Assembly: GCA_021774735.1 (NCBI GenBank)
Contig: JAJFIS010000038.1
Location: 1 to 50,634, forward strand
Source of the DNA: Alphaproteobacteria bacterium
Lineage (GTDB): Bacteria; Pseudomonadota; Alphaproteobacteria; Sphingomonadales; Kordiimonadaceae
Length of the DNA stretch: 50,634 nt
Reading direction: 5' to 3'
Shown: positions 1 to 50,634 of the stretch, piece after piece
Position numbering within the stretch: the first letter of the stretch is position 1
How the letters are laid out: every line of letters begins with the position of its first letter
Position numbers and translations under genes: made by a program
The notes under the pieces: model-generated
What the model was told of the DNA's origin: nothing
Seen by the model: the letters and a program-made list of their open reading frames with translations, nothing else
Databases searched by the model: none

Positions 1-60
1 ATCATAAATCTCCTCGAACTTCATTGTTCGGATTCCTTGTAACATCTCTGTCCGTCTCAT
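1..60 (-). CDS. ISNCY-like transposase, N-terminal fragment cut by the window edge
   Basis: The minus strand reads ATG at 60-58 and stays open for 20 codons to the window edge, giving MRRTEMLQGIRTMKFEEIYD. From memory this resembles the start of ISNCY (IS1202-type) transposases, which continue into a helix-turn-helix and a DDE integrase core; neither is visible here. An AGGAGG ribosome binding site lies at 68-73, seven bases before the start codon. The gene is truncated by the window, so intactness and activity cannot be judged. Confidence 0.65.
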   Translation of the reverse strand, partial: MRRTEMLQGIRTMKFEEIYD

Positions 61-86
61 AAGCGCCCCTCCTAAAGGGCATCTTA

Positions 87-137
87 AAACCGGACAGATC
101 GTATGTTACATAAACCGGACATATCATCTGTTACTGA
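87..137. repeat. Two tandem 25-base imperfect repeats at the IS end
   Basis: AAACCGGACAGATCG at 87-101 and AAACCGGACATATCA at 112-126 begin two copies spaced exactly 25 bases apart. Both carry AAACCGGACA, ATC and GTTAC in the same register. They lie between the transposase start and the outer edge of the element, the position of terminal transposase-binding repeats. Confidence 0.7.
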
Positions 138-148
138 CACAAGTCTAC

Positions 149-186
149 GATATATGTTGATTTGGTATATATCAAAGTGATATAAT
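149..186 (+). promoter_or_regulatory. Sigma-70-like promoter with an overlapping dyad, upstream of the GIN-domain pair
   Basis: TTGATT at 157-162 and TATAAT at 181-186, 18 bases apart, form a plausible promoter 40 bases before the first gene. A perfect inverted repeat, GATATAT at 149-155 and ATATATC at 167-173, flanks the -35 box, the arrangement of a repressor operator. The binding protein is unknown. The IS end lies only about 17 bases upstream of the -35. Confidence 0.5.
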
Positions 187-226
187 TATACGGAACTATA
201 AAAATAAACAATAAAGCGAGGATAAA

Positions 227-988
227 ATGGATAGAGATAATCTGGTAAGAAATTTAGTTTTTGGTGGTGCCATTGCAGCCATCGTAGCGGTGTCTGCCGT
301 TTCTGATAATATTTTCGACTATGATTCTGGAGATGATAACCGGGTGAATGTTCGGGTTTCGGATGATGATTATGACCGCGAAGATTATAACAATGGTGAG
401 CGTGGGGACCGCGTGAACGAGACCCGTGACTTTGCAGCATTTTCAAAAATTGAAGTGCGCGGTGCGGTCGAACTTGACCTGGAAATAGGGGATACGCAGT
501 CGGTAAACATTTCAGCATACGAAAAGCATATGGGCAAAATTGATACCCATGTGGAAGGTGACACACTGGTCATTGATATGACCAAGCAAAAGAGCAAACG
601 CTTCTGGAGAAACGCTGATCTACAGATGACGATGGTATTATCGAAATTCACCGCTATTGATGTGCGTGGTGCCATTGATGGCAAGTTATCTGGCCTGTCG
701 GGCCAAGACATTATCATTGATATCGCCGGAGCAGCGGATTTGAAAATGCAAGGTAACTGTAAATCTATGCAGATTAAAATATCTGGCGCTGCCGACATTA
801 GTAGCCGCAAGCTAGAATGTGATGACGTCGATGTTCGGGTAGATGGCGCTGGGGATGTATCTGTTTTTGCACGAAAGTCTGTTGATATTAAGCTTTCTGG
901 TGTTGGTGACATTGATGTCTACGGCAACCCTAAAGAGGTCAACAAGCATAAGGGTGGTTTTGGCTCAATTGATATCCATTCAGATTAG
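227..988 (+). CDS. GIN-domain (DUF2807) protein, membrane-anchored
   Basis: This 253-residue protein has a hydrophobic stretch at about residues 9-28 without a clear signal peptidase site, so it is probably held in the inner membrane by its N-terminus. An acidic Asp-rich linker follows at about 30-65. The rest is a DUF2807/GIN (putative auto-transporter adhesin head) domain with recurring short strands such as VRGAVELDLE, ISGAADIS, VDGAGDVSV and LSGVGDIDVYG, typical of a right-handed beta-helix. The family's function is unknown; envelope or surface roles are proposed for relatives. GAGG at 218-221 supports the ATG. It is the first gene of a two-gene unit, with its paralogue eight bases downstream. 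Confidence 0.8.
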   Translation: MDRDNLVRNLVFGGAIAAIVAVSAVSDNIFDYDSGDDNRVNVRVSDDDYDREDYNNGERGDRVNETRDFAAFSKIEVRGAVELDLEIGDTQSVNISAYEKHMGKIDTHVEGDTLVIDMTKQKSKRFWRNADLQMTMVLSKFTAIDVRGAIDGKLSGLSGQDIIIDIAGAADLKMQGNCKSMQIKISGAADISSRKLECDDVDVRVDGAGDVSVFARKSVDIKLSGVGDIDVYGNPKEVNKHKGGFGSIDIHSD

Positions 989-996
989 GGTAAAAA

Positions 997-1689
997 ATGA
1001 AACAGATATATAAAGTTGCCGTGGTTTCTGCTGTTCTTGGCATGGCCATCACCACCCCCTCCTTCGCTGAAGAGCAAATGCGTGATGTAACTGGCTTTAC
1101 ATCAGTTGAGCTGGCTGGTTCCATGGATGCGAAAATTGAAGTTGGCCCAAAATTTTCGGTAACCGTGAAAGCTGACAGCAAATATATTGACCGTGTGATA
1201 ACGGAGCGTGATGGCAATGCTCTTGAGATCAAAATGGAGCGTGGACATTCACGGTATAAAGGCAAAATATTGGTAACCGTCACCATGCCATTCATGAAGA
1301 ATGTATCCCTTGCCGGTTCGGGGGATATTTCAGTTGAAGGGGCGTCGGGTGACTTTGGGGTCGAGCTTGCGGGCTCTGGCGATATTATGATCATCGGTGA
1401 TGGCCCATACGGTGATGTTGAAGTTGAGCTTGCGGGCTCTGGCGATATCACCATCGAAGGCACTTGCAATAGCGTAGATATTGAGCTCGCAGGATCTGGT
1501 GATATCGATGCCAGAGGTATGAAATGTGAAGCCGCTGATGTTTCAATTGCCGGTTCGGGGGATGTATCGGCCCATGCTTCTAAAAGTGCCAAGGTAATGA
1601 TCCTCGGGTCAGGCGATGTGGATATTTACGGCAAGCCAGATAGCATAAAAAGCACGGGTATGGGGTCAGGTTCCCTCTCAACCCATTAA
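997..1689 (+). CDS. Secreted GIN-domain (DUF2807) protein
   Basis: This 230-residue protein starts with a good Sec signal peptide: lysine near the start, a hydrophobic core at about 7-19, and probable cleavage after PSFA at residue 24. The mature part is one GIN domain with near-identical rungs: LAGSGDISVEG, LAGSGDIMIIG, LAGSGDITIEG, LAGSGDIDARG, IAGSGDVSAHA and LGSGDVDIYG. This regular pattern predicts a beta-helix. AGGG at the end of the preceding gene supplies the ribosome binding site, so translation is probably linked. Unlike its neighbour it looks periplasmic or surface-exposed rather than anchored. Substrate or partner is unknown. Confidence 0.82.
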   Translation: MKQIYKVAVVSAVLGMAITTPSFAEEQMRDVTGFTSVELAGSMDAKIEVGPKFSVTVKADSKYIDRVITERDGNALEIKMERGHSRYKGKILVTVTMPFMKNVSLAGSGDISVEGASGDFGVELAGSGDIMIIGDGPYGDVEVELAGSGDITIEGTCNSVDIELAGSGDIDARGMKCEAADVSIAGSGDVSAHASKSAKVMILGSGDVDIYGKPDSIKSTGMGSGSLSTH

Positions 1690-1701
1690 GCTTTAGGTTT
1701 A

Positions 1702-1900
1702 AAGGCAAGACAATAGTTTAGGCGATTTCTGGGGTTGCCTTGAAATAGCCTTAATTCTGCCCGGGGCCGACCATAGTATGGGTCAACTTTATAGTTGTTG
1801 GCCTCATCTGGTCCGGTCGTTGCACCATGCGGGGGGGTCTGTTACCCCTAGCCCCCTCAACCCCTCTGGTCTTCGTCCGGGCCAGAATTTTTATCTCTTT
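1702..1900 (+). ncRNA. Candidate structured RNA between the GIN pair and the ABC operon
   Basis: The gap 1690-1985 has no convincing gene but has nested complementarity. AAGGCAA at 1702-1708 pairs with TTGCCTT at 1735-1741. AATTCTGCCCGG at 1753-1764 pairs, with one bulged base, with CCGGGCCAGAATT at 1877-1889, followed by a T run. Inside are GGCC at 1765-1768 with GGCC at 1800-1803, GACC at 1769-1772 with GGTC at 1781-1784, CAACT with AGTTG at 1784-1797, and a G7 run facing C-rich tracts at 1831-1860. It could be a small RNA, a long terminator stem or a leader of the ABC operon. I recognise no known family. Confidence 0.35.
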
Positions 1901-1985
1901 TATCCTATAGATGCAGCTTTCCCTCGACAAGACACAGGATGCACGGCAATCTGAAAGTTAATGATATTGATCTTTGGAGGGCAGC

Positions 1986-2945
1986 ATGCCAGCGATGCTG
2001 GAAGCAGCAGGTTTAAGTAAAAGCTTCAACGGCCAAATGGCGGTTGATGACATTAGTCTTGCTGTTGAAAAGGGTGAAATATTGGGCTTTCTTGGCCCAA
2101 ATGGTGCTGGCAAGACCACCACCATGAAAATGCTAACAGGCTTTATGCGCCCAAGCAGCGGCTCAGCGAAGGTCTGCGGTGAACTGATTACGGGTGGCAA
2201 TGCTCACACTCGCCGACATATTGGCTATTTGCCAGAAGGGGCACCGCTATACGGTGACATGACCCCACGGGCCTTTCTGTCTTTTATTGCTCGCTGTCAT
2301 AAAATGCACGGCAAACGGGGCGCTGAAGCTCAGGAAAGGGCGGTCGAAGCCGTTGATCTCAAGGCCGTTCTGGACCAACGCATCGCTACTCTCTCAAAGG
2401 GTTTTCGTCGCAGAGTCGCGATTGCAGCGGCCATAATTCACGCACCGCCCGTGCTGATCCTGGATGAGCCGACCGATGGCCTTGACCCTAACCAAAAGCA
2501 TGAGGTGCGTTATTTGATCCGGCGGATGTCTGCGGAGCGCGCGATCATCATTTCTACCCATATCTTGGAAGAAGTTGAAAGCTTGTGCAGCCGTGCGGTG
2601 GTTATTCGCCGTGGTAAAATTGTTGCTGATGAAACGCCGTCTGGCCTAAAAGCCAAGTCGAAATATTTGAACGCAGTGAATATGCTGGTGCCCTCACATG
2701 AAGCCAGTGATATCGCCATTGGCCTGAAACGCTTAGAGAGGGTGGCCTCGGTTGAAATGGCCAGCGAAGGTGGACAGATGCGCTTGACCGTTGTGCCAGC
2801 CGGGCAAGTGGTTATCGCTAATCGGGTCGCTGAACTTGCTGCAAGTAAAGGCTGGACCGTCAGTCAGTTTGCGGTTGAAGGCGGTCGGCTTGAAGATGTT
2901 TTTCGCAAGCTAACCAGCGCAAGTGGAAAGGGTGATAGCGGATGA
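1986..2945 (+). CDS. ABC transporter ATP-binding protein, GldA-like
   Basis: This is the 319-residue nucleotide-binding subunit of an ABC-2 type exporter. Walker A (GPNGAGKTT) is at about residues 37-45, the signature LSKGF at 136-140, Walker B (VLILDEP) at 156-162 and the H-loop ISTH at 189-192. The roughly 100-residue C-terminal extension is as in GldA/CcmA-type ATPases. The ATG at 1986 is preferred because GGAGG lies at 1976-1980; a TTG 12 bases upstream overlaps that site. It overlaps the permease gene by four bases. It should power the permease at the inner membrane; the substrate is unknown. In Bacteroidota the GldA-F-G set is linked to gliding, but no other gliding genes are present here. 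Confidence 0.85.
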   Translation: MPAMLEAAGLSKSFNGQMAVDDISLAVEKGEILGFLGPNGAGKTTTMKMLTGFMRPSSGSAKVCGELITGGNAHTRRHIGYLPEGAPLYGDMTPRAFLSFIARCHKMHGKRGAEAQERAVEAVDLKAVLDQRIATLSKGFRRRVAIAAAIIHAPPVLILDEPTDGLDPNQKHEVRYLIRRMSAERAIIISTHILEEVESLCSRAVVIRRGKIVADETPSGLKAKSKYLNAVNMLVPSHEASDIAIGLKRLERVASVEMASEGGQMRLTVVPAGQVVIANRVAELAASKGWTVSQFAVEGGRLEDVFRKLTSASGKGDSG

Positions 2946-3682
2946 GACATAATATTTTCACCATATTTAAGCGCGAGTTTTCCAGCTATTTTAACACGCC
3001 ACTTGCCTATGTCTTCATCGTTATTTTTCTGATGCTACAAGGGGTTTTCACCTTTTATGTCGGGGGCTTTTATGAGGGCGAACAAGCGGACCTTTCTGCC
3101 TTCTTCAGCTTTCACCCTTGGCTATATCTGTTCTTAATGCCCGCCATTGGCATGCGCTTATGGGCAGAAGAGCGCAAAAGCGGTACCATGGAATTGCTTC
3201 TGACCCTGCCGTTGTCGCCCGGCTCTATCATTATGGGTAAATATTTAGCGGCGCTCTGTTTTGCAGCTCTGGCGCTCGCTTTAACCTTCCCCATATGGCT
3301 GACGGTAAACCATTTAGGCGAGCCGGATAACGGCGTGATTATAACTGGATACATAGGATCCCTGCTTATGGCCGGTGCCTATTTGGGTGTCGCCACCGCC
3401 ATGTCAGCGCTGACAGATAATCAAGTGGTTGCCTTCATCACGTCGGTGGCTTTGTGCTTCCTATTCACCATACTTGGTTTACCAATGGTGCTTGACGGGG
3501 TCAGTGCTATAGGGTTTGACCAAGTAACAGTTATGGTCGCGGGCATGAGCTATTTGAGCCATTTTGACGCCCTGCAAAAGGGGGTATTGTCGCTGGCAGA
3601 TGTGGTTTTCTATATCGCGGTGATTGGTTTTTGGCTCGGGCTTACTAGGGCTATTATCGAGCAGCAAAGGGAGGCAGGGTAA
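2942..3682 (+). CDS. ABC-2 type permease, GldF-like
   Basis: This 246-residue integral membrane protein has about six hydrophobic helices: around residues 20-45, 55-70, 100-125, 132-155, 160-180 and 215-240. The motif MRLWAEERKSGTMELLLTLP is characteristic of ABC-2 permeases of the GldF/NosY type. Its start overlaps the ATPase stop (ATGA), and the next gene starts at the base after its stop, so the three are translationally coupled. It should form the membrane channel with the upstream ATPase. Confidence 0.85.
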   Translation: MRHNIFTIFKREFSSYFNTPLAYVFIVIFLMLQGVFTFYVGGFYEGEQADLSAFFSFHPWLYLFLMPAIGMRLWAEERKSGTMELLLTLPLSPGSIIMGKYLAALCFAALALALTFPIWLTVNHLGEPDNGVIITGYIGSLLMAGAYLGVATAMSALTDNQVVAFITSVALCFLFTILGLPMVLDGVSAIGFDQVTVMVAGMSYLSHFDALQKGVLSLADVVFYIAVIGFWLGLTRAIIEQQREAG

Positions 3683-5554
3683 ATGTTTAAGCGTCTTATC
3701 AACCGCCCAATTGCTGTTGTTCTTATGGCTGTTTTATTGCTTTTAAGCCTGTCTGTTTTAGCAGAGAGGTTCCTGCGCAGTTATGAAATAGATCTGACAT
3801 CGGAGGGTCTCTATACGCTATCTCCGGGTACGGAAAAGCTCTTGCGCGATTTGGACGAGCCCGTTCGGCTTGATTTTTATTTTTCGCGCAGCTTGGCGAC
3901 CGGTTACCCCAATCTGTTAGCTTACGGTAAGCGCGTTGAAGAGACATTGCGTAAGTTTGCCCGCACATCACCAGCTACCATTCAGGTGAATATCATTGAG
4001 CCTGAAGCCTTCTCGCAAGCGGAAGATGACGCGGTGGCAGCGGGTCTTAGCGGAGCCAGCTTGCCCGGGGGTGAAAGCCTCTATTTTGGCCTGTATGCGA
4101 GCAACCAAACTGATGGGGCGGAGGCCATTCCCTTCCTGGCCCAAGATCGGGAAAAATTTTTAGAGTATGATCTGGTCAAGTTAATATTATCGCTGGATGT
4201 GGCGGCCATGCCGCGCCTTACGTTGTTAACAGGCTTACCCATGGCTTACGGTGATGGTGGCCCAGAAGCCGCCATTCAAGGACAAGCCCAACCTTATGTG
4301 CTTTATCAGCAATTCCGTGAGTTTTTCCGCGTAAGTGAAATTCATGCGGATTTCTCGGCAATTCCCGCAGAGACCGATGTCTTGCTCATCGTCCAACCGC
4401 CACGCTTAAGTGATGATCAATTATATCTTATCGACCAATATGTCCTAAAAGGGGGCAGGGCCGCTATATTCGTGGACCCCCACAGTGAAAGCATGCCGCA
4501 AATGGGCGACAGCATCGGCAAGCCGTCGATGAGCAATCTTGGCCCGCTGCTTGCCAGTTGGGGGGTTAATTTTGATTCCAGCAAGGTCATAGGAGATGTG
4601 GAGGCTGCCCAGCGAGTGAATATGGGCGGGGCTTACGGCGTGCCTGATATTAAAGATTTTGTTCTTTGGTTAGCCCTTGGTCCAATCCATTTGAATTTGG
4701 ACGATGTAGTAACGGGCACCACGGGTTCGCTGAATATGGCAAGTGTGGGGTCACTGTCCAAAATAGAAAACAGCACCGTTGAGTTTACGCCGCTGGTTAG
4801 CTCCAGCACCATTGCTATGCCCTTTGATGCCACCCGGGCCAGCGGGGTAGTGAGCGCTGATCTGCTCCTGCGGGACCTGCAGCCAACCGGGGAGGCTTAC
4901 ACGCTATCCGCAAGGGTGCAAGGTAACGTGCGCTCAGCATTCCCTGATAAACTGGCCTCTGACACAAATGCATTATTCGAGGGCAATATCCAGCTTGTCG
5001 TGACCGCGGATAGTGATCTGTTTGCCGATCGCCTTTGGGTGCGGGTGGAAGATGAAATGGGCCAACAAGTGGCGACCCCCCACGCGGGCAACGGGGGCTT
5101 TGTTCTGAATTTGCTGGATCATTTGGCGGGGTCTGAGGCTCTGTTATCGTTGCGGGGTCGCGGTGTGGTTCAGCGCCCCTTCACAAAAGTGGCCGCCCTG
5201 CGCAGGGAAGCCGACATCCGCTATAGAGACGAAGAAGAGCGTCTGCAGGCCCGTATGCAAGAAGTGGAGGCAAGGCTGCTTCAAATGGAGGGGTCAGACG
5301 CCTCGGTTGGTGCTGCTTATTCACCAGAACAAGAAGCTGCTATATCTAGGTTCCGCGATGAGCTGTTGGCCACCCGCAAAGCGCTGCGCGAAGTGAACCG
5401 GCGCTTGAAGCAAGACATCAACCAATTAGGGACTAAATTAGCCATCATAAATATTGCAGGCATCCCGGGGTTGATTATTTTATTCGTTTTGTTGCGCCAA
5501 ATGGTCAGGCGGCGTAAAAGGGCATCGAAGCTGAAAAACAGCTCAATATATTAG
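3683..5554 (+). CDS. GldG-like ABC auxiliary protein
   Basis: This 623-residue protein resembles the 'ABC-type system involved in gliding motility, auxiliary component' family. It has an N-terminal transmembrane helix at about residues 11-28, a large extracytoplasmic region with GldG features (LYTLSPGTEKLL near 40, the VDPHSES stretch near 270), a charged coiled-coil at about 505-580 and a C-terminal membrane helix at about 590-610. The two anchors place the middle in the periplasm beside the permease. The function of such sets in Proteobacteria is not established; envelope or surface assembly is an inference. The gene is uninterrupted and of normal length. Confidence 0.8.
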   Translation: MFKRLINRPIAVVLMAVLLLLSLSVLAERFLRSYEIDLTSEGLYTLSPGTEKLLRDLDEPVRLDFYFSRSLATGYPNLLAYGKRVEETLRKFARTSPATIQVNIIEPEAFSQAEDDAVAAGLSGASLPGGESLYFGLYASNQTDGAEAIPFLAQDREKFLEYDLVKLILSLDVAAMPRLTLLTGLPMAYGDGGPEAAIQGQAQPYVLYQQFREFFRVSEIHADFSAIPAETDVLLIVQPPRLSDDQLYLIDQYVLKGGRAAIFVDPHSESMPQMGDSIGKPSMSNLGPLLASWGVNFDSSKVIGDVEAAQRVNMGGAYGVPDIKDFVLWLALGPIHLNLDDVVTGTTGSLNMASVGSLSKIENSTVEFTPLVSSSTIAMPFDATRASGVVSADLLLRDLQPTGEAYTLSARVQGNVRSAFPDKLASDTNALFEGNIQLVVTADSDLFADRLWVRVEDEMGQQVATPHAGNGGFVLNLLDHLAGSEALLSLRGRGVVQRPFTKVAALRREADIRYRDEEERLQARMQEVEARLLQMEGSDASVGAAYSPEQEAAISRFRDELLATRKALREVNRRLKQDINQLGTKLAIINIAGIPGLIILFVLLRQMVRRRKRASKLKNSSIY

Positions 5555-5571
5555 ATGGATTTATCAGGGCT

Positions 5572-6555
5572 ATGGCTGAAAAATGGACTAACATTCTTGG
5601 GTTCCTAACCTTGCTGGCGGTGCTAGCATTGACATGGGTATTTTTTGGTGAGGACCCGTCAGCCCCAACAGTTGGTAGGGGAGAAGCCTTTTTCCCATCG
5701 CTAGCGAGTGAGATCAATGGAGCTGAGAAAATCACCATTGAAGATGCTGACAGGCAATTGACTTTAACCAACAAAGACGGCCAGTGGCACATCGGCGAAA
5801 AAGATGGCTACAAGGCGGATCCCGCCCGCATTGGCACCTTGCTGCGGGGGCTGGTTAATAGCAAGCGTCGGGATCCCAAAACGGCGGACAAAAGTAAATT
5901 TGCCAAATTAGGTTTAGGCGATAAACAAGTAACTCTGCGCATCATGGGTATGGGCAAAAAAATACTTGTGGATGTTCAGCTTGGCAAAAGGGCGGCAATT
6001 GGCAGTGATCGTAGTTTAAGTTATGCCTATAAGCCTAGTGATGCTCGGGCATGGTTGGTGACAAGCCTGCCCGAGGTTAGCCCTAATTTTCTCAGCTGGG
6101 TAGATAGTAGAATCTCCCCCATAGCAGCTCAGCGAATTCGCAGCTTAGCTTTGGCAGAGGGTAAAGTTATGTCACGTGCATCGCCCACAGCACCATGGGT
6201 GATGGAAGGGTCTGATCAGACACCTCGAGAGTTATCAACGCAGGTCACTGACTTTTCCAATTTATCTTTCAGTGACGTCAAGGCCCTATCTAATCCTTTG
6301 AAGGGGCCTGCCGCGACCATAGAAATGCAAACATTTGATGGTCTATCGGTGATTATGGCCGAATATGCCATGGACGATGGTCACTGGGTTCAATTGCAAG
6401 CGCGCTATGATGAGAATGATATTTTTCAGGAAGGTAATGCGGTAGTTTTGCCCGGCGCCCCAGCTGACGGTGCCGCAGAAGCCGCCCGTTTGAATACCCG
6501 TTGGTCGGGCTGGTTTTTCAAGCTAGCAACAGTTGGTTCTGCTGCGGGGAGCTAA
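5572..6555 (+). CDS. DUF4340 domain protein, last gene of the Gld-like operon
   Basis: This 327-residue protein has a single N-terminal membrane helix at about residues 8-25 and a soluble region expected in the periplasm. The segment with QLTLTNKDGQWHIGEKDGYK followed by the RIGTLLRGLVN helix is typical of DUF4340, a family commonly encoded next to GldG-like genes. It begins 17 bases after the GldG-like gene, so it belongs to the same operon and probably works with it. No catalytic motif is visible and function is unknown. Confidence 0.75.
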   Translation: MAEKWTNILGFLTLLAVLALTWVFFGEDPSAPTVGRGEAFFPSLASEINGAEKITIEDADRQLTLTNKDGQWHIGEKDGYKADPARIGTLLRGLVNSKRRDPKTADKSKFAKLGLGDKQVTLRIMGMGKKILVDVQLGKRAAIGSDRSLSYAYKPSDARAWLVTSLPEVSPNFLSWVDSRISPIAAQRIRSLALAEGKVMSRASPTAPWVMEGSDQTPRELSTQVTDFSNLSFSDVKALSNPLKGPAATIEMQTFDGLSVIMAEYAMDDGHWVQLQARYDENDIFQEGNAVVLPGAPADGAAEAARLNTRWSGWFFKLATVGSAAGS

Positions 6556-6602
6556 AAAGGTAAAAGCTACCATAAAAAAGCATGATTCTTGCGCCTTTGC
6601 CC

Positions 6603-6630
6603 CTTGAAGGCGGCGCTAGTCTTCCTATTT
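6603..6630 (+). promoter_or_regulatory. RpoH (sigma-32) heat-shock promoter of htpG
   Basis: CTTG at 6603-6606, then exactly 17 bases, then CCTATTT at 6624-6630. This fits the alphaproteobacterial RpoH consensus (CTTG, 17-18 bases, CYTATNT) without mismatch. It lies 64 bases before the htpG start, and htpG is a classical heat-shock gene. Confidence 0.8.
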
Positions 6631-6694
6631 TCAATAACAGTTCAAGAAATTTGCCGCGATACTATAAATCTGCGGCCATTAACGGGGTTTAGAT

Positions 6695-8605
6695 ATGACC
6701 GATAGTCAGGGTACAAGCGAAGCAGTCGAAGAAAAACGCGGTTTTGAGGCCGAAGTTGCCAAGCTGCTGAAATTGATGGTTCACAGTGTTTATAGTGAGC
6801 GGGAAATTTTTCTGCGCGAATTAATATCTAATGCGTCCGATGCTTGTGACAAATTACGCTATGAAGCTTTGACCCAGCCAGAGCTGATCAAAGACAGCGG
6901 CGACTTTACCGTAGAAATTATCGCCGATAAAAAAGCGGGAACCCTGACCGTTCGCGATAATGGTATTGGTATGGGCCATGATGACCTGATCAGTAATCTG
7001 GGCACCATTGCGCGCTCGGGCACAGAAGGCTTCATGGATCAGTTCACCGGTGACGCCCAAAAAGACGTTCAGCTTATTGGTCAGTTTGGCGTTGGTTTCT
7101 ATTCGGTCTTTATGGTGTCTGACGATGTTGTTGTTACTAGCCGTCGCGCTGGCGACGATGAAGCCTGGCAGTGGCGCTCGGACGGTGAAGGTAGCTACAC
7201 CATGCGCCCGGCTGACGCCGACAGCGTTCGCGGCACTGAAATTATTCTTCATCTGAAAGAAGACGCCAAAGAATATCTCGAGCAAATACGCCTGCAAACA
7301 ATCATCAAAACTTACTCTGACCATATTGCTTTGCCCATTAGCCTTGCGGTTGTTGGGTCAGACGACGAAAAGACAGAAGAGCCGCTGATTGCCAATGAAG
7401 GCTCGGCGCTTTGGACCCGTACAAAGTCAGAAATTACGGAAGAGCAATATACAGAATTTTACCGCCACACCGGGCATGCTTATGATGAGCCGGCCCATAC
7501 CATTCACTATAAAGCGGAAGGCATGCAGGAATATAGCGTGCTTTTATTTGTGCCTAGTCAACGGCCAATGAACCTGTTTGAGAACCGCAAAAGCCCGGTG
7601 AAGCTATATGTGAAGCGGGTCTTTATTACTGATGAGACCCAAGAAATGCTCCCCGGTTGGCTGCGTTTTATGCATGGGATTATCGACAGTGAAGACTTAC
7701 CGCTGAATATCAGCCGAGAAATGCTGCAAAATAACCCTGTACTTGCCCGCATTTCAAAAGGCGTGACCAATAAGATATTGAGCGAGTTTGAAAAACTGGC
7801 CAGTAAAGACACAGAAAAATATGAAGCCTTATGGGAAAATTTTGGCGCTGTGATCAAGGAAGGCCTCTATGAAGATAGTGACCGCCGGGATGCGCTGCTC
7901 AAGATCAGTATGTTCCGCTCTACGGGTGTTGAGGGTTGGACGACATTGAGCGATTATGTGTCGCGGATGAAAGAGGGACAGGACAAAATTTATTATGTTA
8001 CCGGCGCTGACGAAGTGTCCGTGCGCAAAAGTCCGCAGTTAGAGGGCTTTAAGGCCAAAGGTATCGAAGTACTTCTGCTATCAGATACGGTTGATGATTT
8101 TTGGATGCAGATGGTAACTGAATTTGACGGTAAAGCCTTTCAATCTATTACCCGTGGTGCTGCGGACTTAAGCGGCATTGATAGCAGTGATACTGCTAAG
8201 GACACCGCAGATAAGGTTCCGGACAGTACTTTAACTGTTTTGACAACTTTGATTAAAGAACAGCTGGGTGACCGGGTATCGGACGTTAGGGCATCGGACC
8301 GGTTGGTTGAAACGGCGGTGTGCTTAGTGGCCGATGAAGGCGGAATGGATATCCACCTTGAGCGGATGCTGAAAGCAAATAGCCAGTTTGATGGCCTCAG
8401 CAAAAGGGCCTTAGAGATTAACCCCTCTCATAGCTTGGTGAAGGCGATGGCGGAACGCGCGAGCGGAGACGGTGCTATTGCAGCCCTTAGTGAACAAGTT
8501 GAACTTTTATACGATCAAGCGCGGATTTTGGAAGGCGAAACCCCTGATGACCCAGCAGCTTTTGCCGCACGGATGTCGGTTATTATGTCAGGCAGCATAG
8601 TTTAA
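6695..8605 (+). CDS. htpG: Molecular chaperone HtpG (Hsp90)
   Basis: This 636-residue protein is a full-length bacterial Hsp90, a cytosolic dimeric ATP-driven chaperone. The N-terminal GHKL ATPase shows E42 and N46 in RELISNASDACDKLR, the DNGIGM motif at 88-93 and the lid/glycine motif GQFGVGFYS at 129-137. The middle domain contains LPLNISREMLQ with the catalytic-loop arginine, and the C-terminal dimerisation region is intact. It is a single-gene unit between the DUF4340 gene and the flp gene, with its own RpoH promoter. The spacer after it contains AT-rich inverted repeats but no strong terminator. Confidence 0.97.
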   Translation: MTDSQGTSEAVEEKRGFEAEVAKLLKLMVHSVYSEREIFLRELISNASDACDKLRYEALTQPELIKDSGDFTVEIIADKKAGTLTVRDNGIGMGHDDLISNLGTIARSGTEGFMDQFTGDAQKDVQLIGQFGVGFYSVFMVSDDVVVTSRRAGDDEAWQWRSDGEGSYTMRPADADSVRGTEIILHLKEDAKEYLEQIRLQTIIKTYSDHIALPISLAVVGSDDEKTEEPLIANEGSALWTRTKSEITEEQYTEFYRHTGHAYDEPAHTIHYKAEGMQEYSVLLFVPSQRPMNLFENRKSPVKLYVKRVFITDETQEMLPGWLRFMHGIIDSEDLPLNISREMLQNNPVLARISKGVTNKILSEFEKLASKDTEKYEALWENFGAVIKEGLYEDSDRRDALLKISMFRSTGVEGWTTLSDYVSRMKEGQDKIYYVTGADEVSVRKSPQLEGFKAKGIEVLLLSDTVDDFWMQMVTEFDGKAFQSITRGAADLSGIDSSDTAKDTADKVPDSTLTVLTTLIKEQLGDRVSDVRASDRLVETAVCLVADEGGMDIHLERMLKANSQFDGLSKRALEINPSHSLVKAMAERASGDGAIAALSEQVELLYDQARILEGETPDDPAAFAARMSVIMSGSIV

Positions 8606-8728
8606 AAATATAGAGTTAAGCTGATAAATTGAAATTTTAATTCAAATATTAGCATTAATGAAATATTAATTTCCACCAAGGATGCTGAATTTGCTATAGT
8701 AGGGTACCAGACACCTAAGGAGGCTGCA

Positions 8729-8938
8729 TTGACCGGCAAGAAGTTGTCTATGCATGGAAAATTATTTCAGCGGATAAAGTTGTTTCGGCGATCAATATCT
8801 GGGGCGACAGCCATTGAATATGGCTTGATCGCTGCTATCATAGCAATCGGCTTAATTGCGGCTGTTGGCGGCGTGGCGGACCAAGTTGTTAGCCTGTTTA
8901 CCACTGTGGAAACAGGGCTTACGTCCGCGTTTAATTAG
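8729..8938 (+). CDS. Flp-type pilin (class IVb prepilin)
   Basis: This 69-residue protein has a basic leader of about 25 residues, the prepilin processing motif SG-ATAIEYG (cleavage after G, Glu at +5) and a hydrophobic helix LIAAIIAIGLIAAVGGVA, the hallmark of Flp/Fap pilins of tad systems. The start is TTG at 8729 because AAGGAGG at 8717-8723 is correctly spaced; an ATG 21 bases downstream has no such site. No tad assembly genes are in the window, so export would depend on a tad locus elsewhere. A short GAGCA/TGCTC hairpin at 8938-8951 follows, without a T run. Confidence 0.85.
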   Translation: MTGKKLSMHGKLFQRIKLFRRSISGATAIEYGLIAAIIAIGLIAAVGGVADQVVSLFTTVETGLTSAFN

Positions 8939-8943
8939 AGCAC

Positions 8944-9183
8944 TTATGCTCCAGCCATGGTGACTGGGGAGTTTGAGTATTCAGCTGGTGTAGTTTCCAT
9001 CGCTTCATTAATGCTGAGCTTAGCGGCGACAGTTACTCGGGCTTTGCGCACTTCTGATTTCATTGACGTAAGTTCATTCAGCTTGGTTTTAGGCTCATCT
9101 TTATGGCGCACTAAGGCTTCATCTAATGCCTCATTCAGCTGGTTCAAAAAGGCTAGCTGCAATTCAAGATCGACGGTTGGCAT
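8944..9183 (-). CDS. Small hypothetical protein
   Basis: This 79-residue protein is convergent with the flp gene. The start at 9183 is chosen because AGGAG precedes it by six bases; upstream in-frame ATGs lack such a site. The sequence is polar and probably largely helical (LELQLAFLNQLNEALDEAL followed by a Lys/Glu-rich stretch), with a Ser/Thr/Pro-rich tail, and no signal peptide or membrane segment. I recognise no family. The opposite strand is also open here, but it lacks a comparable ribosome binding site. Confidence 0.6.
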   Translation of the reverse strand: MPTVDLELQLAFLNQLNEALDEALVRHKDEPKTKLNELTSMKSEVRKARVTVAAKLSINEAMETTPAEYSNSPVTMAGA

Positions 9184-9346
9184 TGTTAACTCCTGTGTTT
9201 TACCCATGGCATCACAAGACAATTCAATTTTTATGCCATAAATTAACATATTGATATTATTGAGTTATTTTATGCTATATCAAAAAAATAGTATGTTTTA
9301 AGGCAAGGAATGCCGATGTACAGGCAAAGTTTGCAGCTTTAAAGGC

Positions 9347-10627
9347 TTAACTACGATAGTCACCATTGATGCTGATATAGCCATGGGTCAGGTCGCAGGT
9401 CCAGACCGTGGCACGGCCTTTTGCAATCCCTACATATGCGCGAATATCAATTTCATTTCCGCGCATATGGCCTTGAACTGGCATTTCATCATAATTTGGG
9501 CAGGCGGCACCATCAACTGCTATTAACGTCTCCCCTATCCAAATGCTAATTAGGTCTCTTTCAGCCAGTTCACCAGCTTTGCCGATAGCCATAATTATCC
9601 GCCCCCAGTTGGCATCCTCGCCGGCGATGGCGGTTTTAACCAGCGGGCTGTTGGCCACTGACAGGGCAATTTTTTTGGCAGCTAGGTCATTTTCGGCGCC
9701 TTCTATTGTGACGCTGACAAATTTGCTAGCCCCCTCACCGTCCCGCACAACTTGGTGGGCTAAATTGCGATTGACCGTAATAAACTTGGCTCTGAAATCA
9801 TCAAGTCGCGGGTCATTTGGGTCGGTTATTTGTGGGTGACGTACATTTTGACCCGTTGCAAAGGCCAAAACGGTATCGCTGGTGGAGGTGTCGCTATCAA
9901 CCGTAATACAATTAAAAGTGAGCTCGGTGGCCTCCTGCAACAGGCTTTGCAATACATTGGGACTAAGATTTGCATTGGTAAAAATAAAAGCCAGCATGGT
10001 TGCCATATCGGGCGCTATCATGCCGGATCCCTTTGCAATACCGCTTATCGCCACAGGCTCACCGTCAATTTCAGCCATTTCACAGGCACTTTTGGCAAAG
10101 GTATCGGTGGTTAAAATGGCGTCGGCGCCGTCTTGCCACTTGGCGCCGGATAGTGCCGCATTAATCTGCGCTATGCCGTCAACTATGGGAGCGGCGTTCA
10201 AAGGCTCTCCGATAACTCCGGTGGAGGCCAGCATGATCTGCTCGGGCTCACAGCCAACAACTGCCGCTGTTGCCTCAGCAGTGGCGCGAGCAGCATGTAG
10301 GCCTGCACTGCCGGTAAAGGCATTGGCATTACCGGCATTCACCACCAAGGCCCGAACATATTTTCCGCCAGTGTCTTTAAGCGAAGCGCGGCACCAATCA
10401 ACCGGCGCGGACGGACATCGCGACTTTGTGAAGACACCCGCAGCAACGGTGTCACGGTGCATAACCGCCAGCATTAAATCTAAGCGCCCTTGGTAGCGCA
10501 GACCTGCAGCTATTGCCCCCATTTCAAGCCCCGCGATAGGCAATAAATTGGGAAAAGACTTAGGGGCTAGGGGCGATTTGGGTGACGCAGTCATAGAGCA
10601 GCTATCTTTAATAATTTTAAGGTTCAT
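9347..10627 (-). CDS. argJ: Bifunctional glutamate N-acetyltransferase / ornithine acetyltransferase
   Basis: ArgJ moves the acetyl group from N-acetylornithine to glutamate in the cyclic arginine pathway and can also use acetyl-CoA. The 426-residue sequence shows VVNAGNANAFTG, the GMIAPDMATMLAFIFT segment holding the autocleavage site (ATML; nucleophile Thr210, splitting the precursor into alpha and beta chains) and the conserved end DLTHGYISINGDYRS. A start at 10594 (MTASPKSPLAPKSF) matches relatives better, but neither start has a strong ribosome binding site. It is divergent from secA, an arrangement familiar in alphaproteobacteria. Confidence 0.95.
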   Translation of the reverse strand: MNLKIIKDSCSMTASPKSPLAPKSFPNLLPIAGLEMGAIAAGLRYQGRLDLMLAVMHRDTVAAGVFTKSRCPSAPVDWCRASLKDTGGKYVRALVVNAGNANAFTGSAGLHAARATAEATAAVVGCEPEQIMLASTGVIGEPLNAAPIVDGIAQINAALSGAKWQDGADAILTTDTFAKSACEMAEIDGEPVAISGIAKGSGMIAPDMATMLAFIFTNANLSPNVLQSLLQEATELTFNCITVDSDTSTSDTVLAFATGQNVRHPQITDPNDPRLDDFRAKFITVNRNLAHQVVRDGEGASKFVSVTIEGAENDLAAKKIALSVANSPLVKTAIAGEDANWGRIIMAIGKAGELAERDLISIWIGETLIAVDGAACPNYDEMPVQGHMRGNEIDIRAYVGIAKGRATVWTCDLTHGYISINGDYRS

Positions 10628-10736
10628 GTTGAAAGTAGTGTGCGGATACTACTGATCCTTGGCAAGTAATTTTAATGGTGTATCAGATTAAAGGCCAAAT
10701 CCAGCCAACTTAAGACGCTTTAATTGGTTGGATAGG

Positions 10737-10765
10737 TTGACACTGCAGGTGGGGCTGCTTATCTG
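10737..10765 (+). promoter_or_regulatory. Probable secA promoter
   Basis: TTGACA at 10737-10742, a 17-base spacer, then TATCTG at 10760-10765: a perfect -35 and a partial -10. It lies about 90 bases before the secA ATG in the argJ-secA divergent spacer. I see nothing else convincing in that spacer. Confidence 0.5.
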
Positions 10766-10854
10766 TCTGATACTAATTAGTAAATATTTCCGGGACAGGG
10801 TGGCCCATTAAGTTTGGCCCGGGGGATTGAGTGTTTTGGGGCCGGGGAAACGAC

Positions 10855-13536
10855 ATGCTTGGACTAGGCAAAATTGCCAAAAAATTCTTTGGCTCTGCAA
10901 ATGAACGTTATTTGAAGACACTGCAGCCAACTGTGGACGCCATTAATGCACTTGAAGGCGAGATGCAGGCGCTCGACGACGCGGCACTTAAGGCCAAGAC
11001 AGTTGAATTCCGTGGTCGCTTAGAAGCAGGTGAAACGTTAGATGATCTGATCGTTGAAGCTTTTGCCGTGGTTCGTGAAGCCGCAGTTCGCTCACTTGGC
11101 CTAAGGCACTATGACGTTCAGCTGATTGGTGGCTTGGTTCTCAACGATGGTAGTATTGCCGAGATGAAAACCGGCGAAGGTAAAACGCTGGTGGCAACGC
11201 TCGCGGCCTACTTGAATGCGCTGTCCGGTAAAGGCTGTCATGTGGTGACGGTCAATGACTATTTGGCCACCCGCGATTCTGACTGGATGGGCAGTGTTTA
11301 TAGTTTTCTTGGTATGACCACAGGCGTCATCGTTAACGGTGTTGAAGATGATGAGCGCCGGGAAGCTTACGGCGCTGATATTACCTATGGCACCAATAAT
11401 GAATTCGGCTTCGATTATCTCCGTGACAATATGAAATTCCAAGAAGAGGATATGGTCCAGCGAGAGTTTAATTTTGCCATCGTCGATGAAGTAGATTCGA
11501 TTTTGGTGGACGAAGCTCGGACCCCTTTGATCATATCTGGCCCGACCGAGGATAAGTCCGAGCTATATGTCACTATCGATAAGGTCATCAAAAGCTTGAG
11601 CGACGATGACTATGAGAAAGATGAAAAATCTAAAAATGTCACCTTGACGGAAGAAGGTACTAGTCGGATAGAAGAAATTTTGACCGAGCAAGGTTTGCTG
11701 GCGACCAACCATCTTTATGATTATGAAAATGTTGCCGTCGTGCACCATGTTGAGCAGGCGCTGAAAGCCATCACCATGTTCGAGCGCGATACGGATTATA
11801 TCGTCAACGGGGGCCGGATTGTTATCATTGACGAATTCACCGGTCGGATGATGGAGGGCAGACGTTTTTCCAATGGTTTGCACCAAGCGATTGAAGCCAA
11901 AGAAGGGGTCGATATTAAGCCAGAAAACCAAACGCTGGCGTCGGTTACTTTCCAAAATTACTTCCGCATGTTCCCAAAACTTTCTGGCATGACCGGTACA
12001 GCGCTGACGGAAGCAGAAGAATTTGGAGAAATTTACGGGTTGGGCGTGGTGGAAATACCGACCCATGTGCCTGTTCAACGCTTTGATGAAAATGATGAAT
12101 TTTACCGCACGGCGGATGAAAAATATGATGCGATCATTGAAGAACTTGGGAAATGCCAAACCAGCGGCCAACCGGTGCTGGTCGGCACGGTATCGATTGA
12201 AAAATCAGAGCATTTGTCATCATTGCTGAAAAAAGCCAAGCTGAAGCACCAAGTGCTGAACGCCCGCTACCATGACCAGGAAGCTTCGATTGTGGCGCAA
12301 GCTGGTCGCTTCGGCGCCATCACAATCGCCACCAACATGGCTGGTCGCGGTACCGACATTCAACTGGGCGGCAACCCTGATATGCGGGTTGAGGATGAGC
12401 TGGCTAAGGTGGACGATGAAAGAAAACGTGCCAAAGCAGAGGTGCGTATTCGCAGCGAAGTTTCCGCCGAGAAAGAAAAGGTCATTGAGGCGGGCGGGCT
12501 GTATATTATTGCCACGGAACGCCACGAATCACGGCGTATCGACAATCAGCTGCGTGGTCGCTCAGGCCGTCAAGGGGACCCGGGGCGGACCAAGTTTTTC
12601 TTATCCCTTCAAGATGACTTGATGCGCATTTTTGGCCCGGAGCGCATGGACAGCATGTTGGTGCGCCTGGGCATTGAAGAAGGTGAAGCTATAATTTCGC
12701 CGTGGATTAATAAAGCGATTGAAAAAGCCCAAGCCAAGGTGGAAGCGCGGAACTATGACATCCGCAAAAATCTCGTGAAATATGACGATGTGATGAACGA
12801 GCAGCGCAAAGTGATCTATGAACAGCGCCGGGATGTTATGGCAGCGGAGAGCGTTGAGGAAGAAATTAAATATATGCGTAGCGACGTCATTGAAAGTATG
12901 GTTGCGCGCCATATACCCTTGAAAGCCTTTAAGGCCGATTGGAACATGGAAGGTCTGCAAAAAGATGTGCTTGAGCAATTAGGCATGGATTTACCCGTTG
13001 TTGCATGGGGCGATGAAGAAGGCCTTGACGAAGAAGGCATCACGGAACGCCTAGAAGACGCATCGATGAAAATGATGGCGTCGAAATTAGCAACCTGTGG
13101 CCCAGAGTATTGGCGCCATTTGGAAAAGTCATTTTTGCTACAAGTGATCGATCAGGAATGGAAAGATCACTTATCGAACCTTGATCATTTGCGCCAAAGC
13201 GTGGGGCTTAGGGCATACGGTCAGCGCGACCCACTGAATGAATATAAGTCAGAAGGCTTCAGCCTGTTTGAGGGCATGATGAATCATACTCGCGAATCAG
13301 TAACCAAAGTTCTTGCGCTCATTCAGTTCGAAGCGGAAACGCCTGATCCATCTATACTTCAGCGCAGCAAACCTGTTGGCCGAGAAGAACATGTTAATCC
13401 GCAAACTGGTGAAAATGAAATGGCTTCTGGCGGTATTGACACCAATGACCCCTCAAGCTGGGGTAAGGTTTCACGCAACGCACCCTGCCCTTGTGGTTCG
13501 GGCACGAAATATAAGCATTGCCACGGCGCGATCTAA
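10855..13536 (+). CDS. secA: Preprotein translocase ATPase SecA
   Basis: SecA is the motor that pushes unfolded preproteins through SecYEG. The 893-residue protein has Walker A GEGKT at about 107-111, a DEAD-like Walker B ([18 protein letters not shown]), the helicase motifs [13 protein letters not shown] and [13 protein letters not shown], and a C-terminal zinc-binding tail [14 protein letters not shown] (Cys878, Cys880, Cys889, His890) that binds SecB or the ribosome. The ATG at 10855 is chosen over an in-frame GTG at 10831 because it gives the usual N-terminus ([18 protein letters not shown]) and follows a GGGGA site. Confidence 0.97.
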
Positions 13537-13616
13537 CGCATTTGATGGAAAACTTGTGTATTTACTCTGTATATGATTCAATGGTAGTTGATATTTGAAT
13601 TGGAAAGGGTGCAATC

Positions 13617-14099
13617 ATGGATAACCATTTGGTCGTGTTAAAGCTTTTCATAGATGGATTAGGGCTCGAGTTTAATATTGAGTCAGTTAATCATCGCAAA
13701 GCACTCCAAAAAGCAGTTTACTTAGGTCAACAAAAAGTAGATTTGGGCTATAAATATAGTTGGTATTTGAGAGGCCCATATAGCCCAGCATTGACGCAAG
13801 ATTATTTTGAACTTGAAGCTTATGACAACATTCAAGATGTGACAAATGGGAAATCGCTTAGGAGTGATATTGTGGAAAAATTAGGAAGCCTAAAGGTGCT
13901 TTTTACCACAAACAAACCAAGTGATATGAAGTCTCATGATTGGCTTGAATTATTATGCAGTATACATTTTTTGATGACCACTTCGAATAAAACAAAAGGT
14001 GATACTAAAAAAACGATTACTGAACAAAAAAACCATTTAATAAAGAATTTTGATACTGCATATAGTAATTTGAATAACTTTCTCCCTCTAAATAGATAA
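13617..14099 (+). CDS. YwgA-like protein, partner of the HD hydrolase
   Basis: This 160-residue protein has no enzyme motif that I can see. The pattern RKALQKAVYLGQQ followed by YSWYLRGPYSPALTQDYFEL resembles, from memory, Bacillus YwgA ('RK.LQK.iY' and 'GPYS..L'), a family often encoded beside an HD phosphohydrolase (YwfO). That is exactly the arrangement here: the HD gene starts two bases after this stop. The start at 13617 follows a GGAAAGG-type site. Base composition is visibly AT-richer than secA upstream, and codon use shifts to A/T endings, suggesting acquisition by transfer. Function is unknown; a small adaptor or regulator of the HD enzyme is inference. Confidence 0.65.
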   Translation: MDNHLVVLKLFIDGLGLEFNIESVNHRKALQKAVYLGQQKVDLGYKYSWYLRGPYSPALTQDYFELEAYDNIQDVTNGKSLRSDIVEKLGSLKVLFTTNKPSDMKSHDWLELLCSIHFLMTTSNKTKGDTKKTITEQKNHLIKNFDTAYSNLNNFLPLNR

Positions 14100-14101
14100 T
14101 T

Positions 14102-15514
14102 ATGCATAGATTGAAAGTTGAAAAATGTGTCACTGATGCAGTCCATGGCACTATTGAGCTGACGCCCGTTGAGGTTGATTTAATTTCGTCTCCTACGTTT
14201 CGTAGGCTTCATAACATACGTCAATTAGGCCTTACACATTTGGTCTTTCCTACAGCAAGCTACTCAAGACATTCGCATTCATTAGGCGCATGTCATGTTG
14301 CGAAGCAGATGTTTAAATCAATTAATCGGAAGTTAGAAAGCTCGAGACAAATTGATGAAAAAAAATTGCAAGAATATAGAATTGCAGCTTTGCTACATGA
14401 CATAGGACACTACCCTTTTTCTCATACATTTGAGCATGCTTTAAAAAAATATTATAATAATTCAAATCTTTTGAATGGGGGTGAAAATAACGTATCTACA
14501 GCTTTCGATCATGAGCAAGTAGGGGCTAAAATATTAATTTCAGATAGACACATAATAGAAATACTCAGTAAACATGACATTGACCCACAAGCAATAGAAA
14601 ATATTTTTAGGCCCAAAGAGCCAGGTGTATTATCTGCTATAATAAGCTCAGATTTGGATTGTGATCGTTTAGATTATTTAATGCGGACGGCTCTTCATAC
14701 AGGAAATCCATTTGGTAATGTTGATATAAACTATATTATTTCTCAGTGCGCATTAGATAGTAAAGATCAGCTTTGTCTGACACACAGAGCAAAAAAATCG
14801 GCAGACCATTTTTTGACATCGAGGTATTTTGACTACGCCCAAGGACCATTCAATAAAACCGTAGTAGCTTTAGAATATGCGCTAGAGATGGCAATAAAAA
14901 AGTTGTTAAAATTGGATATTTTAGATTGTTCGTCAGAAAAGATATCTAAAATGATAGTTAATTCTGATTGGTATAATTTTACCGATGATAAAATGATAAC
15001 CCTACTTAGAACGACATTCTATGACAATGCTAGAGAATTAGAAAAGGATGGAAGCATTCTGCATTTTAATGCAATTCTTCAAAGGCAGCCTGCTAAGTTA
15101 GCATGGTCAGTCGAAAATTTATCTAAAGATGATAAAGATAGAGAAAACCATAAACTGAAAAAAAATCTTGTTAAGGCAGCTGTTGATTCTTTTATTACGG
15201 AAAAAGGGTTAAGGGAAGAATGCATATTTGTTTGGGATGTCACTCTCCAAATTACTAAGATGGGGGGTCGTAACCGCACACAAATTCCGGTAGAAGATAG
15301 TAGCAAGGGTGTTGACGATCAATCTGGGCAGTTAATACGTATACTAAGTAGTGATGCTCTAGAAAGTACATTATTAGTAGATGACCCTTGCACTATCTCT
15401 CATATTCTTAGAGAATCTTCGTATCAAAGTTTACGTGTTTACTGTTATGAGGAAGAAAATCATAATTTGGGAAATGAATTAAACACATATATTAATAGTG
15501 AATTATCTAAATAA
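14102..15514 (+). CDS. HD-domain phosphohydrolase (dNTPase-like, YwfO/EF1143 type)
   Basis: This 470-residue protein carries the motif series of dGTPase-like HD enzymes: FRRLHNIRQLGLTHLVFP (33-50), SRHSHSLG with metal ligand His59, LLHDIGHYPFSH with His99-Asp100, and SSDLDCDRLDYLMRTA (182-197), which supplies the last metal Asp. Relatives hydrolyse dNTPs or other nucleotides. The C-terminal half from about 300 is unlike anything I recognise. It is coupled to the YwgA-like gene and shares its AT-rich composition. Metal ligands appear intact, so activity is expected; the substrate is unknown. A nucleotide-depleting, defence-like role is possible but not shown. Confidence 0.8.
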   Translation: MHRLKVEKCVTDAVHGTIELTPVEVDLISSPTFRRLHNIRQLGLTHLVFPTASYSRHSHSLGACHVAKQMFKSINRKLESSRQIDEKKLQEYRIAALLHDIGHYPFSHTFEHALKKYYNNSNLLNGGENNVSTAFDHEQVGAKILISDRHIIEILSKHDIDPQAIENIFRPKEPGVLSAIISSDLDCDRLDYLMRTALHTGNPFGNVDINYIISQCALDSKDQLCLTHRAKKSADHFLTSRYFDYAQGPFNKTVVALEYALEMAIKKLLKLDILDCSSEKISKMIVNSDWYNFTDDKMITLLRTTFYDNARELEKDGSILHFNAILQRQPAKLAWSVENLSKDDKDRENHKLKKNLVKAAVDSFITEKGLREECIFVWDVTLQITKMGGRNRTQIPVEDSSKGVDDQSGQLIRILSSDALESTLLVDDPCTISHILRESSYQSLRVYCYEEENHNLGNELNTYINSELSK

Positions 15515-15533
15515 TTTCTGAAAGAGAAATAAT

Positions 15534-16130
15534 ATGGGATATTTTCCAGGACTTGAAGAGGGCTCACACTTAACCGATGTATTTAAGAAATTTGGCATGG
15601 GGCTGGAAAATCTTACCGCTTTTCACGATGATATTCTGCGGGGGGAAAGCGAGCTGACCATCGCTGAGCGCGAACTGATAGCTGCTTTTGTATCCGCCAG
15701 CAATGATTGTCAGTTTTGCTATAATGCCCATAAGGTTTATGCGGTTTCTTTTGGTATTGACGAAAATGTCTTCGACGCTCTGATTGCTGATGTGGACAGT
15801 GCGCCCATTGATGAAAAGTTGAAGCCTATCTTGAAATATTGCCGCAAGCTTACCCTGACGCCGTCCAAGATGGTGCAGGGTGATGTAGACAGTGTGATGG
15901 CTGCTGGTTGGGGCGGCGAGGCCCTACATACAGCGGTTCTGGTCACGGGGCTTTTTAATTTGATGAACCGCATTATCTTCAGCCATGGTTTGCCAAGTAA
16001 CGAATCTGCTTATTCAGAGCGAAAAAGCACTATTTTAGAGCGCTCGCTTAAAGACCGCACCGCTGCGAATAGTGCAGATATTGGCAGTAAGCCCTATGCA
16101 GATTTTGCAAAAATGGTTAAAAATAAGTAA
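15534..16130 (+). CDS. AhpD-like / carboxymuconolactone decarboxylase family peroxidase-related protein
   Basis: This 198-residue, all-helical cytosolic protein contains the AhpD core: TIAERELIAAFVSASNDCQFC with Cys59 and Cys62, and His66 in YNAHKVY. The CxxC-x3-His site is the redox and proton-relay centre of alkylhydroperoxidase D-like proteins. The family is broad and its members act in peroxide reduction or unknown chemistry. It begins 19 bases after the HD gene, but base composition returns to that of the host chromosome, so it is probably a resident gene next to the acquired cassette rather than part of it. Confidence 0.85.
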   Translation: MGYFPGLEEGSHLTDVFKKFGMGLENLTAFHDDILRGESELTIAERELIAAFVSASNDCQFCYNAHKVYAVSFGIDENVFDALIADVDSAPIDEKLKPILKYCRKLTLTPSKMVQGDVDSVMAAGWGGEALHTAVLVTGLFNLMNRIIFSHGLPSNESAYSERKSTILERSLKDRTAANSADIGSKPYADFAKMVKNK

Positions 16131-16174
16131 TAATATCAATTAGTTAATTTGTTATTTTCGAATTTCTATATAAC

Positions 16175-16200
16175 TGAACCATGCATGAACGAAGCTATCA
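16175..16200 (+). promoter_or_regulatory. 26-base shared upstream element, copy 1
   Basis: The stretch beginning TGAACCATGCATGAACGAAG matches 22 of 26 bases with the element at 17363-17388. Each sits 55-65 bases before a gene for a secreted protein. It may be a binding site for a common regulator. Confidence 0.45.
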
Positions 16201-16263
16201 GACTTCGCTCAGCTGCAGTAAGCTAAAGTTCTTCCTACGCTACACAAGCCAAAGGAGGACATT

Positions 16264-17190
16264 ATGTCGCTTAGAACAACAATATTAACGTCAACTGCAA
16301 CCGCCCTACTTTTATCTGGAACATCGGCATTGGTGGCCTTTGACCATGAGGACCGCAGCGGCAATGACCGTCGCGGGGGTTATGAAGATGATCGCAGTAA
16401 TCAGTATGGCAACCGTAATTATCGCTCAAAGCGACGCGGTGAACAGCGGCCTTTCAAGGTTTATTTAAAGTTCACCGGCGAAGGTTCTGACGCTAATTTT
16501 CGCCGTGGCCGTAATGGCAATTCGCAACGGGCTGAAAAATTTGCTGATCTGGTACGTTATTATTTCAAAGATGACGCTCCTGCCAATGTGCAGTTGACCC
16601 GCAATAAAAGGCGCGCTGACCTGATCTTGAAAGTGCGCAAAACTGATTATGACTTCGATTTCTCGGTTGTGGACCGGGACCGTAAGTCTAAAAAATATAA
16701 GTCCCGCAATCGCTATCAAGGCGGCACCTGTGGCTATTATAAGCGCGCTTACTATGACCAAATAACTGCGCGCGGCACCGCAATCTTCAACTTTGATATC
16801 AGGGTACGTGACGGCAATGGCTATAATTATAGTTATAACGTGAATGGCCGGGAAAGTGAGCGCTTTCGCTACGCCCAAAATTTGACGGCTGATACAAATT
16901 GTGGCCGCCGGTCGGTGGATGTTTACCCAAGCAGAAAGGTTTCCGTTGCTTTTGAAAAGGGGTCGCCTTCATACCGCCGTCAAATACGCCGGGAAGTGCG
17001 CAGCGATGTTGCCCGTCGCTTGGCCCAATCATTGCGGAGTGCAACAGCCACTTATGCACAAGAATATTATAATGCAAATGACGCTTATTCGTACCGCTCT
17101 GGTGGTTCTTATAAGCAGCTAGGGTATATCGGGTTACTTGGGATGCTTGCTCTATTGCCTGAGAGCGAGCCTAGTCGACGATATGACTGA
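16264..17190 (+). CDS. Secreted protein of unknown function, basic and Tyr/Arg-rich
   Basis: This 308-residue protein has an N-terminal signal-like hydrophobic segment at about residues 5-26 (TTILTSTATALLLSGTSALV). A polar Arg/Asp/Gly-rich linker runs to about 60, then a folded middle follows (RPFKVYLKFTGEG, KFADLVRYYFKDDAP, RADLILKVRKTDYDFDFSVVDRD). The pattern of strands with a DLIL segment suggests a mixed alpha/beta envelope domain, but I recognise no family. A weakly hydrophobic helix lies near the end (YIGLLGMLALLP). AAAGGAGG just before the ATG is a strong ribosome binding site. It shares an upstream element with the next secreted gene. Confidence 0.7.
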   Translation: MSLRTTILTSTATALLLSGTSALVAFDHEDRSGNDRRGGYEDDRSNQYGNRNYRSKRRGEQRPFKVYLKFTGEGSDANFRRGRNGNSQRAEKFADLVRYYFKDDAPANVQLTRNKRRADLILKVRKTDYDFDFSVVDRDRKSKKYKSRNRYQGGTCGYYKRAYYDQITARGTAIFNFDIRVRDGNGYNYSYNVNGRESERFRYAQNLTADTNCGRRSVDVYPSRKVSVAFEKGSPSYRRQIRREVRSDVARRLAQSLRSATATYAQEYYNANDAYSYRSGGSYKQLGYIGLLGMLALLPESEPSRRYD

Positions 17191-17292
17191 CACATGAAGG
17201 ATCATGGGTCTGCCTCTCCTCCCCCCCCGTAACTCTGGGAAAGGCTGAACCGGTAGTTACCTCGCTGCCACCGCCCATGCACCTTGTGTCAG
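17187..17292 (+). ncRNA. Candidate structured RNA in the 3' region of the secreted-protein gene
   Basis: An extended imperfect hairpin covers about 106 bases. CTGACAC at 17187-17193 pairs with GTGTCAG at 17286-17292, AAGG at 17197-17200 with CCTT at 17282-17285, CATGGG at 17203-17208 with CCCATG at 17274-17279, and inner GTAACT at 17229-17234 with AGTTAC at 17255-17260. Between the stems is a pyrimidine-only tract (17213-17228) facing 17261-17273. It begins at the stop codon and is followed by a strong terminator. It could be a 3'-UTR-derived small RNA or a processing element. It does not match the SRP RNA or tmRNA signatures I know. Confidence 0.4.
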
Positions 17293-17311
17293 AACCACCG
17301 TCGATATACTT

Positions 17312-17351
17312 GCGCCCGGACTGCTTTGAAGTATTTGTCCGGGCGTTTTTT
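17312..17351 (+). terminator. Strong intrinsic terminator
   Basis: CGCCCGGAC at 17313-17321 pairs perfectly with GTCCGGGCG at 17337-17345 around a 15-base loop, followed by six T residues. It would end transcription of the secreted-protein gene and the adjoining structured region. Confidence 0.9.
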
Positions 17352-17362
17352 ATTCATCTTGA

Positions 17363-17388
17363 TGAACCTTCCATGAATGAAGCTCTCA
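17363..17388 (+). promoter_or_regulatory. 26-base shared upstream element, copy 2
   Basis: The stretch beginning TGAACCTTCCATGAATGAAG is the partner of the element at 16175-16200, with four mismatches in 26. It lies 55 bases before the repeat-protein start, downstream of a terminator, where a promoter or operator is expected. The similarity runs through the whole stretch, which favours a protein-binding site over a -35/-10 pair. Confidence 0.45.
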
Positions 17389-17442
17389 CGTTTCATACAA
17401 TAGGTTCAGTTTATGGTGATTTTAGTTTATAGGAGAATAGTG

Positions 17443-18648
17443 ATGTTTCGTTGGAAAACCATATTGGCTTCGGCCTTAATCGTCTTCAGTTTTGCCAGTG
17501 GGGCGCAAGCCCATGGCGGCAAACATAATCGCGCTGACACATATTTTCGTTTTGATGCTGGTGATTATGGCTATTATTACCTCAATCATGACGAACTAAA
17601 CAGCCTTAGGGTTCTGCCCTATTTGGCGGCTATGCAAGTACTCTTGAATGAGTATTTACCTTACCGTCACGATGCTGGCTATAGCCATTACCGACAGAGC
17701 TATTGGTATGACCATGGCCGAGGTTACAATCGTTATTATACCGCACCTTCGCCTATTTATTGGTTTGGTGGTCTGCGTTGGGGCTATAACAATAATAGTT
17801 GGCGGACCCATTTTAGCTGGAATGTTGGCTATGGCTGGTACAGCAACCATCGGTCGGTTCATCGTTATTATAAAAAATCTCATTTTCGCAAGCACCGTGC
17901 GCGCAGCGGTTACCGGGACCATAATTACGCGAAACATCGCTCTCGGCACAACAGCAGACGTCATGACGGCGACCGCGTAAGGCATAATCGCCGGGATCAC
18001 GCTGCTACATCGCGGTGGCATAATGGCCGTGATAGCAACCGGCAACGAAGCAGGGAACGCACAGGCCGTGATTACCGTGATCATGATGGTAATAGGGACA
18101 GAAACCGCACCCGTACACGCACACGGGACCATGACGGTGATCGCACCCGCACGCGCACCCGCACACGGGACCATGATGGTGATCGCACCCGCACGCGCAC
18201 CCGCACGCGGGATAATGACGGTGATCACACCCGCACGCGCACCCGCACGCGGGACCATGATGGTGATCGCACCCGCACCCGTACACGCACGCGGGATAAT
18301 GACGGTGATCGCACCCGCACGCGCACCCGCACACGGGACCATGATGGTGATCGCACCCGCACCCGTACACGCACGCGGGATAATGACGGTGATCGCACCC
18401 GCACCCGTACACGCACACGGGATAATGACGGTGATCGCACCCGCACCCACACACGCACGCGGGATAATGATGGCAACCGAGATCGCCGCCGCGAACGTAG
18501 TCGCAGTCAACAGCGCGACCATGATAGCAACAATGAACGCAGTAGTGAGGGTAATCGGGAAAAGAAAAAGGCCCGGAGCGAAAAAAAGCGTGAGCGTAAA
18601 AATAAGCACCGGAATCGTAGTGGAAACTCAAACCGCCACAAACGTTAA
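17443..18648 (+). CDS. Secreted His/Tyr- and Arg-rich protein with Arg-Thr/Asp tandem repeats
   Basis: This 401-residue protein starts at 17443, where AGGAGA gives a good ribosome binding site; an upstream GTG lacks one. The signal peptide is about residues 1-23, cleaved after AQA. The N-terminal mature part is rich in Tyr, His and Trp (GDYGYYYLNHDEL, WGYNNNSWRTHFSW) and resembles low-complexity RcnB-like envelope proteins only loosely. Residues 219-344 are nine 14-residue repeats of the type DRTRTRTRTRD(H/N)DG. The tail is highly basic (Lys/Arg). Such a charge-patterned protein could bind polyanions or metals, but no function can be assigned. It ends at a strong terminator facing nrdB. Confidence 0.75.
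   Translation: MFRWKTILASALIVFSFASGAQAHGGKHNRADTYFRFDAGDYGYYYLNHDELNSLRVLPYLAAMQVLLNEYLPYRHDAGYSHYRQSYWYDHGRGYNRYYTAPSPIYWFGGLRWGYNNNSWRTHFSWNVGYGWYSNHRSVHRYYKKSHFRKHRARSGYRDHNYAKHRSRHNSRRHDGDRVRHNRRDHAATSRWHNGRDSNRQRSRERTGRDYRDHDGNRDRNRTRTRTRDHDGDRTRTRTRTRDHDGDRTRTRTRTRDNDGDHTRTRTRTRDHDGDRTRTRTRTRDNDGDRTRTRTRTRDHDGDRTRTRTRTRDNDGDRTRTRTRTRDNDGDRTRTHTRTRDNDGNRDRRRERSRSQQRDHDSNNERSSEGNREKKKARSEKKRERKNKHRNRSGNSNRHKR
18097..18474 (+). repeat. Nine in-frame 42-base tandem repeats
   Basis: Nine units of 42 bases encode DRTRTRTRTRDHDG or DRTRTRTRTRDNDG, with His and Asn varying between units. The pattern in order is H, H, N, H, N, H, N, N, N. Within a unit, CGCACCCGC subrepeats add a six-base periodicity. 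The array stays in frame, so slippage would change length without breaking the gene. Confidence 0.95.
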
Positions 18649-18672
18649 TGGCGCATTGAGGTTAAATAATAA

Positions 18673-18706
18673 GGTCCGCCCAGAAATGAGCGGGCCTAAA
18701 TTTTTT
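18673..18706 (+). terminator. Intrinsic terminator between the convergent repeat-protein gene and nrdB
   Basis: GGTCCGC at 18673-18679 pairs with GCGGGCC at 18690-18696 (one G-U pair) around a 10-base loop, followed by TAAA and six T residues. It serves the plus-strand gene. On the minus strand the hairpin is followed by a weaker T-rich stretch, so it may also help end the nrd transcript. Confidence 0.8.
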
Positions 18707-18715
18707 GGCTAACAT

Positions 18716-19678
18716 TTATGTACCAAAAGCCTCATCCCAAGTTCCTTGGGTCGCGGCTTTGGAATATTCTGTGGCGCGGCTTTCAAAGAAATTAGCATGC
18801 TCAACCGCATTAAGCATGGTGTCTATCCAAGGGATTGGGTTTTTTTCAATCAGATAAATTGGGTCTAGCCCTAGTTGCTGTAAGCGCCGGTCGGCAATAT
18901 AACGGATATAGCTTTTAATTTCATGGGCCGTCATCCCTTCCACAGGCCCCATCTCGAAGGCTAAGTCGATGAAGGCATCTTCATGCTCAACAATGGTGCG
19001 GCAGATGGAATATAGCTCTTCTTGTAAGCTTTGGTCCCACAGTTCTGGCATTTCAGAGACAAGCGTGCGGAACAGTTTAATTATGCTTTCACAGTGCAGG
19101 CTCTCATCGCGGACCGACCATGTTACGATCTGCCCCATGCCCTTCATTTTGTTAAAGCGCGGGAAATTAAGCAGCATGGCAAAGCTGGCAAAAAGCTGCA
19201 GGCCCTCGGTGAAGGCGCCGAACGTTGCAAGCGTAATAGCAACACTGCGCATATCATCGCTATTGAAGCGCTGCATATAGTCGAACTTATCTTTCATTTC
19301 TTTATAGTCAAAGAAGGCAGCATACTCAGTTTCTGGCATCCCAATGGTATCTAAAAGGTGGCTATAGGCGGCAATATGTACTGTTTCCATATTGGAAAAA
19401 GCCCCCAGCATCATCTGGATTTCAATGGGTTTGAAAATCTTAGTATAATGCTTCATATAGCAATTATTAACTTCGATATCCGCTTGGGTGAAAAACCGAA
19501 AAATTTGCGTTAGCAGATTAATCTCCGCCTCATTGAGGTTGTTTTTCCAGTCTTTGACATCTTCGGCCAGCGGCACTTCCTCCGGTAGCCAGTGGATGCG
19601 TTGCTGTTGCAGCCAGGCTTCATAGGCCCAAGGGTAGCGAAAAGGTTTATAAACGTGGCGTTCTTCAAGAAGTGACAT
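18716..19678 (-). CDS. nrdB: Class Ia ribonucleoside-diphosphate reductase, beta subunit
   Basis: This 320-residue ferritin-like protein houses the diiron-tyrosyl radical cofactor that starts ribonucleotide reduction in NrdA. Iron-site residues appear in FTQADIEVNNCYMKHY and METVHIAAYSHLL; in the latter, E-x2-H-x3-Y places the radical Tyr as in class Ia enzymes, arguing against a tyrosine-less class Ic. The second pair of ligands is in WSVRDESLHCESI. The start at 19678 follows AAAGGA by five bases; an ATG six bases upstream overlaps that site. It is separated from nrdA by an unrelated 2-kb gene on the same strand, an unusual arrangement. Confidence 0.95.
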   Translation of the reverse strand: MSLLEERHVYKPFRYPWAYEAWLQQQRIHWLPEEVPLAEDVKDWKNNLNEAEINLLTQIFRFFTQADIEVNNCYMKHYTKIFKPIEIQMMLGAFSNMETVHIAAYSHLLDTIGMPETEYAAFFDYKEMKDKFDYMQRFNSDDMRSVAITLATFGAFTEGLQLFASFAMLLNFPRFNKMKGMGQIVTWSVRDESLHCESIIKLFRTLVSEMPELWDQSLQEELYSICRTIVEHEDAFIDLAFEMGPVEGMTAHEIKSYIRYIADRRLQQLGLDPIYLIEKNPIPWIDTMLNAVEHANFFESRATEYSKAATQGTWDEAFGT

Positions 19679-19704
19679 GGGCATCCTTTAGTGGTGGTTT
19701 GCTG

Positions 19705-21780
19705 TTATTCTACAGGCATGGTGATTTCATTAACGCGCATAATCCAAGCCGTGCGGTATTTTGGTTTGTCAGAATCTGATTGGAAGATCAACAAGCTTTT
19801 CCACTGGCCAATATAATGGAGATGGAAGTTCATAGAAAGCGCTTTTGGGATCGATTTTATAAATTCGATGTCTTTGGCTTTATTTATCAGACAGAGAAGT
19901 GTGTTTTTACCCCTACGCACTAAGAAATATATTTCACCAGCTTCCCCCTTTGTTGCAGTAATGGGCGGATATGGATGGCTTTGGACGCATTTCTCATTCA
20001 AAGCTAATGTAGTTATTATTTTAGTGACCGGATCAATAGAACGGATTACCCGGCCACCCTTCTCAATGGTGATTATTTGGTTTATCTTGGTGTCAAACAG
20101 ACTGGTTATTTGGGGGCCAATGTCTAAGGCAGGTAATATTGGTGTCCAGCTGGCATCGCTTTGTTGCCACTTATAGAGCCCTTGCCGGAGCTGGCTACTC
20201 TCACCGCCAATGGGCAACAAACCATTTTCTGTATTGATATGGCCAAGGGCATATAGTGTATCACCATTAGTATTAGCGATTAAACTGCCGCTAAAAAGCC
20301 TGGGTGCATTTCTAGCTTGATCTAATATACGCCATTTTATTTTAACAGGATCATAGCACCATAGCTTAGTAACTTGTGGCCGGTTTGGTAGGAAAGCCAT
20401 CGGCAAATGGTGAAAACTTCCTCCAAGCACGGCCATGCATTTCTCACTTTTCAGCCATGCTGTCTGGCCGTAAGTATGCTGAGCAACCGGGCGTTGATTA
20501 GCTGACCGAAGTGCGGGCACAAATTGACCGACTTCAAAGTTTCTAGCTTTAAACCAGGAAGGAGACGAGGGTTGATCAATGCCCCATGTTTGATTGTCTA
20601 AATTAAAGCGTGAAACATTGTTATTGCTATCTTTTCCGTGGGTGTCAGCGCCAAAAAACATATAGCTATTGGTGCCAGCCACATGGACGCTTGCATCATG
20701 CTCGACTGTTGAGCTCATATTTGCCGACTTCATTTTTGTCCATACATAAAGAGGAGCATTTTGGACATTATCTGGCATCCCCATGGGGCGCGATTGCATC
20801 AGGGCTAATTCCGCTTGAAACATCGATGGCGAGCTTATTTGGCCGCCGACACCCAAAAATATGATGAATATAGGTATCAAACTGACGAACATTATTCGTG
20901 TAAGTTTCCCCATGCTATTGAAATAGAGGGCTAAGAAAATACCACTAATAATAAGAACTAAGATAGGGCTTACAGTTGGAATTGAGATAAATAACAATAA
21001 ACAAAAAGCGATTAATAAGGTCATTGTAGCAACAAGAAATGCCTTAGAAGCCAACAGGCCAAATTTGTATTTTTGCGCACCTTTTATGGTCAATAGTTTG
21101 GCGATAACAACTAGAAAAGTCATCCCAGCAAGTGTTTCAGTGCTGTTCATATTAAGGGCAAATGAGATGAACGCTGTAGCAAATAGCCCGCCGATAAGAA
21201 GGCCTGATATCAAGTGCATTTTGCTATTTTTTATTTGGTTTTGGCGTATATTTTTCAGAATGAAAACGGTAGCAATAATCGCAGCTAATAGGGATATAAA
21301 GGCGTCAGCAAAAATGGTTGGAAGCAGGATGAACGGTGTAGTTAAAATAAATATAAGCGAGTTGTTTTTTGCGTTATTGTTGATGTTATGATGCGCATTC
21401 ATTTGCGCCGATACGTATATTATAATGGCAAAAAATAAAACATTGGGACTTATGGGGTCCGCTAAAAAACGAATGAGCATGAAGCTAGTATCGAGTTTTG
21501 TAGCATAGGTCAAAGCGATGATAAGGCCAAAGCCTAATATCCATAACATATGATTGCGCCAAAACATCAATCCATTGATGAAGCCCGTCAAGAGGATCAG
21601 CATTCCTATGATGGGATAGAAAAACACGAAATCTGTGGCCACAGAGATCGCCTTTAACTGCCTAACACCAAACTGCATTGTATAAAAAATGCAAATACCC
21701 AGCAAAATTCCGATTGAAGCTATATGTAAGAACGTCTGTGGCTTATGATCATCTGGTAATTCGGGTGTTGCCAACATCAT
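19705..21780 (-). CDS. Unrecognised membrane protein with C-terminal propeller-like domain, inside the nrd locus
   Basis: This 691-residue protein has two parts. Residues 1-315 contain about ten hydrophobic helices ending at IMFVSLIPIFIIFLGVGG. Residues 330-691 are soluble, with recurring short strands and aromatic/Gly motifs (NSYMFFGADTHGKD, KCMAVLGGSFHHLP, KLWCYDPVKIKWRIL, GDTLYALGHINT, GRVIRSIDPVTK) that suggest a Kelch-like beta-propeller, here inferred to lie outside the membrane. I cannot name a family. It lies between nrdA (63 bases) and nrdB (26 bases) on the same strand, so it is probably co-transcribed with them. It is AT-richer than its neighbours, consistent with insertion. No reductase-related motif is visible. 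Confidence 0.65.
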   Translation of the reverse strand: MMLATPELPDDHKPQTFLHIASIGILLGICIFYTMQFGVRQLKAISVATDFVFFYPIIGMLILLTGFINGLMFWRNHMLWILGFGLIIALTYATKLDTSFMLIRFLADPISPNVLFFAIIIYVSAQMNAHHNINNNAKNNSLIFILTTPFILLPTIFADAFISLLAAIIATVFILKNIRQNQIKNSKMHLISGLLIGGLFATAFISFALNMNSTETLAGMTFLVVIAKLLTIKGAQKYKFGLLASKAFLVATMTLLIAFCLLLFISIPTVSPILVLIISGIFLALYFNSMGKLTRIMFVSLIPIFIIFLGVGGQISSPSMFQAELALMQSRPMGMPDNVQNAPLYVWTKMKSANMSSTVEHDASVHVAGTNSYMFFGADTHGKDSNNNVSRFNLDNQTWGIDQPSSPSWFKARNFEVGQFVPALRSANQRPVAQHTYGQTAWLKSEKCMAVLGGSFHHLPMAFLPNRPQVTKLWCYDPVKIKWRILDQARNAPRLFSGSLIANTNGDTLYALGHINTENGLLPIGGESSQLRQGLYKWQQSDASWTPILPALDIGPQITSLFDTKINQIITIEKGGRVIRSIDPVTKIITTLALNEKCVQSHPYPPITATKGEAGEIYFLVRRGKNTLLCLINKAKDIEFIKSIPKALSMNFHLHYIGQWKSLLIFQSDSDKPKYRTAWIMRVNEITMPVE

Positions 21781-21843
21781 CCAGCCTTATTTATAGGGTG
21801 ACTATTCCATCTGGGCCAAGCATCTTCGACCATGATATTCTCA

Positions 21844-23703
21844 TTATTGACAGGCCAAACATTCTTCATAATTTTCAGATTGTGAAGCGGCGGGCGCGGC
21901 GGCTAATGGTAAGGTCAAGTCTTCAGGTGATGGCACTGGCCGCTGGCTGTCTTGAACAGCAGCAATATTGGATACCACTTCGGCCCGCTGCAGGGATTTA
22001 GATCGGCAATAATAGAGGCTTTTCACCCCTTTTTTCCAGGCTTGATAATGGATTTGGTGCAAGTCGCGCTTATGCACGTCGGCCGGCAAAAATACATTGA
22101 TCGACTGCGCTTGAGATATGAAGGGCGCGCGGTCGGCGGCCAGATCAATCACCCAGCGTTGATCAAGTTCGAAGGCAGACTTGAAAACATCTTTTTCATC
22201 TTGGGTTAAAAACTCAAGATGTTGCACTGATCCTTCGCGCGTGGTGATTGAGCTCCAAACTTCGTCAGTATTCTCACCTTTTTCTTCTAGCAGTTTGGTC
22301 AGAGCGGCATTGCGGACATTGAAACTGCCTGATAGGGTTTTTTGGACATAACTATTGCCCGCTATAGGCTCTATGCCCGGGCTGGCACCACCGCAGATGG
22401 TTGAAATTGATGCGGTCGGGGCGATGGCGGTTTTATTGGAGAAACGCTCCATCATGCCATAGTCCATCGCGTCGGGGCAGGGGCCACGCTCGATGGCTAA
22501 ATCGTGGGATGCTTGGTCGACATCGGATTTAATATGTTTGAATATTTTCTTATTCCACGCTTTGGCTATAGCAGATTCGAACGGCACCATATTATTCTGC
22601 AAAAAGCTGTGGAAGCCCATCACACCAAGCCCAACGGAACGCTCCCGCATGGCAGAATAGCGCGCTTTGGCCATATCATCAGGGGCACGGTCGATAAAAT
22701 CCTGTAGAACATTATCGAGAAAACGCATGATGTCTGGAATGAATTGGTTGTTCTTTTGCCAATCTTTAAAATGTTCTAAATTTAGCGAGGATAGACAGCA
22801 AACAGCGGTACGCTCGTTACCCAGATGGTCAAGCCCTGTCGGCAGCGTTATTTCGGCGCATAGGTTGGATGTCTTAACTGTTAAACCTGCCAATTTATGA
22901 TGTTCAGGCATTTGATTGTTCACGGTATCAGAGAAGATCAAATAGGGTTCGCCAGTTTCAATGCGGGCCTGAAGCAAGCGTATCCATATGCTGCGTGCAG
23001 ACAGGGTGCGAACCACATGGCCGTCTTTGGGGCTGGTCAGGGCCCAGTCTTCATCCGCGTCCACAGCGCGCATGAAAGCATCAGACAAAAGTACGCCGTG
23101 GTGCAAATTTTGCGCTTTTCGGTTTGGGTCACCGCCGGTTGGGCGGCGCATTTCGATGAATTCTTCAATTTCAGGGTGGCTAACGGGCAAATAAACCGCC
23201 GCCGAGCCCCGGCGCAAACTGCCTTGGCTGATGGCAAGGGTTAAGCTGTCCATTACGCGCACAAAAGGGATAATGCCGCTGGTCTTGCCAACACCACCAA
23301 CCGTCTCACCGATTGAACGTAGGTTGCCCCAATAGCTGCCAATGCCGCCACCCTTGGAGGCCAGCCAGACATTTTCAGTCCACAGGCCGACGATAGAATT
23401 TAAGCTATCTTGCGCCTCATTTAAGAAGCAACTGATGGGCAAACCCCTGTGAGTGCCGCCATTAGATAAAACGGGAGTAGCAGGCATGAACCATAGCTGC
23501 GACATATAATTATATAGGCGCTGGGCATGCTCTTGGTCATCACCATAATAGCTGGCCACGCGGGCAAACATATCTTGGTATGATTCGCCTGGCATTAAAT
23601 AACGGTCTTTCAGGGTTTCTTTGCCAAAATCGGTCAAAAGCGCATCGCGGCTGCGATCAACCTTCACTGCACCGCCGTGCTCAAAATGTGTTACCTCAAA
23701 CAT
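21844..23703 (-). CDS. nrdA: Class Ia ribonucleoside-diphosphate reductase, alpha subunit
   Basis: NrdA reduces ribonucleoside diphosphates to deoxy forms. The 619-residue sequence has the active-site cysteines in PISCFLNEA and AVCCLSSLNL, the thiyl-radical Cys in KTSNLCAEI, the P-loop-like PTASISTICGGASPGIEP, the YY radical-transfer pair in SLYYCRSKS, and the C-terminal redox pair CLAC at 615-618. There is no N-terminal ATP-cone before the catalytic core, so dATP overall-activity control through a cone is probably absent. It is the first gene of nrdA-X-nrdB, with NrdR and DnaA sites upstream. Confidence 0.96.
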   Translation of the reverse strand: MFEVTHFEHGGAVKVDRSRDALLTDFGKETLKDRYLMPGESYQDMFARVASYYGDDQEHAQRLYNYMSQLWFMPATPVLSNGGTHRGLPISCFLNEAQDSLNSIVGLWTENVWLASKGGGIGSYWGNLRSIGETVGGVGKTSGIIPFVRVMDSLTLAISQGSLRRGSAAVYLPVSHPEIEEFIEMRRPTGGDPNRKAQNLHHGVLLSDAFMRAVDADEDWALTSPKDGHVVRTLSARSIWIRLLQARIETGEPYLIFSDTVNNQMPEHHKLAGLTVKTSNLCAEITLPTGLDHLGNERTAVCCLSSLNLEHFKDWQKNNQFIPDIMRFLDNVLQDFIDRAPDDMAKARYSAMRERSVGLGVMGFHSFLQNNMVPFESAIAKAWNKKIFKHIKSDVDQASHDLAIERGPCPDAMDYGMMERFSNKTAIAPTASISTICGGASPGIEPIAGNSYVQKTLSGSFNVRNAALTKLLEEKGENTDEVWSSITTREGSVQHLEFLTQDEKDVFKSAFELDQRWVIDLAADRAPFISQAQSINVFLPADVHKRDLHQIHYQAWKKGVKSLYYCRSKSLQRAEVVSNIAAVQDSQRPVPSPEDLTLPLAAAPAASQSENYEECLACQ

Positions 23704-23942
23704 ATGACCTACTTTCCAACCTGTTTCCCCCTTCCGCTATTTCTGAATATGGCTTATAATATGATACCTAATTTCAGCTCTGCGTTACGCTCCCAAAAAG
23801 CTAAATTTGTCCAATTTTGCTTAGGCGAAGGCAATCCATCAATCACCTTGAAAACAAAGAACCATCATGTTCGATTATAGAACAAAAAAAGAACAAAGAT
23901 AAATAAAGTCTTATTTTTGGGGCTGTTAGACCAAATCCTATC

Positions 23943-23958
23943 CGCCAATATATAGGCG
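23943..23958 (-). promoter_or_regulatory. NrdR-like palindrome in the nrd leader
   Basis: CGCCAATATATAGGCG fits every invariant position of the NrdR box (acaCwAtATaTwGtgt), although its outer bases differ from the consensus. It lies just downstream of the inferred start point. It is also a perfect hairpin, so an RNA role cannot be excluded. Confidence 0.5.
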
Positions 23959-23986
23959 GGCACCCCTTGATCACACAACAGAGGCC

Positions 23987-24015
23987 ATACTATGTAGAAG
24001 CGCATCATGCGTCAA
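23987..24015 (-). promoter_or_regulatory. Probable nrdA promoter
   Basis: On the minus strand, TTGACG (24015-24010), a 17-base spacer, then TAGTAT (23992-23987). The -35 lies inside the inner NrdR-type box, the position expected for repression. It implies a leader of about 280 bases. Confidence 0.6.
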
Positions 24016-24025
24016 GATGCTGTGG
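24010..24025 (-). promoter_or_regulatory. NrdR box, inner copy over the -35
   Basis: CGTCAAGATGCTGTGG matches the invariant NrdR positions with one mismatch. It begins exactly 32 bases from the outer box, about three helical turns, the usual pairing for NrdR. Confidence 0.5.
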
Positions 24026-24041
24026 TGATAAAAAGGCTTAA

Positions 24042-24057
24042 CCACTAGATATTGTGT
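24042..24057 (-). promoter_or_regulatory. NrdR box, outer copy
   Basis: CCACTAGATATTGTGT matches all invariant and both A/T positions of the NrdR box consensus. Together with the copy 32 bases closer to nrdA it forms a typical NrdR operator. The nrdR gene is not in the window. Confidence 0.7.
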
Positions 24058-24075
24058 AAAAAACTGGGGAAGTCC

Positions 24076-24084
24076 TGTGGATAA
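24076..24084 (-). promoter_or_regulatory. Perfect DnaA box upstream of nrdA
   Basis: TGTGGATAA is the reverse complement of the consensus DnaA box TTATCCACA. A weaker copy, TGTGGAAGA, begins at 24087. DnaA control of nrdAB is known from E. coli. With only one good site, a replication origin is unlikely. Confidence 0.6.
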
Positions 24085-24149
24085 CTTGTGGAAGAATCAC
24101 TAGGAAAACCGGCATTTTCGCTTGGCAAGATGGAAAAATATAATAGGCT

Positions 24150-24170
24150 AAAAAATAATTTAAAATTATT
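24150..24170 (-). terminator. Weak AT-rich hairpin after accA
   Basis: On the minus strand AATAAT and ATTATT (24170-24154) can pair around a five-base loop, followed by a short T run, 13 bases after the accA stop. The stem is all A-T, so termination would be weak. Confidence 0.3.
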
Positions 24171-24182
24171 GCGCCTTTAGCT

Positions 24183-25142
24183 TTAAGCGATACCCGAATC
24201 ACCCATCGCTAAAAATTTCTCCCGGCGCGCTGCTTTCAACTGCGGGGGTGAAATGCCGTCCATATCCTGCAGCGCCGCTTCAAGGGCATCACCAAGCATA
24301 TCTATGGCGCGGGTTGGGTCCCGGTGGGCACCGCCAAGTGGCTCTGGCACGATACTATCAATGACCCCTAATTTTTGTAAGTCCTGCGCGGTGATCTTAA
24401 GCGCGTGGGCTGCATCTCTGGCTTTATCAGACGTGCGCCATAGTATGGAGGCACAGCCTTCTGGTGATATAACGCTGTAAATAGCATGTTCCATCATCAG
24501 TACTTTATTGCCCGCCGCAATGGCCACCGCGCCGCCAGAACCACCTTCGCCAAGGATACAAGCAATCACTGGCACCTTGACGCTCAAGCATTTCTCTGTT
24601 GAGCGCGCAATGGCCTCGGACTGGCCGCGCTCTTCAGCGCCCACACCCGGATAAGCGCCGGAGGTATCGATCATGGTTATTATAGGTAAGTTAAATTTCT
24701 CAGCCAGTTCCATCAGGCGGATGGCTTTTCGGTAGCCTTCAGGGCGGGCCATGCCGAAATTATGTTTGATCCGCGATTCGGTATCGAAGCCTTTTTCGTG
24801 GCCCATGACCACACAGGCCTTGCCGCGAAAGTGACAAAGACCGCCAAGGATGGCATCATCATCGCCAAAATTGCGGTCACCAGCGAGCGGTGTAAAGTCA
24901 CTAAACAAGCTGTCGGTCAGGTCAGAAAAATGGGGGCGTTCCGGATGGCGGGCCACTTGGGTTTTTTGCCATGGTCCCAATTTAGTGTAGGTTTCCCGCA
25001 GCATCTTATCAAGTTTGGTTTCTAATTGGCCAACCTCGCTTGTCAGGTCAACTTGTCCGCTACCACTTGCGAAACTACGCAGTTCACGGATTTTGCCTTC
25101 AAGTTCAGCGATAGGTTTTTCAAACTCGAGAAATGTCATCAT
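24183..25142 (-). CDS. accA: Acetyl-CoA carboxylase carboxyltransferase, alpha subunit
   Basis: AccA with AccD transfers carboxylate from carboxybiotin to acetyl-CoA, making malonyl-CoA for fatty acid synthesis in the cytosol. The 319-residue form (MMTFLEFEKPIAELEGKI) starts at 25142, where a GAGG/AAGG-rich site precedes it. The frame stays open 47 codons further upstream, but that extension is basic and unlike the family. Visible motifs are PEGYRKAIRLM, IDTSGAYPGVGAEERGQSEA and CILGEGGSGGAVAIAAGN, the oxyanion-hole glycines of the crotonase-like fold. Length and motifs are normal. It lies downstream of xerD on the same strand. Confidence 0.95.
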   Translation of the reverse strand: MMTFLEFEKPIAELEGKIRELRSFASGSGQVDLTSEVGQLETKLDKMLRETYTKLGPWQKTQVARHPERPHFSDLTDSLFSDFTPLAGDRNFGDDDAILGGLCHFRGKACVVMGHEKGFDTESRIKHNFGMARPEGYRKAIRLMELAEKFNLPIITMIDTSGAYPGVGAEERGQSEAIARSTEKCLSVKVPVIACILGEGGSGGAVAIAAGNKVLMMEHAIYSVISPEGCASILWRTSDKARDAAHALKITAQDLQKLGVIDSIVPEPLGGAHRDPTRAIDMLGDALEAALQDMDGISPPQLKAARREKFLAMGDSGIA

Positions 25143-25304
25143 GGCCTTTTCCTCTTGTTTCCGGTCCCGAAGTCCCTTTGCGCTTTTCGGCGGAGACTTT
25201 GTATTTTTCTGACTTTTCATGGAATAACTATAACCATGAATCGCATCAATGCGCAAATTGGCCCTTTCGGCTCGGCTTGTCAAGCACCTGATTGTGTTGA
25301 ACTA

Positions 25305-26213
25305 TCACCGTGCAAGGGGGTGTTTTTCCTGCACTAAGGCCTGCATGCGGGCGTCTAAAACATGGGTGTATATCTGGGTGGTTGAGATATCTGCGTGGCC
25401 CAGCACCTGCTGGACAGCCCTGAGATCAGCGCCGTGCGCCAGTAAATGGGTGGCGAAAGCATGGCGTAATTTGTGGGGGGAGACATGGGACGGCATCAAC
25501 CCAGCCCGCACCGCCAGCTCTTTGATCAATTGCCCAATCCGGCGCCGGGTTATATGGCCCTCTTTACTGCGGGATGGAAACAAAAAGCCACTAGGCTTGA
25601 GAGAATCACTCTCTATAGCCATCCTATAAGCCCTTAGCGCCGTGCGGGCCTTGTTGCTAAGCGGCACCATACGTTCCCGGCCACCCTTGCCGCGAATATG
25701 GATCATAACCGTATCAACGCCAATGGCGCGCAGGGGCAGGCTAACAAGCTCGCTTACCCGCAAGCCCGTGGCGTATAGCGTTTCCATTAAGGCGGCCATG
25801 CGCAGGGCCTTCTGTGTTCCCTCAGCCGCCTCTGCTTCGGCTTGATTCAAAAGCTTATCAATATCAACCTCGCTCAATACATGGGGCAGGGTCTGTGCTT
25901 TGCGGGGGGCAGATAGCGAAACAGCAGGATTATCAATCCGCAGACCCTCTCGGAATAGAAAGAGATAAAATTGTTTAATGGCTGATAGACGCCTCGCGGC
26001 GGTGCTGGGAGCCATGCCCCGCCGGTTTAAGTCGGCTATATATGCTCTCAGAGATTCGCTATCTGCATCAGCTAGAGATTTTTTTAAAAAGCTGCTCAGG
26101 TCACCTAGGTCGCGTCGATAAGCGTCTAAGCTATTTTGAGCCCGCCCTCGCTCGGCGGCGAGCATTTCCAGATATTGATCAATAAGCCGGGCGTCACGCA
26201 TGTGGGGCCTCAA
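25305..26213 (-). CDS. xerD: Site-specific tyrosine recombinase XerD
   Basis: XerD, with XerC, resolves chromosome dimers at dif near the terminus. The 302-residue protein has an N-terminal SAM-like DNA-binding domain (about 8-95) and the catalytic domain with the full active set: Arg152 (ATGLRVSEL), Lys176, His247 and Arg250 (HKLRHAFATH), His273 (LGHADISTT) and nucleophile Tyr282 (IYTHV). Its place beside a helical-repeat gene near aroK-aroB is the chromosomal alphaproteobacterial one, so it is housekeeping rather than a mobile-element integrase. An alternative start lies at 26201. Confidence 0.93.
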   Translation of the reverse strand: MRPHMRDARLIDQYLEMLAAERGRAQNSLDAYRRDLGDLSSFLKKSLADADSESLRAYIADLNRRGMAPSTAARRLSAIKQFYLFLFREGLRIDNPAVSLSAPRKAQTLPHVLSEVDIDKLLNQAEAEAAEGTQKALRMAALMETLYATGLRVSELVSLPLRAIGVDTVMIHIRGKGGRERMVPLSNKARTALRAYRMAIESDSLKPSGFLFPSRSKEGHITRRRIGQLIKELAVRAGLMPSHVSPHKLRHAFATHLLAHGADLRAVQQVLGHADISTTQIYTHVLDARMQALVQEKHPLAR

Positions 26214-26223
26214 GGTTCAAAGA

Positions 26224-28224
26224 TTAAAAACCGCGTAGCACCAATGCTTCTATCGCCAATTGCCGCGCTAAATATATATGCTGCTGTCGGTAAAGTGCAC
26301 CCACCACCGCGATGGTGGCGGCGGGTGATGCATTATCAAGGCCCGTGCCGGAAAGTAGTGCCACACTCGAGGCAAATAACCGGCTGGTGTCAGCATCGGC
26401 CTCGGCTTTCACCAAAGCCCGCCACGCCACCGGGCTTGCCGCTGCGGCACTCAAGGCACCAGTACCATTTTCAAGGCTCCGCCAAATATTTTCGTCAACC
26501 GTAATACCAAGGGCTTCGATCAGGCCAAGATACAAACTTGCACGCTCAAAGCGGTCATCACGGTCACCTTCTGCGGCCCACCATATGGCATAGCGGTTAT
26601 TACTAAGGTGTAAGTCTGTGTCAAAACCCGCAGTTACCAATAAAGGCCACAGGGCTATGAGAGCTTCGTCAATATCCACGTCTGCGCCAGCTGTGGAGCT
26701 GCGCAGTTTTTGTGTCCATGCTTGGGCTAAGGCTAGATCACCATTTAACATTGCCGCGCGGACCACAATGGCGGCTAATTCGGGCGCTTCTAAAATAGTT
26801 TCAGCATTTGGTGACATCTGGACCAATGCCCCAGACACCGGTGTAAGATAACCACCAAGCAAAGCTTGATGCCAAAGGGGTACATACTGTGTAAGGCGGG
26901 CTTCAACATCTTTTTCGGCTAAAGCGCTTTTGATCTGCCTAATGGTCTCAGGCCAAGGGGTTGGGGCGTCATCTGCGCCGTCCTCGCCGCCTGCTTTAGG
27001 GCTTAACCCAGCATCGCCCAACATAGCGAAACGCAGCAATTGTTTAGCGGTGGTCCAGCCATTTAACCCAGCATGGTCCAGCAAAGCTTGCCGTGCAGAA
27101 ACATCAAGGCCGGAATAATCCAACAATAGTCCAAGTGCAAAAGGGTCAATATTATTGCGGTTAATTTTAGTGACTTTGGCCGCTGCAAGCTCAATGGCAA
27201 CAGCGGTTAAGACATCAACATTTACGGGGTCGGATAGTATGAAGGGTTCGCCCTCACTATTTGGCTGTTGTGCCAAAAGACTAATCTGGTCAATCAGCTG
27301 TAAATAAGCTGGGCTGGCGGCCTGTAATTCTTCCAAAAGACCCAAATGAAAATCAGTGCTGTTTGCGTCACCGTTGATGGCATGACATAGGGTTTTCAGC
27401 CGTAGCCAAAAATTACTATCCCCATTTTCTGTGGCGGCAAATTTGCAGGCACTGCCATAATCACTGGTTAAAAGCGCACTGATTGTGCGTTCTTTAACAA
27501 GCCCCCTGAAATCCCAATCTCCCGGCAGGTCGCGGATAAGGGCCGTATATCCCCCGTGGTCCGCAGTTCGGTGCAAACCGCTTAGACGTGCGCTGAGCAA
27601 AGCATATACTTCTTCCTCATCGGTGTAATTGGTAATGTCATATGGGGAGCGCAATAACAACTCGGCCATATATTTCAGCGTTGGCGACTGGGACGGTGCT
27701 CCAAGCAGGTTTAATTGGCGAATTATTTCGCTGCGTTCGTGCCCTTGCCAAAGCGGTGTAGTATCTAGGCGGTATGCGCTCACAATGCTGGGGTCGAGCC
27801 GTTTTAAGTTCTGGCTCACGATGCCAGATGTTTGGTCTGGGGTTTCTTGTGCCGCTGCAATGTTTTGGTCACGTGATGGATTATTATCTTGGCCTTCCGC
27901 TTGTTTTTCAGCTTCTGAAAACTTTGGTGGCTGGATACTGCCCTTGGGCATGAAGGGTTGCGGGATGATTCTGCTGGGGACGGACAGTTCTGGCATGGCC
28001 GTGCGGGCAACAATGGGCTTGCCGCCCACATGGAAAGTTGCTTTTTTCTTTTTCTTGTCCGCTGGCGAAGGGGCTTCCTTGCCCTGAGATGCTTTTGGAG
28101 CTTCAGGGCTTACTTCCTGCACGGCACTAACAGGGGCACCAAAAAGCATTATAGCTAGCACAGCCGATGACACAGCGCGTAAAGATGGCCTTGAAGGCGC
28201 TTTATCCTGGGAAACGATCATCAT
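26224..28224 (-). CDS. Secreted or periplasmic helical-repeat protein, unknown function
   Basis: This 666-residue protein has an N-terminal hydrophobic segment at about residues 16-35 (SSAVLAIMLFGAPVSAVQ), consistent with a signal peptide. A Pro/Lys-rich low-complexity stretch with KKKKK near 60 follows, then a long all-helical region from about 140. That region is Leu/Ala-rich with paired helices suggestive of TPR-like or Sel1-like solenoids, although no repeat is clear enough to name. Comparable proteins sit next to xerD and aroK in other alphaproteobacteria, as I recall. It starts inside the upstream 43-residue gene, so the two are coupled; xerD follows after 10 bases. Confidence 0.75.
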   Translation of the reverse strand: MMIVSQDKAPSRPSLRAVSSAVLAIMLFGAPVSAVQEVSPEAPKASQGKEAPSPADKKKKKATFHVGGKPIVARTAMPELSVPSRIIPQPFMPKGSIQPPKFSEAEKQAEGQDNNPSRDQNIAAAQETPDQTSGIVSQNLKRLDPSIVSAYRLDTTPLWQGHERSEIIRQLNLLGAPSQSPTLKYMAELLLRSPYDITNYTDEEEVYALLSARLSGLHRTADHGGYTALIRDLPGDWDFRGLVKERTISALLTSDYGSACKFAATENGDSNFWLRLKTLCHAINGDANSTDFHLGLLEELQAASPAYLQLIDQISLLAQQPNSEGEPFILSDPVNVDVLTAVAIELAAAKVTKINRNNIDPFALGLLLDYSGLDVSARQALLDHAGLNGWTTAKQLLRFAMLGDAGLSPKAGGEDGADDAPTPWPETIRQIKSALAEKDVEARLTQYVPLWHQALLGGYLTPVSGALVQMSPNAETILEAPELAAIVVRAAMLNGDLALAQAWTQKLRSSTAGADVDIDEALIALWPLLVTAGFDTDLHLSNNRYAIWWAAEGDRDDRFERASLYLGLIEALGITVDENIWRSLENGTGALSAAAASPVAWRALVKAEADADTSRLFASSVALLSGTGLDNASPAATIAVVGALYRQQHIYLARQLAIEALVLRGF

Positions 28225-28333
28225 TCAGGGTCTTGCTCACTTGCTTTTCTGGTGCTGGAATATCCCAAGTCATCAGAAATATAGCACCGGCAGCGATTGC
28301 CAGTAAAATAACGATGGTTATGATTTTGGCCAT
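28202..28333 (-). CDS. Small single-pass membrane protein, 43 residues
   Basis: On the minus strand an ATG at 28333-28331 opens a 43-codon frame ending in TAA at 28204-28202. The product is MAKIITIVILLAIAAGAIFL followed by MTWDIPAPEKQVSKTLNDDRFPG: a membrane helix and a short polar tail. The last 23 bases overlap the start of the 666-residue gene in another frame, a sign of translational coupling. The order (short hydrophobic protein, secreted helical protein, xerD, divergent from aroK) and the motif TWDIPAP look conserved in relatives from memory. Only a weak GAGAAG ribosome binding site is visible. Function is unknown. Confidence 0.7.
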   Translation of the reverse strand: MAKIITIVILLAIAAGAIFLMTWDIPAPEKQVSKTLNDDRFPG

Positions 28334-28581
28334 ATTTAGGTACTTCTCGTCTCAATTTAAACCAGTTTCCAAGCGGTTATAGGCGCATCAAGCCCTTCAA
28401 GTCCAGCCTTGACGCAGGCTATTGTGCTGACCGATTATGGCACAAGCGTGATTAAAGGGTTATTAAGCTATATATAGGCGCGGCAGTTTGTGGCCAAAAA
28501 GCCTTGAAAGTGAGGCCTATTACATATTTTCCTCTGACTGCTTATTGCCACATAAGATGCATATTGCTAAAGACTTCCTCT

Positions 28582-29181
28582 ATGGACAGTGAAGAAAATA
28601 CAGATAACATCAATGATGGTGGTCTCTCTCGGGGGGATAAAGGCGGTGGGATAGACCTTGGCCAGCGTACATTGGTGCTCATCGGCCTAATGGGAGCCGG
28701 CAAAACGACGGTTGGTAGGCGGCTGGCAAGGCGGTTAAAGATTAAATTTGTTGATTCTGATGAAGAGATTGAAAAAGCGGCAAACTTAAAAGTTGCCGAT
28801 ATCTTCGATATTTACGGTGAGGCTGAGTTCCGCTCTCTTGAGCGCCGGGTGATTGAGCGTATCTTAAGCGGTGACCCGGTAGTGCTTGCGACAGGGGGCG
28901 GCGCTTTCATGGACCCTGAGACCCGGGCACTTATAAAAACAGAGGCCTTGTCGGTTTGGTTAGACGCAAATATTGAAGTGCTGGTAGAGCGCACAGGAAG
29001 GCGCGATACAAGACCCCTGCTGAAGCAAGGTGACCCCAAAGAGATTTTACGAGCACTAGCTGAAAAGCGTAATCCGGTTTATGCTGAAGCGGACCTGCGT
29101 GTGCCAAGTGAAGGTGGGGCACATAATGACGTGGTTGAGGCGGTCCTAGCAAAATTGCAACAGGTAGGTTCAAATATATGA
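28582..29181 (+). CDS. aroK: Shikimate kinase
   Basis: AroK phosphorylates shikimate at the 3-OH with ATP in aromatic amino acid synthesis. The 199-residue form starts at 28582 (MDSEENTDN); a TTG 78 bases upstream would add an atypical basic, hydrophobic stretch. Motifs: Walker [29 protein letters not shown] (substrate-binding Asp), [22 protein letters not shown] and the lid RDTRPLLK. The N-terminal 25 residues before the kinase core are a short acidic/Gly-rich extension. The stop overlaps the aroB start (ATGA), so the two steps are translationally coupled. Confidence 0.95.
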
Positions 29182-30323
29182 TCAGTGAAGAGGGCCATAA
29201 AATAGTGGAGAATGTGTCAGACATCATTTCTGTTGAATTGAGTGAACGCAGTTATGATATTGTCATTGGCAATGGGCTAATTTCTCGTTTGGGAACCCTG
29301 ATCAGTCCTTTGTTAGCGCGGCCATTCACGGTTATCGTTACCGACGAAAATGTTGCTGATGAATGGCTGCAGCCAGCAACTGAAGCCTTATCAAATAGCG
29401 GCATAAGCTGCGAAACGATTATTCTGCCGGCGGGAGAGGCGAGCAAAAGTTTTGCAAGTTTCGAGCATTTAACCAGCGAATTACTGACAAAAGGCGTTGA
29501 ACGACGCGACCACATCATTGCGCTGGGTGGCGGTGTGATTGGGGACCTGACCGGCTTTGCGGCGGCGACCTTGCGCCGGGGTATGGGCTTTATTCAGGTG
29601 CCCACCAGTTTGCTAGCCCAAGTTGATAGCTCGGTCGGCGGAAAAACCGGCATCAACAGCACAAAGGGTAAAAATTTGGTTGGTGCTTTTCACCAACCCG
29701 CCTTGGTGGTCGCTGATTTGGACACGCTTGACACCCTCCCCATGCGCGAAATGAAGGCGGGTTACGCCGAAGTGGTCAAATACGGCCTAATCGATGATCC
29801 CGGCTTTTTTGGATGGTTAGAGCAAAATGGTGAAAGCTTGATCGCTGGCGATAAAGCAGCACAAGGCCATGCGGTTAGTGTTTGTTGCCGGGCAAAAGCA
29901 CGCATAGTGGCGGAAGATGAGCTGGAAAAGGGCAAACGAGCACTTTTGAATTTGGGTCATACCTTTGGTCATGCTCTAGAAGCTGAATGCGGCTATGACG
30001 GCAGTTTATTGCACGGCGAGGCGGTTGCTATAGGCATGGTGCAAGCTTTACAAATGTCTGAGGCGATGGGAATTTGCGAGCAGGGTAGCAGCCTGAAAGT
30101 AGCCGAGCATTTGTCAACAATAGGTTTGCCTGTGGCAATTGCTGACTTGGCTCAAAATTTCAAAGTTGATGATTTGATCAGCCATATGATGCAAGACAAA
30201 AAGGTTGAAAGTGGTAAGCTGGTCTTTGTTTTAGCCAGTGCAATAGGCGCGGCAGAAGTACGGCGTGACGTTTCGCTTGATCAATTGCGCATGTTGCTGG
30301 ATCATGGGCAGCAAGGGCAATAG
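29178..30323 (+). CDS. aroB: 3-dehydroquinate synthase
   Basis: AroB converts DAHP to 3-dehydroquinate, the second step of the shikimate pathway, using NAD and a divalent metal. The 381-residue protein shows the NAD and substrate loop [35 protein letters not shown], and the metal ligands in [12 protein letters not shown] (Glu), [11 protein letters not shown] (His) and [11 protein letters not shown] (His). Length is normal. It overlaps aroK by four bases and is followed after 12 bases by a CorC/HlyC-type gene, an operon order common in alphaproteobacteria. Confidence 0.96.
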
Positions 30324-30335
30324 GGCCTCTTTGGG

Positions 30336-31640
30336 ATGAGAACCACAGTGCTGGAAAGTTTTTATCAAAATGCTGAAATTTGGATCACCTCCTTAGTGAT
30401 CTTTTTGTTGCTGATGCTTTCGGGGCTTTTTTCAGGTTCTGAAACGGCACTGACGGCTGCATCAAAGGCCCGCATTCACCAGATGCAAAAGCAAGGGCAC
30501 AAAAAAGCCCTTAGGGTCGCCAAGTTGATGGAAGACAAAGAACGATTAATCGGTGCTATCTTACTGGGCAATAATCTCGTTAATATATTGGCCTCTGCTC
30601 TTGCTACCAGCATGTTTATCCAATTATCCGGTGAAACAGGGGTGGTCTGGGCAACCTTGGTGATGACTATATTGGTACTAGTATTTGCCGAAGTCTTGCC
30701 CAAATCATACGCAATAGCAAACCCGGACCGGATGGCACTGGGTGTTTCAAGTTTTATAACGGTTATTGTTTGGCTCTTTGCGCCTATTGTTGCATTGGTT
30801 CGGGCAATTGTGCGCACCACTTTCCGACTGTTTGGTGTCGATATTTCGAGGTTTGGCGGCGTGTTAAACCCTGCTGATGAGATCAGGGGTGCTATTGATC
30901 TGCATAAGCATGAGGGCGGCATTGTTAAAGAAGATAGGGATATGTTGGGCTCGATCCTTGATCTGGATGATGTGACGGTTGAAGATGTGATGGTCCATCG
31001 CAGCCAAATGGAAATGCTGGAAATAACTGACCACCCAGAAGAGATTGTCAGCAAGATAGTTCGTTCCAGCCATACCCGCATGCCACTGTTTGACGGCGAT
31101 GCCGATAATATTGTTGGTATCCTGCATGCCAAAGACGTGCTGCGCGCCACCCGGGTGGTTGGCGGGGCAGTGTCGCGGTTAAATGTTCGCCGGGTGATGA
31201 CCAAGCCATGGTTTGTACCTGAAACAACATCACTGCGGGAGCAGCTTAATGCTTTTCTTGAGCGCCGCAGTCACTTTGCCCTAGTGGTGGATGAATATGG
31301 TGCCATCCAAGGGCTGGTCACGCTTGAGGATATTTTAGAAGAAATTGTCGGTGACATTACCGACGAGCATGATTTTGAATTGCAAGGTGTCCGCCAACTT
31401 GGCGATGGATCTGTGATGGTGGAAGGGTCGGTTTCGATCCGTGATCTTAACCGCATGTTTGATTGGAACCTGCCCGATGAGGATGCCATTACGGTTGCGG
31501 GCTTAGTGATTTATGAAGTGGAAAATATCCCCATCGTTGGGCAGACCTTCCGCTTTCATGGCTTTCAGTTTGAAATTGCTGGTCGCAAGCGTAACCAGAT
31601 AACTCAGATAAAATTGCGGCGAATGAAAACTGGAATATAG
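30336..31640 (+). CDS. CNNM/CorC-HlyC family transporter (DUF21 plus CBS pair)
   Basis: This 434-residue inner-membrane protein has an N-terminal DUF21/CNNM domain with about four hydrophobic helices (residues 15-38, 68-95, 102-122, 138-165) and the motif GLFSGSETALTAASKARI. Two CBS domains at about 215-335 follow (VEDVMVHRSQM, VDEYGAIQGLVTLEDILEEI), then a C-terminal CorC_HlyC domain. Family members act in magnesium or cobalt export; 'hemolysin' is a historical label. It is the third gene of the aroK-aroB unit, with mutT 21 bases downstream. Ion specificity cannot be read from sequence. Confidence 0.88.
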   Translation: MRTTVLESFYQNAEIWITSLVIFLLLMLSGLFSGSETALTAASKARIHQMQKQGHKKALRVAKLMEDKERLIGAILLGNNLVNILASALATSMFIQLSGETGVVWATLVMTILVLVFAEVLPKSYAIANPDRMALGVSSFITVIVWLFAPIVALVRAIVRTTFRLFGVDISRFGGVLNPADEIRGAIDLHKHEGGIVKEDRDMLGSILDLDDVTVEDVMVHRSQMEMLEITDHPEEIVSKIVRSSHTRMPLFDGDADNIVGILHAKDVLRATRVVGGAVSRLNVRRVMTKPWFVPETTSLREQLNAFLERRSHFALVVDEYGAIQGLVTLEDILEEIVGDITDEHDFELQGVRQLGDGSVMVEGSVSIRDLNRMFDWNLPDEDAITVAGLVIYEVENIPIVGQTFRFHGFQFEIAGRKRNQITQIKLRRMKTGI

Positions 31641-31661
31641 GATTAGGATACCCCCTGAGTT

Positions 31662-32114
31662 ATGGATGACGATGAATTTGAATGCCCAAATCCACAAGTG
31701 CGCGTAGCCGCTGGCCTGCCGGTGGTGTTGGTAGCGGCGGTAGCGCTGGTGGATGTTGACGGGCGGATTTTACTGGGCGAGCGCCCTTTGGGCAAAAGCA
31801 TGGCGGGCCTGTGGGAGTTTCCTGGCGGCAAGGTTGAAGCAGGTGAACTGCCCGAAGAAGCCTTGGTGCGTGAGCTGAAGGAAGAGCTGGGGATCGATAT
31901 TTCGGCTTCTTGTCTCGCTCCCTTTGTCTTTGCCTCCCATTCTTATGAAGACTTTCACTTGCTGATGCCCTTGTTCTTGTGCCGTAAATGGAAGGGGCTT
32001 GTAACCCCATGTGAGGGTCAGCGCTTGAAATGGGTGCGCGCCAGTGAGCTGGCAAACTACCCCATGCCACCTGCCGACATACCCCTAGTGGCCATGCTCC
32101 GCGATTTTATTTAA
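31662..32114 (+). CDS. mutT: Nudix hydrolase, MutT type (8-oxo-dGTP diphosphatase)
   Basis: MutT removes oxidised dGTP from the nucleotide pool, preventing A:T to C:G mutations. The 150-residue protein has the full Nudix box GKVEAGELPEEALVRELKEE, with the metal-binding Glu residues of REx2EE, preceded by the substrate segment MAGLWEFPGG. The N-terminus has a short acidic extension. It continues the aroK-aroB-CorC unit and its last four bases overlap the end of the convergent methyltransferase gene. Other Nudix substrates are possible, but length and motif favour MutT. Confidence 0.88.
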   Translation: MDDDEFECPNPQVRVAAGLPVVLVAAVALVDVDGRILLGERPLGKSMAGLWEFPGGKVEAGELPEEALVRELKEELGIDISASCLAPFVFASHSYEDFHLLMPLFLCRKWKGLVTPCEGQRLKWVRASELANYPMPPADIPLVAMLRDFI

Positions 32115-32986
32115 GGGGCTTTGTTATTGAAACTTAGGTTGCCTAGAGCGTCGGCCAAGCTGGTCGTGGCGCTGCCGGGCTTTAAGGGTTTTTGCTGGCT
32201 ATCATGGGGGTGCCAGCCGGTCATATATAAAATTTGGAAGGTGGCGGGTACCCTGCCATCGGCGCGGCCATATTTTTCACGGTACAGTGCCACCGCCCGC
32301 ATCAAAGTATCGCGGCGCAGGGGCTTACGGCTACGGCTGAGAAGGGCATTTGTTTCCCCCATACCGCGCAGGTCGGCAAGCAAGCTAAAAGGGTCTGCGT
32401 AATGCACGGTGATGGTGTCACTGTCAGCAACCGGCAAGGCGAAGCCCGCGCGCTGCAATAGTCCACCCAAGTCACGCACATCCGCGAAGGGAGAGACCCG
32501 CGGGCTAACACCGCCGGTGGTTTCTTCTTCTGCCTGCATCAAGCTATGACGCAGTTCGGTAAGCGTATCACCGCCAAACATGGAAGCGAGGAAAAGCCCG
32601 TCGGGCTTAAGCGCTCTTTGCATTTGGATCATGGCCCCCGGTAGGTCATTGACCCAGTGGAGAGCGAGATTGCTGGTGATGAGATCAAAGGAGGCGGGCT
32701 TGAAGGGCAGCAATTCTTCGTCAAATTCAATACCAGCGGGGTAGTTTTTATCAGTGCTGTTTCCTGTAAAATTCAGTATATCTGCTTTATTCTCAGGGGC
32801 TCGCATGGAATTTCCGAGGCAAAGTTGATCGGGGAAGCGCCGGTTAATTTCCTCTAAGCGTTCCTTTAGACGATCAGCAACCTCATCAAACAAAAAGCTA
32901 AACTTGTTAAAATTTATTGCCGCGCGCTGGCGGTGACGGCGCACCAATTGGTGGTCAAAAATTTCTATGCTATTTTCTGCGCTCAT
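32111..32986 (-). CDS. SAM-dependent methyltransferase-like protein (NDUFAF5/BioC family)
   Basis: This 291-residue protein starts at 32986 (MSAENSIEIFDHQLVRRHRQ). It resembles the alphaproteobacterial BioC-like group whose mitochondrial relative, NDUFAF5, hydroxylates an arginine of complex I. Features: IFDHQLVRRHRQRAA at the N-terminus, a Rossmann-like core, SFDLITSNLALHWVNDLP (motif IV region), RALKPDGLFLASMFGGDTLTELR, and the conserved tail LYREKYGRADGRVPATFQILYMTGW. The SAM-binding glycine loop is weak: the expected GxGxG region is replaced by LNFTGNSTDKNYP. Whether it methylates or hydroxylates is unknown. It is divergent from comF. Confidence 0.8.
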   Translation of the reverse strand: MSAENSIEIFDHQLVRRHRQRAAINFNKFSFLFDEVADRLKERLEEINRRFPDQLCLGNSMRAPENKADILNFTGNSTDKNYPAGIEFDEELLPFKPASFDLITSNLALHWVNDLPGAMIQMQRALKPDGLFLASMFGGDTLTELRHSLMQAEEETTGGVSPRVSPFADVRDLGGLLQRAGFALPVADSDTITVHYADPFSLLADLRGMGETNALLSRSRKPLRRDTLMRAVALYREKYGRADGRVPATFQILYMTGWHPHDSQQKPLKPGSATTSLADALGNLSFNNKAP

Positions 32987-33070
32987 AATGTTTGGCTCTA
33001 TGCCATGACTGGGCCATGTGTGGAAAGGGCAAATATTGGCGACAGGCAACTTTGCTGCTATAACCGGTTT

Positions 33071-33901
33071 ATGTATCAGGGGTCAGCGTCATATATTCAG
33101 ACTGTTGTTCAGACGGTTATTCAGGCGGTCAAAAAATGGTTGGCAGTGGCGTTGGATTTTATCCTGCCGCCACGGTGCCCATCCTGTAAAGGTCGCACCA
33201 GCGATCATCACCATTTATGCGGCGACTGCTTTGCAGGGCTACATTTTATTGCTGCCCCTAAATGTGTGAGCTGCGGCATGCCCTTTGACATAGTAGTGGA
33301 AGACGACCCCATGTGTGGTGCCTGTCTTGGCACTCCCCCACTATATGATTGGGCGGCATCGGCGCTGGCATATGACAAAATATCGAAAGCAGCTATTCTG
33401 CGCTTGAAGCATGCGGGCGCACTGGAAAATGCCCCCCATTTTGCGCGCCTTTTGGTTCGATTGCTTCAGGAAAAAGATGCCCAGCCTGAAATATGTATTG
33501 CTGTGCCCTTGCATGCGCGGCGGCTTTTTCAACGTGGCTTCAATCAATCAGCAGAAATTGCCCGTCATTTAGCGCCGCTCATAGGTGCAGAGGCATTGCC
33601 ATTGGCGCTTAGTCGTCACCGCAATACACCAAGCCAAGCCGGCCTCACCCGCCGACAACGTTGGCATAATGTTAGTGGTGCTTTTAAGCTTGATCCAAAA
33701 TACAAAGAAGCCTTGAAAGACAAACATATCATTTTGGTCGATGATGTAATGACCACAGGCGCGACCATTGAAGCTTGCTGCAAGGCCCTTAAAAAGGCTA
33801 AGCCGGCGTCAATTGGGGTGGTAACATTAGCACGCGTTTTACCCGGCCCTGAGCAGGGGGAAAATGTTTCACTGTCTCACGGATTATTTACTTCACTTTA
33901 G
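33071..33901 (+). CDS. comF: ComF family phosphoribosyltransferase-like protein
   Basis: This 276-residue protein has an N-terminal cysteine cluster (PPRCPSCKGR, HLCGDCFAG, KCVSCGMPF, MCGACLG), probably a zinc ribbon. A type I phosphoribosyltransferase domain follows, with RGFNQSAEIARHL and the PRPP loop IILVDDVMTTGATIEAC. ComF relatives act in DNA uptake or fork-related DNA handling in competent bacteria. The start at 33071 (MYQGSAS) is preferred because the upstream extension overlaps the divergent methyltransferase gene and looks non-coding; no strong ribosome binding site is visible. It heads a unit with grxC, the nitrilase and DUF1178. Confidence 0.85.
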   Translation: MYQGSASYIQTVVQTVIQAVKKWLAVALDFILPPRCPSCKGRTSDHHHLCGDCFAGLHFIAAPKCVSCGMPFDIVVEDDPMCGACLGTPPLYDWAASALAYDKISKAAILRLKHAGALENAPHFARLLVRLLQEKDAQPEICIAVPLHARRLFQRGFNQSAEIARHLAPLIGAEALPLALSRHRNTPSQAGLTRRQRWHNVSGAFKLDPKYKEALKDKHIILVDDVMTTGATIEACCKALKKAKPASIGVVTLARVLPGPEQGENVSLSHGLFTSL

Positions 33902-33962
33902 AGGCTTTTCGGGTAAGGTCGCACCAGCATGAACGTTATACATGTTGAAAGGATCTGGTCGA

Positions 33963-34223
33963 ATGTCTGAAGTCATAATTTATAGCTCTAACCTTTGCCC
34001 TTTTTGCTATCGGGCTAAGGCTTTGATGAAGCAAAAGAACATGACGTACAAAGAAATCATTGTTGATATGCGGCCCAGTGTTCGCGCTGAAATGCGGGCC
34101 AAGGCGGGAGGCAACAATAGTGTTCCACAGATCTTTATTGGTGGCAGACATATAGGTGGCTGCGACGACCTTTATGCGCTAGAAAGTGACGGAAACCTAG
34201 ACGGGCTATTAAAAGCTGGTTAA
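33963..34223 (+). CDS. grxC: Glutaredoxin 3
   Basis: GrxC reduces disulfides with glutathione in the cytosol. The 86-residue protein starts at 33963, where AAAGGA is suitably spaced. It has the dithiol active site CPFC at residues 12-15, the VPQIFI cis-Pro motif and the GSH-binding end IGGCDDLYAL. Normal size for the family. The order comF-grxC-nitrilase-DUF1178-ubiG (opposite) is a well-conserved alphaproteobacterial block. Confidence 0.93.
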   Translation: MSEVIIYSSNLCPFCYRAKALMKQKNMTYKEIIVDMRPSVRAEMRAKAGGNNSVPQIFIGGRHIGGCDDLYALESDGNLDGLLKAG

Positions 34224-34297
34224 AATAATACCCACATAATTTGTGGCTTATTTTATTAACGAGCTTTATTTCAACAGGGCAAGGTGATCAGCGCGCC

Positions 34298-35137
34298 ATG
34301 AAGTTAACTGCGGCCCTTATTCAGATCACATCCAGTGATGACATGCCCGCCAATATTGCGGTGCTGACAAATTTTATTGCCCAAGCTGCGCGCAAGGGGG
34401 CTGGTTTAATATGCACTCCGGAAACCAGTCATTTGATGACACAGGGCCGCGAAAAAGCGCTTAGCCTTACCTATTTTGAAGCCGATGACCCTGGCCTGAA
34501 AGCCTTAAGGGGTGCAGCGAGCAAGCATAAAGTTTGGTTGCTGATAGGCTCATTGATCATCAAAAAGACACAAGACCGCTTGCTCAACCGCAGTTATGTC
34601 ATAGCGCCTGACGGGGAAATTGCCGCTCGTTATGACAAAATTCATCTTTTTGACATCGACCTTGGCGGCGGTGAAAGTTACCGCGAATCGGCACTTTATG
34701 ACGCCGGAGACACCCCAAGCATTGCCCGCACATCTTTCGGCGATATTGGCATGACCATTTGTTATGATCTGCGCTTTCCATTGCTTTATACCCTGCTGGG
34801 ACGGGCTGGAGTTTCTATCATCACGGTGCCTTCTGCCTTTACAGTACCCACTGGCCAAGCCCACTGGCATACATTGCTGCGCACGCGGGCGATTGAGACG
34901 GGGGCGTATATTTTGGCACCGGCCCAAATGGGGCTTCATGCCACAGGGCGGGAAACATACGGCCATAGTTTAATCATTGACCCATGGGGCGAGATTGTTG
35001 CGGATGCAGGAAAGGTACCGGGAATTGTACTGGCTGAATTGGACCTTGCAAAAGTCGCAGCAGTCCGGCAAAAGATGCCATCACTAAGCCATGCAAAACC
35101 ATTGTCGGCACCCAAAGTTTGGAGCAAAGACCCATGA
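34298..35137 (+). CDS. Carbon-nitrogen hydrolase (Nit1/Nit2-like amidase)
   Basis: This 279-residue nitrilase-superfamily enzyme has the catalytic triad Glu in CTPETSHLM, Lys in YDKIHLFDIDL and Cys in MTICYDLRFP. The sequence fits the Nit1/Nit2 branch, whose members hydrolyse deaminated glutathione or omega-amides such as alpha-ketoglutaramate; placement beside a glutaredoxin gene favours deaminated glutathione repair, by inference. The start at 34298 follows AAGGTGA; an upstream in-frame start would add an unlikely hydrophobic segment. It overlaps the DUF1178 gene by four bases. Confidence 0.88.
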   Translation: MKLTAALIQITSSDDMPANIAVLTNFIAQAARKGAGLICTPETSHLMTQGREKALSLTYFEADDPGLKALRGAASKHKVWLLIGSLIIKKTQDRLLNRSYVIAPDGEIAARYDKIHLFDIDLGGGESYRESALYDAGDTPSIARTSFGDIGMTICYDLRFPLLYTLLGRAGVSIITVPSAFTVPTGQAHWHTLLRTRAIETGAYILAPAQMGLHATGRETYGHSLIIDPWGEIVADAGKVPGIVLAELDLAKVAAVRQKMPSLSHAKPLSAPKVWSKDP

Positions 35138-35625
35138 TAGTATTTGATTTGAAATGTAGTGGCGGCCATCATTTCGAATGTTGGTTTGGCTCCAGTGCAG
35201 CTTATGAAGATCAGCGTAAACGCGCTTTGCTTGAATGCCCTCAATGTGGTTCTAACCATGTCTCTAAGGCGGTCATGGCCCCTAATGTGACATCAAAGTC
35301 CAACCAAAGCTCAACAGTTAGTACCGCCAGTGCTGTGGCGGAAAACACAGCCCCTGTGCAGGCCGCGCCCCAAGTGGCGGGCGGCCAATTGCCCCCAGAG
35401 ATTCGCCGGGACTTAGATAAAGTTATGGAACGTATTCGCACCGAGGTAAGCAAAAAATGTGATTATGTAGGGGATAAATTCGCCGATGAAGCCCGTAAAA
35501 TTCATTACGGCGAAAGTGATGAGCGCGGCATTTACGGCGAAGCAACCCAAGATGAAACCGCTGAGCTGATCGACGAAGGCATCCAGGTTTTACCGCTACC
35601 CGGCAGTCGTCGGTCAGATGCTTAA
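35134..35625 (+). CDS. DUF1178 family protein
   Basis: This 163-residue cytosolic protein has an N-terminal zinc-ribbon-like part: KCSGGHHFECWF near residue 8, CPQCGSNHVSKAVMAPNV near 34. A Ser/Ala/Pro-rich linker and a conserved C-terminal helix region (YVGDKFADEARKIHYGESDE, RGIYGEATQDETAELIDEGI) follow. These match DUF1178, widespread in alphaproteobacteria and usually encoded beside the nitrilase gene. The start at 35134 overlaps the nitrilase stop (ATGA). Function is unknown; a regulatory or metal-binding role is inference. It faces ubiG with 12 bases between the stops. Confidence 0.88.
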   Translation: MIVFDLKCSGGHHFECWFGSSAAYEDQRKRALLECPQCGSNHVSKAVMAPNVTSKSNQSSTVSTASAVAENTAPVQAAPQVAGGQLPPEIRRDLDKVMERIRTEVSKKCDYVGDKFADEARKIHYGESDERGIYGEATQDETAELIDEGIQVLPLPGSRRSDA

Positions 35626-35637
35626 CAGCAGATTTTT

Positions 35638-36444
35638 TTAAGCAGGTTTTTTGGGCGCTGCGAAAGTGGCATAGCCGACATCCAAATCACCCGGATCCAA
35701 GCGCCAATCCCAGCGAATGGGCGAGAAAACAAAACCCGTCATATCCAAGGTGTCGAAGTCCGCGCTGCTTAAATGCGCTACCATTTCATCTGGTGTAATA
35801 AATTTATCCCAGTCATGGGCACCCTTTGGCAGCCAGCGCAGAATATATTCAGCGCCAATTTTAGCCATCAATAATGATTTTACCGTGCGGTTTAAGGTGG
35901 AAACCAACATTACGCCGTCTGCTTTCACTAAGTTGCGACAGGCATTAAGGAAGAGCCCTACATCGGCCACATGCTCGATGACTTCCATATTGATCACCAC
36001 ATCAAATTTCGCACCGCTATCGGCCAATGCCTCTGCCGTTGTGCAACGATAATCTATGGCAAGGCCAGAACGTTGGCTGTGCAGGGCTGCGACCTTTATG
36101 TTGCGCTCGCTGGCGTCAACGCTGGTCATATCTGCCCCCATGCGGGCTAAGGGTTCGCTCAACAAGCCGCCACCACAGCCAATATCAAGTATTTTTATGC
36201 CTTTTAGGGGCTTTAAGCTGGAGGCTTTCAGCTTGAAACGGTCCACAAGACAGTTACGAATATAGGCCAAGCGGGTTGGGTTGAGCTCATGCAGTGGCTT
36301 AAAAGGCCCGGTGGCGTCCCACCATTCGTCGGCGATTTTGGCAAAAAAAGCAATTTCATCTATGTCAACAGTGCTGCCACTTGCTACTACGCCGATGTCA
36401 TCCCTCTTGGGTGTTGTATCAGTTTGTATCTCAGGCGATGACAT
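35638..36444 (-). CDS. ubiG: Ubiquinone biosynthesis O-methyltransferase
   Basis: UbiG performs both O-methylations in ubiquinone synthesis at the inner membrane. The 268-residue protein has the SAM-binding loop ILDIGCGGGLLSEPLARMGA, the acidic motif VDASERNI, and the UbiG-typical segments FAKIADEWWDATGPFKPLHELNPTRL and TLNRTVKSLL. The N-terminus has a short polar extension compared with E. coli. AAGGAA before the ATG gives a ribosome binding site. It is convergent with DUF1178 and divergent from lysC. Confidence 0.94.
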   Translation of the reverse strand: MSSPEIQTDTTPKRDDIGVVASGSTVDIDEIAFFAKIADEWWDATGPFKPLHELNPTRLAYIRNCLVDRFKLKASSLKPLKGIKILDIGCGGGLLSEPLARMGADMTSVDASERNIKVAALHSQRSGLAIDYRCTTAEALADSGAKFDVVINMEVIEHVADVGLFLNACRNLVKADGVMLVSTLNRTVKSLLMAKIGAEYILRWLPKGAHDWDKFITPDEMVAHLSSADFDTLDMTGFVFSPIRWDWRLDPGDLDVGYATFAAPKKPA

Positions 36445-36605
36445 GGGAGCAATTTCCTTATAAATTATCAGTTACAAAGCTTGCGTAAGGCCAAGCGACA
36501 CCGTAAACAAGACGCCGTCCGGTGTTTGCAGGCATTATTATATATTCACGCGGCGGTGTCACTAGGTTAAGACACCAAAAGCGTTCAGGAAGTCGGAATT
36601 TCTAA

Positions 36606-37832
36606 ATGGCGAGACTTGTCAAAAAATTTGGTGGAACATCCGTTGGTGATATAGGCCGTATTCGCAATGTGGCTGGACGGATTAAAAAAGCTTACGATGA
36701 AGGCCATGAGATTGCTGTGGTGGTTTCGGCCATGGCGGGCACCACAAATAAGCTGATAGATTTTTGTCGGGATGCCTCATCGCTGCATGACGCTCGTGAG
36801 TATGATACAGTTGTGGCAGCCGGTGAGCAGATAACGGTAGGTCTGCTGGCTATTTGCTTGCAAGAAATTGGGGTTCCAGCACGGTCATTTCTCGGCTGGC
36901 AGGTGGCGATAAAAACTAGCAGCATTCATGGTTCTGCTCGAATTGAAGAAATTGAAGGTGCGGCACTGGAGCAATGTTTTAAAGAAAACCGGGTGGCGGT
37001 TGTTGCTGGTTTTCAGGGCATAGGCGCTGATGGCCGCTTAACAACGCTTGGTCGCGGAGGCTCAGATACGTCTGCGGTGGCGTTAGCGGCGGCGCTTAAG
37101 GCCGATCGCTGCGACATCTATACCGATGTGGACGGGGTTTATACGACCGATCCAAGGATTGTGCCTTTGGCACGTAAACTGGATGGCATCACTTATGAAG
37201 AAATGCTAGAAATGGCATCGCTTGGAGCTAAGGTCCTTCAGACCCGCTCGGTGGCGTTGGCGATGAAATATGGCGTTAGGGTCTGTGTGCTGTCTTCCTT
37301 TGAAGATGTGCCCGGCACACTAGTAGCAGGCGAGGATGAAATTATGGAACAAGAAGTTGTAACCGGCATTGCTTACACGAGCGGTGAAGCAAAAGTAACC
37401 ATGGTCAGCGTTAAAGATAGGCCCGGTAAAGTGGCGCAGATTTTTGCCCCTCTCGCGGCGACCAATATTAATGTTGATATGATCGTTCAAAATATTTCAG
37501 GGGATGGGGCGTCTACGGACGTGACCTTCACTGTGCCAGAGGAAGACCTGAAACGCGCGGTCCAAGTTATGGAAGCCAATAAAGAGAGCATCCGCTATGA
37601 CCATTTGTTGTTCGATGACAATGTTGTTAAACTGTCGGTGATTGGCGTTGGCATGCGTAGTCACGCTGGTGTGGCCCAACTTATGTTTGATACCTTGGCG
37701 GATAAGGGCATCAATATTGATGTTATTTCAACGTCAGAAATTAAAATAAGCGTGCTCATACAGGCCGATTATACTGAGCTTGCTGTGCGGGCTTTGCATA
37801 CAGCATACGGGCTCGATGCCGACAAAGCTTGA
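36606..37832 (+). CDS. lysC: Aspartate kinase
   Basis: Aspartokinase phosphorylates aspartate at the head of the lysine, threonine, methionine and diaminopimelate pathway. The 408-residue protein has the kinase motif VKKFGGTSVGD at its start, TLGRGGSDTSAVALAAAL, the YTDVDGVYTTDPR loop, and two C-terminal ACT domains (VTMVSVKDRPGKVAQIF; LSVIGVGMRSHAGV), so allosteric feedback by lysine and/or threonine is expected. It is a single gene. The 161-base leader contains a GGTGTC/GACACC hairpin at 36555-36576, of unknown meaning. Confidence 0.95.
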   Translation: MARLVKKFGGTSVGDIGRIRNVAGRIKKAYDEGHEIAVVVSAMAGTTNKLIDFCRDASSLHDAREYDTVVAAGEQITVGLLAICLQEIGVPARSFLGWQVAIKTSSIHGSARIEEIEGAALEQCFKENRVAVVAGFQGIGADGRLTTLGRGGSDTSAVALAAALKADRCDIYTDVDGVYTTDPRIVPLARKLDGITYEEMLEMASLGAKVLQTRSVALAMKYGVRVCVLSSFEDVPGTLVAGEDEIMEQEVVTGIAYTSGEAKVTMVSVKDRPGKVAQIFAPLAATNINVDMIVQNISGDGASTDVTFTVPEEDLKRAVQVMEANKESIRYDHLLFDDNVVKLSVIGVGMRSHAGVAQLMFDTLADKGINIDVISTSEIKISVLIQADYTELAVRALHTAYGLDADKA

Positions 37833-37890
37833 TTTGTTGGCTGGCAAGTAGCATTTTATCCACAATGGGTCACAGGTTAAGAGGGTATCT

Positions 37891-38916
37891 ATGAAAGATA
37901 TGAGCGAGACAGCAGTAGGCGAGGCAAGGCTAAAAGCACTTTGGCAGCGCGGCTTAGACTTTCTGGGCTGTGAGCATGCTATTTTAGGCGGCGCCATGAC
38001 ATGGGTATCAGAGCGCAATTTAGTATCGGCCATTTCCAATGCTGGTGGTTTCGGCGTCGTTGCCTGTGGAGGTATGACCCCTGATTTGCTCGCCGCTGAA
38101 ATTGATGCCACGCGGGCCATGACCGATAAACCCTTTGGCGTAAATTTAATAACGCTGCATCCAGACTTGGATAACCTTATTGATGTCTGCCGGGAACAAG
38201 AAGTTTCCCATATGGTGTTAGCCGGTGGGCTGCCTAGTGGTCCGTCGATTGCTAAGATCAAAGACTTTGGTGCCAAACTGACCTGTTTTGCACCCATGTT
38301 ATCGCTGGCAAAAAAACTTGTGCGCTCAGGAGTGGACGCTCTGGTTATCGAAGGCACAGAAGCTGGCGGCCATATTGGCCCTGTGGCCACCTCGGTTTTA
38401 GCGCAAGAAATTCTACCAATTGTTAAGGACGTGCCTGTCTTTATTGCAGGCGGTATTGGGCGCGGCGACGCGATTGGTGCTTACCTTGAAATGGGCGCTA
38501 GCGGGGTTCAGCTTGGCACCCGCTTTGTGGTGGCAGAAGAATGCATTGCCCACCCAAAATTTAAAAAAGCCTTCATTCGCGGCAAAGCGCGTGACGCAGT
38601 AGCGTCAACCCAAATAGATCCCAAGTTTAATGTCATTCCCGTGCGGGCGCTAAAAAATGATGCTACAACTGATTTTATGATTACCCAACGCGAAGCGATC
38701 GAAGGATATAATAACGGATCAATGTTGCAAGATGAGGCCCAAATGAAGATTGAACATTTTTGGGGTGGTGCCCTGCGCCGGGCGGTGCAAGACGGTGATG
38801 TGGAAACAGGTTCCGTAATGGCAGGACAAAGCGTTGGCATGGTCAAGCGAGAAGAACCAGCTGCAGATATAATCAATGAGCTTGTCCAACAAGCTGTAGA
38901 GCATTTAAATCATTGA
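37891..38916 (+). CDS. Nitronate monooxygenase-like flavoenzyme (2-nitropropane dioxygenase family)
   Basis: This 341-residue TIM-barrel flavoprotein has FGVNLITLHP, VIEGTEAGGHIGPVATSVL (with the catalytic-loop His), FIAGGIGRGDAIGAYLEMGA and GVQLGTRFVVAEECIAHP, the FMN-phosphate site. The family oxidises alkyl nitronates, and FabK-like enoyl-ACP reductases share the fold; the two cannot be separated with certainty here. AGAGGG precedes the ATG. It stands alone between lysC and ptsP. Confidence 0.82.
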   Translation: MKDMSETAVGEARLKALWQRGLDFLGCEHAILGGAMTWVSERNLVSAISNAGGFGVVACGGMTPDLLAAEIDATRAMTDKPFGVNLITLHPDLDNLIDVCREQEVSHMVLAGGLPSGPSIAKIKDFGAKLTCFAPMLSLAKKLVRSGVDALVIEGTEAGGHIGPVATSVLAQEILPIVKDVPVFIAGGIGRGDAIGAYLEMGASGVQLGTRFVVAEECIAHPKFKKAFIRGKARDAVASTQIDPKFNVIPVRALKNDATTDFMITQREAIEGYNNGSMLQDEAQMKIEHFWGGALRRAVQDGDVETGSVMAGQSVGMVKREEPAADIINELVQQAVEHLNH

Positions 38917-39065
38917 ATATAAAATTCTAGACACTATGTCATGCGGGTTGGTGGGACAGTTGATTGAGGCAACAACTAAAAAAGCCACAAGTCATAAGAC
39001 GATAATATTAATAGATGGGTTGAAGGTATACATGGCCACAGGTGGCTTTGTTTTAGGAGGTTTTT

Positions 39066-41333
39066 TTGAGCGATCATATAAGCCAACCACGCTTGTTATT
39101 GCGCCGCCTTCACCGGGTGATGGCGGGTGATGACCGTGCTCAGGTAAAGCTTGACCAGATTGTTAAGGCTATCGCACAAAATATGGTTGCTGAGGTTTGC
39201 TCGATATATCTGGCGCGGGCTGGCGGTATATTTGAACTTTTTGCTACCGAAGGCTTGAAAGAAGAAGCCGTCCACCAAACCCGTATGCAAGTAGGGGAAG
39301 GTCTTGTTGGTTTTGTTGCTGAGCGCGGCTTGCCGCTGAATTTATCTGAAGCACCCAGCCATCCACGATTTTCATATCGCCCGGAAACAGGCGAAGAACT
39401 CTATCATAGTTTCTTAGGGGTACCCATATTATATGGCGGACGGGTCAATGGTATTTTGGTTGTCCAAAATGTTGCCCCACGCCGATACCGTGAAGAAGAA
39501 GTTGAAGCCCTGCAAACCATTGGCATGGTGCTGGCAGAATTGGTTGGTGGTGGTGCATTGATTAAGATGGACGAGCTAAGTGAGGCCGCATCCATTACCG
39601 GTGAACCTGTAACGCTCACCGGCATGCCAATGACGGATGGTATTGGTATTGGTGTCGCAGTTTTCCATGAGCCCCGCGCTGAAGTGCGCATTAAGGTTGC
39701 TGACGATGTTGATGAAGAATTTGTGCGCCTTGAAGACGGTATTGCGGCACTGCGGCTGCAACTAGACGAGATGATATCGCACCCTGATCTGGCCCAAGGC
39801 GGCGAACATCGGGAGGTTTTGGAAACATACCGCATGTTTGCTTACGACCAAGGCTGGCACAGTAAAATGCAGGACGCGGTTCGTGCGGGCCTGACTGCTG
39901 AAGCTGGGGTTGAACGAGTTCAGCAAGAAAACCGAGCCCGCATGCAAACAATCCGGGATCCCTATTTGCGGGAGCGACTGGGTGATTTTGATGACATCGC
40001 TAATCGCTTAATTCGCACCATTCAAGGGGGCGGCGTTTTCGTTGCCCATGAAAGCTTGCAAGAAAATACCATTTTGATTGCCCGCTCGTTGGGCCCGGCT
40101 GAAATTATGGATTATGACCGGACGTTGCTCAAAGGCATTGCGCTGGAAGAAGGGTCCCCCACTGCCCATGTGGCAATCATTGCCCGAGCAATGGGCATTC
40201 CAATCATTGGCCGTATTCCTGGATTAATTCAACATATTGATGGTGGCGATCAAGTAGCGGTCGATTCTGCTAGTAGCCATGTGCTCGTTCGCCCCTCTGA
40301 TGATGTTGTGGAAAGTGTGCAGCATGCCATTGATGCACGCCATAAACTTTTCGCCGAATATGCCGCTGAGCGTGATTACCCGGCCATTACAAAAGACGGC
40401 GAGCGTTTCAGCCTTTTGATCAATGCGGGTATGCGCGCTGATATGTCGATGGTTGAGCAAACCGGCGCTGAAGGGGTTGGCCTGTACCGGACTGAATTTC
40501 AGTTTATGGTCTCCCCAACCCTGCCAAAGGTTGAAGAGCAGCGGAAAGTTTATGCCGATGTGATGGAAGCGGCGGGCAAGCATCCCGTGGTCTTTCGAAC
40601 ACTTGATATTGGCGGTGATAAAACGGTGCCTTTCTTACCTAGAATGGAAGAAGAAAACCCCGCAATGGGCTGGCGGGCAATTCGCTTGGCGCTCGACCGG
40701 CCTGCTTTGCTCCGCTATCAACTGCGGGCGCTTTTATACGCTACAGTTGGCCGTGACTTGCATGTTATGTTCCCGATGATAGCGGATGTTTCGGAAATGA
40801 AAGCTGTGAAGGCGCTATTGGCTGCGGAGGTTTTACGATTAACACGTTTTGATAAAGAAGGGCCGAACAGCATCAAGGTAGGCTGCATGCTGGAAATTCC
40901 ATCTCTAGCGTGGCAAATGGATATGCTGCTGAAAGAAGTTGACTTTATTTCGATCGGCACTAATGATCTGATGCAATTTTTCTTTGCCTGTGATCGCTCC
41001 AATCCAATGTTAGCGGGTCGTTATGATCTGCTTTGCCCGCCAGTATTGAATTTTTTACAGTCAACGATATTAGCTTGCCATCGCTCAAATGTTCCTGTTA
41101 CGCTCTGCGGTGAGATGGGTGGCCGTCCCCTTGAGGCGATGGCTTTAGCTGGAATTGGCCTGACGCGCTTCTCAGTTTCCCCAGCGGCCATCGGTCCAGT
41201 TAAGCGCATGATCCGTAGTATGAATCTGTCATCTCTGAAGCAATTCATGCAAGAATCAATTGGTTTTACGGAGCATAGCTTGCGCGATAGAATAAACCTA
41301 TACGCGCATGATCATGGCATAATACTAGAATAA
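39066..41333 (+). CDS. ptsP: PTS-Ntr enzyme I (phosphoenolpyruvate-protein phosphotransferase PtsP)
   Basis: PtsP draws phosphate from PEP and passes it to NPr and EIIA-Ntr, linking carbon and nitrogen status. The 755-residue protein has an N-terminal GAF domain (about 20-165), the phospho-His domain with GSPTAHVAIIARAMGIP, and the PEP-binding barrel with GAEGVGLYRTEFQFM, FRTLDIGGDKTVPF and CGEMGGRPLEAMAL. The start is TTG at 39066: AGGAGG at 39055-39060 is five bases upstream and no ATG fits. Partner genes (ptsO, ptsN) are not in the window. Confidence 0.94.
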   Translation: MSDHISQPRLLLRRLHRVMAGDDRAQVKLDQIVKAIAQNMVAEVCSIYLARAGGIFELFATEGLKEEAVHQTRMQVGEGLVGFVAERGLPLNLSEAPSHPRFSYRPETGEELYHSFLGVPILYGGRVNGILVVQNVAPRRYREEEVEALQTIGMVLAELVGGGALIKMDELSEAASITGEPVTLTGMPMTDGIGIGVAVFHEPRAEVRIKVADDVDEEFVRLEDGIAALRLQLDEMISHPDLAQGGEHREVLETYRMFAYDQGWHSKMQDAVRAGLTAEAGVERVQQENRARMQTIRDPYLRERLGDFDDIANRLIRTIQGGGVFVAHESLQENTILIARSLGPAEIMDYDRTLLKGIALEEGSPTAHVAIIARAMGIPIIGRIPGLIQHIDGGDQVAVDSASSHVLVRPSDDVVESVQHAIDARHKLFAEYAAERDYPAITKDGERFSLLINAGMRADMSMVEQTGAEGVGLYRTEFQFMVSPTLPKVEEQRKVYADVMEAAGKHPVVFRTLDIGGDKTVPFLPRMEEENPAMGWRAIRLALDRPALLRYQLRALLYATVGRDLHVMFPMIADVSEMKAVKALLAAEVLRLTRFDKEGPNSIKVGCMLEIPSLAWQMDMLLKEVDFISIGTNDLMQFFFACDRSNPMLAGRYDLLCPPVLNFLQSTILACHRSNVPVTLCGEMGGRPLEAMALAGIGLTRFSVSPAAIGPVKRMIRSMNLSSLKQFMQESIGFTEHSLRDRINLYAHDHGIILE

Positions 41334-41669
41334 TTCATGAAAAATTGATTAATTATTCATTAATTATAGATCTTAATTGACTCTAGTCCTTAAATGTTTT
41401 TTGACTCTATGCGGTTAGTGTTGATTCTTAAATTGAACTGACCGCTGCATGACAGGCATTTGTTGCGTTTCAGTCTGAAATACTGGCTCTTTAGTTAGTA
41501 AGCAAAAAACAGGCATTGAACAAAAGAAACAAATTTCTGAAATGCTTTCGGTAGAAGCTATATAAAATGGCCTGCCGGAAATTTCTAGGACATGCGCGTG
41601 TCGAGCTGCGATCGTGTCCTATCTATGCAGTTGGGGGAGCGATTGCATATTGCACTAGGAGGGCTGTTT
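41334..41669. other. Intergenic region after ptsP, no gene seen
   Basis: These 336 bases hold AT-rich inverted repeats just after the ptsP stop (TTAAT and ATTAA around 41350) and scattered promoter-like hexamers. No -35/-10 pair with correct spacing is convincing. The RodZ-like frame stays open upstream to 41592, but that extension lacks a ribosome binding site and is not counted as coding. Confidence 0.5.
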
Positions 41670-42494
41670 ATGGCTGGGACGGATACTTGCCATATTGGAA
41701 CAGAGATAAAAAAGGCGCGCCGTGCAAGCGGTAGGTCGATCAGCGATATTGCTGAACAGATTTGTGTGCGTCCTTGTTATCTTCGTGCCATAGAAGAAGG
41801 TAAAAGAGAGGCATTGCCCGAAAGGACATTTGCTGTAGGCTTTGTAAAAGCTTACGCAAGCGCGGTTGGCATGGATGGTCACAGGGCAAGTGAAGCCTTT
41901 AAACTTAAATTCAGTGAACAATCAATTGATATGCCAGACTTCACAGGGGTGATTGTCAAACCACGCAGCCGCTTTATGCCGTCGTGGATGTTGACCCTTA
42001 TAGCCCCAATTGGGCTGGCTGTAAGTTGGTTGGCAATGGCATCATCAAATAATATCGCGGCGATAGATATGGTCAGTGGCTTTGGTGGTGATCCCGCCAT
42101 TTTGGTGGCTGAAGATATATCTGATAATTCTCTTGGCGATACCGCGCAGACGCCTATCGCTAGTCTCACTAAAAGCGCTGAACCGAAAGCCAATATTGTT
42201 CTTGTCGCAGCTTCAGCGCCAGCTTTGAAATTGCAGGCCAGCGAAGAGACATGGTTGCAGCTTCAAGGGGCTGAGGGCCAATTGATATTCAATGGGGTTC
42301 TTGCAGCCGGTGAGGTATATGGCGGCAAGCTTGGCGGCGTATTGCTGACAACCAGCAATGCTGGCGGCCTGCAATTATCGTTTGACGAAAATGCCCTGCC
42401 GAGCCTTGGTGGGCGTGGGGTCATTGTGGAAGATATTGCGCTTGATCTTAGCCAACTTGGTAAGCGCGTGGCAGAAAACGAACAACATCCTTGA
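41670..42494 (+). CDS. RodZ-like helix-turn-helix membrane protein
   Basis: This 274-residue protein starts at 41670, where AGGAGGG is seven bases upstream. It has a Cro/C1-type HTH at about 10-75 (IGTEIKKARRASGRSISDIAEQ, YLRAIEEGKREALPERTFAVGFVKAYA), a membrane helix at about 105-122 (MLTLIAPIGLAVSWLAM), a low-complexity linker and a C-terminal DUF4115-like beta domain (LQASEETWLQLQGAEGQLIF). This is the RodZ layout, in which the cytoplasmic HTH touches MreB and the periplasmic part supports cell shape. A RodZ-like gene before ispG is common. No mre gene is in the window. Confidence 0.82.
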   Translation: MAGTDTCHIGTEIKKARRASGRSISDIAEQICVRPCYLRAIEEGKREALPERTFAVGFVKAYASAVGMDGHRASEAFKLKFSEQSIDMPDFTGVIVKPRSRFMPSWMLTLIAPIGLAVSWLAMASSNNIAAIDMVSGFGGDPAILVAEDISDNSLGDTAQTPIASLTKSAEPKANIVLVAASAPALKLQASEETWLQLQGAEGQLIFNGVLAAGEVYGGKLGGVLLTTSNAGGLQLSFDENALPSLGGRGVIVEDIALDLSQLGKRVAENEQHP

Positions 42495-42605
42495 TGAAAG
42501 CCTGATTTTCCTTGCCTTTCTAGGGCAGCTTGATCATGAATAGGCTCAGCGCGAATGACCGTGTTGGGCCTTTCTTTTGGCCATTGTTAATCGGACCTTT
42601 GATAG

Positions 42606-43718
42606 ATGAGCTTACGCCCTTACAGAGATATATATGCCCGCAAGTCCCGCCAAATTATGGTGGGTGATGTGCCTGTTGGCGGCGGCGCACCGATCACGGT
42701 TCAAAGCATGACCAATACGCTGACGTCTGACCCAGCTGCCACGATTGACCAAATTCGACAATTGGAAGAAGCGGGCGCTGATATTGTGCGGGTTTCTTGT
42801 CCGGACGTGGAATCGACCGCTGCCATGGCTGAAATATGCCGTGGTTCTAATGTGCCCATCGTCGCCGACATCCATTTTCACTATAAACGCGCGATTGAGG
42901 CCGCTGTTGCCGGTGCGGCTTGCCTGCGGATCAATCCGGGCAACATTGGTTCAGCGGAACGAGTGCGGGAGGTGGTGAAAGCCGCTAAAGACAATGGCTG
43001 TAGCATGCGCATCGGGGTTAATGCAGGCAGCTTAGATAAGCATTTGTTGGAGAAATACGGCGAGCCATGTCCCGAGGCATTGGTGGAAAGCGCGCTTGAG
43101 CATGCGCGTATACTCGAAGACAATGATTTTTTCGATTTTAAAATCAGTGTCAAAGCATCGGATGTTTTTTTGGCCGTTGCTGCCTACCAAGGTCTCGCAG
43201 AGGCTTGTGACTATCCCCTGCATTTGGGCATTACCGAAGCCGGTGGCCTGCGGGCTGGAACGGTCAAGTCATCCATCGGCATGGGGTCTCTGCTTTGGGC
43301 CGGCATCGGCGATACCATCCGTGTTTCCCTATCAGCGGACCCTGTGGAAGAAATTAAAGTAGGCTTTGACATGCTTAAGGCGCTTGATTTGCGCCACCGG
43401 GGGGTGCGTATCGTAAGCTGTCCATCCTGCGCGCGGCAGGCATATCCAGTGATTAAAACCGTTGAAACCTTAGAAGAGCGCTTGGCGCATATATCAACGC
43501 CGCTCAGCCTGTCGATCATTGGCTGTGTGGTTAATGGACCTGGGGAAGCAAGGGAAACCGACATTGGCTTAACTGGCGGCGGTAACGGCAACCATATGGT
43601 CTATTTGTCGGGGGTCACTGACCATAAAATTACCGATGATAAGCTTGTCGATCATATCGTTGAGCTGGTAGAAGCAAAAGCAGCTGAGCTTGATGCGATG
43701 GCCGCCAAAAATTCTTAG
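42606..43718 (+). CDS. ispG: 4-hydroxy-3-methylbut-2-enyl-diphosphate synthase (flavodoxin)
   Basis: IspG (GcpE) is the iron-sulfur enzyme of the MEP isoprenoid pathway converting MEcPP to HMBPP. The 370-residue protein shows [37 protein letters not shown], and the 4Fe-4S ligands in CPSCARQ and [12 protein letters not shown]. Length fits the short bacterial form without an insertion domain. It lies between the RodZ-like gene and hisS, all on the plus strand. Confidence 0.96.
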
Positions 43719-43743
43719 CTAAAAAATTAAAGGACCAATTGCT

Positions 43744-44988
43744 ATGTCCAAATTGCAGCCCGTTCGGGGAACGCACGATATTTATGGGGATGACGCCCGC
43801 CGCATGCGCCATGTGGTGGAAACCTTTGCCCGTGTCGCTAGCACCTATGGCTTTGAAGAATTGGCCACGCCTATTTTTGAATTTACCGAGGTGTTTAAGC
43901 GCCCCTTGGGTGAGGCAAGCGATATTGTATCGAAAGAAATGTATAGTTTTCGGGACCGGGGCGATGAAGAACTGACATTGCGGCCAGAGTTTACGGCTGG
44001 AGTTGCGCGGGCCTTCATCTCAGGCGGTATGCAACAAAGCACACCTTGTCGTTTTATGAGCTGGGGACCCGTATTTCGCTACGAGCGTCCGCAAAAAGGC
44101 CGCTACCGCCAATTTCACCAGCTGAATGCCGAATGCCTTGGCCCCAGTGACCCAGCGACCGATGTGGATATGATTGCCCTTGGTTACCGCACGCTCATGG
44201 AGCTCGGTGTGGCAGGTGATGTAGTGCTGAATTTAAATACGTTAGGTGACCCTGATAGCCGAAATGCATACAGGTCTGCATTGGTGGAGTATTTCTCTGA
44301 TCACAGAGATGCCTTGAGCGAGGATAGCCAAAGGCGACTTTTAACTAACCCCCTGCGGATTTTGGACAGCAAGATTGAAGGTGACCAAGCCATTGTGGTT
44401 GGCGCGCCGAAGCTTAGCGGGTATTTAAATGACCAATCGCGTGATTTTTTCCGCACAGTGACCAACGGCCTTGAGCGCGCTGGGGTACCATTTGTTCATA
44501 ATGAACGCTTGGTGCGGGGGCTGGATTATTACACCCATACAGCCTTTGAGTTTATCACCGAGATACTGGGTGCGCAGGGTACCGTTATTGGTGGCGGGCG
44601 CTATGACGGCCTGATCAAAAAGCTCGGCGGGCCCCCGGTCGCTGGTGTTGGCTGGGCCGGCGGTATTGAGCGCCTTGCCATGATGCTGGCGGAAACCCCA
44701 ACTGCCGTGCGGCCTGTGTTTTTCTTGCCCATGGGGGATGCGGCCTTGCTGGAAGGCTTTAAAATTTGCGAAGAGCTACGCGGTGCGGGCATTACAGTTA
44801 TTGCCGACCGAACTGGTAATATTAGCAAGCGCATGAACCGCGCCAATAAAGCATCTGCACGGGCAGCGCTAATATTAGGTGATGACGAGCTGTCAGCAGG
44901 CACCATTATGGTCAAAAACCTTGATAGTGGTGACCAGCAACAAATATCAATAGATGGCTTGGCCAAGCATTTAAAGGCTCAAGGATAA
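43744..44988 (+). CDS. hisS: Histidine-tRNA ligase
   Basis: HisRS charges tRNA-His. The 414-residue class II synthetase has motif 1 near the start (PVRGTHDIYGDDARR), motif 2 (GPVFRYERPQKGRYRQFHQLNAE), the histidine-binding segments LVRGLDYYTHTAFEF and GGGRYDGLIKKLGG, motif 3 (GVGWAGGIERLAMML) and the C-terminal anticodon-binding domain. AAAGGA precedes the ATG. It is followed six bases later by prfA. Confidence 0.96.
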   Translation: MSKLQPVRGTHDIYGDDARRMRHVVETFARVASTYGFEELATPIFEFTEVFKRPLGEASDIVSKEMYSFRDRGDEELTLRPEFTAGVARAFISGGMQQSTPCRFMSWGPVFRYERPQKGRYRQFHQLNAECLGPSDPATDVDMIALGYRTLMELGVAGDVVLNLNTLGDPDSRNAYRSALVEYFSDHRDALSEDSQRRLLTNPLRILDSKIEGDQAIVVGAPKLSGYLNDQSRDFFRTVTNGLERAGVPFVHNERLVRGLDYYTHTAFEFITEILGAQGTVIGGGRYDGLIKKLGGPPVAGVGWAGGIERLAMMLAETPTAVRPVFFLPMGDAALLEGFKICEELRGAGITVIADRTGNISKRMNRANKASARAALILGDDELSAGTIMVKNLDSGDQQQISIDGLAKHLKAQG

Positions 44989-44994
44989 GCCTCC

Positions 44995-46074
44995 ATGATT
45001 TCAGAAGAACGTATTGAGCAATTAATGGTTAGATTTGAATATCTGAGCCATGCACTGGGAAGTCCAGATGATTTTTCCAATGCGGATTTTGTGAAATTAA
45101 GCCGCGAATATTCAGATCTTGGCCCTATCGTGGAAAGAGCTAGCGCTTTGCGGGATGCTCGCAGTGAACTTGCGGACTTGGCGGTGATGGTCGCCGATAG
45201 TAGCGACCCAGAAATGAAAGAGCTGGCACAAGAAGAGTTTATGGAGCTGAAGGCGCGCATTCCTGAAATGGGTGCTCAATTATCGTTAGAGTTATTGCCC
45301 AAAGATGCCGCCGATGAGATGTCGGCTATCTTGGAAATTCGTGCGGGCACCGGCGGTGATGAAGCAGCGCTTTTTGCCGGTGACCTTTACCGAATGTATG
45401 AAGTTTATGCAGCATCCCAAAAATGGAAAGTTGAAATTTTGGAGCAGTCTCCTGCGGATGTTGGTGGTTTCAAAGAAATTATTGCGGGCATTAAGGGGGT
45501 AGGTGTTTTTGCCCGGATGAAATTCGAATCAGGTGTTCACCGGGTCCAAAGGGTGCCGGTTACCGAATCAGGGGGCCGCATTCATACTTCAGCCGCAACA
45601 GTTGCGGTTCTGCCAGAGCCTGACACGGTTGATATTGAGATAAAAGATAAGGACATCCGCATTGATACTATGCGCTCCAGCGGTGCTGGCGGGCAGCATG
45701 TGAATACCACGGATAGCGCTGTGCGCATTACCCACCTGCCCACCGGCATTGTGGTCACTCAGAGCGAAAAGTCTCAACACCGCAACCGGGATAAAGCAAT
45801 GCAGGTGCTGCGCGCACGGCTTTTTGAGCATGAACGTGAAAAGATTGACAGTGAACGTGCTGCGGACCGAAAGGCCCAAGTGGGGTCGGGGGACCGGTCT
45901 GAGCGTATTCGTACCTATAATTTCCCCCAAGGGCGGGTGACCGACCACCGAATTAACTTAACGCTGCATAAATTAGACCAAGTGCTGGCGGGTACTGGCT
46001 TGGGTGAGGTTATTGACGCCTTAATGGCTGAAGACCGTGCCCAGAAATTGGCGGCGATGGAAGATGTGCTTTGA
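44995..46074 (+). CDS. prfA: Peptide chain release factor 1
   Basis: RF1 ends translation at UAA and UAG codons. The 359-residue protein has the codon-recognition tripeptide PVT at 188-190 (characteristic of RF1 rather than RF2) and the GGQ peptidyl-hydrolysis motif at 232-234, within [20 protein letters not shown]. Its ribosome binding site AAGGA lies in the end of hisS. The stop overlaps the region where prmC, whose product methylates this GGQ glutamine, begins. Confidence 0.97.
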
Positions 46075-46082
46075 GCGCAGCA

Positions 46083-46934
46083 ATGACCTATTTAGGCTTG
46101 CTGAAGTCGGGCATTCAGGTGCTGGAAGATGGCGGCTTGTCCGGCGCCCGCCGCGACGCTGAAATTCTTCTCAGTGATCTGCTCTGCCTAGAAATTCCCC
46201 GTTTATATATTGAGGCAAATCAAAGCGTGTCGGAGGAACAAAAGGCGGCACTCCTTGCGCGCATTACGCGCCGCCTGTGCCGTGAGCCTGTGGCTTATAT
46301 CACCGGCAGGCAAGCTTTTTGGCAGCATGATTTTTATGTGACGAAGGATACATTAATCCCCCGCCCGGACACTGAAACTTTGGTGGAAGCTGTGCTGGAT
46401 AGAGTTGAAGAACACAGTAATAGCAATGTGTTAGATCTCGGCACGGGCAGTGGCTGTATCTTACTTTCCATATTGTCTGAGCGGCTGGGCATGACCGGCA
46501 TAGGGGTTGATATATCTGCTTGTGCCATAGATGTGGCACGCAAGAACGCTGTTAATTTACGGCTTTCAGACCGCGCTAAATTTGTCCGCTCTAATTGGCT
46601 GGATAGGGTCAAGACACCCTCTGGTGGCTTTGATATTATCGTCTCTAACCCACCCTATATAAAGCAGGGCGACATGGTAAAACTGGCCGATGATATACGT
46701 CTTTATGAACCGGATACTGCGCTTGTTGCCGGTGATGATGGACTGGATATATACCGAATTTTTGCCAGAGACTTAGCCGCTATACTAAAGCCCGGTGGAT
46801 TTGTCGCCATGGAAATTGGCCATGACCAGGGATCGCTGGTGGTGGATTTAATGCTAAAGTCTGGCTGGGGGAATGTGACGTTATTACCCGATATAAACAC
46901 AAAAGACAGGGTCGTTGTTGCCACTTGTGGGTAA
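46083..46934 (+). CDS. prmC: Release factor glutamine methyltransferase
   Basis: PrmC methylates the GGQ glutamine of RF1 and RF2. The 283-residue form starts at 46083; a TTG at 46071 overlapping the prfA stop (TTGA) is an alternative that would give strict coupling. Motifs: ARRDAEILLSDLL in the N-terminal domain, YITGRQAFWQHDFYV, IPRPDTETLVEAVLD, the SAM loop VLDLGTGSGCILLSIL and the catalytic NPPY in DIIVSNPPYIK. Pairing with prfA is the classical arrangement. Confidence 0.93.
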   Translation: MTYLGLLKSGIQVLEDGGLSGARRDAEILLSDLLCLEIPRLYIEANQSVSEEQKAALLARITRRLCREPVAYITGRQAFWQHDFYVTKDTLIPRPDTETLVEAVLDRVEEHSNSNVLDLGTGSGCILLSILSERLGMTGIGVDISACAIDVARKNAVNLRLSDRAKFVRSNWLDRVKTPSGGFDIIVSNPPYIKQGDMVKLADDIRLYEPDTALVAGDDGLDIYRIFARDLAAILKPGGFVAMEIGHDQGSLVVDLMLKSGWGNVTLLPDINTKDRVVVATCG

Positions 46935-47114
46935 ATTGATGAGCAAAGGTGAAAAAAGGCTTGGCAGCAGGAGAAGCAGCGGCTAGGGTGACTTAACCCG
47001 AAATAAAGAGTATTGCTCTATAGGGTTATAGATCCGCAAATTATATGGATAAACTTGATCTGGGTGAGCCAGACAAGATTGCGGATATTCATTTCAATTA
47101 CATTTGGTTTGGGC

Positions 47115-47657
47115 ATGAAACAAACGAATAATCCCCGACGTGGTCGTGGGCGAGCGCCTCAAAAGAAAAACAATGGTAGGCATTCTGCGGGTAACCGGAC
47201 TGAACAAAAAGTCCGTGGTAATCCGAAACAACATTTAGAGAAATATAAGACCCTTGCGCGTGAAGCATCGCAAGCAGGGGAGCGTATTGCGGCAGAAAAT
47301 TATTATCAATTTGCTGACCATTATCAGCGGCTGTTTAATGATATGCGTCCAAAAGCCCATGAAGGTGACCGGAAACCCAAACATGGGGGAGACGGGGACC
47401 AACCTAGCGTTCATGACGGCAAGCAAAAAGAAGTCGTGCTGCCGCGTGACACTTCAAATGGCGGCGAACAAGACAGTAAACCAGACACGCCAAGTGAAGC
47501 GAATAAAGATGGTAAGCCCGACAATAATGCAGCGGGTGTAGAACAAGCACCGCGCCCCAAGCGTCGACCTGCTCGTCCAAAAGCTAAACCAGATACCACA
47601 GTGGGTACTGTGGAAAAAACGGATGAAGTGACACCGCAAGGTGATACCGCAGCTTGA
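47115..47657 (+). CDS. DUF4167 domain protein
   Basis: This 180-residue protein begins with a basic, RNA-binding-like stretch (NPRRGRGRAPQKKNNGRH), followed by the DUF4167 core GNPKQHLEKYKTLAREASQA and AAENYYQFADHYQRLFND at about 35-85. The rest is a disordered acidic, Pro/Lys-rich tail. The family is an alphaproteobacterial hallmark often found between prmC and clpB, as here; function is unknown, though the basic N-terminus suggests nucleic-acid or ribosome contact. The start at 47115 is chosen because upstream in-frame codons encode an implausible hydrophobic extension. Confidence 0.85.
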   Translation: MKQTNNPRRGRGRAPQKKNNGRHSAGNRTEQKVRGNPKQHLEKYKTLAREASQAGERIAAENYYQFADHYQRLFNDMRPKAHEGDRKPKHGGDGDQPSVHDGKQKEVVLPRDTSNGGEQDSKPDTPSEANKDGKPDNNAAGVEQAPRPKRRPARPKAKPDTTVGTVEKTDEVTPQGDTAA

Positions 47658-47684
47658 TTAATTTATAACTTAAATATGTAATTT

Positions 47685-47708
47685 GCGGCGGCCAAGGGTC
47701 GCCGTTTT
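47685..47708 (+). terminator. Intrinsic terminator after the DUF4167 gene
   Basis: CGGCG at 47686-47690 pairs with CGCCG at 47700-47704 around a nine-base loop, followed by TTTT. It separates the ispG-to-DUF4167 transcript from the clpB promoter 13 bases further on. Confidence 0.55.
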
Positions 47709-47720
47709 CGCATCTGCAGT

Positions 47721-47748
47721 CTTGTGATTGGTAAAAAAACCCCCATAT
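47721..47748 (+). promoter_or_regulatory. RpoH-like heat-shock promoter of clpB
   Basis: CTTG at 47721-47724, exactly 17 bases, then CCCATAT at 47742-47748 matches the alphaproteobacterial RpoH pattern CYTATNT with one mismatch. It lies about 120 bases before clpB, just after a terminator, and mirrors the htpG promoter at 6603. Confidence 0.65.
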
Positions 47749-47868
47749 CAATATTAACAAGCGGTGCCCATAAGGGTTTGGTTCATTCAAACATTACCCG
47801 GGGCCGCTGTTTTGTGTAAAATTTAGGCCGCTCAATTGAGGGCTTTTGGAGCATAGGACTTAGCTTTG

Positions 47869-50451
47869 ATGGATATAGAAAATTATACGGACCGCACACG
47901 CGGGTTTATTCAGTCTGCGCAAGGGTTGGCGCTAAGGGAAAACCACCAGCAATTTATGCCCGAGCATCTATTGAAGGTGTTGCTGGACGACAGCGAAGGT
48001 TTGGCTGCTAACTTGATTAGTGCAGCGGGCGGTGAGCCAGAAAAAGCGCGTAAATCCGTTGAGGCTGCACTGGCAAAAATACCCAAGGTGACGGGCGCAG
48101 GTGGCCAGTTATATATGGCACCTGAAACCGCAAAAATTTTTGGTGAAGCGGAGAAAATAGCCAAAAAAGCTGGCGATAAATTTATCACTGTGGAACGTTT
48201 GTTGCTGGGCTTGTTGATGACCAAGGATGCCAGCACCAGTAAAATACTGTTGGGTGCTGGCTTGACCGCCAAAGGGTTGAACCAAGCTATTAACAAAGTG
48301 CGTAAGGGCCGCACCGCCGACACGGCATCGTCCGAAGATGCCTATGATGCTCTCAAACGCTATGCTCAAGACCTTACCGCTGTCGCCCGTGACGGCAAGC
48401 TAGACCCTGTTATTGGTCGCGACGAAGAAATTCGCCGCACGATGCAGGTGTTAAGCAGACGCACGAAAAACAATCCGGTGCTTATCGGTGAACCCGGTGT
48501 CGGTAAAACCGCCATCGCTGAGGGTTTGGCGCTCAGGATTGCCCACGGCGACGTGCCTGAAAGCTTGAATGATAAAAGGATCATGTCCCTTGATATGGGG
48601 GCTTTGATTGCGGGGGCAAAATATCGCGGCGAATTTGAAGAACGCCTTAAAAGCGTGCTGCAGGAGGTAGCCCACGGGGATGGGGATATCATCCTATTTA
48701 TCGATGAAATGCACACGCTCGTTGGTGCTGGCAAGTCTGATGGTGCCATGGATGCTTCCAACTTGCTGAAACCTGCTCTTGCGCGCGGTGAGCTGCACTG
48801 CATTGGGGCTACAACGCTTGATGAATACCGCAAATATGTCGAGAAAGATGCCGCATTAGCGCGGCGCTTTCAGCCGGTTATGGTGGAAGAGCCCACGGTT
48901 GAGGACACCATTTCGATATTGCGCGGCCTCAAGGAAAAATATGAACTACACCACGGAGTGCGGATCACCGACGGGGCAATAGTATCATCGGCTACCCTAT
49001 CGAACCGCTATATCACCGACCGTTTTTTACCCGATAAAGCCATTGACCTGATGGACGAAGCCGCCAGCCGTTTGCGGATGGAAGCGGAATCAAAGCCTGA
49101 AAAAATTGACGAACTTGACCGTAAGATCGTTCAGATGAAGATTGAAGGTGAAGCGCTCAAGAAGGAAAGAGATGCAGCGTCAAAAGCAAGACTGGCGGAC
49201 ATTGAGCAAGAACTGGCGGATTTGGAACAACAATCGGCGAGCTTAACGGTGATTTGGCAGTCAGAGAAAGCTAAGATTGCCGGTGATAAAGAGCTGAAAC
49301 AAAAGCTAGAGAATGCCCGCCTTGAGCTGGAACAGGCTGAACGGCGCGGGGACCTTGCCCGGGCGGCCGAGCTTCAGCACGGCATAATACCGTCGCTGAC
49401 CGAAAAAATCGATCAAGTGGTGACGGCCCAAGATGGCGCTATGCTGCGGGAAGAAGTGCGCAGCGCTGACATTGCCGGTGTGGTCTCGCGCTGGACCGGC
49501 ATTCCGGTTGACAAAATGCTCTCAGGCGAACGGGATAAGCTCTTGGATATGGAAGCGAGCTTGGCGCAGCGGGTGATAGGTCAAAGTGAAGCTTTAACCG
49601 CAGTTGCCAGCAGTGTTCGCCGGGCGAGAGCAGGACTGCAAGACCCAAGCCGTCCGCTGGGCAGCTTCTTATTTTTAGGCCCAACGGGGGTTGGAAAAAC
49701 CGAGCTGACCAAGGCGCTGGCGGAATTTTTGTTTGATGATGAAAGCGCTATGGTGCGCATCGATATGTCTGAATATATGGAAAAACACGCGGTGGCACGG
49801 CTTATCGGCGCGCCCCCGGGCTATGTGGGCTACGACGAAGGTGGGGCCTTAACCGAAGCGGTGCGAAGGCGCCCTTACCAGGTTATTTTGTTTGATGAGG
49901 TGGAAAAGGCCCACCCGGATGTCTTTAATATTCTGTTGCAAGTTTTGGATGATGGCCGCCTGACCGACAGCCAAGGCCGGACGGTTGATTTCACCAATTG
50001 CATGATTATTCTTACCAGCAATTTGGGCAGTCAGGTGATCGCCAACCTACCCGACGGAGCCGATGTGGAAGATGCGCGCGGTCAAGTGATGGAAATTGTC
50101 CGAACAGCCTTCCGGCCAGAGTTTTTGAACCGCTTAGACGAAACTATCCTGTTCCACCGTCTTGGCCGTGACCATATTGGCGGCATCATCGACATTCAAA
50201 TGGCGCAATTGAGACAGCTGCTCGCAGACCGAAAAATTGAGCTGGCACTGGAGGAAACAGGGCGAAACTGGCTCTGTGAAGCGGGCTACGATCCGGTTTA
50301 TGGCGCACGACCCTTGAAGCGAGCGATCCAAAAATATGTGCAAAACCCACTGGCGGATCAACTGCTGAGCGGCGACATTATGCCGGACACCCGCGTTGTC
50401 ATCAGTGCAGAAAGTGGTAAATTGCATGTGGGTAAACCACAGCTTCACTAA
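47869..50451 (+). CDS. clpB: ATP-dependent disaggregase ClpB
   Basis: ClpB, with DnaK, pulls polypeptides out of aggregates after heat stress. The 860-residue hexameric AAA+ protein has an N-domain (about 1-145), AAA-1 with [14 protein letters not shown] and [13 protein letters not shown], the ClpB-specific coiled-coil M domain (about 400-520) that separates it from ClpA, and AAA-2 with [14 protein letters not shown] and [16 protein letters not shown] 47869 ([13 protein letters not shown]) is preferred over the adjacent TTG. It is a single gene behind an RpoH-like promoter; an IS3 element begins about 45 bases downstream. Confidence 0.96.
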
Positions 50452-50473
50452 TATTTATGATGGGGCTGTCCTA

Positions 50474-50493
50474 GATAACCGATAAAGGTTATC
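50474..50493 (+). terminator. Small hairpin after clpB
   Basis: GATAACC at 50474-50480 pairs with GGTTATC at 50487-50493 around GATAAA. No T run follows, so it would be a weak terminator at best. It abuts the inferred IS3 end and could also relate to that. Confidence 0.3.
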
Positions 50494-50495
50494 AC

Positions 50496-50634
50496 TGAGC
50501 TGGTCCTAAAAAACTGTACAGTCTGTTAAGGTGTATCCGAGCATAGAATCGGAGACATAAAATGACGAAGAGACGGACCTTGTCGACAGCCTTCAAGAAG
50601 AAAGTTGCCCTTGCCGCTTTACGTGGTGACAGAA
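50496..50634 (+). mobile_element. IS3-family insertion sequence, left end (partial)
   Basis: An IS3-type OrfA begins at 50562. The stretch starting TGAGCTGGTCC at 50496 resembles an IS3-family terminal inverted repeat (TG start, followed by a GC-rich then A-rich run), but the matching right end is outside the window. The boundary is approximate. Confidence 0.6.
50562..50634 (+). CDS. IS3-family transposase OrfA, N-terminal fragment cut by the window edge
   Basis: The 24 visible codons read MTKRRTLSTAFKKKVALAAL then RGDR, the usual beginning of the IS3-family OrfA helix-turn-helix protein (K-R-R-x-F/L-S-x-x-F-K-x-K-V-A-L-x-A-L-R-G-D). GGAGA at 50551-50555 is a good ribosome binding site. In intact elements OrfA and OrfB are joined by a -1 frameshift; neither the rest of OrfA nor OrfB can be seen here. 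Confidence 0.85.
   Translation, partial: MTKRRTLSTAFKKKVALAALRGDR

What the first reader, a model, noticed from the sequence alone, without database searches (positions are those of the whole stretch)
13617..15514. AT-rich two-gene cassette: YwgA-like protein plus HD phosphohydrolase between secA and an AhpD gene
Two tightly coupled genes (two-base spacing) are clearly AT-richer than both flanks. One is an HD enzyme with intact dNTPase-like metal ligands (His59, His99-Asp100, DLDCDRLDYL); the other is a small YwgA-like protein with the GPYS pattern. From memory this pair occurs together in Bacillus (ywfO-ywgA), far from Alphaproteobacteria, so it may be a mobile, functionally paired module. 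HD dNTPases can act in antiviral nucleotide depletion; the pair's function is, as far as I know, not described. No integrase or att repeat is visible.
Basis: partly seen in the sequence, partly recalled or inferred. Interest (0 to 1): 0.75.

Follow-up and report, generated by a model that had tools for sequence, protein, structure and literature searches.

The report
Mobile dNTPase gene with DarG-like partner
A two-gene cassette that was inserted into this bacterium's genome encodes an enzyme of the kind that destroys DNA building blocks (related to the human antiviral protein SAMHD1) plus a small protein shaped like the part of a known antitoxin that grips its toxin, so it looks like an undescribed, widely travelling phage-defence or toxin-antitoxin module that can be tested at the bench.

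Summary
A 160-aa and a 470-aa gene, two bases apart, form a 34% G+C island (flanks 47%) between secA and an AhpD-type gene. It is an insertion: in four same-order relatives secA adjoins ahpD, and none of 24 same-family genomes has the HD gene. The HD protein is a SAMHD1/EF1143-type dNTPase by fold and catalytic residues; several effector-site residues are replaced. The small protein is a YwgA relative and, by profile and fold, a stand-alone version of the DarG antitoxin's C-terminal domain, which blocks the toxin DarT. The pair recurs across many bacterial phyla and in methanogens, and on two phage-like contigs. In 34 of 34 testable loci it is AT-richer than its flanks (unpaired HD genes: 8 of 35). 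On five phage-like contigs the small protein instead precedes a KAP/STAND-type NTPase; elsewhere the domain is part of DarG. Best reading: the small protein binds and restrains the dNTPase, in a mobile defence or toxin-antitoxin module. Binding, inhibition, toxicity and defence are inferred, not shown. I found no description in the open papers searched. New variant of a known kind.

The parts
13537..15533 (+). AT-rich inserted segment between secA and ahpD (limits approximate: stop of secA to start of ahpD)
   Evidence: G+C 0.340 against 0.474 in flanks; secA and ahpD adjoin in four same-order relatives; no flanking repeat
13617..14099 (+). Small protein, 160 aa: stand-alone DarG-C-terminal-like / YwgA-family protein, proposed inhibitor of the HD enzyme
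   Evidence: PADLOC DarG model matched by 33 of 33 members of A5, window included; AF2 model pLDDT 95 matches DarG in 7yk3, Z 12.8, next 2.8; hhalign of the family to DarG C-terminal parts prob 99.1; YwgA E 3.9e-12
13773..13784 (+). GPYS motif of the small protein (residues 53-56)
   Evidence: G53, P54, Y55 in 33 of 33 members; position 56 S in 22, C in 11
14102..15514 (+). SAMHD1/EF1143-type HD protein, 470 aa, predicted dNTP triphosphohydrolase (effector)
   Evidence: Pfam HD 2.4e-9; PDB 2hek 1.3e-27, 2o6i 3.4e-27; AF2 model against 3irh Z 33.8 over 404 residues
14276..14278 (+). His59, metal ligand
   Evidence: His in 84 of 84 HD proteins aligned
14396..14401 (+). His99-Asp100, HD motif
   Evidence: 84 of 84
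14423..14434 (+). His108 and Glu111, counterpart of the catalytic His-acid pair (SAMHD1 H215/D218)
   Evidence: His108 84 of 84, Glu111 83 of 84
14510..14512 (+). His137, counterpart of SAMHD1 H233
   Evidence: 84 of 84
14663..14665 (+). Asp188, fourth metal ligand (in DLDCDRLDYL)
   Evidence: 84 of 84
10831..13536 (+). secA, left border of the insertion (not part of the module)
   Evidence: junction comparison
15534..16130 (+). AhpD/CMD-type gene, right border of the insertion (not part of the module)
   Evidence: Pfam CMD 2.4e-6; next to secA in G030, G032, G036, G038

Best explanation
A horizontally acquired two-gene module. The 470-aa HD protein is a SAMHD1/EF1143-type enzyme that splits dNTPs into nucleoside and triphosphate. 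The 160-aa protein is a free-standing version of the DarG antitoxin's C-terminal domain that binds the HD enzyme directly and holds it inactive. Something that happens in phage infection (a phage protein, a shift in dNTPs, loss of the inhibitor) frees the enzyme, which drains dNTPs and stops phage and host DNA synthesis. Supported here by computation: the insertion, the travelling pair, the enzyme's fold and intact catalytic residues, and the small protein's kinship to DarG and YwgA. Inferred: that the small protein binds and inhibits, that the free enzyme is toxic, the trigger, and defence as the purpose.
For: Enzyme: SAMHD1-like fold, C-lobe included; metal and catalytic residues invariant in 84 of 84 aligned HD proteins, Glu111 in 83. 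Small protein: DarG model hit by 33 of 33 members, best 6.6e-9; fold match to DarG in 7yk3, Z 12.8, next row 2.8; hhalign to DarG C-terminal parts score 114.8 against 22.4 or less for seven decoys. The profile of paired small proteins, run on 398 genomes, finds DarG in 7 and HD-paired proteins in 3 of its 11 hit genomes. Pairing: over four genome searches 23 of 35 distinct places have the HD gene next door (two of them, the window and L200, are members of the query profile), 9 are DarG, 3 neither. The two proteins' distances correlate (Mantel r 0.73, 45 pairs; best of 5000 permutations 0.18). Mobility: empty site; 34 of 34 paired loci AT-richer than flanks, control 8 of 35; pair on two phage-like contigs and beside holin/amidase-like ORFs in L201. 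Partner exchange: on five phage-like contigs the small protein precedes a KAP/STAND-type NTPase. Co-decay: in L037 both genes are broken. Analogy: in Clover, CloA is toxic without its regulator (PMC12265719, abstract and passages).
Against: No complex, toxicity, activity or phage data. L061 and L070 lie inside a mostly paired clade, keep the catalytic residues and have no small gene, so the enzyme can live without the partner, at least there; 39 of 80 HD loci are unpaired, and of nine HD loci fetched from plasmid and phage records only one has a small-family neighbour. The fold match Z 12.8 lies just below the level (about 13) under which the tool warns that helical proteins can match by common arrangement, and Foldseek's E is 2.4e-3; it is the gap to the next row and the sequence profiles that carry the claim. 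Defence genes near the pair were not compared with a control. This window's copy sits among housekeeping genes. The Mantel correlation is also expected if both genes are simply inherited together. From memory only, B. subtilis ywgA and ywfO can be deleted singly, which would speak against a strict toxin-antitoxin pair.
Confidence: 0.5

Rival explanations
1. Nucleotide-pool housekeeping: the small protein is a positive subunit, chaperone or allosteric adaptor of a dNTPase that trims dNTPs or damaged dNTPs; the cassette is an accessory metabolic gene pair, not defence.
For: A YwfO-type gene lies in similar neighbourhoods in Priestia, with a YwgA relative next door, and in Listeria, without one; L061 and L070 HD genes lie among ordinary genes; PMC4993169 (passages) proposes a pool-cleaning role for YwfO.
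Against: Patchy occurrence (HD match in 4 of 41 relatives, spanning most of the query in 2), AT-rich in 34 of 34 loci, phage-like carriers, and the partner's kinship to an antitoxin domain.
Confidence: 0.25
2. Plain toxin-antitoxin (addiction) module that maintains itself and has no phage-linked trigger; the HD enzyme is the toxin, the small protein its type II antitoxin.
For: Small gene first in 35 of 42 pairs, overlapping or closely spaced genes (-55 to +98 bases), kinship to DarG, co-decay in L037.
Against: The enzyme is found without the small gene in L061, L070 and many outgroup lineages; about 470 aa is large for a classical toxin (general knowledge); defence and addiction are not exclusive.
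Confidence: 0.15
3. The HD enzyme acts on something other than bulk dNTPs (a signalling nucleotide, a modified nucleotide or nucleic acid) and the small protein supplies specificity.
For: In the five-member alphaproteobacterial clade the counterparts of SAMHD1 D137, R145 and D319 are replaced (5 of 5 each), and in the window copy also Q142 and H376, so substrate or effector use may differ. SAMHD1 binds oligonucleotides at its allosteric sites (PMC7854603, abstract and section 10).
Against: The metal ligands, Arg56, His103, His108, His137 and, in the window, the Q149 counterpart Gln41 are kept.
Confidence: 0.1

Closest known systems
EF1143 / YwfO (COG1078), SAMHD1-like prokaryotic dNTPases
   Same: Same fold over 404 residues (Z 33.8) and same metal and catalytic residues.
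   Different: EF1143 is reported as dGTP-activated (PMC8177086, passages); here the guanine-effector positions are S29, R34, H37 instead of D137, Q142, R145, and a DarG-like partner gene is attached.
DarTG toxin-antitoxin, DarG C-terminal domain (7yk3)
   Same: Small protein has that domain's fold and profile.
   Different: No macrodomain and no DarT; the partner is an HD dNTPase-like protein.
Clover (CloA dNTPase + CloB nucleotidyltransferase)
   Same: Two-gene arrangement of an HD dNTPase with a dedicated regulator (PMC12265719, abstract and passages).
   Different: Regulator is a DarG-like protein, not a Pol-beta-type nucleotidyltransferase; CloA is compared there with Dgt-type enzymes, this one is SAMHD1-like.
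Panacea/SocA (PF13274) promiscuous antitoxins
   Same: Small neutraliser-type protein that appears beside unrelated effectors; similar motif layout.
   Different: No Pfam match for the window protein; profile match only suggestive (hhalign 32%).
YwfO-YwgA of Bacillus-type genomes
   Same: HD protein and small relative next to each other (Priestia L107).
   Different: There HD comes first, small second; only profile-level similarity.

Membership tests
SAMHD1-like (COG1078/EF1143) dNTPase | HD metal ligands and catalytic His/acid residues | tested here: met
   H59, H99, D100, H103, H108, H137, D188, R56 in 84 of 84; E111 in 83 of 84
SAMHD1-like (COG1078/EF1143) dNTPase | Full-length fold with C-lobe | tested here: met
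   2hek Z 35.7, 3irh Z 33.8, SAMHD1 about 32; 3irh alignment spans residues 3-470
SAMHD1-like (COG1078/EF1143) dNTPase | Guanine effector site residues D137, Q142, R145 (named in PMC7854603 as highly conserved in prokaryotic members; a usual rather than a strict feature, and in my set the D137 position is Asp in only 14 of 36 core paired and 29 of 38 unpaired proteins) | tested here: not met
   Window has S29, R34, H37; R451 not mapped
SAMHD1-like (COG1078/EF1143) dNTPase | Hydrolyses dNTPs | not testable with these tools
   needs purified enzyme
Dgt-like dGTPase | NCBIfam dGTP_triPase TIGR01353 cut-off | tested here: not met
   44.9 bits against a cut-off of 152.35
YwgA family | Sequence homology to YwgA | tested here: met
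   Priestia WP_013059848.1: E 3.9e-12 and 1.3e-8; that this protein is YwgA rests on its neighbourhood and on recall, the record calls it hypothetical
YwgA family | Gene beside a YwfO-type HD gene | tested here: met
DarG antitoxin | C-terminal toxin-binding domain | tested here: met
   by profile and fold; binding itself not tested
DarG antitoxin | N-terminal macrodomain | tested here: not met
   160 aa, DarG model matched only at positions 181-308 of 329
DarG antitoxin | DarT partner | tested here: not met
   partner is the HD protein; upstream gene is secA
Panacea/SocA | PF13274 match | tested here: inconclusive
   none for window; 3 of 33 relatives, best 0.0013; hhalign 32% for paired small proteins, 67% for YwgA-like, 11% for DarG parts, scores 28.7, 35.4, 25.3 against decoys of 22.4 or less
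Clover | CloB nucleotidyltransferase partner | tested here: not met
   partner has the DarG fold and no nucleotidyltransferase match
Type II toxin-antitoxin | Compact, mobile two-gene unit with conserved partner | tested here: met
Type II toxin-antitoxin | Large protein toxic alone; small one binds and neutralises | not testable with these tools

The most novel reading that the evidence does not exclude
The DarG C-terminal domain is one branch of a wider partner-exchanging regulator family (DarG-C / YwgA) that controls several unrelated phage-defence effectors: DarT, SAMHD1-type dNTPases and KAP/STAND-type NTPases of prophages. In this branch the dNTPase has given up part of its nucleotide allostery and is held off by the small protein instead, making a bacterial SAMHD1 relative that is switched by a protein antitoxin and triggered by phage.
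Probability: 0.3. Interest if true: 0.85.

Novelty: new variant of a known kind. Interest (0 to 1): 0.72.

Why it matters
SAMHD1 is an antiviral dNTPase, and bacterial dNTPases also defend against phages, but how bacteria keep SAMHD1-like enzymes safe between infections is, as far as I know, largely open. A small antitoxin-like partner that travels with a bacterial SAMHD1 relative through many phyla, on phage-like contigs too, makes that question testable with two small genes. If the same domain family also guards DarT and a prophage NTPase, the DarG C-terminal fold becomes a marker for finding new defence systems and a second promiscuous antitoxin domain beside Panacea.

Tried and rejected
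Tried without result: a genome-contig scan with the window HD protein alone; the small protein against plasmids; the HD protein against plasmids and phages gave 46 and 13 records, none covering 80% of it; attachment repeats or target duplications; promoter and terminator scans (14 promoter-like sites against 8.9, SD 2.8, expected; 1 terminator-like against 1.1); a natural fusion of the two proteins (in one search the only ORF over 280 aa with the small domain was L076's, without an HD part).

Single-stranded-DNA mimicry as reported for DarG could not be tested by net charge: the small proteins are near neutral (median -0.5 over 46, window +2), but so are seven DarG C-terminal parts (-5 to +9), so the measure says nothing either way. 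Rejected memberships: Clover and Dgt (see table); Panacea is left open. VIA alignments list only Foldseek's best chains, so the absence of a Panacea or SocA structure among them proves nothing. The defence-neighbour look (2 HSDR_N, 2 C5 methylase and 1 NgoMIV match among 122 neighbours; only 25 of 179 and of 189 matched families were shown) is not used as evidence: I gave 122 of the 189 listed neighbour ORFs and ran no control.

Weak points in my own work: in A1-A4 the minus-strand references of L002 and L021 were cut at the start and ran over the stop; this does not touch A5, A6 or the tree. ORFs were called by length, not by a gene finder. The Panacea profile holds 11 of the 22 loci tried, those that a motif filter let through. 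The tree leaves out L004, L037, L080 and HD rows under 330 aa. DarT next to DarG, holin, amidase and NrdA/NrdB were recognised by eye. SAMHD1 numbers D137, Q142, R145, H376 are from PMC7854603, and R164, D207, H210, H215, H233 from PMC8177086; Q149, H167, H206, D218, D311, Y315, D319 are recalled; positions up to window residue 111 were checked against the printed SAMHD1 alignments, and H376 only through the EF1143 and 2hek alignments. In the composition control the unpaired loci are other taxa and only the HD gene was measured there.
Full report
WHAT IS THERE. The window holds secA (10831-13536), then a 160-aa gene (13617-14099) and a 470-aa gene (14102-15514), then an AhpD/CMD-type gene (15534-16130), all on the + strand. 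The two middle genes have the lowest G+C of 39 window ORFs of at least 150 aa: 0.329 and 0.346 against a mean of 0.492, SD 0.045. The whole segment 13537-15533 is 34.0% G+C, its surroundings 47.4%.

IT IS AN INSERTION. In four relatives of the same order secA is followed directly by the AhpD gene, with 21 (G030), 56 (G032), 71 (G038) and 218 (G036) bases between them. In G029 the two genes are far apart, and many relatives have no close AhpD gene at all (20 of 41 genomes match it at E 0.001). The HD protein matches in 4 of 41 relatives searched, and only two of these matches span most of the query: the window and G039, a different family (42% identity, with its own small gene and unrelated neighbours). 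None of the 24 same-family genomes has it. No repeat brackets the segment, and the relatives are too distant to place the ends to the base.

THE HD PROTEIN. Best solved relatives by sequence are 2hek, EF1143 (2o6i, with 3irh and 4lrl), 2q14 and SAMHD1. The AlphaFold2 model (pLDDT 89.1, pTM 0.89, 31 sequences) matches 2hek with Z 35.7 (363 residues, 2.3 A), EF1143 3irh with Z 33.8 (404 residues, 2.8 A, model 3-470) and SAMHD1 with Z about 32, so the C-lobe typical of SAMHD1-like enzymes is present. Metal and catalytic residues are invariant in the 84 HD proteins I aligned, except Glu111 in 83 of 84. In the alphaproteobacterial clade the counterparts of SAMHD1 D137, R145 and D319 are Ser, His and Thr in 5 of 5; the window copy also has Arg for Q142 and Asn for H376 (N-lobe mapping checked). 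Over 36 core paired and 38 unpaired proteins the usual residue is kept in 14 and 29 (D137), 27 and 35 (Q142), 24 and 29 (R145), 23 and 38 (D319), 27 and 36 (H376). PMC7854603 (abstract and section 10 read) calls guanine recognition by D137, Q142, R145 and R451 a highly conserved function of prokaryotic SAMHD1-like enzymes and H376 one of their most conserved residues, and says that Dgt-type enzymes dominate in Proteobacteria, so this copy is unusual in both respects. I infer that its control by guanine nucleotides is altered.

THE SMALL PROTEIN. No Pfam match. A weak PADLOC match to the C-terminal part of DarG (E 0.001) is borne out by the family: 33 of 33 members match that model, best 6.6e-9; 14 of 33 also match the candidate model PDC-M19A weakly, best 3.1e-5. 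The model of the small protein (pLDDT 95.0, pTM 0.90) finds the DarG chain of the M. tuberculosis DarTG complex 7yk3 as the only good match: Foldseek E 2.4e-3, TM 0.64, next row E 2.2; VIA Z 12.8 over 145 residues at 3.2 A, next entry Z 2.8. The tool warns that for helical proteins a Z under about 13 can reflect a common arrangement; the gap to the next row and the sequence profiles speak for real kinship. Profile against profile, paired small proteins match DarG C-terminal parts with probability 99.1% and score 114.8, and YwgA-like proteins with 99.0% and 110.9; seven decoy comparisons score 9.9 to 22.4. Panacea is only suggestive (32%, 67% and 11% for paired, YwgA-like and DarG profiles). 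The YwgA-position neighbour of YwfO in Priestia megaterium matches at E 3.9e-12, or 1.3e-8 with a profile without YwgA-like seeds. In DarTG the C-terminal domain blocks DarT's active site (sentence in PMC11481870; the source paper, Deep et al. 2023, was seen only as a reference).

THE PAIR IS A UNIT. A genome-contig scan with the HD alignment returned 80 loci, the best of 365 relatives. Forty have an intact small gene next door: 37, and L045, L053, L065 found stop-to-stop. A 41st, L037, has both genes broken, with about 2.2 kb between the two pieces of the small gene and a 561-aa ORF in it. Thirty-nine have no small-family match in the DNA held. The first 19 loci listed (L027-L045) are all in the paired or broken set. 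Among 42 pairs (the 37 plus five from genome searches), the small gene lies upstream on the same strand in 35, downstream on the same strand in 5, and downstream on the other strand in 2; gaps run from -55 to +98 bases. Hosts include Alphaproteobacteria, Planctomycetota, Acidobacteriota, Chlorobiota, Armatimonadota, Verrucomicrobiota, Bacillota and methanogens. In a tree of 84 HD proteins the paired label needs 5 changes, shuffled labels 28 on average; one clade of 28 rows (support 93/91) is wholly paired; the window falls in a five-row alphaproteobacterial clade (100/100) with Erythrobacter, Bradyrhizobium, G039 and G331. Distances of the two proteins correlate (r 0.73 over 45 pairs, 0.77 over 39; best of 5000 permutations 0.18 and 0.23), which is also expected from joint inheritance. 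Against a strict bond: L061 and L070, and eight of nine HD loci fetched from plasmid and phage records, have no small-family neighbour.

SEARCHES WITH THE SMALL PROTEIN. Alphaproteobacteria (337 genomes, profile A1): 7 hits, all beside an HD gene, one of them an HD fragment at a contig end. The phylum (398 genomes, profile A5): 11 hits, of which 3 HD-paired including the window, 7 DarG with macrodomain, 1 in an unrelated-looking ORF. The order of L050's host (246 genomes): 11 places in 9 genomes, 10 HD-paired, of which L200 is the query member L050 itself, and 1 fragment. The phylum of L101's host, Planctomycetota (246 genomes): 7 hits, 4 HD-paired, 2 DarG, 1 neither. In sum 35 distinct places: 23 HD, 9 DarG, 3 neither.

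MOBILITY AND PHAGE LINK. In 34 of 34 paired loci (of the 40, L080 was dropped as a near-copy of L078 and five for short flanks or long span) the pair is AT-richer than its flanks, mean difference 7.9 points, over 3 points in 25; for 35 of the 39 unpaired HD genes the mean is +0.6 points and 8 are lower. The control comes from other taxa and measures the HD gene alone. Ten viral-contig loci carry a small-protein relative: two (of the same make-up in the stretch held) carry the HD pair; in five (L186-L190) the next gene is an 838-851-aa protein with a KAP-type NTPase part (Pfam E 1.1e-6 to 3e-4, over the cut-off in all five), and in two of the five a weak HSDR_N_2 match below the cut-off; three have neither. 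In L201 the pair follows holin- and amidase-like ORFs, as prophage cargo would (ORFs judged by eye).

HOW IT MOST LIKELY WORKS. A dNTPase effector and a small protein that holds it. The analogy is twofold: DarG's C-terminal domain neutralises a DNA-acting toxin by direct contact, and in Clover a dNTPase that is toxic alone is restrained by a dedicated partner (PMC12265719, abstract and passages). The altered effector residues fit an enzyme that has handed part of its control to a protein partner. None of this is shown: no complex, no assay, no phage test. Whether the small protein mimics DNA as DarG is said to do could not be judged: net charge is near zero both here and in seven DarG C-terminal parts.

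NOVELTY. Searches of open PMC papers for YwgA (8 papers listed, none opened), YwfO (3 papers, passages of two read), dNTPase with defence or toxin-antitoxin and HD-domain terms, Panacea with HD domain, DarG terms, PDC-M19 and EF1143 showed me, in the listings and the passages read, no description of this pair or of the DarG-YwgA link; most subscription papers are not in that library and it states that no bioRxiv preprints are held. In PMC8832971 (passages) 'HD domain', 'dNTP' and 'phosphohydrolase' do not occur. I file it as a new variant of a known kind.

Noticed in passing
L186:3899-7005, L187:3941-6994, L188:3902-6981, L189:3941-7013, L190:3917-7012: On phage-like contigs a relative of the small protein is followed by an 838-851-aa protein with a KAP/STAND-type NTPase part and, in two of five, a weak HSDR_N_2 (restriction-nuclease) match; PADLOC gives only weak hits in the four scanned. 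Candidate separate defence system.
   Followed up: partly
L109:267-3886 and L110:1138-4925: Roseibium and Sinorhizobium plasmids carry a SAMHD1-like HD gene at the end of a run with a radical SAM gene, a 3'-5' exonuclease and an AAA ATPase: another HD-containing operon.
   Followed up: no
L113:2936-4676, L114:2957-5846, L115:2956-5855: Alphaproteobacterial plasmid HD genes preceded by a 134-138-aa small protein that does not match the DarG-like family: a different two-gene HD pair.
   Followed up: partly
L037:4230-8382: In Bradyrhizobium erythrophlei GAS478 both genes of the module are broken: the small gene is split by about 2.2 kb that holds a 561-aa ORF, and the HD gene lies in two frames.
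   Followed up: partly
window 18716-23703: Ribonucleotide reductase genes (NrdB- and NrdA-like, by eye) lie 3 kb downstream of the dNTPase pair; in G032 (L009) an NrdB-like gene also lies near ahpD, so the closeness may be older than the insertion.
   Followed up: partly
window 17413-18648: 411-aa protein with a long run of HDGDRTRTRTRTRD-like repeats.
   Followed up: no
L058, L060, L062, L069, L071, L072, L077: Micrarchaeal SAMHD1-like HD genes form one unpaired clade; these seven have a roughly 300-aa ORF directly upstream.
   Followed up: no
L122:2-3122: An HD + YwgA-like pair directly followed by an HsdM-type methylase gene of a type I restriction system.
   Followed up: partly
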